Positions 1 to 64,000 of a stretch of 64,000 bases of DNA are shown here, piece after piece. A model generated the notes under the pieces. It ran no database searches. It had not been told where the DNA came from and saw only the letters and a program-made list of their open reading frames with translations. Each line of letters opens with the position of its first letter. Within the stretch, counting starts at the first letter, position 1. The stretch is from Erodium maritimum (Eukaryota; Streptophyta; Magnoliopsida; Geraniales; Geraniaceae). The position numbers and the translations under genes were made by a program. Location: the NCBI GenBank assembly GCA_963921825.1, contig OY997595.1:19027228-19091227 (forward strand), written 5' to 3'.

Positions 1-190
1 CTTTGGGTATTTTAAAAAAATTGGGGTCATGTGCTAGGCACATGACCATTTTCCATCCAAAATGGATGGAAAATTAACGGCGGGTACTAAGTTGAAACAA
101 CATGTTTCGTTTGGGTACTGAGTGTCACAAAGTTTGGTTAGGGTACTCGAATGAAAACCAAGTGTTTTTAGGTTACTCGGATGATAATAA
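1..190. repeat. right terminal part of a foldback (MULE-like) repeat
   Basis: The window opens inside a repeat end. It is built of roughly 30-bp units that each begin with a GGGTACT-like phrase, after a GGATGGAAAATTAACGG motif near position 70, and it stops near a final AATAACCCTTA. Units of this kind (short phrases for 'gggtac/at ... aaa ... tgaa') recur in the complete foldback element at 27157-28114 and at the right edge of the window. The left half lies outside the window, so length and target duplication cannot be checked. The family assignment is inference. Confidence 0.45.
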
Positions 191-433
191 CCCTTAAGTT
201 AATTAATTAAATTATTATTTCAATTTTAGTGTTTTAAATATGAATTAAATAAATTTAGCAAAAACATAATTAAATATCCAATCAGCACTTATATGAACCT
301 CTGACCCCATACATGATCCCCACAATTTGGTGCTCTTTTAAAATAAGAGGTTTGCATCACAATTCATCCTAGACAGCACCTGGCTTCAAACCCCTGATCC
401 CACAATATACATGCTCTTATCTTCAAAGACCAC

Positions 434-1955
434 TTTTTTTAGGAAGAACGATCTTATATTATAATTGAAAATTTCTTACAAGAAAGAAATACTGAAATGC
501 ACCCAATTGAAATAACAATAGCATTGAAAATAAACTTACTCTATAGAGATCAAGGGTAGTCTGGAAGGGGATATTGCGACAGCGTCTTTCGATCACCGAT
601 ACAACGGCTCCAAACTGATCGGCACGGGCCGAGCAGGCCCAGTGTTGAGATTTTCGATTGGACATAAATCGACTCCGAGGTTCGCTCCAGTAGTCCTTAG
701 AGTGACGCCCCGGACAGCGTTGTAACCAGGAACTGAAATGGCTCAGTTGGACTTTGCACTCTCCCGAGGAACCAGCAGACGTCGTCCCCCCTCGGATGAT
801 AATGAGGGCCTTTAAAATCGTATAATTGCTGGTTCCCGATCTGATTGAAGAGTGTCGCGCCGGTACTTGGTGGAATCGATGCCACCCTACGTCTAGTGAG
901 GCGGTATTACCGGCAAACCCCCCACTGGACCACGAAGGACTCATTTATCTAGGCGAGGGTGCGTACCGCCCCTCGCCATTTGTGGTGTCCTTCCATTAGA
1001 CTCGGCATGTCCCTCTGAGTCACTGCTCAGGATTAGCGTCGGACCATTGACCATCCGAGCACATATAGCAAACAGATACAATCTGTCGCCGACCGAGAAC
1101 AAGGTCCTTATGGTCTTTGTCCCCTCTTCAGTCAAGCGAACAACAGTTGTGGATCGAAGCACCGGTCGATTACTGTCGTTGCCTCCAATCTATCCCCCGC
1201 CACTGATATCGTCGTTGTCTTGCCCGCCCGAGAATCCCCAGATGCTTCCGCGACCTACGACTTCTCGTTGTTCCGCAAAATACGTTCCCAAGTCTCCACC
1301 CGAGACCGGAGCCGTCATGCCAGACCTCACCTGCAGAAACACGCACCACCCCGCTCCGCCCCCGCTCGCCGAAGAAAACTCGCATCGGCCCTCGCCGCTG
1401 CCATGTTCCTCCACCCCCGAGTCCGAGACCGGAGCCACCATGACAAAGCCGCCATGTGCCGCCAGATCCTGCCCTTCCTTGCATGCCTCTGTGCCTGCCT
1501 CCGGGAACCAAGGGTAACTCGTACCGTACCCGTACCCCGTCTCGCCTCCACGCGCCGTCGTCCGCAACCTTGGATCATTCGATTGGACCTCGTGTCCAAC
1601 CGCCTGAAGACCGTTCCAGTCTTCTGAAGCCTCCACCATCACCGCCCCCAAGCATAAGGCCGGACAACCACCTACAGAGAAGAGACGCCGGCCAAACTTA
1701 CAGCCCCCTCTTACTCTTGACCATCGTAGGTCCGGCCTCTTGTCACCGACCGAAGCTTGCTTTGCATCTACTACAGAGAAGCACCCGTGAGAGATCCACG
1801 TGGAGAGATCCACCCCAGCCATCGTGTTCCCACCATCACGTTGTTGTGTAGAACCTTCATCATGGTATGTGATCAATACAAACCAGCCCAGAACAGCGGC
1901 GGTAGAGAGGTCCATCCCAGCCACCGCCCAAAAGTTCTCTCGCTTCTAGGTTTTT
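434..1955 (-). mobile_element. non-autonomous LINE-like retroposon A
   Basis: The element reads right to left. Its 3' end at 434 is a short poly-A (T run on the plus strand). It is flanked by 13-bp target duplications with one mismatch, CTTCAAAGACCAC at 421-433 and CTTCAAATACCAC at 1956-1968. Near 770-850 on the minus strand is a block, '(G)CCCT.ATTATCAT.C.AGGG' followed by GACGACG, that also occurs in the 3' parts of the LINE copies at 8500 and 16660. This ties it to the same family. No endonuclease or reverse transcriptase is present. A 244-aa open frame (1190-1924, minus) shows no domain I recognise and may be a remnant of ORF1. Confidence 0.7.
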
Positions 1956-2212
1956 CTTCAAATACCACTTAGTTCCGATAGGATTTGAATTTAAAACAAT
2001 ATTTACTCATAAGTTTACATTTAACTCACAAGCGGTATGGAGAGGTCCAAAACAATAATGGTATAAGGATGATTAAAGATAAGATACATATATCATCCCA
2101 TCTTACACCAGTAATACTAATAGCAATGTGACATGTTGCTCCATGTAATTAGTACCTACCTTATGGAGTTCTACTAAGACTTAAGCAAGCTAATAATCGA
2201 GCATCATCTTCT

Positions 2213-4992
2213 TCAAGTTGAAGAACTGCCACAGACAAACAAGTCCATGTTCCTAACCCTTCCCCACAATCTGGACAAGTTCTTTCCATTACTACCTTCA
2301 TCCTTCTTCAACCTCTGTCTGCAAATCGGAAAGCAAGACACAAAACCCACACTGTTCTTATTCTTCATCTTCTTCATAGTGCTCTCCACTTGATTCTCAT
2401 CCTTCCTTGTGAGCAGGTCATAATACTCCTGGTTCTTCTTCTCCAGCCCATGGATCTGCCCTTCGAGATCCTCAATCTTGCGACTCAGCATGAACACCCT
2501 GTGATCCTCCCTCATCTTCAGCACACACCTTGTGAGCTCACCGGCCCTCCTCTGCATGAATATGGACTCCGACGCCAGTCCCTTGTTCTCTTCCACCAGA
2601 GATGTCACTGTGTACCCCAACCTGGCGTTCTCGTTCAGTAATATCAGCCTCTCAGACTCCAGCACCTCCAGCAAGCTCTTTTGGAGCTCTATCTTCCTTG
2701 TGGATTCGCTGCACTGGCGCTCCACCAAGCTTACTTCTTCAGTCAGTACATCGCACTCCACATTCTTCATCACAAGCTCGGCAACCAGATTATCAACATT
2801 GAAAGACATGTTATCATCGTTTTGGGAGTACTTCACTGAAGGCTGTTGGTAAGACAGGGAGCTCTCGGCGTCTGACTCAACCTGTGTGCTTCCACTATCT
2901 TCTTCTAGATCATAGAAACCCTCTTCAACTGATGATGTCGGTGTGGAGGGCTTAAGGTGATGATTGCATTTGGCTAGTGCTTGAACATAGCGATCTGACA
3001 AGGTAACGTATCCATTATACAGGTCTTGGAGTAGCGCCAGCAACTGAGGGCGGTTCTTGTAGTATGCTTCAGCACGTTCTGCAAATGTATCGCCCTTGTT
3101 ACTTTCTTCGCTCTTATTCAATGCCAATGTCTTCATCCTCTCATCCAGCTCTGTCATTCCACATCAAGAGTAAAGTTACAAATAAACAAAAGCATTTAAT
3201 GATGACTCTATGAGGTTCATGGGCTTGTTACAAATTTAAGAACTTGCTCAGAAAATAGATAGCACCCATTGCTAGACTAAAACAAACAAAAAATCCAAGA
3301 ACAACAACAACAAATATAAGTATGGGCTAAAGGAAAAAAAGAAGAATCAAATATTGAATTGATATACATGCTTGAGCAGAAAAAACAAGTCAAATAAACA
3401 ATCTTTTGGAAGTAAATCCAATGCGAGGTACAATTGTGCAGTGTACTAAAAAGAAGCCCTCTTTTCTGCAAGTTCTGTCAGCTGGGAGGAAAGTTTCACT
3501 TCAGCATGTGTATTTGCAGTGTAAGGAATAGAACAAGACATACGGTGAAGAGGGATGGGAAGATTTTGGAAGATTTTGAGACTGAAGGCACTGAGACAAT
3601 CCATGACCATTTCTGAACTGTGGGAAAGAAATCAAAACATATAAGTATGGGAAGATGAGTGGGAGTTGAAATGCCTCCAGCTGTTAGGGAGTGGAACCAA
3701 AGCAACCAAAATCATATATGCATGAGAATGGAATGGAGGACAAGGGGGTTCCTGGTTCAAAATTTGAAATTTTAAACAAAAGAAAGAGACATGAAAGGGA
3801 AAAGAGAGAAAAGAGAACAAGATAGTAACAAAATTTGGCAGCTTACAGCTTTGCCAAATCAACTTTTTCTGTCAAGAGTGAGGAAATGGAATAATATTTC
3901 AGGGGTAAAACAGTAATAGCAAAGAAAGTGACATCTCAATATCATATGGGTTATGTGACAAGGGGAAGCCAGTTTCAACAAAACCTGGGGGAGCCCAGAC
4001 TCCCTGCAGTAATGGTGTAGGACTCACTTGCCTAACCACCAACTAACCACGCATTTAATTTACCCATCTTGGTCGCATCTGATTTTTTAATTTCAATCAT
4101 ATGTAATTAAGATTCTAAATCTCATTTATTAGCATGAGTATTGTGTGTGATACCACACCATAATAATTGACATTATTAGAACAAGAATAACTTATATGCA
4201 AAACCAACATTGTTATCTACTAAATCTTGACCTACTTAAAAACAACCAGATAATATGTTAAGCATGGAAATGTGGATGATTCTTCGATACAATGATGGTA
4301 CTACTGGATGATTCTTTGATACACCACACCAATTCACAGTGTGCTATCATCAGTCCATGGGAGTTGCTACTGCTAGCTAGCCAGAGACAGTGCATAACTT
4401 CACTATCACTCAGGCTGAGCCATGCCCCTATAGGCTATGGCCCTATGCTACTACTACCATGTATTGATATTTGATGCAACAGGAGTAGGACTGGTGAGTG
4501 TGACAAGCAAATCAGAGATCTTGACAAACGATTCTGCATATGCAACTGTGTCTCTTACTTCATCCATGGACCCTAACTTGTAAAATTTACAAGAATGCCC
4601 CCTTTCCCACAAAACAATATTTTTTTTACCATAAATAACAAGTCATAGATAGTCAAATACACATGAACTTGTCAAACCGACACTAGTGAACCAGTGTAGC
4701 TAGACTATGAATTCTATAGTGTGGACTTGTCAATGGTAGTGGTTGTGATTTGTGGATAGCACCCCTTCATGGCATATACCTATTTTCTCTTGAAATAAAT
4801 GTCTAAGAAAATGATAAGATGAATCAAATATCAAAGTTATTATGAGTGAGAACAAATAGGAGGTAAGTTGGGTGTAGTACCAGCAAGAGTAGCCACAAGC
4901 CAAGAGGGTGTGACATTAGTGGAGCTGAATAGGAAGCTTCCTCCCCTTGAAGCTGAAGGTGATTCTGTACAACTGGAAGTTGCTTTCTCCAT
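2213..4992 (-). CDS. NET/kinase-interacting (KIP1-like) NAB-domain coiled-coil protein
   Basis: Two coding exons, 4881-4992 and 2213-3150, joined by a phase-1 intron (donor G|GTACTA, acceptor ACAG|AG), give 349 aa. The join restores ATLAELDERMKTL, which runs into AERAEAYYKNRPQLL (about residues 61-75) and ends near LSDRY at 92. This is the second half of the NET actin-binding (NAB) domain. Residues about 150-305 form a long coiled coil, and the tail is basic. NET/KIP1 proteins link actin filaments to membranes in plants, and petunia KIP1 binds a pollen receptor kinase. The start chosen is the first in-frame ATG of exon 4881-4992. The usual tryptophan triplet at the NAB start is absent; GSFLFSSTNVTPSWL stands in its place. 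Either the domain has diverged or a further upstream exon was missed. The 5' UTR appears to lie in a separate exon near 5806-6025. Confidence 0.85.
3151..4880 (-). other. intron of the NET-like gene
   Basis: This 1.73-kb intron starts with GTACTACACC (minus strand) and ends with AATGACAG. I see AT-rich sequence and no recognisable coding or repeat element. Short open frames inside it lack codon structure. Confidence 0.8.
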
Positions 4993-5805
4993 CTCCTCTC
5001 TCAAATCAAGCTCAAGACTTGCTTGGAGATGCTGCAAAAGAAACCAGTCTCTTTCAGTTCAATTTAATTGCCAGAAAGCAACAAAAAATACCCATATAAC
5101 ATAATTATCATTACCTTTGAAACTCAACAAAACACCAAAAAAGCGTCAAAATAGATAGTCCAAACACTTGTTTGATTTGTATTACCAAAACAAAACAAAA
5201 TTGTTTCATCCAGTGGGTTTGTAATAAAAACATTAATTGTGACCCGATTATTAAATTTTTGAAATAATTATTCAAAAAGGATGCGCCCCAATATTAAAGA
5301 GGGCCGTACAAATACCCCATCCAATTTAATTATAGTGGGACCAAAGAGAGGAAGAAGAAGAAGAATAGAAGGAGAAGAAACAGCAGCAGGAAGAAAGAAA
5401 GAGGGGTCGAAGAGAGAAATGGAGAGGAAACACAAATGGCGCAGATCTCGATGGCATGAAACAATAACCAGAACGCAGCAATGCGCAGGAATTAAACACA
5501 CTCGCAGAGAGGCACAGCCACAGGCATTTATTTATAAATTCATACCAAATTAATTGTGATGATTTGAATTAAACACACAAAAATCACGTGTAGTAGTGAA
5601 ACACATTCTGCTTCAACGCAGACAAATTCTGTTTGGATGGCGAGAAAATGCAGAGAAACGGTAAGAAAACAGGATAGTGAAGAAAAAAATAGAACGATCG
5701 GTAGCGATCAATAGATATCAAGCAACAAACATGGACAAAAGCTTAAGAAAAACGAAGGATCAAAAGAGAAATAGCATTTTCAGAGTGGTAGGAAGCAAAT
5801 ACCGG

Positions 5806-6062
5806 GTGCGACGAGTGAATGAACGATGAGTGGGAGCTTGGTTGGCTGAGTCAATCCATGGATCAAATTGAAGGTAGCGAACAGGTGAAATTGCAGAAGT
5901 AGAGCGAAATCGCGAGTGTAGTTTGGATTATACAGTGGAGAGGGATGGTAATATATGGAGAAAGGATTAGAGGGAGAGACGAGAGATAAACGGAAGAGGA
6001 AACGGGGATTGAATGCAAGAGAGCATGGGGTTGGGTTTGGTTGGGCAGGTTTTTATACGGAC
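5806..6062 (-). promoter_or_regulatory. TATA box and 5'-UTR exon of the NET-like gene
   Basis: On the minus strand GTATAAAAACC lies at about 6050-6060. Downstream is a CT-rich leader with short upstream ORFs, ending at a good donor (GCACCCG|GTATTT, about 5805). The next acceptor, TTTTGCAG at 5032-5039, opens the first coding exon. This predicts transcription starting near 6025 and a 5'-UTR intron of about 770 bp. The transcription start is inferred from TATA spacing only. Confidence 0.6.
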
Positions 6063-6287
6063 TCCGTTTCTCCGGTTCACGTGACTGACTACTTCACATG
6101 CATTGCTCACTCAATCTCACTTTATATCAGCGTCAATACGTATATCACGTTTTCCTATCAACAACATACACCCTACGTTCGTCAGTACTTTCATCCGGAT
6201 ACATATAAATTTTCGTTAATATTTATTATTTATTCGTTGTGTTTTCAATTTTTCATCCCAGTCATCACCTTATTATATAATGTTAGA

Positions 6288-8772
6288 ATGTTATCCGATG
6301 AGTCATCCAAACCTCTTCAGCATTATCCACTAAGTCGCAGAGCCCTAAACCCTAGGGTTTTATGCGTGTTTCTACTTCCTCTGCAAGGAGTGGTGCCTTC
6401 GGTTCTCACCAGAGAAGATGACGGTGACATCAGGCGTGGGAGGGTGTGAGGCAGTCGGGGGAGGTGAAGGGGTCTGGGTGTCGGGCGATCCAAGTGAGGA
6501 GACGGCGCCTGTGGAGGCCGAGGATCAACCGCGGTCGGGTGAGGCAGCGGTGGAATCGTTCACGCCGACGGAGGAGCTCTCGCCGCGTGGGGGGGAGAGC
6601 CACCACATGACGTTCTCGGCGCAGAGCGTGGGTGTGACGGACAGTATGTCGAGGGGATCGAGGAGGGTCCATGGGGTGGTGAGGGGCAATACCAGGCGCG
6701 TTCAGGCGGTGGGGCCGCGTCAGAGGAAGGGAAAGGGGTCTCGCAGCGAGCAATCGACGAGGAGTTCGTCTGGAACTCGATGCCAGGATCGGAGGGGGAG
6801 TCGACGGGGTCGCTACGGGAGGGGATGGAGCTGATTTCGATCGTAGTATCATCGGATACGGGATCACAGGCGAATGAAACGCCGGAGGCGATGGCCTGGC
6901 GGCGAAGGAAAGGGAAGGTGTTGGTAGTCGACTCCGTTAGTGTTTTGGACGGGGGATCGGACTCAGAGACAGGGGCTCGGAGGTTGGCCAGGGCCTGCAC
7001 GCGGACGCGAGGCGTGGGTGGCGAGCTGGGCTGACTGGGCCTCACGGTCCGGGTGGACAGCAAGGCCCGGGCTGGCAGCCACGTGCGGGATATGGGCCAG
7101 TGGGTCGGGACAGTGGACCTAAGGCTGGGTGGACTCGGGGCGGCCCGAGGGATGTCGCCTGGTGGGCGGCCCGGGGGATGACGCCCGGTATGGAACCAGG
7201 TCGGGTCAGGGTCCGCGGGCGTCCTCAGCTCACTGAGCGGATCCGGGTCGTAACCCGACCCAAGCTGGGTCAGTCGGATCCGGTGCGAGGTTTTAATCCA
7301 TTTGGAGCACGGGGTAGTGATTGACGTAGCCCATGGGAACAGGTAGGGGACTTGGGATCACAGATGGGTTCGATGAGGATCAGGGAGGTCGTGGTGATGG
7401 TCCAGGAGGTCACAGGTCGGGGGAACCAGTACAGATTTGCGCTGGCAGCTAAGGTATTGACAACTAAGAAAATTTTCTAGAAGTCTGTGGTGGCTAAGAT
7501 GGAGGATATATGGGGCATGAAGGTTGATGTTAAACCATTGAAGGGGGGTCTAGTCGCTTTCTTCTTCATGACAACGAAGGAGAGGGAGAGAGTTCTGATG
7601 GGGGAACCTTGGTCCTTCTAGGATTCCCTTGCGCTATTTACGGACCTGCGAGCTCATATGTAGGTTAGAGATCTAGAGTTCCATCATTTCTCGGTTTGGG
7701 CGTGCGTCTCGAACTTACTTGTGGGTGCATGGACCAGAGATGTGGGATTCCGAGTGGGGAATGCATTGGGTGTCTGCCAAGGAGTGGATGTGGATAAGGA
7801 TGGGTTGTGCTGGGGGGATTTCACGAAGATCAGGATCATGGCGGACATCAGGGTACCTTTGCAGAGTCAGCTATGGTTTTGGTTATCGGTATCCCAGGTA
7901 CGAACTCGTCTGTATGTTTCTTATGAACATCTTCCTGAGCACTGTTTTGGGTGTTGTTGTGTGGGCCACTTGTTTCCAGCCTGTCCGGTGGTCGGAAGGG
8001 TAAGGGGCCCATCGCTGAAGGCGCCGGCGGATCCAAGATCCGCTCTGGAAAAGGCGAAACATTATGAAAAGGCTGCTCCGGGGACAAACTAGACATTTAT
8101 GGGGGGTCTGGGGAGAGGGGGGTCTAAACCGACTGGTCTAGGGACGCCCCTACAAGATCAGGAAAGGGAAAGGTTCGGGGGGCAGACGGACCATCGAGAT
8201 GAGGTACCAGTAGGATGGCTACCGATGGATCCCTCACCGTCTCTATCTGGAAAGAAAGGGGCGGAGAGGGACGAGGAACCTAAGGAAGAGGAGGGGTTGT
8301 CGGCGTCTGATGGGGCGTCATAGATAGCAGCGGGGGGCTTTAAGCACCCCCGCCTCCAAGAATGAGCTCTTGGGGGCCTAGGGAGGGGTTGGTCGACTGT
8401 ACCATCTGCCTGGCAGTTTGGTGGCAATGGTTCTGCCAACAGTCGTCAAGATGCTTCCCTACCACTTCGGGGTCAGCAATCCTTCGTTCAGGAGTCCTAC
8501 AATTATCATTCAAGGGAGGACGACGCACGCTGACTTACCGGGGGAGTTATCGGTCCACCACTATAAAGTTCACACCTGATATGCTCGATCAGCGTCTTAT
8601 GGTTGGAACATGTTGTATCGGTGTCTCTGGATCCTATGTCCATGAGTAACATTTACTATTCAGCATTTCTCTTTTAGTTTTATGTTATTTTTTTGGTTTG
8701 TATGGTGTTAGCCGCCTTCACGGTCACCGGAATGCTTTAATTAATAATATTATCATTTCGTTCAAAAATAAA
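6288..8772 (+). mobile_element. half-LINE B: ORF1 present, ORF2 deleted
   Basis: The insertion is bounded by identical 13-bp target duplications ATATAATGTTAGA (6275-6287 and 8773-8785). It keeps a 5' UTR (6288-6417) with CCCTAAACCCTAGGG, an ORF1 starting at ATG 6418, and a 3' tail ending TTCGTTCAAAAATAAA. ORF1 is degraded by several stops and frame changes. A long stretch at 7365-8092 still reads as a DUF4283-like region followed by a CX2CX4HX4C-type knuckle (HCFGCCCVGHLFPAC). About 8362, an ATG opens the conserved endonuclease start (MSSW...GLG), and within tens of codons this passes straight into the 3' UTR. Endonuclease, reverse transcriptase and RNase H are missing. It landed about 230 bp upstream of the TATA box of the NET-like gene. 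Confidence 0.85.
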
Positions 8773-8785
8773 ATATAATGTTAGA

Positions 8786-9230
8786 CTATGCAGAACTCTG
8801 GTCCTAGTTCTCATCTTCTCGTAGGTGATCTCCCGACCTCTGATGTTATCAAGTACTTCTTTTATGTTAAAAATAAAGGACATTTGTCTAAGATTAAGTT
8901 TTGAGCGTTGTCTTTTCGGTGAATGTCGAGTACAATTCTCATCTTTTCTTACTGTCGTTTTCGTTCAGTACACAAGCCAAGTCTGATCCTTCTTATCAGA
9001 GATAGGATCTAGTGACAGTGATAATGGAATCTGGGTTGAAGGCCGAAGGAGAGCACGGGGCAGACCGCGACAACAAAGCTTCGAGTTCGTCGACAAAGGA
9101 TTGAAGATGAGAGTTATTAGATATCGATGGTATAGTAATCAGGGGTCAATTTCCGTTTTTCGTATATGTTGTTTGTTTCCACATTTTAATGAAAAAATTA
9201 TTTCAATTTTCGTTGCACTTCCTTTGCATC
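8786..9230. other. intergenic stretch, nothing recognised
   Basis: This is unique-looking sequence with short open frames only. It was contiguous with the NET-like promoter region before half-LINE B inserted. Confidence 0.5.
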
Positions 9231-9299
9231 GATTTATGTGACATTATTACCTCAAACTTGACAATTTACCGAATTACCCCCATTTCAACCGACGCTCTA

Positions 9300-9900
9300 G
9301 AGACAATTTAATTACTTCCTCATCTATAAATACCTCCCCATACTTCCACCAAAATCCACCTAATCGGAAATCAATTTCTCTCTTTCTCATCCTCTTATTT
9401 TCCCCATCAAATCGGTGTTGAATGAATGATCCTCGCCTACCTATCAACTGGTCCCCCAAAGAAGAAACGTGTGGTGCCTAGTTTGGCTTCAACATGCGGA
9501 ACTCGGGGTCAAATATTGGCCGACGATATACGCCTACGCCTACTTCATCACCAAATGCCCCAAATTTGCCCCCGCACAAACACATGAGCAGTGGAGGGAC
9601 CACTGACAAAAGACCTCCTTAAAAGTGAAGTAGTTAAATACAATCCATCGCCGCCTCCTCCATGCTCGACCACCAAGTCCAACTAATGCACATATCAGAT
9701 TTGTGTTCGCGAGTATACAAGGACATTACGGGTCCAGTTTTTCAAAAAGTTTGACTAGAAAAACCGCGTAAAAAACCAACCCAAGTAGCTCCAGTATTAC
9801 AACGATCTCCTTGTTTAATTATCTATGTTATGTTTTCATTTCAACGATAAATAAATCGTGTAATCTGTCTTCGATTTTCTAATACTAGTATTATTTTGCT
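9300..9900 (+). pseudogene. remnant of a PIF/Harbinger ORF1 (MYB/SANT-like) gene
   Basis: A TATA-like CTATAAATACC at about 9322 precedes a CT-rich leader. Then come degraded frames reading INWSPKEE, NTIHRRLLHARPPSPTNAH and SDLCSRVYKDITGPVFQKV. The order (WSPKEE tryptophan start, 'aihRrl', 'sdlcsrvykdi', 'KPRKKP') follows the MYB/SANT-like accessory protein of plant PIF/Harbinger transposons. Several frame changes and stops break it. I see no terminal repeats nearby. The assignment rests on remembered family pattern, not a search. Confidence 0.45.
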
Positions 9901-9949
9901 TTCTGTTTTTGGATGTTTAAAATTAGGCAAAGTTAGTTACTTTTGTATT

Positions 9950-10633
9950 AGCATTGCTTTTAGCCTTGTGCAGGCTAATGGATTGACTACATATCACTTT
10001 GTATTAGATAGACTAGAAAAGAAGGATTTTCTCTTTTTAGTCTCAACCTTTCCAGCTCAATAAAAGTAAATGACCGTGGATATACTTAATGCAAGAGGCA
10101 TTTTGACATTTTACATTTAATTTAACCCGCTAGTGACAGTGAATCTTCAATAAAATTTTGTGTAACCATCTGCAACACATTTGTAAAATAAATGACTTGT
10201 TGGAGGTGGGTTTTTGTAATTATCCTTATAATAAATTGAGTGTACAATTAGATAGGTAGAAGTAGAACTACACAAGATGTGTGTAGATCTCCGGAAGGAA
10301 TGGGGACACTGATAAAGAAATATTTCAAGAGTAATCAATTTTGTAGGTGCAGACTTGTATAACCAAAAACCGCCTTTTATGATCTTATCTGTTAAACAAA
10401 TGCTATATTGTACAGAACAGGCACTTGAATGAACAACAAATATATGGATACACGCTATTTGCTGATAGTTTCTGGCTCAAACATTACACCCATTTACAAA
10501 CTCTATCGCAGGGTTACACTTACAATGAAAAAGACTATACTCAAGCTTGGTCCGAACATTATCTCCACCTTGCTAAGCTTGGTTGAATCTTGAGAATCTC
10601 TGCAATCTGGAAAAGTATTATACTATCCACTCC
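9950..10633. other. 3' flank of the BRO1-domain gene
   Basis: AT-rich sequence that contains the 3' UTR of the minus-strand gene ending at 10634. No other gene or repeat is recognised. Confidence 0.5.
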
Positions 10634-13073
10634 TTATACATCCTTTATTAACTCATTCCAGCAGGGGTCCACTGTTGGAAGTTGGTACTCGTCGGGTTTA
10701 AGGGCCAGGGCAAAGTCGGGTAATGTTGGTGCGATCTCCATCATTCTGTAACCAAACATTTACAATTCCATGGGTTACTTGTCTAACCTTTACTAGATCG
10801 ATTTCCCAAGAAACCAAAATGAGAAGCATTTGAGTTTTAACAAAGGACTTACTTTTCGTGAGAATATAGATCCTGATTCGTCCGCACCTTGCTGCAAGTA
10901 TCTTTAGGTATTTTGTCGGAAAGAACCTTCATGGTACCCCAAGGCGGTGGATACCTTGATAAAGGAAGAGCCCCATTAAAAGCTTCGCCTGCTCTTTTAC
11001 TTTCCTTCAAGTATCCCTCTGCTGCTTGCAAAGCGGCCACAGCCATCTCGTGGGACTTCTCCGTGTTTCCCTCGCCCAGGATCAAACCGTGAAAATAATA
11101 TGCCGCGGCCTAGTTTTAAATGTGCAAATAAAGGATAATTGTATTTCTTCTACATGCAAGATATAAAAGATTAGAAAGAGACCAAGAAGAGTGGCAAACA
11201 TACCTTTGATTCAGCATATTTCCACTTTACAAAGAGCTGGTGCTTTTCACCCCAACCATTTGTTAACGGAAGGTTCATGATGTTATCTTGAGCCTGTTTA
11301 CCAAACAAATACAGATTATGCTTCATGATTGGTGAAAAGCTTGCAAACCATACCATTGTACTATAAAACCGACTGAATTGGGTGGTGACATTTCATAAAC
11401 AATGATGACTTCATTACCTGTTGCCAGTATTTCACCATCTCACATGCAAGCCTTCGCTTCACAGCAAGAGTGGCTTTGGTACTATCAATTGCCATTCCAA
11501 GTTGGATATCAACACCCTACATTATATCGGAAAGAACATGACGGGTCAACAATGAAACATAACATTTAACTAACCAAATGAACGAAGAAATACTAGTACC
11601 TGCCCTAAAGCTTGCTGACAGACTGCTCGAAGAACTCCTTCAGTCAGATCTACTGGTAAAGCTCTCCTATTATTACCAGTGGAATAAGTCATAGGTAACA
11701 ATATGATTTCAAAAACACTTGATAAAAAATACATTATGTATATAAACCTGAGTTCAGAAGGCAATTGTGGTAGAACATGTTGAACAGCACAATCAAGGTA
11801 TCCTGCGGCTTTCAAGAATATATCAACCGAAGCACGCCTACTCTCTGTAAAAAGAGACCAAAATTAGAAAATAACTCCTACTTGCATGAACAGAAATAAG
11901 ATTATCAGATACTCAGAGAACTAGGAAAAACAGCCGCAATTGTCTTTTGTTACTATTTAGATGCCGCTTCATGCTGTATTTCAATCATAAACAACTGAGC
12001 TTAAATTTGTTAATATTTTGAATAGTCATATCAACCTAATTCATTATACCATTGGCATTAAATCCAAAGAAATGTAACATTCATCCTGCCACGAGAAAAG
12101 CTGAAAAAAGAAACTTCTATGTTAACCAACAATTGTTCTCGATGAGTCCGTGTTTGTATAACAGCATAGAATATCTTGCTCAATAAACAGTAAATTCATA
12201 CTAAGCAAGTATTAGGAAATAGGAAGTCAAGGATATAATTCATCAAAATTGCAATATGGTTACCTTCTGATACTTTTGGCTGATAACCATCAGCAGATGT
12301 TTGTGGAAGAAGTAACAAGTTGGCTTGTGATAACAAAAGCATTGACATCAAGTGCAAAACTGACAACACCTCGTACCAAGCACTAGCCATGGCTGTCTCC
12401 TGCACATAATATTAGAGATGTCAATTCTCAAAGCATGATACGTAATCACAATTTAAAGAACATAAACAGAGTAAATTGATAGACCAAGCCCATACTCCCA
12501 CCTCTGCATCATCCACCTGGTTTATCCAAACAAATTCTACTTTGTGTTGAAGCTGGTTTCCTGCAAATCAGAAAAGCCCAATACTTTGATGCATTTTGCT
12601 TAAAAAGAGTGGATATATAGCAATAAGCATGACAGTGAACAAAAGCATTACCATCCTTAACTAATCCCAAAAGTACAGGCAAATAATCTTCGAGAGCCTG
12701 CAGAAGATCAGCCAATGTTGAACCACCTGTCAACAATTAAATTGAACATATCAATAATTGAGCCAACAAATTCAAGAGAAAAGGGGAGCCGGGGAAGGGA
12801 GGGAGCAATAGACCACGAACCATGTTGGGTTGCACTTTTTTTCCTCGTTCTTGTAATTCTAGGAGCTTCTTGGTCAGCCATTACCACTATCCGAGTTCTA
12901 AGGACAGACAAGTGTTCCACAAAATTCTTTGACAAGTGATCACCGAGCGACTGAGAGAAATCAACGGGTTTAGGAATTCGTAAACCGGGAACATAGACAG
13001 CAACATCCCCAATATTTCCAGGCCTCCTTCTATTTCCTCCAGAATCTTTGGGAGTTGACACAAAACATCCCAT
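10634..13073 (-). CDS. BRO1-like domain protein (plant BROX-like, endosomal)
   Basis: Ten coding exons give 414 aa with every junction in frame: 12821-13073, 12652-12726, 12502-12560, 12264-12399, 11748-11844, 11600-11666, 11418-11516, 11204-11293, 10853-11109, 10634-10745. The protein begins MGCFVSTPKDSGG; Gly2/Cys3 is a classic N-myristoylation plus palmitoylation site that should hold it on membranes. The helical BRO1 fold covers almost the whole chain, with family-typical stretches such as STLADLLQALEDYLPVL, AWYEVLSVLHLM, QANLLLLP, LKAAGYLDCAV and GWGEKHQLFVKWKYAE. BRO1 domains (Bro1/Alix/BROX) bind ESCRT-III subunits in endosomal sorting. The length matches the Arabidopsis BRO1-like proteins (about 410 aa). 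No proline-rich tail is present, as in BROX. All introns have GT/AG ends, and I see no disruption. The cellular role in plants is inferred from the family. Confidence 0.93.
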
Positions 13074-13446
13074 CCTTAATATAACTGCCAACCAAGGTAA
13101 ACCGAAGTCAATCACCCTTTACCAAGTTAATGCATATACCCTTACACATACATATTTAAGCTATCTAGTACAAAAAAGGGTGTTTTGATTCAAGAACAGA
13201 ATATACCTACAGATACCAAATGGTTAAGCAATAAGGTGATTTGAGTTTCAAATGACGGGAAATTCAAACAATGTAGAAAACAATCGTATGGAAACCCAGA
13301 TTACAAGCTACAATCCAAAAGGTTACACAACTCATATTAAAACTTCTATTTCATTATATGAAGAAAGCTAAACAACTTTAAATGTAAAGATAAATTCCAG
13401 CAGACCCATTCAAGGACAATATATGGTGAAGATAAGATTAGCCCAC

Positions 13447-13496
13447 CTTTTATATATCGTCGAGGAACAAATGGGTCAAAGCAAGGAGTAATTTTT
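13447..13496 (-). other. 5'-UTR exon of the BRO1-domain gene
   Basis: This short segment is bounded on the minus strand by CTTGCAG| and AAAAG|GTGGGC. The first coding exon has its acceptor (TTGGCAG) at 13085, giving 11 nt of leader before the ATG at 13073. A first leader exon probably lies at about 13987-14035, ending CATCATG|GTAACT. These are consensus-based predictions. Confidence 0.5.
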
Positions 13497-14049
13497 CTGC
13501 AAGAACAGTGAAATTGAATACATACAAGTTAAGAGCTAAACAAAGGAAAGAGAGGCACATTCATGGAAGTAGCTGAATCACAAATAAGGCAATAGCCATG
13601 ATAGACAGTACTGTAATAGTAAACTTCAGTATCCTACAGCAACTTTACCATTCCAACCAGAGAAATGTGGAAAGTTAAAAGAGAATTTAAATTCAAACTC
13701 TGGAAAAACTCAAATTAGCCCAATTCAAACTCAAACTAGGAAACAGAAACAAAGAGGCAAACCTCGTAGTAGCTTCAAATGAGAAGAACAAGGGAGGGTT
13801 GTGAATCAGAGCGGCTTAAATTCAGGGAAAATTGTGAGTAAAGGAAGCTCAACCTAAAAGCAGGTCCAATAAGCAACAAAACGAACAAAGAAAAAGGCAA
13901 AGCTATCAGTGTAAAAAAAATGCATTTTTAAAGTATAAATGTACAGTGAAGCAAAGAAGGAGAAAGGGGAATTGGGTTTGAGTTACCATGATGAGAATTG
14001 AAGAACCCTAGAAGCAAAATGGAAAAGTTGAAGCCGAGGCTATCTTAAG

Positions 14050-14070
14050 CAGGGAGATATATAAATACCG
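14050..14070 (-). promoter_or_regulatory. TATA-like box of the BRO1-domain gene
   Basis: On the minus strand GGTATTTATATATC sits about 25-30 bp upstream of a plausible leader (GCCTCGGCTTCAACTTTTCC). The same bases read TATATAAATA on the plus strand, so direction is set only by the adjacent gene. Confidence 0.45.
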
Positions 14071-14397
14071 TTTCATTGGCGCCTAACTCTCTCTCACTCC
14101 TCTGCTTCGTTAATTTTGTTTGTTAAGAGAAAACAAAAGGACCGTGAACAGTTTACGAAGCACCACGCAGAGATTGAGCAATAATTAATCCCACTTTTTG
14201 TGATTTCCAAGAAGGTTCTAGAAGGTCAAGTGGAGCCTGGCGGCTCTATTCTTTATAGCTGTGCTGACGTGTGACATGTTGATGCTCAAGTTGGAGTTGT
14301 TGCTTCTTCAAGGCTCGAGCTTTTGCTGATGGCTTAGCTATCTAGTGGCATCTACCCCGAATACAATTCAATGTGTTTTGTGACTTTTGTGAATAGG

Positions 14398-14935
14398 TAA
14401 GGATGACAATGGGTCGGGTTTTGTGATACAAGGGCTTGGCTTGATTTTACTATTTGCGTCTTGATAGTGTTCGCTTGTTATCCGGTCCGTTTTGTCTCGA
14501 ACGGATTGGCGTATTACCCTAGCCGTTCAGTATAAGAATTGTATTTTTTTTTTTACGAAACCATAATTTTATTTTACTACTTGATTTATATTGACAAATA
14601 TAAAAGTTTCATATATTTATATGAAACATGCAACATATTCAATAACTATTCAAGACCACCCAGTATAATATAATCACTAGTTTATCACAATTCATAATAT
14701 TATTGTCTCTTAGCAAGACTATAATAATCTCATCATCTCGGTCAAGTAACATCAAACCAAAACTAATCACTTCCAAATCTATCGGGCCAGGGCCGGGCCG
14801 GGTAGTACCTAATCCGTCCCCAGCCCGACCCCGATTAAAAGCCCGGTCAAACTAACCCGTCTCCGGCCTCGGCCTAATTTTTTCGGGTCAGGTCTCCGCC
14901 GAATCCGAGTTCCGCTTCCATCCATGTCAATAATG
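14398..14935. mobile_element. hAT-like non-autonomous element (probable)
   Basis: The left edge reads AGGATGACAATGGGTCGGG. The right edge, read in reverse, gives TGACATGGATGGAAGCGG and then CGGGTC-type repeats. Inward-facing GGATGGCAA-GGG-CGGG ends enclosing AT-rich DNA are common in plant hAT-type MITEs. The ends are diverged and I could not fix the 8-bp target duplication. Confidence 0.35.
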
Positions 14936-14939
14936 GTTA

Positions 14940-16390
14940 TATAATAAAAAAATTAAATGAAAATTACAATATAAAAAAATAGGTTACTTCGTGTAATTTG
15001 TTTAATAATTCATATATATCTTTATGATTAATATATGTTTTAAATTGTTTTCTAATGAGTTACTTTTCAGATAGGTTTATATACCTCGTTCTTTATACTA
15101 CAATTTGTAATATTTATTTCATGAATACGGATAAACTTAGCAATATGATTTCTAATGACAGAAGCATGTTTAACACTCAGATACAAACTAATCCTTTTGT
15201 TAACATTCTCTGTAAAAAAAACGTTGTCACAACTCTAGAGAGAAGCCCACAAACCTTACTCCTCGCCGTCATCGACAAGGGATCTACCTTGGCGATCTTT
15301 CTCTCCTTGTCTCTCCCTTTCTTCTCTCCTATTTTTATGGAGTTTACGGGCTCTGTCTCCCGATCTAGAGCCATCGGAGCCGAGTTTTGACGATCTCTGT
15401 GTCGAATTGGATAGTTGTTTTAGGTTTTTTTGTTGGGACTATTCCGTTGATGATCTCTGGAGGTCAAAGCAATTTGGTTCGCTAGAAGCATCAGGAAGCA
15501 TGATCTCATAGAGCATGTTACGATCCTTACCGCATCTAAACCAAGTTCCATCACAAGGAGGGGAATCTCAAATGATCTCAGTGACTCAAGATGACGGGTC
15601 GGCAATATCAGAACTCTCTGCTACGCCAGTTACGATATTCAAAAGAACTGGCATCACATGCTATCTAGTTTCTTGTGTTTATTTGTTATCTTTATTGTCT
15701 ACTATACAAAAGTGAACAATTTTAAAAGTTCATAGAGTTGGTACACATGTGTTGCTGTGGGGTCCTGGACTATGAATCTAACAACAAATTACATGGACAC
15801 GGATCCAAATCTGATTTTATTTCTACAAAAAATTCAAAACAATTTTCAAATGAGCATGAAGCACAACCACATATGAACAACCACCTACAAAACCTAAATC
15901 GGCGGCATCGGTGATCCTAAATCATCCGTAGACGTTCAACACCCAGGCCATGGATCCATATCTAAAGAAATCAAGCTTCATCGATCTCGACAGGTTCGTA
16001 CGACGCCAAGAACCCCGATCCTCGCATGCGGTCTTTCCCTGTTAAGCTTGTTGTCATCGTTCCAAATTTGGTTTTGGCTGAACTCCCACGATGGAAATGG
16101 AAAACTCCATGCTGCCGATACAACTCTCCGCCCCTTCGTTGTGAAGTCGCCTCTTTTCGTGAAGTGTCGCCGCTAATGATATTGAAAATGAAAATGAAAA
16201 TGAGAAATAGGTTTAGGTTGTTTAGTTAAGATTATGAGAAGTAGGTTTAGACTCCACGCAGCTATTTAGGTACATATTCAGATTAAGGATTAAAAAGGAT
16301 TAGAATTGTTTAGTTATTTAGATGATATTAGAGATGAGGTTATGTTATTAGATTAGGTTTGGTAAAAAAAAAATATTAGTAGGCTAAGTA
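14940..16390. other. intergenic stretch without recognisable genes
   Basis: AT-rich at the left, more GC-balanced from 15230 to 16200. The 111-aa frame at 15055-15390 and other short frames show no domain or codon structure that I can support. The GC-balanced part may be an old repeat, but I cannot name it. Confidence 0.4.
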
Positions 16391-16407
16391 ATAAAACTAA
16401 ACACTAT

Positions 16408-16968
16408 CTGGGAAGAAATGCCTAGAAAGTGAGGAGGATCAGCTCGAGTCAGAGGCCTCGACAGCGTCTGATGGGGAGTCACAGGCAGCAGCGGCGGGGG
16501 CGTCAAGCACCCCCGCCTGAAGGAATGAGTCCGAGGTGGCCCGGGGAGGGGCGGGTCAACTTTGGCCCCTTCCCGGCGGATGGATGGCGACGGCACCATC
16601 ATCAGTTGATATTTGTCTCCCCTGCCAGTCCGGAGTCAGCAATCCCGCGTTCAGGAGCCCTACCATTATCATTCAAGGGAGGACGACGCACGCTGACACA
16701 CCGGGGGAGATGTAGGTCCACCAGTATTCCCCAAAACTTGGTTGGCTCGCCTCGTCCCATGTTGGAAGAAGATTGATGTATCGGTGTCACCAGACGCTAC
16801 CGCAGATTTCCCCTTCGTCCGTCAAACCCATTACCAGGAGCCAATTTTATTGCTTTCAGTTCATTTCAATTTGTTAGTTGGATGTTATGTAGGTGGGGTA
16901 CTTTTCAGTACCTACCAAACTCGTTTCTTATGATTTATTTATAAACTGCAATATTTACTCAAAAAAAA
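16408..16968 (+). mobile_element. 5'-truncated half-LINE C
   Basis: It shares with half-LINE B the end of ORF1 (CACCCCCGCCT then an ATG), the shortened endonuclease start (GGCCCGGGGAGGGGCGGGTC) and the 3'-UTR block CATTCAAGGGAGGACGACGC. It ends in CTCAAAAAAAAAAAA. Imperfect target duplications AAAACTAAACACTAT (16393-16407) and AAAACTAAAACCTTAT (16969-16984) flank it. B and C show the same ORF1-to-3'-UTR arrangement, so this structure was copied and did not arise twice. Confidence 0.75.
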
Positions 16969-17084
16969 AAAACTAAAACCTTATATAAATAAAAATTTAT
17001 TTTCAAAATAATTGTTTTTATAAATTATTATAATAATTCTGATTTTTTAAAATATAATTTAATAATCTCGATTTTCATAACTAA

Positions 17085-17235
17085 GGGTGTTTTGGGTATT
17101 TATGAAAAAGTGAACAGTAAAATAGATGGAAAATTAGACAAAAGGGGCAAATTGTTAAACATGGAAACATGCGGGTATGTATCAGTTAAAAAACATGAGG
17201 CATTTATTAGATAATCGTGTCAAGTTGGGGGTATG
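17085..17235. repeat. terminal part of a foldback (MULE-like) repeat
   Basis: A run with GGGTGTTTTGGGTATTTATG, AGATGGAAAATTAGACAAAAGGG and GGGTATGTATCAGTTAAAA copies the layout of the repeat ends at 1-190 and 52500-52690. No matching opposite end was found close by. Confidence 0.3.
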
Positions 17236-18020
17236 GAATTGTAGTTTTGCCTTGCAAATATACAATACTTAATTTGAGAATATCCTGCATGTTTTTTTGC
17301 AAAAATTGTGTTTGTTGTTTTTCAAATATACACATTTTATACGGGTTTGCAACACAGTCTTTATTGTTTGCAAATATACACATTTTGGTTTACAGATTTT
17401 TTTTTTGTAGTGGGTGCAGACACTGTCTTTATTGTTTGCAAAAACACATAGTAACATAGTCTTTTTTTACTGTGTGCAGTGGATTGTAGAAAGGTTTCAA
17501 GCAACGAAGAATAAGGTTGCATAAGGGTTTATGGAGTGGTTCTAATTGTTGGTTGAAGGAGACATTATTGATCCAAATGTTGAATGTTTCAAGATAATGG
17601 CAACACTCTTTGATGGTTTGACTGGGAGGAAACAAACGGAAGAAGGTGTTCCAAATCCAGAAACCATGTTGCTTTAGTACATGCAAATCTGGTCATGTTT
17701 GGGAATTTAGTACATGAAAATCTAAAGAGAAGTAAGATTTGATCTCAACGTTGTAGATAGAAAAGGAGAAGAGAGAGGAAGATTTCTTCATTTTGTGCTA
17801 GCACACAAGCGATTTTAGGAATACTTGTTGGTGTGGATACCGGTAGTGGACGGATCCTTTTGAACATGTCGCAACATCGTCAATCGGCAGAAACGTTCTT
17901 GGTCCCTATCTGAAACAGGCTCAAATCCGAAAGGTAATCTCCTTAATTTTTCATTTGTTAGTTTATTCAAAATTAAATGGATCCAGAGGCTATTCTAGGG
18001 GAAATTTTATTTTCCGTTAA
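17236..18020. other. intergenic stretch with a short duplicated phrase
   Basis: The phrase CAGTCTTTATTGTTTGCAAA, or a near copy, occurs twice (about 17359 and 17430) together with several TTTGCAAATATACACATTTT phrases. Otherwise no gene or element is recognised. Confidence 0.4.
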
Positions 18021-18029
18021 TTTTTTCTC

Positions 18030-18850
18030 CATAGAATTTCTACATCGAATTACCCAAATTGGAGATCGAAGGAAGTTCGAACCACAATCTTGCCTAAGGA
18101 ACAGCAAAGCAAGTGTGCACCTCCATTGAAATTGGGAGGACGAGAAGGTATCGGTAGTATCTTATTCGACCCCGATACTTGTCTGACCTATAATCTTGCC
18201 TAACCTGGGCCAGTTAAGGATTTCAGGTAATGTAGGTGTAGACCCCAAGATAGTGGCACCGCTAGCACCCCCTCTATCACCACCTCCGCCTACACAGGTC
18301 GTCACATTTCAGCAATTGACCAGGCCCGCAGATGAGTCACTACCAATGGGGAATCAGACAGCCATCCATCAAAGAATAAGAAAGGAGATCAAACTCCAAA
18401 ATCACTCAAATGGGGTTCCCACTGGGCCAGAGCGTGAAGGAATTGGCAAGATATAAAGCCTATAAAAAAGAATCAAGAAGAAGGTGCTTGGTGCTTGAAT
18501 TAACGGATGTTGACCTGGATGCAAAAAACGCATATCACTCATCATCCTCCATATTAACTACGAAGGCTGTCAAACAGCCTCGTCAGGATCCATGATATGT
18601 GGTACGTCAGATGAACAAATATTGGGGTATCCTCCTCATCCCGAGCTCTGGGCCTTATGGCCATACTTAACTTCGGTTTCCGTTATTCTCCTAATGTATA
18701 TGGAGGAGTTGTTTATGTAGCCTAAAAAGCCGCCTCGTCTATTCTTAATATCATATTATAATCTCGGTTGTAAGAGATGTATCCCTCTGAATATGGTTCT
18801 AACATATTTACTTATGGACAATGATGTTGACCAATTTCAGGAAAAAAATC
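18030..18850 (+). mobile_element. LINE remnant: end of ORF1 and start of ORF2
   Basis: Overlapping frames at 18196-18595 end in KAVKQPRQDP followed by a stop, the usual end of plant LINE ORF1 (an 'A..QPR..P' ending). They include a serine/lysine-rich linker with KKESRRRCLVLEL. Downstream to about 18850 the sequence is too degraded to read the endonuclease. Ends and target duplication are not resolved. Confidence 0.5.
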
Positions 18851-19442
18851 TCTAATTTATAATCCAAAAAATTAATTATAATTATATGTTATTTTATATT
18901 TTAACACAAAAGTCTTCCCCTGTTATGAACTAACAGAATAATTTACATTAATATTTAAATATCCCAACAAGCCCACACTCAACAATTTAGTTCAACAAAA
19001 ATCACATTTAGTCTTGTTGAATATTTATGTCCTTTCAAGAATTGACTATCTCGCCTCTTGAGAACTCTCTTCTAACCCTAGCCGTCCAATTTATGGTGTT
19101 CTTTCTTTCCCCCACCGTCGATTTGTCCTCTATCGTGGTTCCTCCGATCGTTACTACCGCTGCCTCAGCCGGTGATGCCCGTCTGCTACCGTCCTGCCCC
19201 TCGTAGATCGTTCACGGTGCTGGGGGTAGGAGTCATCGACGGAGAAAAGCCAAACCATCGATTCTGGCTTTGTCTTCCTCTAAGCCGGTGCTGCCGTTCC
19301 TCCCACTCCCTGGCCCGAGAGCATCGGTGGACGTGGCCTCCTTCTCCATTGGAGCAACTGCTTCATCCCCGGTTGCGAAGCCGAGATGAGGGTGGCCCTT
19401 GAGACGTCCCCCAAACCCTATTCTGCCGACCCAACCATTTGG

Positions 19443-19604
19443 CCAAGACCTTGCTCTGGCCCCTCCTCCCCCGGGCGGGGCGGTTTCTAGGGTGTACCAA
19501 GAGCTTGCTCTGGCCCCTCCTCCCCCGGGCGATGCAGTTTCTAGGGTTTGCCAAGACCTTTCTTTGGCCCCTCATCCCCTGGGCGGCGCAGTTGCGAGGG
19601 TTCC
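19443..19604 (+). repeat. 54-bp (18-codon) tandem repeat inside LINE ORF1
   Basis: Three copies start at 19443, 19497 and 19551. In the frame opening at 19399 each encodes 18 residues: QDLALAPPPPGGAVSRVY, QELALAPPPPGDAVSRVC and QDLSLAPHPLGGAVARVP. The related copy at 24195-24572 (minus) has a single such unit (HDLAQVPLSGGALPRVAP). Confidence 0.85.
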
Positions 19605-20279
19605 GACTCCCCCCACTCTGATTCGATATAAGGTGGAGGGCGTAGGTCTGGAGATTGAACTGGAGCCCTTAAAGGGCCGGCAGGTGGAGACTATCAGGAC
19701 GATCAGACCAGGGCGGGGACTGTCACGCCCAAAATCCGGTTTTGACCGGACTCGAGGCGTGAGTTAAAATAAAGATAAATAATAATAAATAAATAAACTT
19801 TGATGAAGTAAAACTCCAAGTAACTCTCACAAACAAGTCCAACCGAAGAGTCAAAAGCTCAAACTAAAACAAATGCGACATAGTTTTGAACAAAATCGAA
19901 GGGACGTCTCTAACATGGTAACACCCGGACCCTCAGTGAGCTCCCGAGCCCTGAGACGTCCTACAACCTACTCAACAAAGAAACCTGTAAAACAACAGTA
20001 AACACGAAGGGGGGTGAGTTTACGCTCAGTAGGAAAAAGTAGTAAAGTAAAGGAACCCCCGCTTTAACAAATAAAACCTGATTAGTACAGTTATCCAAAA
20101 GACACTAAATTAACGAATCAACAAGAAACGTAACACTTAACGAAGATAACACTCAAAAGAAATCAATAGAAAGATAACTTGTTCACCAATAGAATCAACT
20201 AAAGAAACACACAAATACAGAAATACTGATAATCAAACCACAATACTCTGATCCGTACACTGGCTTGTACATCATATCA

Positions 20280-20715
20280 GATTGCCCCTCGATTCAGAGG
20301 AGACACAATCATCGGGGCTTCCGGAAACGTTCCTTAGGAACACATATCATCGGAGGTCCCGGAAATGCTCCCAAAGGACCACAGATCATCGGGGTGAACC
20401 AAGTAACATATCGTACCGGAAACGCACATCGGCCTGGATATCTTCCCGGAACTACTCCCTCGGGGTAAACAATCACACGTCATACCGGAAACGCACATCG
20501 GCCTGGACGTCTTCTCGGAAACGCACATCGGGGTACATAATCATATACCATACCGGAACCGCACATCGGGGTACATAATCATATACCATACCGGAACCGC
20601 ACATCGGGCTAGGTATCTTCCCGGAATGTCCACCTCGGGGTACACACGCACATCATACCGGAACAGCACATCTGTCTAGATGTCTTCCCGGAATGTCCAC
20701 CTCGGGGTACGCACT
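20280..20715. repeat. tandem repeat array in the solo LTR
   Basis: Irregular units of roughly 45-60 bp are built from the phrases ACCGGAAACGCACATCGG, ATATCTTCCCGGAA and CTCGGGGTACA, repeated about eight times. Arrays like this are usual in long plant LTRs. Confidence 0.75.
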
Positions 20716-21449
20716 CAACCCACACAATAGCACAACACGCACAATACAGCCACACACAATGTCAAACCAAGCTTACCGGCATGACTTACCAACCATGTAC
20801 CATCGGTCTATCACTCACCCGACCATATCATTAGGCACAATCAATTCACATTCCAATTATTCACTCAATCAATCAATCATAACACGGATCAACCATTTAC
20901 ATTACGATCATCAAAATTCAACTAGTTTAATATGACTCTTATCTTATCCTAAGGACGGAACATGCATCGACCTTAAGGCGAACAATCAACAAGCAATCCT
21001 AAGGCTCGACATGACCATTCTACCAGCATGGCAATTTCCCAAGATATTGAAAGCGATTAATCTAGTGAATCACATCCTATATGCATACTAAGACTCACCC
21101 GATTATTATTGTAGTTGAAAAGTGGCTATTCTAGTTAATCACGTCTTATGTGCAAACTAGGACCTTTCTGGTTATTATTATCCTATAGGCATACTATTAA
21201 CGTTCTTAAATTAAAAGAGGAGTTTAGCACTTCCCCTACCTCTCAAACACTATCTGGAACTCCTAGTTGCTGACGTCCAGGCCTACCTCCGGTCTTCTCC
21301 ACGATCGAGGTCAAAGTCTGATTTTAACAAGCAAAGGTGGTAATCAGTCCCGGTTCAGTCCGAATCAGTCCTCTAATTTATCAATTAAGTCCTTTAAACT
21401 CTCAAATATAAATCATTTAAATTAAATAGCCAATTAAATAATCTGTTAG

Positions 21450-21640
21450 ACTCGGCCCCGACCCGAGTCCGACCTGGATCTGACCCGAATCTGAAAACCG
21501 GATCCGACCCGATTCAGGTCAGACTCGAACCTGACCCAGGCCTGACCCGGACCCGACCCCAGACCCGGATCCAGACCCGAACCCAGATCCGAACTCGGAT
21601 TGGGCCCTAGCCTGGCCTGGCCTGGCCCGAGGCCCAAGCT
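21450..21640. repeat. GACCCG-type minisatellite in the solo LTR
   Basis: A run of degenerate 6- and 12-bp units (GACCCGAACCTGACCC and similar) passes into a CCTGGCCTGG run. The open frames across it are repeat translations, not genes. Confidence 0.7.
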
Positions 21641-22779
21641 GGCCCGGAGACCCATGGCCTGTGTCTGGCCTGGATGTCCGAGCACAGAAGAGGGAAGGTT
21701 AGGGTTTGGCTCCGTCCGCCGGCGGCGGCGACGTCAGGGGAACTCGGAGGGACGAGCAGAGGTGGCCGGGAGGGGCACCAGGGCTCCGGCGTGACCAGGA
21801 CAGTGATGGTGGTGGCTGGCGCGCGAACCAACAACCACCTCCGTCTCAGATCTGGTGAGAGATCGAACTCTCGCCGACGTGGGAGCTGTGATGGAGCTCG
21901 GGGTTCAGGCCAGGGATGAAACAGGTGAAGCTCGTCCAAATCGAGCTCGGCAAGATGGCTTTTCAGGTGGGGTTCTTCAGCGACGGTGAACAGGACAGGA
22001 GACAACGCCTACCTACGTTGATTCTCCGTCACCGGCTCAGTTCCACTTGGACTCGGAGAGGAAGGATGGAGAGGAGGGGTTCCTGGTGGCGAGGGTCGGT
22101 CGTGGGCGAGGGAAGACAGGGCAGACGAGAGGAAGGATGGAGGCGTTGGCGTGCTGCGAGAGAGAGGGAGGGAGGGAGAACTGAGGAGAGGATGTCTCGG
22201 GAAGCGTGAAACGAAATGGGGAAGATGCACAGTGCAACTAGGGTTGAGGGGAAGGGCTTGGGCTTGGCGAGTTGGGCCTGGTCTGGCCTGGTCCAGGCCT
22301 GTTTCCTCTCTTTTTCTTTTTTTTAATTTGGCCCAAAATTCAACCCTTTTTCCAACCAACGACGGTCCAATCTTATAATTTAAATATTAATAATTTTAAC
22401 TGGGGCGGTCTTTACAGGGACGCAGCCCCGCCAGAAGGCATGAGAGGCAGGGTGAGCATCGGGGACTGGCCTTGGGAGGGGTCCCATGTCGATACTTTGC
22501 CTCCCACCATCACCGTCGTTGAGATCCTAGATTTCCGGCACCCCTTTCCCCCTCTTCGTATTCTGTCCTTGCTTATACGGCATCCCAGTTTAGTGATAGC
22601 TGGCTCATCCAATACCGTCAGTGACGATTATAATTTACAAAGAACTGCGACACCATTATATATTTTGTCTGTTCTTGTTCTTCGTAACAGAGATTTATTC
22701 TTAATACATTCATATGTATTTTAATTTAAACTAATAAATTACACATTTCGCTCAAAAATAACAATTTAGTTTAACAAAC

Positions 22780-23480
22780 ATATCGTAATAAATTAATATA
22801 AATACTAATCTTCACAGGATCGTATCTACTGTAATGAATTGATTGGTCCCTTCCAATAATAACAAATAAAACCGTAAAAACATCTTAGGAGCTCATTGAA
22901 GTGAACGTAGACATAGGCTTCGTGCATGCAAAAGATCATGGAGAGTTGTCAATAACTTTGTGATTCATAATCCAGCGCATCCCAAGTTATTGTCACGGTC
23001 GGACAATGACAAAACAGGTTATTAGATTTGCATTTGCCACATGTCCACCAAGTATTAATACGATGTCCGTATTCTATTTTTGTCCATGTCAACACATTAA
23101 TATAAAGTCGGCCCAACATATAATCTAGAGAAAATAATAAAGATCGATTAATCCATCACTTTAATATAACAATGCATTATTCTTGTTTATTTTAAATTTT
23201 GTACTGTCTATTATCCTTAACAAAAAGCTATTATACATGGCACATGATCGTTAATGACCTCCCATCTTAAGATTTCAATGATAACATAATAAAAATAACT
23301 CAAAGATTATTAAAAGTAATGGATGGATATATTTTTTTAAAGAACAGTGAAATAGACTAAAATACATGGTTAAAATTGAATGATTGAAACTGGATCTGGC
23401 TAGAATCAGAAAAGGTCAAGGCTTAACTTTTGAGACATTCTACATTCATACTAATTTAGACACTTACGTTGTAGCGAGGC
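22780..23480. other. intergenic stretch, nothing recognised
   Basis: AT-rich, unique-looking sequence with no coding frames of note. Confidence 0.5.
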
Positions 23481-23725
23481 TGTAGTGTGGGCCTACGGCG
23501 GTCGCACTCAAATCGCCGTCCACTGTGTTTAAGCCCTCCACGTGCTTCATGACGCCGTGATTTAGTTAGTTATATGACATGCTATTAAGTTCCTTACGTA
23601 GCAGACACGTGGAGCACTCGATATGACACGTACATGGTCGGTAGGAGGTAACACGTGGAGGATCCTGAGGAGCTCGTGCTCTTACCGTTTTAGTCACAGC
23701 CGTCTTGATTACACACAACCGTCCG
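23480..23725. promoter_or_regulatory. cluster of G-box/ABRE motifs with no adjacent gene
   Basis: Three CACGTG palindromes (23539-23544, 23606-23611, 23652-23657) plus GACACGTAC lie within about 120 bp of moderately GC-rich DNA. In plants bZIP and bHLH factors bind such clusters in stress and light promoters. No host coding region starts nearby on either strand; the half-LINE at 23795 follows directly. Confidence 0.4.
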
Positions 23726-23794
23726 GATCAACACGGGATATTTTCTTTTGTGAAATTCAAGTAGTTGTATTCGAATGTGTGTATTTTCTTTGGG

Positions 23795-24640
23795 TTTTTT
23801 TGAACCAAGGGTACAATATTATTGATTCAAAAGATTATATTAGTGTGTGTCGAGGAACAAGATTCTCGACCACGAGTAGAAGGTCAGAATAGGTGAACAA
23901 TTGTTCTCTGAACCTTTTAGTATCATAACCGACGTAAGCGGTATTGCGATGCCTACTAGCCCACGATAGAAGACGGAGTAGAGGAATGAGATATCGGAGA
24001 TCCTGAGGGATTTCGATGATAATGATGAAGGGGTGACGCCCCATGAGCACAGACAGAATGTGGGGTACCGGAGATCCTGATGGATCTCAACAGTAATGGT
24101 GATGGTGGGAGGCAAAGCATCATCTAGGGACCTCTCCCAAGGACAGTCCCTAGAGCACTAGATTCTTGTCGTCATTGACCCTGCAAAGACGAAGTCAGAA
24201 AAAATAACAAAGACCTACTCGATTAGCCAGATCCATAATCGAGAGAGGGGTCGAGGAAGGAGCGGTGGTGGAGGCCAGGGAGGAGGCGGTTTCAGGGACG
24301 ACGGTACCGCCTTCAGAGCCGCCGACGGCGACGGTGGCGGAGGCCAGGGAGAGGGACGCGTCGGTGGCTTCATCGGCGACGGGGGGCTGATCGGGAGAGA
24401 TAACCTGATACCTCGGAGGCCCTGGTGCAGGCGCAACCCTAGGCAACGCGCCGCCCGAAAGAGGAACCTGAGCAAGGTCGTGGTAATCCCGGGTACTCGG
24501 CGACCTAGGGTTCAGATGGGGAGGGACAAGGTCGTTGCTTGGGGTCGAAGTAACCCAGGCCGAGAGCGCCATGGCGGCGGAGAGGAGAGACTGAAACTAT
24601 GTCGGGAGAGGTGGAGACAGCGTCGGGGTGAGACGCAATT
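23795..24640 (-). mobile_element. half-LINE E
   Basis: Reading leftward, a GC-rich leader is followed by ATG at 24572 and a 125-aa ORF1 fragment that begins MALSAWVTSTPSNDLV. It contains one copy of the 18-residue motif found in half-LINE D and is rich in Ala, Ser and Thr. Next comes a degenerate endonuclease start (GGGACTGTCCTTGGGAGAGG), then the 3'-UTR block GCCTCCCACCATCACC shared with D, and a poly-A at about 23795-23801. No reverse transcriptase is present. I did not find the target duplication. Confidence 0.7.
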
Positions 24641-24805
24641 TAAGCGTGATGTGATCTATCAATCATCTCATCGAAACAATCTTTTATCATATAGAATTGG
24701 ATTTAATCTGTTAGAGTTGGACACCATCGGAATTCATCGGTAACCAAACATTTAGAACTTGAGCGGTAGAGCTCTCTCGGCCAAACTTTTAGACACTTCA
24801 TTCGT

Positions 24806-24943
24806 CTATAAATATCACTCCATCATGTTTTTCCGTTCTCATACCATACCCAAATGAAATTCATCTTATATATAGTGTCTCTTACATTGTTAGCTGCAGC
24901 GTGCACCAACGAAGAGATTTTTAGGGTGGAATCCATGGAATAG
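24806..24943 (+). pseudogene. truncated start of a secreted-protein gene
   Basis: A TATA box CTATAAATA (24806-24814) lies 40 bp before ATG 24854. The 29-codon frame reads MKFILYIVSLTLLAAACTN and then EEIFRVESME, ending at TAG 24941-24943. The first 17 residues form a textbook signal peptide: one Lys, a hydrophobic core, then Ala-Ala-Ala-Cys. Downstream I find no continuing domain. Either the gene is truncated, a donor such as TTTAGG|GTGGAA leads to an exon I cannot place, or the frame encodes a very small secreted peptide. Confidence 0.4.
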
Positions 24944-25274
24944 CTCTTTAGTCTTTGTGAATGCTATATCAGTAGTTGAAACACATACATATATGGTCTT
25001 TTAGGATGATTGTTGGCAGGGTCGAGCCTTTATGTTCAGAGGCCTTAGGAAATTCTTTATAAAAATGGCCTATAACCATTACTACAGAATCGCTGTTGAC
25101 AGACGGATTGTATCTGTTTCTTAAGTCGTACTATCTGTCGCCTAAGGGCTGTCGGTGAAGTCTTGTGGGACAAGTTTAGGATTAAAGGAGCAAAATGTAC
25201 GTCGGGAAGGTCGCTCCTTCAGCCACGAATGTTTTCCTATTACTGAAGACTACCATTTTTCCAATAGATGCAAT

Positions 25275-25440
25275 CTATGTTAGGTGTGTCCACATGTAAG
25301 TCAGGAATCCCACATCGGATACTTAAGGAATAAGGAAAGACTTAATATACACCTTGGACCCATGACCTGATAGACTAGTCTTTTGGGTCAAGTGGGGTGA
25401 CCAACGTGTATATCATGGGCTTTTTGTTGTGTGCTCCTCC
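25275..25440. repeat. TRIM-like LTR fragment (probable)
   Basis: Contains TGTTAGGTGTGTCCACATG, AATCCCACATCGGATA, ACACCTTGGACCCATGACC and GTGCTCCTCC. A TCCCACATCGG phrase followed by a short spacer is common in small plant LTR elements. It is fragmentary; the ends are not fixed and it is treated as a fossil. Confidence 0.35.
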
Positions 25441-25464
25441 TTAATAAGCCCTAGTTCTCCCCAA

Positions 25465-25670
25465 ACAATCTGTTGTCGAAGTTTACCACTAGTATGACAA
25501 ATATTATCTATTGTTGAAGATGACCACCCTTCCGGTGGATGCATTATGCTTCTGAAGTTTACCACCGTACAGATGGATACTAACTGTTGTTGAAGCATAT
25601 CACCCTTCCGTCGAGTACTATCTGTTGTTGAAGAATGTCACCCTTCCGCTGGATGCAACCGTTACTGAAG
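25465..25670. repeat. minisatellite, about 38-40 bp period
   Basis: About five diverged units share CTGTTGTTGAAG, then TATCACCCTTCCG, then GGATGCA. One outlying unit lies at about 25236. Single-base and small length differences separate the units. Confidence 0.7.
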
Positions 25671-25929
25671 TCTTGAGCCAGATCCCTACATGATGGATTA
25701 TATTTGTTGGGTGGTTGTTATCCAGAATAACTGAAATTGTTTCGAAATACCCAAACGTGCATATTATAATACCATGCATAATTGTTATAAAAATCCAATA
25801 TTTATATTCAACCATAACAAGTCAATTATTAGTTCTACAATAGACACAACAACACAGTCAAATTATACAAACATTAATATAAAGTTTGGATCAAAACATT
25901 TAGGAATGACATTACATGGCATGTTGGTT

Positions 25930-26380
25930 GTTGGTTCTTGGTTGCTCAACCAGTTGGAGAACATCTCTTGCATCATTTATGTTTGAGATGCTTGAAAGGT
26001 ATCCCTTTCCTAGACAAGTTTTGTCTTCCATCTCTTTGCGCAAGGCATCCTCCAACTGTAAGTGTTGCTCCTCAAAATTCTAGAAGAAATGTGCCTCCTA
26101 CACAGCGAGGCAAGCCTTCAACCCCTCTATCTCCTCAAAGGAGTTTACAAACCTCACTCTGAAACAACCTTTACCCTTCATCTCCTTCTTCGTTAGGAGC
26201 TTCACCGTCTTCCTAAGACCAGACTAAAATCGTCCCTTATTTTTTTACGCGAGATTTCCTAGATGAGGGAAAACTTCTTCTCCAGAGTCATCAGCCTAAC
26301 AAAAGGGGGTGAATCCTCGTACTCACGTTGAGTACTTCTCTCAGGCTTCCTCCATAATTATTCTAACGTCTTCCTAAAAT
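25930..26380 (-). pseudogene. degraded coding remnant, unassigned
   Basis: In one minus-strand frame, pieces such as KEMKGKGCFRVRFVNSFEEI and EEQHLQLEDALRKEMEDK read like a charged helical protein, interrupted by stops. I do not recognise the family; a transposon-encoded coiled-coil protein is possible. Confidence 0.25.
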
Positions 26381-26399
26381 ATAATGGGAACTTTGAATG

Positions 26400-27147
26400 A
26401 GACTCAACAAAACATACTAGATACGACTTATATATAACATAATAAAATACATCTAAAATTTTATTCACATAACTAAAACAACAATAAAATTCGCGAAAGC
26501 AATTTCGTTATACTTAATTATTTTTTTGTATGTTTGAGATCATTATAACATTTTTGTCTTAATCGTGGCCTTAATACAATAAAATTAAATAGAATACATT
26601 GTTTTAAAAATATACAAGAAGTTTTACTAAATAGAATACATATCACTCGTAGAACGTCTTATTGGTTTTGGTTGTCAGGTTAGTGGTAAGTCTCAATATA
26701 TGTGTCGTAGTGCGGAGATAATGTGGATCGCTTACGGTGGTCTCAGACCCGATCACAGAGTGACTTACTATCCCCATGGTGAGAGAGCTTAATATCTTCT
26801 CGAGATGCCTTTCCTCTGTCGCTTAAGGCTTACAATATATGCAAAATATATAAGTGAAAAACAAAAATAAACTATAACGCAAACATTGTGTAATTCATAA
26901 AGTATTTGTACTATGAACACGGACGATTTAAAGTGAGCTCAAAACCATATGAACTGGTCATCGCGGTGTATAAATTCAAGCGATATTGGAACCTCGGGAT
27001 TTGGGTTGTCAGAGATTTTGTGTTTATGCTCCCATTTTACAATCCAGCATTTTGTGTCGAGCTTCGAGTCTCCAAAGTCCATACCACTTATTCAAATATG
27101 TTGTATTTTTACCATTAACAAGTCAACTGATCAATTGCATCCCATAC
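26400..27147. other. intergenic stretch, nothing recognised
   Basis: AT-rich DNA with short unrelated open frames. No gene or repeat assigned. Confidence 0.5.
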
Positions 27148-27156
27148 ATCTATTTA

Positions 27157-28114
27157 GGGAAAATTTCATTTTACCACCCTGTCAAACATTTAACTTCAGT
27201 TTGATACCCTGGCATAAATTTTTATCAGTTTCATACCCAAACCAAACATTTAATTTCACTTTCATACCCAGCCGGGTAAAATGTCCAAAATACCCCTAAC
27301 TATTACTCACATTTTCATCTCATGCCATTGGTTCAGAATTTGAAAAGAAGTGAAATGACAATAATACTCTTCATTGTTTAGGGTGTTAAACTGAAAATTT
27401 GACTAATTTTAAAATAAAATCAATTTTTTTATATAAATTCAATTTTTATTTTCAAAAAATCAGATTTTAATTTTAAAAATACATAAAATCATTTTTTTTT
27501 ATTAAAAACAGTTTTATTTTTTAAAAAATTTAATTTTATTTATATTAGAAAAAAAATCTGGAGGAAGCGACTTCGTCCTCTCCGGCGTGGTCTCCGGCCA
27601 CCCCTCCTCCGCCGGCGTCGTCCCCGGCCACCCCCACCTCCCCCTCCTCCGCCGGCGTCGTCCCCGGCCACCCCCACCTCCGCCTCCTCCTCCGGCGTCG
27701 TCCTCTGCAGTGCCCCCGACTGGTTCAAATCTGGTAAATCAAGGCTGCATCTCTGTGTCCATCTGATTTTAAAAAAAATGATTTTATATATTTTTAAAAT
27801 TAAAATCTGATTTTTTGAAAATAAAAATTGAATTTATAAAAAAAAAACTTATTTTATTTTAAAATTAGTCAAATTTTCAGTTTAACACCCTAAACAATGA
27901 AGGGTATTATTGTCATTTCACTTCTTTTCAAATTCTGAACCAATGACATGAGATGAAAATTTGAGTAATTAGTAGGGGTATTTTGGACATTTTACCCGAC
28001 TGGGTATGAAAGTGAAATTAAATGTTTGGTTTGTGTATGAAACTGATAAAAATTTATGCCAGGGTATCAAACTGAAGTTAAATGTTTGACAGGGTGGTAA
28101 AATGAAATTTTCCC
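27157..28114. mobile_element. complete foldback MULE-type element with GC-rich core
   Basis: Perfect 9-bp target duplications ATCTATTTA (27148-27156, 28115-28123) flank a 958-bp element that begins GGGAAAATTTCATTTTACCA and ends with the reverse complement. The inverted repeats are about 345 bp each (27157-27503 and about 27770-28114). They are built of subterminal units such as GTGAAATTAAATGTTTGG. Long inverted repeats with 9-bp duplications are the mark of Mutator-like elements. No transposase is present. The core (about 27555-27765) is a GC-rich tandem repeat flanked by very AT-rich arms. Confidence 0.85.
27590..27715. repeat. GC-rich tandem repeat, about 42 bp period
   Basis: Three units carry CTCCGCCGGCGTCGTCCCC, GGCCACCCCCACCTCC and CCTCCTCC. 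They sit in the core of the MULE-type element. The base composition is unlike the arms, so this core may be a captured and amplified host fragment (Pack-MULE style). Source unknown. Confidence 0.65.
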
Positions 28115-28429
28115 ATCTATTTATAAAATAAATAAAAAATGGATTCTCACGATTTTAAAATAAAGGGATGATTTCTATTAAATTTCTCCTCTCCTCGCAC
28201 AAATGTAAATGTCTAATCCTCAACTGTAATTAAAATAAATATAATAAGAAATTAATATTTCAGCTCACATGGGAGGATATACTACTTTTTCCACACTCAT
28301 GAAATATCCCAACCCATCGTGATTGTATGAGGAACATTTATTGGAAATGAGGTAAGAATTACCCATAAACATATGGATTCAGTCGGTGGACATTTTGCCG
28401 TCCTGAGCGGAGATGACGCATGTAGACTA

Positions 28430-28650
28430 GCGAACGTGGCTATGCTGTTTTGGGCAAAGCCTATGTAACCAACTGCACTTTATTACTACGTACAAATATG
28501 TCAAATGTTACTGACCCTTGTCATAGCGCCACGTGTTCTGGACGGCTTACAATAATAGAGCCTTGGCTCTGTTGGTAACGACTGCCACGTGTCCACAGCA
28601 GAGGTTGGACCACGTTGATTGGCCAAAGATGGAGACACCTGTCCCAATCC
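28430..28650. promoter_or_regulatory. second G-box pair without a gene
   Basis: GCGCCACGTGTTC (CACGTG at 28530-28535) and TGCCACGTGTCC (28586-28591) lie 56 bp apart, with TTGATTGGCCAA just after. They sit 3' of PURKE (which ends at 28857, minus strand), so they are not its promoter. No coding region follows on either strand. Confidence 0.35.
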
Positions 28651-28856
28651 CTTTCCTTATCTTTTCTGACTTGACTTCAACAAATTTAAAATATTAAATT
28701 TAAACCGTTGGACAAAAAAACTCAAATACAAGTTATTTGACAAATTAGCTTCGTTAATCAGCCTCTGATTTGGAATCATATTTCATAAACATGAATTATG
28801 CAACAAAGCACCAGCCGCACTTGAAAAATCGGCCATTCCAAGTCCGTCCGTAGAGG

Positions 28857-31800
28857 TCAAGGATTCAAATAAGCCTCCCAACCAGCATCCTCTAGCTTCC
28901 CTGCTTTGACCAAGACTTCGTTCTTGGTGTCTTCTTGGTACTGGATCATCCTGCACGTAACACCAATGTCGCCTCAAAGAATCCTAATAGTCCCTCGTTT
29001 CGGTATTGCTAAACAGACGAGCAGAATTCGTACCTTGCTTGTAAGTCTGCGTCGCTGGCCCCCAACATCCTCACAGCCAACAATGCTGCATTTGTAGAGT
29101 TGTTTATTGCAACTGTTGCAACGGGAACGCCACGTGGCATCTGTGTGATGTAATAATATGGAAAAATTGAAGGCCTCAATAATATCCCGAGAAGATAAAA
29201 ATGGCGGAAATGCCTTTGACCTTAATCTAAAAAAGACTTCATATCTACCATAAACATTTTGATTAGATGCAAAAAACGGTTGAGTAGATGTCAAAAGACT
29301 CCTTAAAGATAAAACTACTTAAAAGACGGAAAAAATGGTTTTTTTTATATTATGGTCAAGGGCATTTTCGTCATTTTTTAAAAGCAAAAAAAAAACTATC
29401 TGCATTTTATAAAAGTTTAGGTGCTTGTAAGTAACTTTTTAAAGTTAGGGATAGTTGTGTGCAAAAAACATATAGTACACTAGCTATCTGCAATTAACCC
29501 TAGAAAAAATTGTGGTAGAAAACAATACCTGCACGATTGACAAGAGTGAATCGAGTCCATCCAATGCGGAGGCACGCACAGGGACACCGATAACAGGCAA
29601 TGGAGTAAGTGCGGCTACCATACCTGAATGCAAAAGCAATAGCTTATTTAATCTCTAATAAAAAAATGTTGTGGACCAAAATAACCTCCTACTTCTATAT
29701 TGAACAGAGTTTGCATACAACTAACCTGGCAAGTGAGCTGCACCGCCAGCACCGGCAATGATGACTTGAACGCCTCTCTCCCTTGCAGAGGAAGCGTAAG
29801 AGAACATCAATTCAGGTGTTCTGTGTGCTGAAACTATTTTTACCTGCCATTTTATATATGGTCAGCCAGCTAATTCAGGTGAAACTTTATTCTCTAAAAG
29901 TGAATCAATTCTTTGAAAAGTAACCTCGTAAGAAACACCAAACGTATTCAGAATCTTTGCAGCTTCTTTCATAACAGGAAGGTCAGAATCTGAACCCATT
30001 ATGATTCCAACTCGTGGAGCGGCTGCAACAAGAAAACATAGGAGATATAATGCAGTTTAAATATAACAGGTTTCACTTGAAATCCTCAACTGAACTTAAA
30101 ATGAAACAAAATGCAAGAACACATCAAGCTGAGGCTCAAGTTTTAAGTAAAATGTTATTAGTGAGATTTAGTAAGGCTCTAATCTCTAGTTTCCTTCGAG
30201 TCTCTTCACATACACAACCATAGTTTGCAGTTGGTGATTGCCTAAATCAACAAGCAACGGATTCTATTAGATTCCGTCCTCACAAGCTAGTTCAAACTCA
30301 TTGTCAACCACCACCATGTGGTTTGCTGAATAGATCAAATACTACTGACTAGCCAATGTAACTTACCAGCAGAATGACCATCTGAAACCTCTCCTTTCAG
30401 CATTGAATTTAGCCGAGCTTCAACAACGCCCAAAGAAGAACCAACAATGGTTATATGACCCATCTTACGTTGCTTTCGCATTTCTGTCGTAACATTATGA
30501 CACGACAATTCAGGTGAGCATTGTTTGGTGGACAGGGCAAGGACGAAGATGAAGGATAAAGTCATCTAACCTGGTTTGTCATACCAATGAATGGAAGCTC
30601 CTGGGGTAGATAGTGCCCTTCCAAGTAGTTGATGAGCCAAGTAGAAGCCTGCCTCCCCCTAGAAGTGTGATATTTTGTATAACTGTTCAATTCTTGGTTG
30701 AGAGTACAAAGGTAATGGAACAGAATATGTCAAAATAATGCCCTCTAAGAACCCATGTTGAACAAAGATGCATTTTAAAGTAGATATTGAGTTTGATGTT
30801 TTGTACATAATTTTTTCCACAAAAAAAAAACATTATCCAAATAGACAAGGAAAATGGAAGTTGTAAAATTAGGACTAGAAAGTTCCTCTTCAAAATAAGG
30901 AAAATTAATTCCTGAAGACTTCACTGTGTTGCTGCATTCATTTTCTATACAAAATAATCATTTCAACATTGACAGTCTAAACAAAGTCAGCACTAAATCA
31001 AATACACTAATGTACTATGTTAACTGTACCCCCAAGTCCAAGAAAAATGCAGTTTTATTTATTTGTTCTCTTAAATCCTGACCAAAAAATCCTCAACTTC
31101 CAGGTGCAAACTCTCTTAGGCTTACATTGTATTACTTACAAAGCCATAACTGATAGTATGTACTAATGCATATACTGGTAGCTCTTGCAACAAACAAGAA
31201 GGATATAATAGGTGAAAACAAAAATTACCTCTTCTTCACCCAGTACATTATACATGATAGCAGCTGGAGTTTTCATTGAGGGATCGCCTAGTGGAAGACC
31301 AATAACAGCACGCAAGTGTTGCTCGTATTGTGAGGTCAAGCAGGATTCAATTGTGTGATGGCCACTATTGTGAGGTCTAGGAGCTACTTCATTCAATAAA
31401 ATCTGTCAAGCAAAAAAACAAAAATTATAGATCAGTAAAAGCAGCTTTTTTATTAGACCGAAATTGAAGGGGAAAAAAGCATCCACTCCCTCCGTCCAAA
31501 ATGTGTGCCTTATTTGGTTTTTTGCAAAAATGAAGTATTAAGTAATGGTACTATGGCAGTGCAGCTAGTGCTTGATTGGAACTATATGCCTTCATGGCTC
31601 ACATGTGCTACCTGACTAAGCGGTTATAGCTAGTTCATAAAAAAAAGGACACTTGGTAATTCATGCATAATTCACTTGCTAAAAAGGCAAGTAGACCCTA
31701 TTTATGGGACATCAAGTTAAGGACATTAGGGCATTATTTTGGGACGGAGAGAGTGAAATAGATAAGCAAACATGACACACAAGTTAATACCGAAGCCAAA

Positions 31801-34800
31801 ATACAACCTGACCATCACTTGTCAGAAACAGCTCAACTGCGAAAACACCAGCACCTTCAAGTGAACTGACGGCTTTATATGCCACGTCAGTGGCAAGTTT
31901 CCGAATCTTCCATGGCAAATCAGCTGGGGCCTTGACTATGTGACAAATGTTCTCTCTACAGAAACCAAAAGAAATTACACCAAATTTAAAGGAAGATAAG
32001 TATTACTAATATTTGCATCATCAGATGCATCTCTTAAAGAAACATCTACTGACAAATATGTAAATACTGAATCTAAACCCGACCTGTGAATAGTTTCAAC
32101 AACTGGATAGCACAATATAGAATTGTCTTTTCCTCTTGCGACAACAACAGCCAACTCCTGAAATGACAAAACAATATAAGATACTGTCTGTTACTTTAAG
32201 CATGTACAAATACACAAACAAAACAGTTCCAACATGGGCACTAAGTTCATTATCTTAAAACTGATTCAACACTGCCATATGGCATCAAATAAAAGCATTT
32301 CAGTAAGCACGGTCTAATGTGTTTGGAATCAACAATATTTACGTCACCGTGATCATACGAAAGGGTATATGACACGTTTTTTTGAAACAAAGAAGTGGTA
32401 TACATATACCATAAAGATACATCACTAAGCTCATAAAAGAAAGAAACACTTCCCAGACCTCAACAAGCAGCTTAAGATTCTTTTTCCCTAACTGTATAAA
32501 CTTCTAATCCATACTGATTAATATGGGAGCTCATACACACATGGATTTCAGTGTTGGAAGCAGGTAAAAGAGTGTATTTGCAACTAATACTTGTCAGTGA
32601 GACATGTGGGTAATGACTCTAACAAAGTCATAACAATGAAACATTTTGAAGGGAAACTACTAAAAAATCTTATTAATGGGCCAAAAGCTTAAGCTAATAG
32701 TTGAATGGTCAATTAAAGTTTTATATTGTAACATGCACCCTCAGAGAGAAATGATAATAATTTTGTAGGTCCTTGGATTTGAACTCATGCCTGTGAGGTA
32801 CAAGCTCTGATAGCATATTAAAGGACCAACTCAACTAAAAGCTCAAGCTAATAGCTGAATGACCAATTATAGTTTCTCTAACAATTCTCAAGTAAGCCCC
32901 TGTATGCAGATAATCAGGGAGCTTCAAATGCTTCACAAAAATAAACTAATGGTGGTTTGACATAGGATAGCATCTTTTCATAGTTCAAGTAACATATTTA
33001 GTACTAACTGCATGATGACCAGGATAATCAGTATGTACATCAATACTTAAGTTAAGCATAGATGATACATACCTTTACAAAAGGCGCCCATTTCTCAACA
33101 TACAAACCATGATCACATCCTCCCAAAGCTGCAAAATTTAACCAAAGATCAAGGCAAAGTATATTTTTCAAATTAAACAGAACACCAAATAGAAGATAGC
33201 ATGCACGTAGATATTGCCTAGCAAAGTGTAGGGCATTAAAAGCCATGTAAATCCATAACGTCAACGAGACAAACTGACAACAGTCCACTATGGAGAACTG
33301 TTTTACTACTACTACTCAAGTGAAAAATAATTCTTGCCACCCTCTAAAGTCAAAGAAATAATGAACAAACTTATATAAACATACTCATGCCCTAACCAAT
33401 TCATATCTAAATAAAATTTTGACAGCATATCCTATATAACTCAAGGAACTACATAGCAGTGATGACAGATAGACCAATGGGTCAATAAACGATTATTATA
33501 TTTATAGGGCAAGAGAGGTCAGCAATGTATGGCTCATAATAAAATTGTTGGCTAGATTATGGGAAAACCTTAAAGACATTGGACTAAAAGCCTAACCATC
33601 TAAAGCAGAAGAAAGTTCCTCTTCACTCCGAGCAACTGCATTTCCACGCCCGTCATAAGCTAACCTTCTGCTTTTAATCATAAGAGGATAGCCAAACAAG
33701 TCACCAGCTTTCTTGGCACATTCAAGATCATCTATCTGTCTTGGACATATTCCATCATTAAGGGCTTATGATATCCTTAACTTACCTCCCAAAAATATGC
33801 AAACTGATGAACCAAAACCTAGTAGTAGCTGACCTGCATATACTCGGGAAGTGGTATGTCATGGCGTGAAAAGTGTACTTTTTGTAGATATTTATCCTGC
33901 AGTCGTCGCATTAGAAATGTTCATCATGAGGTGATATAACACATTTACTCAAGCAATCTAGAGCTTTACGCGAATATGTATTAAAAAACAACAGAACTCC
34001 AAAGGAGTGACAAGGTCTCAAAAGAAACAGATTAAGAATGATCTTTTGATAAAAACAGACACTTGAATAATTAAAGATCATGTAGGATGAGAAACCTGGA
34101 TTATTCGGATAGTTGAAGCTTTAGGTTGGCAATCTATTCCTTCTTGCTCGAGCTTCTCTAATGTGGCAACGTCTACATGTTCAATTTCAATGGTCAATAC
34201 TCCACATCTAGATAACAGGAAATGGGAGGAAATTCAAATTAGTATAGAAGTCAATTCATCTAAAATATGAAGATGATAACAGACATGCAGAAACACTGGC
34301 AAAAATATATATTCAATGAAATAGGACATATAAACATGATCTACAACAAGCCCATAAAATCCAAACCTCTTGGCAAAGTCCTCAACTGAAGCACTGTCAT
34401 CAAAGCTCCCAACTATATGCTGATATGAGAGTGCACTTGCCGGGCAGTTCTCTTGTGGATCCAAAACGATGACTTTGATTGCCATTCTAGAAGCAGCTTG
34501 ACAAAGCATACGGCCCAGTTGTCCACCTCCGAGAACACCAACTACCATTTCAGAGGGTCCATGGGCATTCGAATCACCAACCCTACACACACACAATAAA
34601 GTTAAGGGATAAGGTTTTATATAAAACTTAAGGAATGTGTTATATCAACAACATTCAACAACAATAATCAAATCCCAGATGACAATTAACAAAAAATGTA
34701 AAATAAAAATCAGGAATCATCATTTACAAAATCCACATAAATAAAGATCTTTTAAGTGAAGACGCTGGTGAGCATGACAATTAAAAGACATGGTCAATGT

Positions 34801-35143
34801 GATAGACTTGAATTAGCACAGGGAACGCAATTGGAAGATGCTTTATTTGCTTCCGAAAGAAGGGTCTTTCATTTTTGTTCTTCATATCCCCAAAACATCA
34901 GATGAACAAAGTAGTGCGAGTGAGAAAGAGTTGCTCGAAACCGGACCTGACAGAAGAGGCCATGACTGGAGTTTGAAGCTGGCGATGCTGCTTCGTCACC
35001 GAAAATGAAGAAGAGAAGGAAGATTTGGAGAAGGCGTGAGAAGGAGGCACTGAGTAGGTGCCTGTAAACGGCCTTGTTCGAACCACAAATTGAGGAGCAG
35101 AAGAAATACAATCACCCAGCACTGCGCATTGGTGAATAAGCAT
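28857..35143 (-). CDS. PURKE: phosphoribosylaminoimidazole carboxylase, chloroplast (PurK-PurE fusion)
   Basis: Sixteen coding exons join in frame to 631 aa: 34947-35143, 34367-34582, 34096-34207, 33834-33896, 33597-33735, 33073-33128, 32084-32157, 31808-31955, 31229-31402, 30571-30658, 30367-30483, 29925-30022, 29726-29843, 29529-29623, 29034-29140, 28857-28950. It converts AIR to CAIR in de novo purine synthesis: PurK (ATP-grasp) makes N5-CAIR and PurE rearranges it. The Ser/Thr-rich N-terminus (to about residue 65) is a plastid transit peptide. PurK runs from [13 protein letters not shown] (about 79-91) through EIEHVD and [11 protein letters not shown] to about 450. PurE starts near 462, with GSDSDLP (471-477), SAHRTPE (499-505) and [19 protein letters not shown]. 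The C-terminus ends GWEAYLNP. The fusion order matches other plant and fungal enzymes and the length fits the roughly 640-aa Arabidopsis protein. No disruption is seen. Confidence 0.96.
29198..29508. repeat. foldback repeat remnant in PURKE intron 14
   Basis: AAAATGGCGGAAATGCCTTTGACC (29198-29221) faces its inverted partner ending at about 29377 across an AT-rich centre. The right arm continues with GTGTGCAAAAAACATATAG and ends GCAATTAACCCT, like the terminus at 1-190. The left arm is shorter. It lies between exon 15 (29034-29140) and exon 14 (29529-29623) and leaves both splice sites intact. Confidence 0.45.
31482..31756. mobile_element. Stowaway-like MITE in PURKE intron 8
   Basis: The left end CCACTCCCTCCGTCCAAAAT and the right end, read in reverse (CACTCTCTCCGTCCCAAAAT), match the well-known CTCCCTCCGTCCCAAAAT terminus of plant Stowaway (Tc1/mariner) MITEs. 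It is about 275 bp long. The expected TA target duplication is not clean. It sits in the intron between the exons 31808-31955 and 31229-31402. Confidence 0.75.
32679..32876 (-). repeat. small LTR-element-like remnant (TRIM-like) in PURKE intron 6
   Basis: A roughly 43-bp phrase (CCAAAAGCTTAAGCTAATAG and on) is repeated directly at 32680-32722 and 32834-32876. Between the copies the minus strand reads GCTATCAGAGC followed by GAGTTCAAATCC. TATCAGAGC is the initiator-Met tRNA primer-binding motif used by many plant LTR elements. It is a fossil with unclear ends, lying in the 0.9-kb intron between exons 33073-33128 and 32084-32157. Confidence 0.4.
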
Positions 35144-35246
35144 CTCTATCTCTCTTCTCTGAACTGTGATAGAGTTGCGTCTGTATGTCGTCGAGAGAGA
35201 GACTCGGGGAGGGTTTCAGTTTTAAGAGACTCGTGTCTGCGAAGAG

Positions 35247-35254
35247 TTTTAAAA
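35247..35254 (-). promoter_or_regulatory. weak TATA-like box upstream of PURKE
   Basis: TTTTAAAA lies about 105 bp upstream of the PURKE start codon (35143). It is the only TATA-like motif between the start codon and the transposon block that begins at 35347. The leader has no upstream ATG that I noticed. Assignment is tentative. Confidence 0.3.
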
Positions 35255-36868
35255 TGTTTGGTCGGGGTAGGGTAAGCAAATTATAAACTTAGTTTATTAA
35301 GGGAAAATATTACAAATACGAATTCCAAGCTGATATCTTTGTCTAACAGCATGTACAACGAAAAGGTTTGGGTTGAGGGTTTGGATTAGGAGCTTGAATT
35401 TTTTTTTTTTTTGAGTAGATTGGTATAGCTTTATTGATTCAAATCACCCGCAAGGACCGAACGAATTACATCCGGAACTAAAACAGAGTTCCAATCATGA
35501 GATATCCATACCAACGCATTTCTAGCTAATAAGAAGTGAGCCACCGTATTTCCTGCACGCCTTACAAATTGCACTCGAACATCCCTTAGCGATTCTAGGA
35601 TTGCCTTGCAGTCTTGTATGAGGAGTCCGAACGGGGTCATCAGTTCGACCTCCCCATTTATGAGTTGCACCACTGTCAGACAATCTGACTCCAAACACCC
35701 TGTTTGCCACCCGTTTCTTCTGATCCAATCAAGAGCCTCCCGGATGGTTAACAATTCCGCTAACTCCGTGCTTGTGCAGTCTTCATGAGTCACACACTGC
35801 GCCGCTACCAAGGTCCCTTTATCATCCCTGCAGATCATACCTCCTCCTGCCAGCCTGGGGTTTAGAATTGCCCCATCCACGTTAATCTTGACCTCCCCTG
35901 GACATGGGGCAGTCCATTGAACCACCCGAGCTTCCCTGTTAATCACCATGGCCGGTTCTGTATGGGCGTCCTTCCAGTCTTGGCGTAGCCGCGTGGCTCC
36001 ATACCAAGCCTCCGATGAAGGCCGATTGTGATCCTTCCATACTCGCAGGTTCCGCAGTTTCCATAGCTCCCACCATAGTAGTAAGGTCATTTCTACTAGA
36101 TCCTTCTCCTTCTTCATGAATACCTCCGACAACCACCCCACGAGGTCATCGTCCTCGATCGGTGGCACCAACCTCAGCTTGGTCCACACCTCCCCGTGAT
36201 CTGCACACTCAAATAGTATATGGAGCTCAGTTTCTTCCCTCCCACACCTACTACAACCCGCCTCCACAGGGACATGTCTTCGCCTCAGGTTATTATTGGT
36301 TGGTAATGAACCCGTAAGAGCCCTCCAACCCATATGCTTTACCTTTGGCGGAACATCAACCCTCCAGAACGCCTTCCAAAAGTCGGCCCGAGGTGCCTCC
36401 GCCCAACGCCCCTTTGTCCGTTGTATGTTCCTGTAAACCTCTCGGACCTTGTAGTCCCCATTCCTGGACCCCCACCAGTACCACCCATCCTCCCTAGGGA
36501 GCCGAGACAACGGGATCGCCAATATCAACTCTGCGGTATCCTTATGAAACAGGGATTGGACCTTTCCTCTGTCCCATCGTGGCGCACCCTGCATCACTAA
36601 CTGCGAGACTGGCATCTCAGGCTCAATTCCAATCATGGGGTCAACCCATCTCCTATCTGCCGGCAGCCACGGGTGCCCCAGAATCAACGTGTTCTCCCCA
36701 TTCCCTATCCTTCTACGCACCCCCTCCTTGACTATATGTTGGCCAGCCAAAATGCTCCTCCAAATATAGCTATTCCCCTGTTTCTCAGTAGCATCTAAAA
36801 AGTCAGCATTCGGATAGTACTTGGCCTTCATCACCTGCGCTACCAGACTGGACGGTTTCTGCACCAGC

Positions 36869-38541
36869 TGTTGGGTCTCGAGGTAGGGTTGGAGATGAAC
36901 CAACTCGCAGCGGAAAATCAATGAAAACCAAGAGACAATTAGAAACATGAAACAACTAACAAAGAATGGATTAACAAGAGAAAAATTCAGCACTAGTTCT
37001 TACCAAAACAAGACCACCGGTTAACGAATGATTGGCTTGAGTCTCCAAGACGCCTACGTATCCACATGGGAATCAAAGCCATGTAGTTCTTCTCTTTGAG
37101 GACTCAAGAACACAAACATGGAGGTGGAAACTAGCCAAACCCGAAATGGTCATGGAAGAGGGAGAGAAAATGTGTTTCCTATTCTTGTCTTGTGTTTGTT
37201 ATGTTGAAAAAAGATGACTTAAACATAACAAAACCCATACTTGTCCAACTAAAGGCATGGGACAAGTATGGTGTCAAGTAAGGTGTAAATAGGACAAAGT
37301 ATGGCAAGACAAGATTGGGTTAGGTGGTGAATCACCAACACCTTAATCCTTGTCTTGCTTACTTAGTACTAATTAATCAAGACTTGATTAATTAGTTCCA
37401 TGGGCCTTTCATGGGCCTCTTGGAACATGGCCCGTGACCATTTCCAACGAGGTCCCGTGATTCGCTCATCGCCTCCATGCCTTCCATACCGGAAATGTCC
37501 AACATTATCCGACGCGATCAATCCCAAGACTCCAAGCCTTGTCTCGATCCGTAAAGTCCTATTCACTTACGGGCACATGACCCAAAACCCAGTTTTGGTC
37601 ATGTCCCGAGACAACTCCCTTTTGGCCATTCTCCATAAATGTGTCAATGAGTTTCATCCTCCGGTGTGACCCTTAGGTTTATGCATGTCAATAGATCAAC
37701 GTAAAATCCCATTTTACTTGATCCTATTTAAGTGGCAACTAACGAGACTTTAGTATTGCCTGACACTACATAACGAATCGACCCTGTCGATTCTAACCTT
37801 TCCGTCGTCCCTGTCATTATCCTTTTATCTCCGATATCCTGATTGAGATAAGGCATAGAGCCGTCATCCTTATTATTCTCAATCATCGTTCCTTGATATG
37901 TGAGATGACTGAAGATATGATACCCAGTATCATGTGCATGGCCATGCTATTCTTCCAGTCACTCTCGATCAAGTGGCCGAGAACCGATATCTTTCCCATA
38001 CCTTAGTATGAGGGATAAATCCCTTAGCCGTCTTTCGTGTCACTCATGTAGCCCGTCCCCAAGCCAATCTTGGCCGTTATGGAAGCCCTGTTACGGACAA
38101 CGTTAGGCTCAGGTCAAACTCAGTTGTTGACTACATAGCGATCACAAAGACTCCTTGGTCTAAGGATACATGACAAGCTACAACACTGAATATGTTCATG
38201 ACTTAATCTATGGCACATATTCAGGGCGGGTCGTCCAATATCATGTCCCACATGATATCTATGATCAGACTCCGGAATCTCATTCCAATGACTAACAGAA
38301 CGTAAGCCATAAAGAGCCATCTTTCATACTAGTCGCTTCTAGTGAAGCTTTGTTGACTAGGGACCCATCGAGTGTGATCTATCTCGATCTATGGTTCTAT
38401 TCGCATGGTGGGCATAGATCAGAGCACACATCGATATATTACTCCAACACATAAGTAATATAAAGCCACTTTAATTTTATTGCTAACGATGATATATACA
38501 TTTGGACATTTAGGATTGAACTACGGGCACTAAGACTAACA
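36869..38541 (-). repeat. 3' LTR of the copia element
   Basis: 1673 bp. In element orientation it runs from TGTTAGTCTTAGTGCCCG to CTCGAGACCCAACA. A purine-rich tract, AAGTGGGAGAT, precedes it on the element strand (38542-38552). Confidence 0.92.
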
Positions 38542-41500
38542 ATCTCCCACTTGTCCTAGTTCCAATCTAAACTCCAATATGTCCCCATCGACTTTACATG
38601 TCTAACATGTTCAGGCAGTGACACTGCCTTATTCAAAGGGTTGGCTATGTTATCATCTGTTGCAATATCGGTTATCTCCACTTCACCTCAGTTCAGTATT
38701 TATCTGATGAGGTGGATACGCCGCAGTACATGTTTGGATTTGTTATGCGATCTAGGCTTTTAGCTTGCGCAATGGCCCTTGTGTTGTCGCAAAATGGATT
38801 CACTGGACTGGATGAGTTTTTAATTACACACAGCCCTGCCATGAATTTTCAAATCCACATAGCCTCCTTAGCTGCCTCTGCAGCATCCATGTACTTGACC
38901 TCTGTCGTAGATTCGGCAATGGTATCTTACTTTACGCTTTCCCAGCTAAAGCTCTGCCATTCAGCGTAAACACATATCCTGATTGACTTCTAAAGTCATC
39001 TGGATTTGTCTTGGAAAACTAGCGTCTACTCATCCTTCGACGACTAGTTCAGCATCATCTTTCCCCCGGGTTAGAATGATGTCTACTGGTACAACATAAG
39101 GCTTACGAGACGTCTGGTCTCATACATGTCATGGCATATATGATCGATCCTGCCCCCAGGCGCATAGGATTCTCATCATCCTTTTCAGCTCATCAGATCT
39201 CTACATATCTTAATCCTTAAGATATGAGAAGCATCGCCTAAGTCCTTTATTGAAAAACACTTCCTCAACCAAGCTTTAGTCTCGTGCAAGGTTGGGATGT
39301 CGTTTTCAATGAGAACCAGAAAGGTAATATTGCTCCCACTAGCCTTCTTATAAACGCAAGATTCATCCTCGTTCTTGATTAAGCCAAATCCAATTACAGC
39401 TTCATCAAAACGAAGGATCCAACTCCGAGAAGTTCGTTTCAATCCATAAATGGATTTCAACAACTTATAAATCTTTCCTTTATTCTTCGGATCGTCAAAA
39501 CCTTTGGGCCGAGACATACAAACGTACTCAGTCAAATTTCCATTTAGGAAAGCGGTTTTGACATCCACTTGCCATATCTCGTAATTATGATACGCAGTTA
39601 TGTCAAGAAGAATTTGGATCGATTTTGACCATAGCCACTAAGGAGAAGGTTTCCTCATAGTCAATCCATTGGATCTGCCTATAACCTTTCGCCACCAGTT
39701 GAGCTTTGTAGGTCAGAGGGTTGCCGTCCATGTCCATCTTCACCTTGAAGATCCATTTGCATCCTATGGTCCTCACACCATTGATGGGATCAACCGGTTC
39801 CCAGACTCGGTTGTCCGACATGGATTGCATTTCCTCCCTCATGGCTCCCAGCCATAACTCGGAGTTGGGCCCATCCACGACTTCCTGAAAGGTGGCTGGA
39901 TCATCGTGATCCACCATGACTTCATTGTCACCTCCGGATACCATATCTTGGAGGTGGAAGATTGATCCTTTCAAATCGCCTTGGACCTTCCGGAATTGTA
40001 ACAGGAATTGGTTCTTACTCTACGACAATCTCTGGCTCCTTTCTACTGGGTTGCCAATTGGTTTAGACAGATCTGTACCATCCTGAATTTCTTCGAGATG
40101 CACAGTCCTCCCAATGACGTCTTTGGAAACAAAACTTCTTTTCCATAAAGACCCCACCCCAAGCGACGAACACCATGTTCTCACTGGGATTGTAGAAATA
40201 GTATCCCCTTGTTGCTTTGGGATACCACACGAAGGTGCATATCTTAGATCTTGGTTCGAGCTTAGTCGAAACCAAATGTTTCACATAAGCCTCGCAACCA
40301 CAAATCTTTAGGAAGGACAAAGCGGGCATCATCCCGTACCATTTTTAAAATGGTGTCCCTTCCACACCATTCGTCGAAGCCCGATTCACTATGAATGCGG
40401 TCGTCTCTAGAGCAAAACCCCTAAAAGAGATTGGGAGATCAGTCCAACTAATCATGGAACAGACCATTGTCTAACAATGTCCGATTTCTCCGTTTGGCTA
40501 CACCTTTCAACTACAGTGACCTAGGAGGAGTCCATTCCAAAAGGATCTCATTCTCTTTTAGATGATCTAATAACTCTGTGGTCAAGTATTTTCCACCTCG
40601 ATCCAATCGAAGTGCCTTAATACCTTTGTCGAGCTGGTTTTCTACTATAGTCTTAAACTCTTTGAATTTATCAAAAGCTTCAGACTTATGTCTCAACGAA
40701 GAGACATAACCATATTTACTGTAATCATCAGTAAATGTGATAAAGTAGTTAAAACCCCTCCTGGCAAGTGAACTTATTGGTCTACACACATTCGAGTGTA
40801 TCAGCCCCAATAATTCACCCGCCCTTTCATCGCGATCGATAAAGGGCACTTTAGTCATTTTGCCCATCAAACAAACTTTGCACCTATCGATCGAATGGAA
40901 TTCGAATGAACCTGAAAGCCCGCACTTCTGAAGTGCTGATAGGCGCTTCTTGTTTATGCGACCCAAATGACAGTACCATAACAGAGTTAGGTTTAAATCG
41001 TTGGATTTAGACCTCTTGGTATTAACGGAATATATAGAACTTGAGGCATTGTTACCCATATCTAATATGTACAATCCTCCAACCATGTCAGTACTGGTAT
41101 AAAACATATCATTGCATAGAACATTGAAAACTCCATTTCCAATATTAACATTATATCCTTCCTTGTCAAACACGGATACAGATATAATATTCCTACTAAA
41201 AGTGGGTATGCAATATACATTATACAATACTAAGACAAGGCCTCTTGGCAAAGCAAGACTCATGAATCCTACAGCAGTTGCCACAACTCTGAGGTCCATT
41301 TCGTGCTTTCCAAATCTCTCCTACTTTCAGCCACCATATATTAGTGCATGTGTGAGATTCAGTCATGGTATCTAATACCCATGAATCTTTGGAAGTAGAG
41401 AGATGTAGCTCTATAGAGTTAATACCGAATGAAGGCACGATCCCACCGCCCTTCCTTAGATCATCCAGGTTTCCTGATGAAGGCGCAGTCCTACTGCCCT

Positions 41501-43470
41501 TCTTCAGATCATCCAGGCTATTTGATGAAGGCGCAGTCCCACTGCCCTTCTTCAGATCAGCCGTGAACTTCCTGTAATCCCGGTTCCAATGACCAGGCTG
41601 TTGGCAGTAGAAGCAGACATTCTCAGGTGTCTCATCTTTCCTGCCAAGTGCGCATGGGCCCAGCCCTTGCCACTTCCAATTCCCTTGTTGACCATCAGAA
41701 TATCCTTGGATCCCAGATCCCTGAGATATTCTTCTCAGCAGCTGATGACACTTCATGTAACTCTGATATGGTCTTAGAGACAGCCTTGTCAAGGACATAT
41801 TCTTTGCGTTCAGACTTGAGGACTATCCTCAAAATTCTGTACCAGTCCAAATAGTTTGTCCCATTTAGCTTGACCCTGTCAAGAATGGTTTTTAATGACA
41901 AACTATTAATGTTCGCTGAATTTGCCATTTGATCTACAACAGATAAAATTCAATCAGTAAACTGAATAAATTTTATGAAGATCAAGCTTAAACACCAACA
42001 ATCAATTCTAAACCTTTAGAATCTGAAACCAAGATCCTTGATTCACTCGATTAAGCTGAACTAATGCTCACCACTTAATCGAGCTATGTAGGTAGGACTC
42101 CATCCAATCACATCCAATGTGACTCTTGGCTAGGGTATGTACTTATGTACACGGCTTACCCTATCTGTTACCCTAGCTCAACCTCAGGCCGAGAATCGTA
42201 GTCGGGTCCACCAATTTTCAACTATGGCTCGTCACTATGTAGGTGCTCCGCTAATGCGCACGACACCCACATATGTCGTCCAAACCTACTACCCCGCTTC
42301 CCCATGGATGCTCCGCTAATGCGCACGACACCCATAGGACGGGGAGGTAGTAAGGTGTTGATGATTGGGAGGTATCGGACATGACCCGCTTTTACTTGTC
42401 CAGTTGTGTTCAAAAATTTGGCACATCCTAGATGCGATGAGCACATCAACTACATTCCAAATGCAATGATGCCTCAAATTACATCCAATGTAATTCTTCC
42501 TTTGAACCCTTCAACTACATCCAATGCAATGACGGTTCTAAGGGTTCACACACAAGGATTAAAATTCCAATTTTATCTTTGCATGTGAGGTGATATGCTC
42601 GGTAAATGAAGTTAAGCATGCAATTCTAAAACACATAGAATTAATCATGCATAAACTAAACCAAGCATAAAGCGATAAATGTGCACATAATAGCCCCCTA
42701 AACTAACTCCCACTAGCTTCTTGAGCTCCACCGACTCCAAGCCGATGCCAACACCCGAAAAGCCACCAAATGACCTTTTCGCCCTTTCTTCGTCTTGAGT
42801 AAAATATTACAATTTAATACACGACTCGCAGGTCGGGAATAAATAAATATTACAAACAAGTGGTTCGACGACCACACCTTGAAAGAATAATTACACGCTA
42901 ACTCTAACGGCTCGCAGGCCGTGAAAAGCGATAAATAATTAAATCGAGCTCAGGGCTATTATGTACACCATGCCAACATCACATCACACATCGTGTTATC
43001 AAACAAGCATGTTATCAAACATCATGTGATTTTCTGGTTTTAATTAATAGCCAAGTTTCGAAATTTTTTGATGCTCGGTTTATCGAAACCGTTCAAAAAT
43101 GAAACTTTTGAACATTTGATCTTCGAGTTCATCATGACGGTTCCAAAATCGTCATAACTAACAAAACGGTTTAGCCTTGGCATATCAACCATCTAATGGT
43201 CATGCTTGGCCTAGCTCCGTCCAACGGAGCCCCGTTCGGTCCCGGTTTCGGCTCCCCGAGAGTCCCGCTCCCGAAACCCGAAAAATCAAAAAAAAATTCA
43301 AAATTTCCAGATTTGAAATAATTTTCAAAAAATCATTTTACATGTATTAAATCCATAAACAATAATTTAAAACATGTTATCAAACAATTTAGCAAAACAA
43401 CATGCCAAAAACGAAACTTTCAAGCAAAACTGAAACTTTGAACACCGTCTTGTGAATCCCGAAGGTAGCA

Positions 43471-43484
43471 CGGCTCTGATACCA
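43471..43484 (-). other. primer-binding site of the copia element
   Basis: Just inside the 5' LTR the element strand reads TGGTATCAGAGC, complementary to the 3' end of initiator methionine tRNA, the usual primer for plant copia elements. Confidence 0.85.
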
Positions 43485-43485
43485 C

Positions 43486-45158
43486 TGTTGGGTCTCGAGG
43501 TAGGGTTGGAGATGAACCAACTCGCAGCGAAAAATCAATGAAAACCAAGAGACAATTAGAACCATGAAACAACTAACAAAGAATGGATTAACAAGAGAAA
43601 ATTTCAGCACTAGTTCTTACCAAAACAAGAACACCGGTTAACGAATGATTGGCTTGAGTCTCCAAGACGCCTACGTATCCACATGGGAATCAAAGCCACG
43701 TAGTTCTTCTCTTTGAGGACTCAAGAACACAAACATGGAGGTGGAAACTAGCCAAACCCGAAATGGTCATGGAAGAGGGAGAGAAAATGTGTTTCCTATT
43801 CTTGTCTTGTGTTTGTTATGTTGAAAAAAGATGACTTAAACATAACAAAACCCATACTTGTCCAACTAAAGGCATGTGACAAGTATGGTGTCAAGTAAGG
43901 TGTAAATAGGACAAAGTATGGCAAGACAAGATTGGGTTAGGTGGTGAATCACCAACACCTTAATCCTTGTCTTGCTTACTTAGTACTAATTAATCAAGAC
44001 TTGATTAATTAGTTCCATGGGCCTTTCATGGGCCTCTTGGAACATGGCCCGTGACCATTTCCAACGAGGTCCCGTGATTCGCTCATCGCCTCCATGCCTT
44101 CCATACCGGAAATGTCCAACATTATCCGACGCGATCAATCCCAAGACTCCAAGCCTTGTCTCGATCCGTAAAGTCCTATTCACTTACGGGCACATGACCC
44201 AAAACCCAGTTTTGGTCATGTCCCGAGACAACTCCCTTTTGGCCATTCTCCATAAATGTGTCAATGAGTTTCATCCTCCGGTGTGACCCTTAGGTTTATG
44301 CATGTCAATAGATCAACGTAAAATCCCATTTTACTTGATCCTATTTAAGTGGCAACTAACGAGACTTTAGTATTGCCTGACACTACATAACGAATCGACC
44401 CTGTCGATTCTAACCTTTCCGTCGTCCCTGTCATTATCCTTTTATCTCCGATATCCTGATTGAGATAAGGCATAGAGCCGTCATCCTTATTATTCTCAAT
44501 CATCGTTCCTTGATATGTGAGATGACTGAAGATATGATACCCAGTATCATGTGCATGGCCATGCTATTCTTCCAGTCACTCTCGATCAAGTGGCCGAGAA
44601 CCGATATCTTTCCCATACCTTAGTATGAGGGATAAATCCCTTAGCCGTCTTTCGTGTCACTCATGTAGCCCGTCCCCAAGCCAATCTTGGCCGTTATGGA
44701 AGCCCTGTTACGGACAACGTTAGGCTCAGGTCAAACTCAGTTGTTGACTACATAGCGATCACAAAGACTCCTTGGTCTAAGGATACATGACAAGCTACAA
44801 CACTGAATATGTTCATGACTTAATCTATGGCACATATTCAGGGCGGGTCGTCCAATATCATGTCCCACATGATATCTATGATCAGACTCCGGAATCTCAT
44901 TCCAATGACTAACAGAACGTAAGCCATAAAGAGCCATCTTTCATACTAGTCGCTTCTAGTGAAGCTTTGTTGACTAGGGACCCATCGAGTGTGATCTATC
45001 TCGATCTATGGTTCTATTCGCATGGTGGGCATAGATCAGAGCACACATCGATATATTACTCCAACACATAAGTAATATAAAGCCGCTTTAATTTTATTGC
45101 TAACGATGATATATACATTTGGACATTTAGGATTGAACTACGGGCACTAAGACTAACA
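43486..45158 (-). repeat. 5' LTR of the copia element
   Basis: 1673 bp, the same length as the other LTR and nearly identical. Short frames found twice in the window (for example at 37369 and 43986) are LTR sequence and not genes. Confidence 0.92.
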
Positions 45159-47946
45159 CCAGCCTCCATCCTTGTTTTGCCAGTAACGCTATATTAAAAT
45201 CCTCCAAGAACTTAAACCCCAAACCTCCTGCCGACCGATGAGCACACAACTTACTCCATCTCTTCCATTTAATACTTGTCCCTTTTTTCACGTCGTGGCT
45301 CCACCAATACCGATTAATTATAACCTCAATCTCTTGTATCAAACCCGTTGGGATTTTATATACTCCCATTGTGTAGGTAGGGAGAGACTGGATCACCGCT
45401 TTGAGCAACACCTCCTTCCCGGCCTTGCTCAACAGCAGTTCGTCCCAACCCTGCAATCTCCTTACTATCATGTCCCGTATAAAAGAAAAACTCGCATACT
45501 TACTGCGGCTAATTGACGAAGGTAAACCTAGGTAGAAACCTTGGTCCTCAACTTCTCTCATGCTCAATATACTTCGTACTTCACTTCGCACATTTGGAGG
45601 GGTATTCGGGCTAAACATCACTGATGATTTATCCAGGTTTATTTTCTGTCCCGACGTCCTCTCGTATGTTCTCAGCGTCTCCTTCCACGCCAGCGCCTCA
45701 CCTGCAGACGCTTTCGAGAACAAGAAACTGTCATCAGCAAAAAACAAATGTGAGATGGTTGGTTCTGTTCTCGCCACTTTACAGCCATGTACCCGGCCAT
45801 CCCTTTCGCTTCTACGGATCAAACGTGATAGCCCCTCCGCACAAATGATAAACAAATAGGGGGATAGTGGGTCCCCCTGTCTGATTCCCCTCTCCAGTCT
45901 CAGCGGACCCAGTCTCCGGCCTTCCACGTCAACCCACAACCGCGCCGTCCGTACACAAGTCATCATAAACTCATACCACAACGGGTGGAAGCCCATACGA
46001 TTCAGCACTCGCTCCAAATAGTTCCATTCAATGTGGTCATACGCTTTGCTCATATCCAATTTCATCGCCATCAACCCTGAGCTCCCAAACTTCCTTTGCC
46101 GGAGGTAGTGCAAAGTCTCTCCCGAAATAATTATATTGTCGGTGATCAACCTTCCTGCTAAAAACGCACGCTGAGTTTCAGAGATCACTTTATGCAGCAC
46201 TCCTTCAATCGATTCACCATGATCTTTGTGATAACCTTGTAGAGCACATTACACAGGGCAATCGGCCTAAACTCGCCCACGTGCTCCGGTTTCTGTACCT
46301 TCGGAATTAACACCAGGTTCGTGTCATTCAGTTCCTCCGGTAGCCTTCTCTCCCGAAAAGCCTATTGGACCATTTTAATTACTCCCTCTCCCACGATACC
46401 CCAATACTTCTGATAGTACCTCGGGTTAAATCCATCCGGTCCTGGAGACTTTAAAGGCTCCATACTAAATATCGCTGACCGAACTTCACTCCGAGTAACC
46501 GGTCTAAGGAGAACCACGTTATCGTCATCTGTAATCTGCTGCGGAATCAACGTACTCACTTCGTCTACATCCTCCGGTTCTGCAGCAAATAACAAGTTAA
46601 AATGATTAGTAATCTCCTCCTCTAGTCCGTTCTCCCACGAGACCCATTCACCATCTCCCTTCTTCAAATTACGAATGGCTCTTCTCCGCCTCCTAGTCGA
46701 CGCTTTTGCGAAAAAATATTTTGAATTCACGTCTCCCCCCTTGAGCCAAAATTGTTTCGTCTCTGCTTCCACATCAAGTTTTTATGCACTAAGAGTTCAT
46801 TCATCCTACTCCGCAGACATTGAACTCGGCTGCCCTGATTCTCGTCTTGCTGCAGCAGAGTCTCATTCAGTTGCTTCTGTACATCCCTTAGTTCCCTTTC
46901 CAGCCCGCGATGCTTTTCCCTAGCCCAACCTGCCAACGCCTCTGCCACCTTCAGGTTACGTTGCACAATTGGTAAGTGCGAGTTCAGCTGCCACACTTCT
47001 TGGACTATCCTTGCGCACTCTTCGTCTCTACTCCAACATTGTTCGAACCTAAAGTTGTGTTTGCGCCTCGTGAATTGCTCTTTGACCCCATAAACAAGAA
47101 TTGGCGCATGATCAGATGACGACAAGCCCCCATGCACCAATCTCGAGTCCGGGAAAAGTGTCATCCATTCTCTGTTCACCAACGCACGGTCCAGTTGGGA
47201 CTCCATGCCGTCACGTATGTGGCGACTTTTCTCCCAAGTAAACTGGTGCCCCTCAATGCGGAGATCTTGCAAACCACAATCCTCCACCGCTTCCCTAAAG
47301 CCCGTGATTAAAATTGGGTGGGTACGCCTGTCCGCCCCTCTGATCGTCTGCACCCATGACATTGTTGAGGTCCCCAAACACTATCCATAGTCGTCCGTCA
47401 TTTCGGGAAGCAAGCATCCTCATCAACCCCCAAGTTTTGAATCTCAAATCTCTGCTCGGTTCCCCATACAACCCGGTCACCCGTATTACGTGGCCATCCC
47501 TTGTGGTGAAAGACATATCTACGTAATCCTTTCTGTAAGTCTGCAGCACACCATCATCCTTATTTCTCCACAACATCGCTACCCCTCCACCTGCACCTCT
47601 CGGGTTTACTGCAAAAGCACCGTCATAGCGCACAACTCTTCTAATCCTCTGAATCACCTTATCTTCCACCTTCGTCTCACTTAAGAAGACAAAATCGGGC
47701 TTCTTTTGAGTAATATACTCGATAAGGAACTTTTCCGCCCCAGGGTTCCCAAGCCCTCGGTAGTTCCAAGCAAAAGCATTCATTGGGACTGGCGGGGTTG
47801 CTTCGCAACCTTCGCCAAGTCATCCATCTCATCCTCCTGAGGAGCAGGCATTAGATTACCAGGCTCCAGATTCAGATCGGCAGTATTCGCGTTCAACCTT
47901 CTCTTTCCCAACTTCTGCCCCTTTTCAGCTCCACCCCCATCTGGGC

Positions 47947-49083
47947 CTATCTCGGCCCCACCTCCACCCTTCGAACAATCTTGTAGGATTTTAAATTTGG
48001 TTTCTGTTTTCCCTCTAGTTCCATACTGTTAGTAGGTGGACCCCTACCCTTTGTTGTCTCCAGCGAATCCTTTAAAAGGCTTAAAGCTCGTGTCACAGAC
48101 ACTTCTCCCTGATTCTCCTGTGGACCCTGTTTCCCACCTTTCTCCTCTAACCTTCCATCCTTCACAGACCGTTCTCCATCAATCCTCATCCCATGTTGCT
48201 CCACCTTATCTCCCCACAATGAACGTCCTTTAGATGTCAGATTAACTCTACTGTCCACCAACATGGGATCCAACAAGTTGGATCCCTCTCTCATCCCTGG
48301 TCCTGCCTCCTCACGAGGTCTCTCCCCAGCTCCATTTCTCGATCCCCCCGTCGGGTTAGGCGCTTCAACCCTCATGTGGGGACCAAATTTACCCAGCACC
48401 TTCGGCTTCTCTGGGTCATCCTCACAATCCTTTTCCGTGTGTCCCAACCGTCCACACTTGTAGCAAAATTCAGGCAGCCGTTCATATTGAAGTCTAACAA
48501 TTGTCGCTTCCGCATTCCGTCCCAGTGTAATTCTGGTCGTGTTCCTCAATGGTTTGCCTAACGCCCATCGTACCCGAATTCGTAGAAAATCCTCGGGTGC
48601 CCTACCCTCGTCATTCAACTCCGCTTCAATAAACTCCCCGACTCTATTGCCGATCACCTCCGCCACAACTCCAGTCAGGGCATTGAATGGCAAGTTTGAC
48701 GCTTGAATCCACATAGCAGTGGAGTCGAATTTCAGTTGCGAAACTTTGACCGCCGGAGAAAAATTCTCCATAACGACTAGGGCCTTATTGAATTGCCAAG
48801 GTTCCATCTCTAACACTTTTCTCTTTTCCCTCTCCGTTTTGAAGAAGAAACCCGTTACATCCGGGGCTAGGGTTTGGGTCAGCGCCTCCTTGGTGTTCCA
48901 TGCGTTTTTCATCACAGTACGAAAGATCTCGTCCTTGTATTTCCTCCCAGTAAACACCTTCACCGCTAAACCTATTTTGTATTTCTCATCCTCCATATTT
49001 AGCACCTCCTCATGAATTACTGGATCCTCCTCATCGTCACTATCTATCACCACCCCCTTCAACCTCTCCTGAAGCTCATCCAT
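47947..49083 (-). CDS. LINE ORF1 protein (DUF4283 plus zinc knuckle)
   Basis: An intact frame. I take ATG 49083 (MDELQERLKGVVIDSDDEED) as start, giving 378 aa; the open frame extends 12 codons further upstream. Residues about 40-180 are the DUF4283 module typical of plant LINE ORF1 (WNTKEALTQTLAP, FNKALVVMENF, MWIQASNLPFNALT). A CX2CX4HX4C knuckle, CYKCGRLGHTEKDC, follows, then a long charged, disordered tail. ORF1 proteins bind LINE RNA. The stop is 164 bp before the ORF2 start. Confidence 0.9.
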   Translation of the reverse strand: MDELQERLKGVVIDSDDEEDPVIHEEVLNMEDEKYKIGLAVKVFTGRKYKDEIFRTVMKNAWNTKEALTQTLAPDVTGFFFKTEREKRKVLEMEPWQFNKALVVMENFSPAVKVSQLKFDSTAMWIQASNLPFNALTGVVAEVIGNRVGEFIEAELNDEGRAPEDFLRIRVRWALGKPLRNTTRITLGRNAEATIVRLQYERLPEFCYKCGRLGHTEKDCEDDPEKPKVLGKFGPHMRVEAPNPTGGSRNGAGERPREEAGPGMREGSNLLDPMLVDSRVNLTSKGRSLWGDKVEQHGMRIDGERSVKDGRLEEKGGKQGPQENQGEVSVTRALSLLKDSLETTKGRGPPTNSMELEGKQKPNLKSYKIVRRVEVGPR

Positions 49084-49869
49084 CCCAAAAACACAAAACT
49101 GATCAAAAAAACCAAACACAAACAGTACCTGTTTCAGACGCCAGCCACAACCCCACTGCCTCTTCTCTCCCGTAAACGTACCCTACCTGTGAAACAGAGT
49201 ACGACAGCCACAGAGTAATCGCACAACCGGACGAAGTCGATACCTTCCCACACGGTACCTTGCTTGGCGGCGGCACCCGAGACCTGCTTCAGACGCAAGC
49301 TACAACCCCTTCTACCTCTTCTCTCCAGTAGCGCACACAACCTCTGAGACCCAAGCAGACCAAAAGGACTGCAGAAAAACCACAGCCCCGATCACCAAAC
49401 TCTCCCTCCCGATCCGTTACAACAATCTCCCCACAGCACGCCCTGAAACTCCGCCTGTGAATCTGAACTGCGCACTCTCTATGGGATCTCTTTTCCGGAC
49501 TGACGCCGATAAAGCACCCATTGAACCGAACAAGGTCGGTACCTTCCTCCACACGCACTAGAGACGGCGGAACCCTAACCCTTGAGAACCGAGAGAAAAC
49601 GGACCAAAGGACAGGAGCTTGAATGTTGACAGTACAAAATAGTGAGATGTAAGACTTAAAATAAATTGTGTTCCACATTGGTGAGTCCCGTATAAGGTCT
49701 CGTATTGAGAGTGGACCAATCGTATTTAGTTAAATCTGATTTTCTATATTAAAAAAAACACGTGTCGAGCAACCATGCGACACATGATGCACGTCCCGGG
49801 TCCCGGATTAGCGGGACGCCGGACGCAAGCCACGATCCGAACCGTTCCGTTGGGCGTGCTCTAAGGTAT

Positions 49870-50405
49870 CATAATTTTTCAAAAAATTCACATTATTTTT
49901 GAACTATTTGAAATGATCATGTACATGACACATATTTATATTTTTTCGAAACAAATAACTTAAACTATCCTTAACTTATTCAAACTTGAAACTCCATTTA
50001 TATTCATTTGAAATCCCTCCAACAACCCTCATATTCATCTCTCATTATTGTTACCTTTTAGATCCAAAATATTCAATGGTTCGTCTCCAATAGATGTTCA
50101 TGGTTGTACCGATTATGAAGAAGAAGAATCTTCCCCTTATATTCAAGCACTACGGTAAGAGGACATCGTGGCGTGGGGTGGCGGAGAGAGACGGTGTGGC
50201 GTGAAGCAGTGGGGAGAGAAAGTGTGGGACGTCCAGACAGATCCGGTGAGAAGACTATGGACGATTTAAGGCTGAGGGATTTCCTGGTCTTCCCGCCAAT
50301 GCTCATACGCCCTACGATTTCCAGTGTGGTGACCATGGGTTCCAAAAACAATTAATAAAAAAAATCAATACTAAAATTTGAAAATAATGAGGATTAAAAA
50401 AAATG
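49870..50405. other. intergenic stretch, nothing recognised
   Basis: AT-rich at both ends with a GC-richer middle (50150-50340). Before the nested insertion this was the upstream neighbour of PURKE. Confidence 0.45.
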
Positions 50406-50408
50406 AAG

Positions 50409-52303
50409 GGTTAAATATCGAAACTTACTCTTAAGTATTGGTCACAGACACTATACTATCTAGTCTCTGTTTCTGGCTCCAAAGCCTCTATTTCTGGTTC
50501 TAAAGTCGAAGCATGAATTTCTGTTCCTGGTTCTGGTGTTGTGGTGGTCGTCATTGATCATCAATCTGAGGTTCAAACTGTAGTGAACACTCAGGATCGA
50601 GATGTTGGGATATTTATATCTGGTAAGGGTCATGTTGGTACGTCTGGTGATCCTCTATTACAAAATCTAGCAACAACACAGTCAAGAATTGTGTCTCAGA
50701 TGAGTTCGCATGAAGTTTTCATTTGTAATTTGCCTTATGAAACCAAGGAGGAATGGGTTCGTTAATGCTTCAGGAACATTTGATGAAGTAATCGCATGTT
50801 CATTTTTGAAACGGCCAAACAAAGGCGGAATATTTTTGGGTTTGTTTTCTTCTTGTCGTTGGCAGCCGTTTCTCAGGCAGTAAACACTTACAATGGGTAC
50901 AAGGTTAACGGTTATGTCCTGTTCATAGCATTGGCGTGTCCACGTCCGATTTCGGTGAGGCCTCTGAGTTGGGACAGATTGTTGAACTGGAAATTTTGGC
51001 AACTTTTTCGGCCATTGACGGAACAACTACAATCCGCTTGACATAGGCCTCTCGAATTTTCGACTTTCAAATTTCCCCCAATTCGTGGGATAGCCAGACT
51101 GTCAGTCCAGATCGGGTTTCCTTTTCTCGCGATTCTGTTCCTGCGTAGTCGTCTCGTGGGGAAAACAATGCTGAGGTGGCAAAGGGTTTATTAAGTAATC
51201 GGGTAGTTTGTTGTGAGTCCCATCAGAAGGTGATCTCATGCCCTCTTCAGGCTTAAGAGAAGGATCAGCACATGGGGCGATGGGCTTGACTCTTGAGCCT
51301 GGTGCTTATGTTGTTGATTTGGGTGAGAAGGCCCATGAGGGGTTTTGGGGGCCCATGGATTTAATACTCCCCTATTGGATCCGTCTAGTGGACTTGGAGG
51401 CCAAGTGGTGGGACCGACAATTTTAGACGTTTCAATGGATTCGATATCGGGTATCGTGGATCAAGGAAGTCCTTGTAAAGACGCCTTGAATAAACCCTCG
51501 ATATCTAGGGGCGGGTTGTTAAGACGTTTAATTCGTTTGGTATCGTGACTTATTTTAAGCCTATAATATGGTCCATGAGTCGGGAAAGGGAGCAAGCGGC
51601 CCCTTCAACGACGGATTTATGGAATCAGGCAGGTGTTAAACCACCTAAGGGCGCCATACCGGGAGTCAAGGAGAATAACACTTAATTATGTTTTTTTCTC
51701 TTTGATTGTTTGTTGTGTTTTTTGCTTTTGGGGGGACTACTCTCTTTTTGGTTCTAAAGATTTTTACCTTTAAGTTCCATTGTCGGGAACTCCTTTATAA
51801 TCATTGTGTTTGGTCTTTTCGACCTTGAGATGTTTTCCTACTTGGAAAGTTTCTCTTTTTTTAATAAAATTTATGAGCTGATAAAAAAACAAACACTACA
51901 TTATCCAGCGTTTCAAAAAGACAAATGCACTACTTTAAGTATTGGTCACACGATTTTTTTAGTAAAAATGGACCGAATATTCCATTCACTTAGTTATATG
52001 ACCTCAACTGTCATATAATGGATGGTAAAATGTCATTTTCCCTTGAGTATTTGGCCTCTATACCTTTTATAAGGAACAATAACGAGGGTACAATGGTAAT
52101 GTTCCTTATAAAATATGTAGAGGTCAAATAATTAAGGGAGAACGTCATTTTTCCATCAATTATAAGACACTTGAGGTCATATGACTAACAGAATGGAATA
52201 CTCTGTCCATTTTTACTAACAAAATCGTGCATTTGTCATTTTGAAACGTTGGGTAGTGTAGTGTTCGTGATCAATACTTAAGAGTAAGTTTCGATATTTA
52301 ACC
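50409..52303. mobile_element. foldback MITE split by a half-LINE
   Basis: The left end GGTTAAATATCGAAACTTAC (50409) is matched in reverse at 52303. The arm continues TCTTAAGTATTGGTCAC and then resumes after the LINE at about 51887. Without the LINE the element is about 465 bp and almost wholly palindromic: the 51960-52080 arm (GACCTCAACTGTCATATAAT, TTTGGCCTCTATACC) pairs with 52110-52260. The flanking target duplication is not clear. Confidence 0.65.
50458..51886 (+). mobile_element. half-LINE G with an RRM-type ORF1
   Basis: Inserted in the left arm of the MITE, with imperfect duplications around ACACTATACTATCT (about 50449) and ACACTACATTATCC (about 51886). ORF1 is degraded but readable. 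EVFICNLPYETKEEWVR (RNP2-like) and FGFVFFLSLAAVSQAV (RNP1-like) followed by NGYKVNGYVLFIALA are an RNA-recognition motif, as in BNR-type plant LINEs. A Gly/Pro-rich tail follows, then a 3' UTR ending TTTAATAAAATTTATGAGC and GATAAAAAAAC. No endonuclease or reverse transcriptase is present. Confidence 0.7.
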
Positions 52304-52499
52304 AAAAAAATTAGTTAATAAATTTTAAAATAAAATAATCTTGAAAAGTTAAAGAAAAACAAACGATTTATTAAGATATTATTAAAGAGTAGTAGTAAAA
52401 TTAAAATAATAAAATTAATTAATATTAGTGAATGAATCAAGATTAGTATTAATGAAAATAAAAAAAAAAACTAAATGATGAGTGATACAATTCGAAACT

Positions 52500-52695
52500 T
52501 TGAAGTAAATAAAGGGTATTATAGTCATTTTTATTGTTTTGTGTTTTAAAATTTTGTGGAGTGATAGAGTTTTGAAATTTTGATTATAAGTGAGAGGTGT
52601 TTTGGACTTTCTACGCGTTTTGGATGGAAAGTTAACGTCGTTGAGTGAAGTGAAATTTTTGAAAAGTTAAAGTATCTCTCAAACGGGTTTAGTAG
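52500..52695. repeat. terminal part of a foldback (MULE-like) repeat
   Basis: Carries TTTTGGATGGAAAGTTAACG followed by a GTGAAATTTTTGAAAAGTT unit, the same layout as at 60-110. The preceding 200 bp are nearly pure AT. No partner end was identified. Confidence 0.35.
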
Positions 52696-52707
52696 TTAAG
52701 AATAATT

Positions 52708-52830
52708 ATGTGAAATTCATGTTGTTGCTACATATATATTGGCCACATTTGAGTCAAGCAAATATGTGGGCCGTGTTCTTTCTACATTATGTGAAATTCA
52801 TGTTGTTGCTCTCGAGGGGGGGGGGGGTCA
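52708..52830. repeat. 23-bp direct repeat and a poly-G tract
   Basis: TTATGTGAAATTCATGTTGT (plus TGCT) occurs at about 52707 and again at about 52787, enclosing 57 bp. A run of about 13 G follows the second copy (about 52815-52828). Confidence 0.8.
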
Positions 52831-53194
52831 TGCTTCCGGCTGCGAATTCGATCGACGAGTGCAATTGGTGGCCTGCAAACGAGGTGGAGGTGAGGCCCGA
52901 CGACTATAGATAGTCTAGAGGTGGACGGTCGACAAGACGAGCCTCGGTGATGCGAGACAAAGACGGAAAAGGAACGACTGTGAGTGGAAAAACCAGGAAG
53001 TGAATGACGTGGATGGTTGGAACAGGCCGAGAAAGGCTCCCACCGATAATTCTTATAGCCAAATCCATAGTTGTTGTCCATAGTGGTGTAGAAAACAAGG
53101 AGAAAGAGTAGGTTTCCGACAACAAGAAAAAGAGGAAGTTTCTATAAGGAGAGAGAGAGAGAGATTTTTTGACTAAAAGGTACCTAGATTTCAC
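52782..53194 (-). pseudogene. orphan 5' end of an unknown gene (leader and first exon)
   Basis: On the minus strand a CT-repeat leader (CTCTCTCTCTCTCC, about 53150) leads to ATG 53081 and a frame starting MDNNYGFGYKNYRWEPFSAC, Ser/His/Pro-rich, running to 52782. The leader looks like a plant 5' UTR. Half-LINE H is inserted immediately upstream. I recognise no domain and no downstream exon. It may be a truncated gene once divergent from RPB12, or chance. Confidence 0.25.
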
Positions 53195-55200
53195 TATTAA
53201 TAAACGAGAGTTCTTATACTGTATAAAGCCTCATAAGGTCTCTTTACAAAAACTCTAGAACAAATGAACCGTCATAAACGGTGTGGAAGAAGCCATATAG
53301 GCAAACTGAAAGTAAATTAAGACGAAACCAACGACATCTGCTCAAGGTGTTGCCTAGATGTTCCATACTCTGTAGAATGCGACCGAACCTTAATCTGTTA
53401 GCTTCATAGGGGGCCAAGCTCGAACTAAGGACCCCTCTTGAGGCCAGTATATTAAGCCATGAATTCCTTTCATTCCTCCCGGCGGGGTTGTTTTGCACCC
53501 CTCGCCTGATCCTCCCGGGGTTCCCTTACAGTGTCCCTCTTCTGACCCAACCTTCCTAGGTGCAACATTCCCAATGGAGCAGGCTGCCTCCCAGAGTAGA
53601 CAGATGGTACCTTGGACATTCCCCGTTGGCCCATCACTTCTTGATGGTTAGGTGGGATATGCGAGGTTACAATTGACTTCCTTTCGCGAGGTGGTGGTGT
53701 CTTAGCTGGGATAACCGAGATCAACGGTTCGAAACATGGGGGACACTGTGGTGATTTCCCTCAATTTATCGCATACCTCTTGGTTGTCTAATCCTGATGA
53801 TATTCTAACAACGACTTGTCAAAGCGGGGCACACCTGGCTTCTCCCGATCACATGCATGCGGTGTATGACCAATCTGATCACATTTGCCACAGAAGGTCG
53901 GTAGTTTGGTGTAAGTGAGAGAGAAACAGATCGGGTCTCGGAATTCCTTAAACCATAGCAGGAGGCTCTAGCGAAGAAGACGGTCCACAGAGTGCCAGAA
54001 ACGCACTTTGACCGCTCATCCCCAATATTTTCCTCCTCCATCGCATGGCGTATCCACATAGGAACTCAAGGAAACTCTAAGTGGTTCCCTTGTCCTTCTT
54101 GTCATTACCATCGGTGGGGTACCATGGTCATGGACCCACAGCTGCAGCCGAGACAGAATAAGAAGGTCCCTGGGCAACGAGTCTATGTCCCCAAATAGGA
54201 GGGGTGACCTTCAAAACACCATGGTTCGTTAACCCGGATCTAAGAACGAGCCTCCTCGGTTGCAATGAAAACTGAAAACCCTGACTCAATATCTTTGATG
54301 AACATGCCATCTTCCGATCATCCCCTTGCATTGATGATGATCCGCAGTAGGGTTTTCTTCAGAGGGAGGCTCGGGGCCAGATGCTTTCCGACCATCCCAA
54401 ACTGTTGACGAGCTAGCACCCACGGATCCACAGATGCATCGGGGATCAGAATCTCCATATCGTTCTCCTCCCCAACCGAACAAGTAGATAGACTCTCTTG
54501 GAGGTTCGTCATTGGGGATACCTTCAGATTGGGCGGGATCATAACAACCGGTGCAAGAACGACCTCTGATGGTGATGGAGGCAGTTCCCCTTAACGCATC
54601 AGAAAAGTTGGGATATGAGGGATGGAAGGAATGATCGGGATACAGTCGACATTAGGTAGTGGTAATGGCACGCACGGCGCGAAAACCCCCTACACACGCC
54701 TGAACCCTTGATCCAAGGGGCACGATACCAAAGCACGCACCGAGTCAACGAAACCTGGTGGTTCAGAAGCCTCATCAAGGGTCAGAGGAGACGACAGACG
54801 ATTACTTACGACCGACACAAGTAGGGTTTTGGGTGGTCGACCCCATTTTAGCGGCGCACATGGAAGTTCTAGGGACGAAGACCCTATAGAGAAGACGACA
54901 ATCGTCGTAGAGGGAGGCGACAAAGGAAAAGTTGGGTTCATCGCCGATATTAAGATCGTGTTCACAAGCTTCGACTTTCTATTCCGACGCCCTTCTAATG
55001 AGCTAATCACATCCATAGAGGGGCGTGGTGACGGAACAATTATCTCTTCTCCCATTAAAGATGAAAGCGGTGAGGGGATACATGCGATGGCTATAGGGGT
55101 GACAGTTACAGGTGATGGTAACGATATAAATATGGTTAGGGTTTTCTCAAAAGAAACATACGACTAGCATAAGAGAATTGAGTAAATTCGAGCACATGTT
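53165..55200 (-). mobile_element. half-LINE H: degraded ORF1, ORF2 deleted
   Basis: Reading leftward from about 55200, an ORF1 leader and N-terminus (55055-54690) are followed by a DUF4283-like region (LPLKKTLLRIIINA; SQGFQFSLQPRRLVLRSG), a zinc knuckle (about 53900-53850, CDQIGHTPHAC) and a basic tail ending GAKQPRREE with a stop at 53470. Just after, at about 53482, a frame reading MKGI.SW matches the start of LINE endonuclease (MK.ISWNCRGLG). It then passes directly into a 3' UTR that ends AGTCAAAAAA at about 53165. Many stops and frame changes make it older than the 35400 LINE. Target duplications are uncertain because both flanks are CT-rich. Confidence 0.7.
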
Positions 55201-55304
55201 TTTGTATTTTTAGGAGAGAGTTCTCTCCTTTAATTATGTACATTAATTTTAGGAATACAGGTGACCCGACCCGGATCGACCCTACTCAATGCTCTCTTCG
55301 AAAC

Positions 55305-55316
55305 CCTGTATATAAT
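55305..55316 (+). promoter_or_regulatory. TATA box of RPB12
   Basis: CTGTATATAATAGG, about 65 bp upstream of the RPB12 start codon, is a near-consensus plant TATA box. It leaves a leader of about 35-40 nt. Confidence 0.6.
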
Positions 55317-55377
55317 AGGACTAACAATTGATACCTGCATCAGAAGACTTGTGCAGCTGAACTATCGTACCGCCGGT

Positions 55378-56864
55378 ATGGATTCTCAACAACCCGAACC
55401 AGTCACCTACATCTGTGGAGGTAGGTCTTGTTTATCTTCTTCATGTTCGATTTTCTTTTCGTTTCCTCAGAAACCGACTTGAACCGTAAGAAAACGGAAC
55501 GGTAAGAAATTCCGGAATCGGCAGATAAAAGCAAAACAAAATTGGATTTTCTTGTCAGCCAAACAAGGGCTTTTGACCTCTGTCTCATATGTGCGGTTTA
55601 TAGATTGCGGCATGGAGAACACTCTAAAGGCCGGTGACGTGATTCAGTGCCGGGAGTGCGGCTACCGTATCTTGTACAAGAAGCGAACCCGCCGCAGTAA
55701 GTGGTTCCCCTTTAGATTGCCAAATACTGTGCTGTAATCTGATTTCTGATCCATGTTTCGGTCAGCTTATTTGGATCAATGCTTTGATTGATACTGATTG
55801 TTGTACATGAAATTAATGGTTAATACCTGCATGGTTTAGGGTTTCTTCTTTTGACATCAAACTAGTATTTTCTCATAGCTTAGGAGGTCAACTGTAACCA
55901 AATGTATTTGTGGGTGTAAGAACTAAAATGCCTTGAGAAACCTTAGGATTGGCGTTAACAAAAGAGCCACTCTCACCTGTTCGTCATAGTCTTGTCATTG
56001 TTATAGTCGGCAAGGGCTCAAGGCTTCTATGTGATGGAGGGTCTAAAACAAACAGCTATAGCCCTGATGAGACTAATATCAGATGAAAAACTTAGTCTTT
56101 GGATTGGGTTTGAATTAAGAATTTGAGGATCTTGTGGTTCGTATTAGAGGGTCAAAAGGCTAGCACCAGGTGACCCATCAACTGTTTGAGTGTCATATTA
56201 TGGTTATGGTTGTGTTTTAACCAAGAAAACACTGGCTAGTTGCCGACACTTATTATTCGTCCTAGTACCCTAAGCCTGCCTGAGGGATATATATATATAA
56301 TTGCTTTGCTAATCCTGCAGTCTGACTCTGCATTGCTTGTAATGGGCATTCAATACCATCCTTATTATTGCAATTGAGAAGAGTTTCTTATTTGTTAGTT
56401 ACTGTTTCCTCATTTATGTTTCGCATTCTCTGTTAATTCATTGTCTCCATTGTGCACCACATACAAATGTTTGGTCTAATGTGTCCAATAAAAGTAAGCT
56501 GCTTTGAATCTTTTTGCATTGAACTGAAATTATACTCTTGAGTTGAGTCAGTTTACTTGTTTGTTCATTATTTGCTTTATACACAACGAACTGGTGCTCT
56601 AGAAGCAGTATTGTGAAACTCAAAAATTCAAAATACTTCATATGCTCTAGTTAGTGCCCATATTTAAGGCTCATGTTTGAGGTACACCAGGCGGATTACT
56701 TTTGCTATTGTTCCAGTGCGGTTGGAATGTTAGTTAATTTGCAATAAGATGTTAGCCTCTGATGTACTTGTCTTATTTAACATTTGGTTAAGTTTAGCCA
56801 TTGTTACCTCTCATTTGTGATATCATATTGGTATGTTGCAGTTGTCCAGTATGAAGCCCGCTGA
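55378..56864 (+). CDS. NRPB12: RNA polymerase subunit RPB12 (shared by Pol I-V)
   Basis: Three exons, 55378-55420, 55604-55696 and 56842-56864, join in frame to 52 aa. The protein starts MDSQQPEPVTYICGDCG and ends KKRTRRIVQYEAR. It carries the single zinc ribbon C13-X2-C16-X13-C30-X2-C33 (ICGDCG ... QCRECGYR) of RPB12/RPABC4, the small zinc subunit common to eukaryotic RNA polymerases and, in plants, to Pol IV and Pol V. It bridges the two RPB2-side assembly subunits. Length and sequence agree with the roughly 51-aa Arabidopsis protein. Intron 1 (183 bp) is phase 1 and interrupts the first CXXC. Intron 2 is 1145 bp and leaves only seven codons plus the stop in the last exon. No disruption is seen. 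Confidence 0.96.
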
Positions 56865-57780
56865 AGAATTTGGAGCCAGGTTGAGCTGAATAATGTCTAG
56901 CAGTGACAACTTGTTCCCCCAGAACACAGAAACATGTCTTGTGTTCTTATATGTCTAGCGCTATGTTAGTTTGTCAGTGAGCAAACAGATTTTTGATTCC
57001 CTTACAAAACCAATATAATACTGGTTTGCAATTGTCTGTGTGAACAATCTACGTCCATGTATCCATATGTAGGATAATGTAATGTTGCACTTGGAATGCT
57101 ATTGCTAGTTTGTCCTTTGAAGTGGACCTCAGTTTAAGGTTAGTGTTATTACTTATTAGCATGATAGTTCTTCTGGCAGGACATGCATTTGCCCAGGAAA
57201 CTTCTGATCAAGGCGTTCTAACAAAAGCCATACCTTGACATAAACCACTGCTACCCTTCCGTTCTTACTAATTGTCACTGACATATTATCATATCTTATT
57301 AAAAGGATAATATCTTTCGGAAAATGGATTGTCATGAGATTATCGAAGGACATAACAGCTAGTAACTGTATTAGGCTCAACAGACCATGATATTTGAGTT
57401 GGGAACCAAACCGTCGTAGTGCAGGAACATGACGGAAACACTATGGCCTTGACAGAAACTGAAAGATAAAAGAAGATGAGGCCATGAAACAAAGGAGAGT
57501 ATTTTAGACGAGGCCATGGAACAAAGGAAGAAACGAAGGAAGAGTATTTTCGACAATGGATTTCGGTAGAGACTCGAGAAAGGAAGGAAACAATTATTAT
57601 AGGAAAATCTTTTAAAGTATGAACCCGAAAATGTGAAATCTAAAGGGTCTTTTATTCTCAAGAGCTAGAGCTTGAAGGCCAGTGAATGGGCTGAGTCAAA
57701 TTAGTCCGATTTTTACTGGCTAACCAACGGCCCAATGAAAAGAGAATTAGTCACTGGCTAAGAAGCCACTGGTTCTCAGA
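56865..57780. other. 3' flank of RPB12, nothing firm
   Basis: The first 200-300 bp should hold the RPB12 3' UTR. A 74-codon minus-strand frame (57156-57380) looks protein-like (SFDNLMTIHFPKDIILLIRY) but matches nothing that I know. Confidence 0.45.
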
Positions 57781-57783
57781 GTT

Positions 57784-58165
57784 TTTTTCATTGAGGATAA
57801 ATAAATGCATTAAAAAAAGGTGTGAGTCTTGTGATAGAAACCACAACCATCGGAACAAAGTCCAACAAAAGTTCAGTCCAAAAGACAAAAACAACAAACA
57901 ATACAAGAGAAAACAACCACTCCGGTCCACCACAACAACCATAAACCCACCAGACTAGCGAACAATGCCTCAAGAGACCGCTCGGGCAACCTTGATCATA
58001 CTAGTAAACAGTACCACAAGAGACCGCATGGGTGGATCCTCTAGCTTCAAGAAGGCTAAGTGATCCATGCTCCTCCACCAGTTCTCCGAGTTATCCGCCA
58101 TCAGAGTCACCAATGTTGATTTTGATCGGTATCCATCGGTTCTACCATTTCTCGTAAAATTGAAC
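57784..58165 (-). mobile_element. possible LINE 3'-end fragment
   Basis: The minus strand ends TTTAATGCATTTATTTATCC and then a short poly-A (57783-57788), a LINE-like tail. Upstream are weak protein-like frames. No target duplication found. Confidence 0.3.
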
Positions 58166-58891
58166 ACCCTATATGATATATCACCTTTTATTCAAAGGGG
58201 AAAGTCCAGTTATAACAACTCCTTATACTACAAATTAGAAATGCACATTTTATGCCACACACATAAAGAATGAAGAGCTTGATTTGGTATAAAACCTAGT
58301 AAATAACTCAAACAATATGATAGTGAGTAATATTTTACTACTATTTCTGTCCTACAAATTTCTAATTTCACTTTGCCCCCTCTTTAAAGAAGTCCCAGTT
58401 TCTATTCTTACAAACTCATCATGCTTCTTCAACTTTGTGTTTGTTTATCCGATTAGTTCTTCTTTAATAATTCTTCAATGAGCTCTTATTTAAAGAGTTC
58501 TTGTCCAGTGTATTCCACGATAAAGCTGGAGCCACACGCCTCAAATCTGGAATCGTTGTGGCAGATTTCTTCGTCAGTTCTTCGATTTCGATTCAAGTTT
58601 ATGTTTTTCATCTTAGTTCTACTTATTTTTATTTTGTTTCTGACATAATTATATATATAGGTTGTTTAGTTTGTTGGTTTTAGACGACTTGTTGTTCTTT
58701 CATTTTTTTTGGTTTTTATTGGATGGTTTGTAGATCTTTCATTTTAGATTGATTGTGTTATTAGTTTGCTAGTTGAACGATTTGTTAATCTTTAAACTTG
58801 TGCATGCCAAGCGTTCCACAAATGACTCAAAAAATATAAACATTATGGGAACATTAAATTCTTAGAACATGTTTCATATCAGAGTGTTATT

Positions 58892-60670
58892 ACTCCTTTG
58901 TATTGAAGTGCACATCAGAGTACCTTTTTAACCAAAAAAGAATTCGTTTTTTTCTCTCTCTGTGAAACCGCCAAAGCCTAGCCGTCCTTTACTGTTGTTT
59001 GTCCCACACCACCGGTGACACCATGGTTTTCGGTCATGGATGTCGCCGGTGGTGACTCCCACTTGTTCCCTTCTTTCTCTTTTACCATTCCCCTCTACTC
59101 TTTCGCTGGCTCTGAACTTCGTCTTTTCCGTCTTCGGCCATTTGCTTCTCTGCTCCTTTGTTGGTAGATCTTTGGCTTGGAGGAGATTTTGGTCATAGGA
59201 CCTTGGTGTTGGCTCTAGGTTTTGTCTTCCTCGTCGTCCCTTGTTTCTCGGTGCGACCTCAACCGGTGATAATCGGTTATGTCTCAACCGAAGCCTCTTC
59301 CTGGCCTCGACGGATTTTCATCGTAGCTCCTTCGCGGCGTTCTGTGGCTGGTCGTCTCGACAGATCTGGCGTGGGAAGCTTTCCCCTTTCCCTCAGGGCG
59401 TCAATTGACTCAGATCTGCCCTTTTGACAAGCACGTTTCCCTTGCTGTCTCCGGCGAGTCTTTTGAGCTACCGTGGGAAGCGTTTCCTCCGGGATTCATT
59501 GTGGCTCTCGGCTCATCCTTGGCTATTAGTTGGTCGGGGATTTGTGCTCGGGCTGAACGAGCCGGCGTGTGTTGACCTTCGGAGGTTACTGTCCTCAACA
59601 TCATCGACTGGTTTCATTCCATCGTGGGATGGTGTTGCTCCTTGGTTGGCTAATTTGAAGATGTGGGTCAAGGCTGGTCGTGGACTGCATTGATGGAATT
59701 TGTCTGGGGATTTTCTTGTGGAGCCCGTTCCTGCGTACTCTTCCTCGACCTCTTATTTTGGTCGGTATCAAAGGGTTCCGTCCCTGTTCCGGTTTGCTGG
59801 AGAAGCGGCTCTTGGCTGGCTGGTTCGGTTAAGGAAGCCTTTGTTGGGAGTCTCTGCTGCTCGATAGTCCTTGACGAGGTCGGTTGGTAAGGCCTTGTTT
59901 CTTCGCCTTATTTCATTCAAGTTAAAGCTTTCCATTTATCCTTATACTAGATTTAGGTCAATTTCATAGTTTCCCCGTCTGTTATGGTGTGGGGCTCGTC
60001 GGTGAGTGTTGGCCCCGACGGGTGGTTTGGGTCTATGGCCTATTTTGAGATCGTCTAAATTTAGTTTTTAGGGTTTAAATGTTTCGGTGGCTTTGGTTAT
60101 CGGATTGTCTCTGCCGATCAGCAGTGTTGACTGCCAGTGTGTCGGTCCATTTTACTCGCTGAGTAGATGCTCTTGACGAGACATATTGTTGTTTAACTTG
60201 TTCGTTTTTAGGGCTAAGATTTGACTTTCCGGAGGTGTTTGTGGACTTCATGTTTGACAAATCTGGGTTTTTCAGGCCTCATTTTTGTTGGAGCTTCAAG
60301 GTGGTTAGATTTGGGTTTTAGACCTTCATTGTTTTATCGACCCTCCTGTTAGTTACTTAGGGTTTAGTTGTTTTGTTTCCTCGGCCCTTGTTGGCTTAGG
60401 TTTGCTTCATGTCGGTTATATCTGGTTCTGAGACCATGTTGATTTTCTGGTGTTAGTTTCTAGTTTGGACGAGCTGCGTCTCGATCCTAGGTTGCTTAAT
60501 GTTTGTAAAATTTGGGGATCTAGCCCTTTGTTGTACCCAGTGATTGAGTTTGTTTTTGTATTGAGGTGCCGCTGGCGTTCTCTGTGTTACTTGAGGGATT
60601 ACCCTTGGCCTTGTTTTCAGGTTGAAAACTCGGTTTCTATAAAACAAAAAATTGCTGATAAAAAAAAATT
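58892..60670 (+). mobile_element. non-autonomous retroposon with poly-A tail
   Basis: Exact 11-bp target duplications AGAGTGTTATT (58881-58891, 60671-60681) flank 1.78 kb ending ATTGCTGATAAAAAAAAATT. The tail GCTGATAAAAAAA resembles that of half-LINE G (GAGCTGATAAAAAA), so the same LINE machinery probably mobilised both. The body is a GT-rich, exon-like sequence with CACCGGTGACACCATGG near 59010, but I find no LINE ORF1, no reverse transcriptase and no known host domain. It could be a LINE derivative lacking ORFs or a retrocopy of a non-coding transcript. Confidence 0.7.
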
Positions 60671-60684
60671 AGAGTGTTATTGGA

Positions 60685-61010
60685 ATGACTCTAGCACCTC
60701 CAATAATAGTTGTTTGGAAATCCAAAAAAAGAGGCTTAATTATAGTGGTTAAGTTTTTAAAGAGAGAAATAATAAAGAAATAAGATTTGAGGAGAAAGTG
60801 TTGGTGGCTGTTAAATCCTATAATTACTAAAGGCGCAAAGGGTTTTTTTGAGGAGAGAGAATACTATATACTCTTTCTACTACACCAGAACAACTACTCT
60901 TGAGCCCATTCATTGTAAAGGTAGTTGTTTGGAAGAGAGAGAAACTCAAACTATGACTCCAAACAACTACCTAGATTTAAACCATGGTAGATGCTCTAAA
61001 GTATAATGAA
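60685..61010. mobile_element. possible Tourist-like MITE
   Basis: The left end ACTCTAGCACCTCCAATAAT, followed by AGTTGTTTGGA, faces a right end that reads TTTAGAGCATCTACCATGG ... TAGTTGTTTGGA in reverse. GAGCATCTCCAATGG-like termini are usual for plant PIF/Harbinger MITEs. The left boundary is blurred by the adjacent retroposon duplication. Confidence 0.4.
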
Positions 61011-61438
61011 AAAAATATTAAAATATTATATACATGGAGACCTATAGTAAAGTTAGACTATCTATATAACTACTACCTCTCGTGATCTTCCTGTATTCTC
61101 TTTTTTCTCTTTCTTCTTCTATCTTCCTTTTCTTCGCGGTGTCCGTGTAGTCTTTGTGAGCATCACTTATTACGGCATTTCCAGGTCTGGATTTCAATTG
61201 CCGCAACTTGCTACCTTACCACTCCTAACGGGCATAAATTAATTAGCCGCTTATATCCGTTCAACCTTGTAAAATTGGGACGATAAAGCTATTTTTTTCG
61301 GTCAGGCGACGTCTAGATTTGATCTTTACAGTCTAGAAAACAATGAACAAAGGGATTTGGAACAATGGTTTCATGAATTTGACTGAATTATGGTTTCATG
61401 TATTTGTAATACTATTTTGGGATATATGACGCTCCTAA

Positions 61439-63121
61439 GAGCATCTCCAATAATAAATAACTATCTAGTTGCAGGGATGGTGGTAAGAGCACATTTTGAG
61501 TTTATCTTTTTTTCAAACAATTAGCTCCTACCACTAGCTCTACAATGGTAACAACTAGCTAGTTGCAGAAGCTAGTTGTTTGTGTGTTTTTGTACTTTTT
61601 GATATTTTCAAAACAACCTCAAATTAAACTACTATTTTTTATTTATGTCAAATATGAAAGACATTATATCACTCTAATTATGATCGGCATCTCTAAATTT
61701 AGCCCAAATATGATCGATGAGGTTACTGTGGAGTCGGTGAGGAACTTCTCGATCTCAGAGCTTTGTTATATGGCCCATGATACTTGTGATATTCACCGTT
61801 GGTGGTGGTCATATGTGGGTCGTTGCGGTCGAGACACCAATATCTGCAAACAGATTAGTGGGGTACTCAACGATCATGTTGCGCAAGATAATACAAGTAG
61901 TCATGATGACTGCGAGTTAGTTCCTATCCCATATTCGGCTCGGACGAATGATGATATGAAAGCTAGTCTGCAGAACTCCAAATGCTCGTTCGATATCCTT
62001 CCTCTCCGCTTCTTGGTTTCTAGCAAAACACTTTTGTTTTGCCGTTTGTGGACATGGTATTGTTTTCACAAATGTCGCCCGAGGAGGATAAATTACATCT
62101 ATCATGCAATAAGGGGTTGTGTACTCGTATCCGTTGACCTTAAACTTAACCGGTGGAGAGAAGCCTCGATCTGCCTGGTAAAACAATATTGACCTATTCA
62201 TCACGTTGATGTTGTTGTTGGAGCCCGGTGTTCTAAAAAAAACATGCCATATCCACTTGTCTTGGGATGCAACGACTTTTAGAATGATTGTGGGGACGTT
62301 CATGTGGTATTTGCTCGACAATTGTGCATCCCATACCACCAAGTAGAACTTCCCAACGCACTCCAAAACAGTGCTCACCGCCATGCGCAAGTACTCGCCA
62401 ACGATATCAGCGGGACCTCCATAACAGAGCTTCCGAAGTACTGCCATACACTTCTAGTGTGGAGAGAATATGGGCTTCCCTGTAGCATCGGGCCGTTGAC
62501 GAAAGTAAGCGTACCGCTCACTCAATGCATTCATGATTCGTAGGAAAAATTCCCTCGACATCCGGAAGTGACACCAAAATTGTTGCTCACTGTATACCGA
62601 AGTAGGCGCGAAGTAGTCAGCTATCAACCGCTCGTATGCGTCGTCGCGATTTCTCTCTATCATTCTCCGCTTTGGTGCCACCAACGACTGTAACCCTTCG
62701 ACCTCCCCATCTTCTTCCATTTGATGCACCCTTGCCGAAATCCGACCGTGAAGTTGCCTAACCATTAGTTCAGCCATCCTTTCCGCCGCTATCTCCATTA
62801 CTCGGGGAGTCATTTGAGTCAATTCCGTTATTGTTGGATAACGATCCATCGAAAAAACAATAACGAAGTTTGAAAGAGAAAAAGAGATGTAAAAGAGAAG
62901 ATGTGTGAGTTTTGTGTGGGGGTGATAGTGTATTTATATGATATATTAGTTTTTTTTTTTAATTCTGCCGCTGTCATGCGTCGCGTCACATTGGGTCTGA
63001 GACGATGCGTCTTGTCGTTGCAATAATCAACGGCGACATGCTACAACGAGAGGTGTTGTAGCGTCTCCAACGTCGAGGAACAGCTGCAACGACGCCAAAA
63101 CCACGACCGCTTGAGATGCAC
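61439..63121 (-). mobile_element. defective PIF/Harbinger transposon
   Basis: The 1683-bp element has termini GAGCATCTCCAATA (61439) and GTGCATCTCAAGCGG (reverse of the right end, 63121). TAA target duplications lie at 61436-61438 and 63122-63124, the PIF/Harbinger rule. It carries a single transposase gene on the minus strand and no second ORF. Confidence 0.85.
61690..62849 (-). pseudogene. PIF/Harbinger transposase pseudogene
   Basis: From ATG 62849 the frame gives the helical N-terminal part (EEQFW-like SEQQFWCHFRMSREFFLRI). It continues after one in-frame stop at 62454 with the nuclease part: LCYGGPADIVGEYLRMAVST, IILKVVASQDKWIWHVFF, PGSNNNINVMNRS, YPPRATFVKTIPCPQ and ERAFGVLQ. Compared with the plant family, a block of about 50 residues containing the first catalytic Asp (usually in 'GSIDCMHW') is missing. 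The second Asp of the 'GSHNDIN' box is Asn here, while the Glu-containing ERAFGVLQ remains. The C-terminus is frameshifted but still traceable to about 61690 (DREVPHRLHSNLIDHIWAKF). It cannot be active. Confidence 0.85.
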
Positions 63122-63124
63122 TAA

Positions 63125-63872
63125 CCCCCAACTATTCGTCAAAATCAAATCTTAATCGTCACTAACCTTTTGTTTCAATTCACATGTAGAACTTTTATAT
63201 TTTTTTCAAAAACTAACAATTACTATTTATTTTGACGGATACGAAATGTCAAAATTACACTCAATTCCAAACCTCTTTTGAATGTTAAAGTTGTAGTACC
63301 CACTATCTATAAATTCCTCCACATATACAGGACTATAAATACACATCTCCATCCCCATAACAAATCCTCAAAAACTCCACATTCCACACCTCAATCTCGA
63401 TTCCTTTAATGTTATTTGTCCTTGAGAAACCAGAAACATAATGACCAACATTTCAAGGTCCTTAACAGATGCTGCCCTGAATCTCTTTACTCTTGCAATC
63501 TCTTCCTCATATCCTTGACCTTTCTCTTCATCATAATCCTTAGAAAAAAATCTTAAAATTCCCTTAAAAACTCACATTTCTAGCTTTCGGATCGATACCC
63601 ATCAAAATTAGCTTGTCAAGGTTTGTCCTTTCTATGTTGTCTCAAAATGGGTTTTGACTTAATCAACAAGGGGCACCTCCACCATGTCCACTTCTCAAAT
63701 CTCCACTACCCATCACCATGACCAAATTCACAAGGAGTTGAGAGATGTCCCAAAAGGGTGTTCTGTAGTGAAGGTGCGCCATGACTTTCTCGACGGTTTT
63801 GAGTTTGTCGATGTTAATCATTGTATCCTGAAAGACCGTTGTCCATAAGGGGTAATAAGTGTATTAAGAAAA
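63125..63872. other. intergenic stretch with a promoter-like patch
   Basis: ACTATCTATAAATTCC (about 63301) and GGACTATAAATACAC (about 63330) are TATA-like, followed by a C/A-rich leader-like sequence. No gene model can be supported downstream. Confidence 0.35.
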
Positions 63873-64000
63873 GGGAAAATTTCATTTTAATACCCTGCCA
63901 AACATTTAATTTCACTTTGATACCCTGACATAATTTTTTTGCACTTTCATACCTAAACCAAACATTTAATTTCACTTTAGTACCCAGCAGTTAACTTTCT
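63873..64000. mobile_element. left end of a second MULE-type foldback element
   Basis: GGGAAAATTTCATTTTAATA and the following CCAAACATTTAATTTCACTT units are clearly homologous to the left arm of the element at 27157-28114. The sequence is cut by the window end. Confidence 0.75.

Follow-up and report, generated by a model that had tools for sequence, protein, structure and literature searches.

An ORF2-less family of L1-type retrotransposons with a selected ORF1 in the genome of Erodium maritimum

The locus studied here carries a LINE-type insertion in which ORF1 leads, past the first codons of an endonuclease, straight into a 3' untranslated region (UTR). This raises the question of whether it is a broken LINE or, as proposed in an initial annotation of the sequence, one member of a dispersed family of half-LINEs, i.e., units of ORF1 and a 3' end that are mobilised in trans by full LINEs and in which the ORF1 protein may itself be the retained useful part. 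The latter would be contradicted if most genomic copies contained a full ORF2, if the junction were limited to this window, or if the junctions were independent random deletions. The window, i.e., the whole stretch of DNA analysed (64,000 nucleotides), corresponds to C8:19027228–19091227, and the genome searched comprised 763 Mb in 40 contigs. The results point to what is probably a long-established L1-type family of non-autonomous retrotransposons with several branches, in which units of ORF1 and 3' UTR form lineages of their own.

The element at 6288–8772 is an ORF2-less LINE flanked by an exact 13-nt target site duplication (TSD), with the following features:

6275–6287 (+): left copy of the TSD, ATATAATGTTAGA, 13 nt, matching the right copy
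6288–6332 (+): private 45 nt between the TSD and the common 5' end
6333–6417 (+): common 5' UTR; many genome matches begin at query 42–49
6418–7342 (+): N-terminal part of ORF1, its frame broken in the window copy; putative start codon at 6418
7343–8365 (+): ORF1 core, including a DUF4283 RNA-binding-like domain and a zinc knuckle, CX2CX4HX4C
8362–8400 (+): probable remnant of the ORF2/endonuclease start, about 12 codons, MSSWGPREGLV, its ATG overlapping the ORF1 stop
8400–8772 (+): 3' UTR module, about 370 nt, joined directly to the ORF2 start
8703–8729 (+): 3' stem-loop, in a weakened form in the window copy, with compensatory changes across copies
8734–8772 (+): A/T-rich 3' tail, GCTTTAATTAATAATATTATCATT..., A-rich at its end
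8773–8785 (+): right copy of the TSD, 13 nt, matching the left copy

The 13-bp duplications, 5' UTR, ORF1, 3' tail and direct join of ORF2 start and 3' UTR described in the initial annotation were all found, with one correction: its 5' UTR held for the common part from about 6333, and the first 45 nt (6288–6332) proved private to the window copy. Among the other 39 loci scored in the genome search described below, no match began before query 42, and 6288–6332 was common to them by only 1–4 nt. Apparently unrelated sequence of about 13–50 nt between the TSD and the common 5' end was also observed in TSD-bounded copies; such extra bases are carried by the window copy (6288–6332), L002, L003, L004, L017, L018, L020, L034 and L043, and L039 has almost none. 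They perhaps stem from transcription that began upstream, in the flank of the source, or from a switch of template at the 5' end.

The ORF1 core ends in a conserved tail, GGFKHPRLQE, followed by the stop TGA (8363–8365), which is overlapped by the ATG of the ORF2 start (8362–8364). Five in-frame stops in the core (7343–8362) marked the window copy as decayed. In the relative of this core in L039, a match to DUF4283 was obtained (PF14111, E 4e-12, 46.3 bits vs. a cut-off of 27.2); PF14392 scored 17.4 bits, under its cut-off of 27, and the CX2CX4HX4C motif was identified by eye. The reading MSSWGPREGLV at 8362–8400 was set against MSxWNxRGLG, which we take to be the pattern of LINE endonuclease starts, and MSTWNPRKGL was read at this place in some family copies. 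No endonuclease or reverse transcriptase (RT) was found in 6288–8772 by tblastn with the ORF2 pieces of the window's full LINE (best E 0.17).

Further ORF2-less copies were located in the window:

16404–16968 (+): copy C, a 5'-truncated relative with the same join of ORF1 end and 3' module and its own 3' hairpin
53187–54141 (−): deeply diverged ORF2-less copy; ORF1 remnant match at 54141–53830 with a zinc knuckle
819–961 (−): diverged ORF2-less copy; ORF1-type tail PRLDK-stop/ATGAGT (961–937) and module-related word (833–819)

Copy C had been annotated with the same join, and rightly so. As for the copies D, E and H, named without positions and said to share the design near the endonuclease start, two further deeply diverged ORF2-less copies were recovered, not three. 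The copy at 53187–54141 (−) has the tail AKQPRREE-stop/ATGA at 53490–53466, a hairpin at 53226–53208 and a 3' tail at 53204–53187; neither its 5' end nor a TSD was found. The coordinates of the copy at 819–961 (−) give the mapped part of its extent. With up to 3 mismatches allowed, the junction motif (23 nt) and a module word of equal length each had two places in the window, vs. 0 expected from 100 shuffles. The window also contains an L1-type LINE at 35431–49680 (−), with its ORF2 split by a large insertion whose ORFs at 39.2–41.8 kb appeared Copia-like by eye. The ORF1 of this LINE is likewise of the DUF4283 type, shares 28% identity with the half-LINE ORF1 (E 2e-23), and is followed by an ORF1-stop/ORF2-start overlap of the same kind (47800–47776, −).

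A genome search with the entire element as query gave 3,995 first-look candidate loci, of which 40, with 73–100% identity, were scored; three further matches were pieces of loci already counted. At 38 of the 40, window copy included, ORF1 is followed by the junction and then by the 3' UTR, with no ORF2, and the two others end at query 1564 (3'-truncated) and at query 2130. The exact 23-nt motif of ORF1 stop and ORF2 start was present in 520 genome copies (reversed control 0), and the module 9-mer TCAGGAGCC lay within the allowed range downstream in 339 of them (65%), with 181 lacking it. Among the 100 listed of these 339 places, the span was 152 nt in 87 and 151–153 nt in 98. As a calibration, the 9-mer was retained in 14 of 20 fetched motif copies with a known direct join (70%; 95% interval 46–88%), a value possibly too high or too low genome-wide, the 20 copies having been picked by similarity to the window element. 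The observed 65% is close to this 70%, as expected if nearly all 520 motif copies carry the join, and about a quarter of them could be exceptions to it. Beyond the window, six module copies at C2:567390–597925 recur at a spacing of 6,076–6,077 bp, i.e., as a tandem array containing the half-LINE 3' part, and six of the 339 junction places belong to this single array. These counts agree with a family that is dispersed, as first suggested: copies with a full ORF2 are not the majority among the scored loci, and the junction is found across the genome rather than in the window alone.

Exact flanking repeats of at least 11 nt were detected at 12 of 51 element ends, vs. an expectation of 0.18 derived from mismatched flanks. 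Four of the 12 (L010, L017, L018, and L020) had had their 5' boundary placed from the repeat itself, and excluding these left 8 of 47. No TSD of at least 11 nt was found at the other 39 ends, for some of which the 5' limit of the element could not be located; L053 likely has a 16-nt TSD 2.4 kb further out. ORF2-less units were thus dispersed by retrotransposition with target site duplication. Taken together, the missing RT and the TSDs suggest mobilisation in trans by the RT/endonuclease of full LINEs. A search for a partner LINE was negative: the stretches behind 10 LINE-type RTs, not all of which may extend to the 3' end of their element, had nothing in common with the family's 3' tail.

Selection on ORF1 was assessed in an alignment of 339 codons from 29 copies taken from the genome matches (L015 without its first fifth; second cuts of a locus already present excluded). 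Changes were mapped by parsimony on a FastTree tree whose internal branches represent source elements, and expected counts were obtained by dealing the same changes to random sites of equal base and CpG context. On internal branches, 407 synonymous (S), 147 nonsynonymous (N) and 11 stop-related changes were counted vs. approximately 170, 369 and 26 expected, giving an N/S ratio of about 0.17 for these 29 copies of the sampled subfamilies; third positions received 395 of 565 changes (187 expected). The ratio on terminal branches was 0.65, mostly reflecting post-insertion decay. L039 and L052, despite 18% divergence, have zero in-frame stops or indels across the 339 codons. Purifying selection thus acted on ORF1 in the sampled lineages of source elements, which lends direct support to the initial guess that ORF1 is a part retained for its usefulness. 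Over approximately 276 nt around and after the ORF1 stop, internal N/S ratios in the three frames were 1.02, 1.16 and 1.02. Since these values are close to 1 in all frames, coding constraint stops at about the ORF1 stop and is absent in the tested part of the 3' UTR module, which is the expectation for a monocistronic ORF1 gene.

Distances in ORF1 and in the module were correlated (Mantel r 0.51, with 0 of 2000 permutations as high), and four of the five clades named from the ORF1 tree reappeared in the module tree, the fifth being absent, which indicates that junction and ORF1 largely descended together. The constant spacing and this agreement between trees speak for the junction being a single inherited event, as far as can be judged from aligned copies. 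The sampled copies, which are decayed, are old: the mean pairwise difference between them was 17% for ORF1 and 12% for the module.

The alternative that survives best is a rare autonomous parent with ORF1, ORF2 and the module as its 3' UTR, of which half-LINEs would be spliced or precisely deleted offspring, produced repeatedly but sterile; the selection on ORF1 and the agreement between trees would then belong to the parent lineage, with half-LINEs founding none. A single exact spacing among copies is also expected from splicing. Moreover, at C4:64497260–64503340 (−), beyond the window, an ORF1-bearing 5' part, with the ORF1-core word at 0 mismatches, extends to query 2130, adjoining the junction, with the module end and the exact tail some 3.7 kb beyond. 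The ORF2-start junction thus holds additional sequence of about the size of an ORF2, in the expected place. This locus may be a full-length relative, and as such the autonomous parent or partner, or else a nested insertion or two neighbouring copies, which would give the same picture. However, the pattern is confined to 1 of the 40 scored loci, 38 of them being without ORF2, whereas a full LINE should leave full-length copies too. The ORF2 start GAATGAGY followed by WNCRGLG codons had 0 exact places in the genome, this being a narrow pattern that misses even the window LINE. Overall, we consider such a parent an unlikely explanation.

The half-LINE module is far more widespread than ORF1. With up to 3 mismatches allowed, a 41-nt module word occurred at 1,323 genome places (reversed control 0), and a 41-nt ORF1-core word at only 40; as the latter search would recover 24 of the 29 copies in the alignment, the close ORF1-bearing subfamilies amount to some tens of copies. 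The remaining module copies are truncated, lack the ORF1 core, or belong to distant subfamilies outside the selection sample. In L034 the 5' part of the element is kept and the ORF1 core is deleted (17-nt TSD), and units of type X (L010 and others) keep a small ORF1-like piece (12-nt TSD). For type Y (L017, L018, and L020, with TSDs of 16, 15 and 19 nt, respectively) and type Z (L029 and others), blastn gave no match to the element besides the module, which is 90–92% identical among L003, L010 and L017. The module copies from the word search included L069, a 5'-truncated half-LINE with a 15-nt TSD, L070, without the ORF1 core, and L071, the module alone. Those in L069 (2292–3184) and L070 (2280–3201) adjoin apparent host genes, the one beside L070 presumably resembling an RNA-binding protein gene. 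Because TSD-bounded relatives without the ORF1 core exist (L010, L017, L018, L020, and L034), ORF1 in cis is not indispensable; it is favoured or helpful rather than essential.

The presence of the same module on the other 5' bodies of types X, Y and Z indicates that 5' exchange does occur, and it would also suit a scenario in which ORF1 evolves in autonomous LINEs and is template-switched onto a mobile 3' module, half-LINEs gaining nothing from it. Against this, the ORF1 and module trees agree for four of five clades, the selected region stops at the ORF1 stop and the module spacing is unchanged, which together make such a scenario quite improbable. That half-LINEs arose by independent random deletion or decay of full LINEs, their likeness being a coincidence of the window, is hardly credible: truncation at the 5' end, rearrangement or decay affects many fetched copies, but the single junction spacing genome-wide (98 of the 100 listed spans within 151–153 nt) already contradicts it, as do the agreeing trees, the TSDs around ORF2-less units and the nested subfamilies.

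The 3' stem-loop was evaluated in 46 sequences, after exclusion of L069, L038 and the four copies whose tails differ. Pairing was found in 89.9% of 437 cells, vs. 87.7% after shuffling and 24–59% with partners slid; double changes occurred in 6 of 10 pairs (shuffled mean 2.9) and in 20 cells (shuffled 9.8). RNAalifold, unprompted, recovered the inner helix with double changes in three of four pairs, at only −1.9 kcal/mol. For three stem pairs, 8 to 11 of 45 sequences were unpaired, and when tails were scanned one by one, the best hairpin fell at the stem-loop site in about 31 of 51, from a by-eye reading of the list. Judging by these predicted structures, the 3' end carries a conserved, covarying stem-loop of the kind that characterises stringent-type LINE/SINE 3' ends. 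The exact 24-nt tail was present at only 33 genome places, so the tails are subfamily-specific; the module word lay at its normal distance at 21 of these, 8 more were recognised as half-LINEs by other searches, and 4 were left over. L052, L053, L054 and L057, an ORF1 half-LINE subfamily, were observed to share the module and to differ in the last stretch from query 2349, indicating that 3' tails have been exchanged or replaced.

Under the preferred reading of an old half-LINE family, an ancestral plant L1 would have been stripped of ORF2 from just behind its first codons up to the 3' UTR; the resulting monocistronic unit would then have founded lineages of its own. Half-LINE RNA would be translated into ORF1 protein that binds the same RNA in cis, and the endonuclease/RT of an autonomous L1, acting in trans, would recognise the stem-loop and tail at the 3' end and insert this RNA through target-primed reverse transcription. 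Sources whose ORF1 works would leave more offspring, generating the selection on ORF1, and relatives with the 3' module that lack the ORF1 core would also have moved, presumably by means of both proteins in trans. We tentatively propose, as possible rather than probable, a three-tier chain of parasites in which L1 gives the endonuclease/RT, half-LINEs contribute their own selected ORF1 in cis, and other-bodied module units use both. If this were true, the ORF1 protein alone would be the unit of selection in an enzyme-less element, as an independent long-lived clade. If RT-less elements keep ORF1 at the internal N/S ratio given above, the protein probably prefers the RNA that encodes it. The family would offer a test bed outside mammals for the role of a LINE ORF1 protein toward its own RNA, and comparing ORF1-bearing and ORF1-less relatives with one 3' module would measure the advantage that ORF1 confers. 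The family is also relevant to the question of 3'-end specificity in plant L1s, and it calls for caution in plant annotation, as ORF1-only copies are not necessarily broken LINEs.

Several known systems share parts of this design. HeT-A of Drosophila telomeres is a Gag-only, RT-less non-LTR element, telomeric and of another clade; it resembles the present family in having a Gag/ORF1 protein without an RT of its own, whereas the plant family is dispersed with TSDs. With plant L1-clade LINEs, the family shares an ORF1 with DUF4283, as in the window's full LINE, and a zinc knuckle, the ORF1-stop/ORF2-start overlap and the 3' stem-loop. The lineage ME1 of these LINEs is described as having stringent 3'-end recognition and a stem-loop with a variable stem near the 3' end, but its loop and flank letters (UCU, CGAG) differ from those of the family (PMC3747384). 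ORF2 is absent from the window copy and from 38 of 40 loci, leaving the family without an RT for placement in ME1. ZmSINE2, ZmSINE3 and TS SINE are described as non-autonomous units paired with plant LINEs through a LINE-type 3' end (PMC3747384), which the ORF1-core-less L010, L017 and L034 resemble; compared with these plant SINEs, the family is longer (1.3–2.5 kb) and has a coding ORF1 in the members studied.

The closest likeness is to the half-L1 elements (HAL1) of mammals (Bao and Jurka, 2010, as cited in PMC5753468 and PMC5322556). HAL1 is described as derived from L1 and coding for ORF1 alone, with TSDs and a poly(A) tail, and is considered to rely on full L1s for RT/endonuclease (PMC5753468; PMC5322556), with nearly 2,100 human copies (PMC5322556) and several independent origins (PMC5753468). 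The half-LINE design is the same in the plant family, i.e., ORF1 kept, ORF2 absent, a direct join, TSDs, and an ORF1 maintained in the sources. The family differs from HAL1, as portrayed there, in its plant host, an ORF1 with DUF4283 and zinc knuckle, the covarying 3' stem-loop and a single junction that fits the sampled copies; it also has sister units without the ORF1 core on the same 3' module, and the selection on its ORF1, with its end at the stop, was measured in the present analysis. The ORF1 protein of mammalian L1 is a coiled-coil protein. As the ORF1 of the family is of the DUF4283 type (PF14111, E 4e-12) and related to that of the window LINE, the family was not classed as HAL1 proper, which is of mammalian descent. 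No plant half-LINE counterpart was found in the literature, for which open-licence papers were searched, and the claim of newness is limited to that scope. Within it, the design is the one already known from mammalian HAL1, and what is new is a plant family of this kind, with a selected ORF1, no coding constraint after its stop and a covarying 3' stem-loop.
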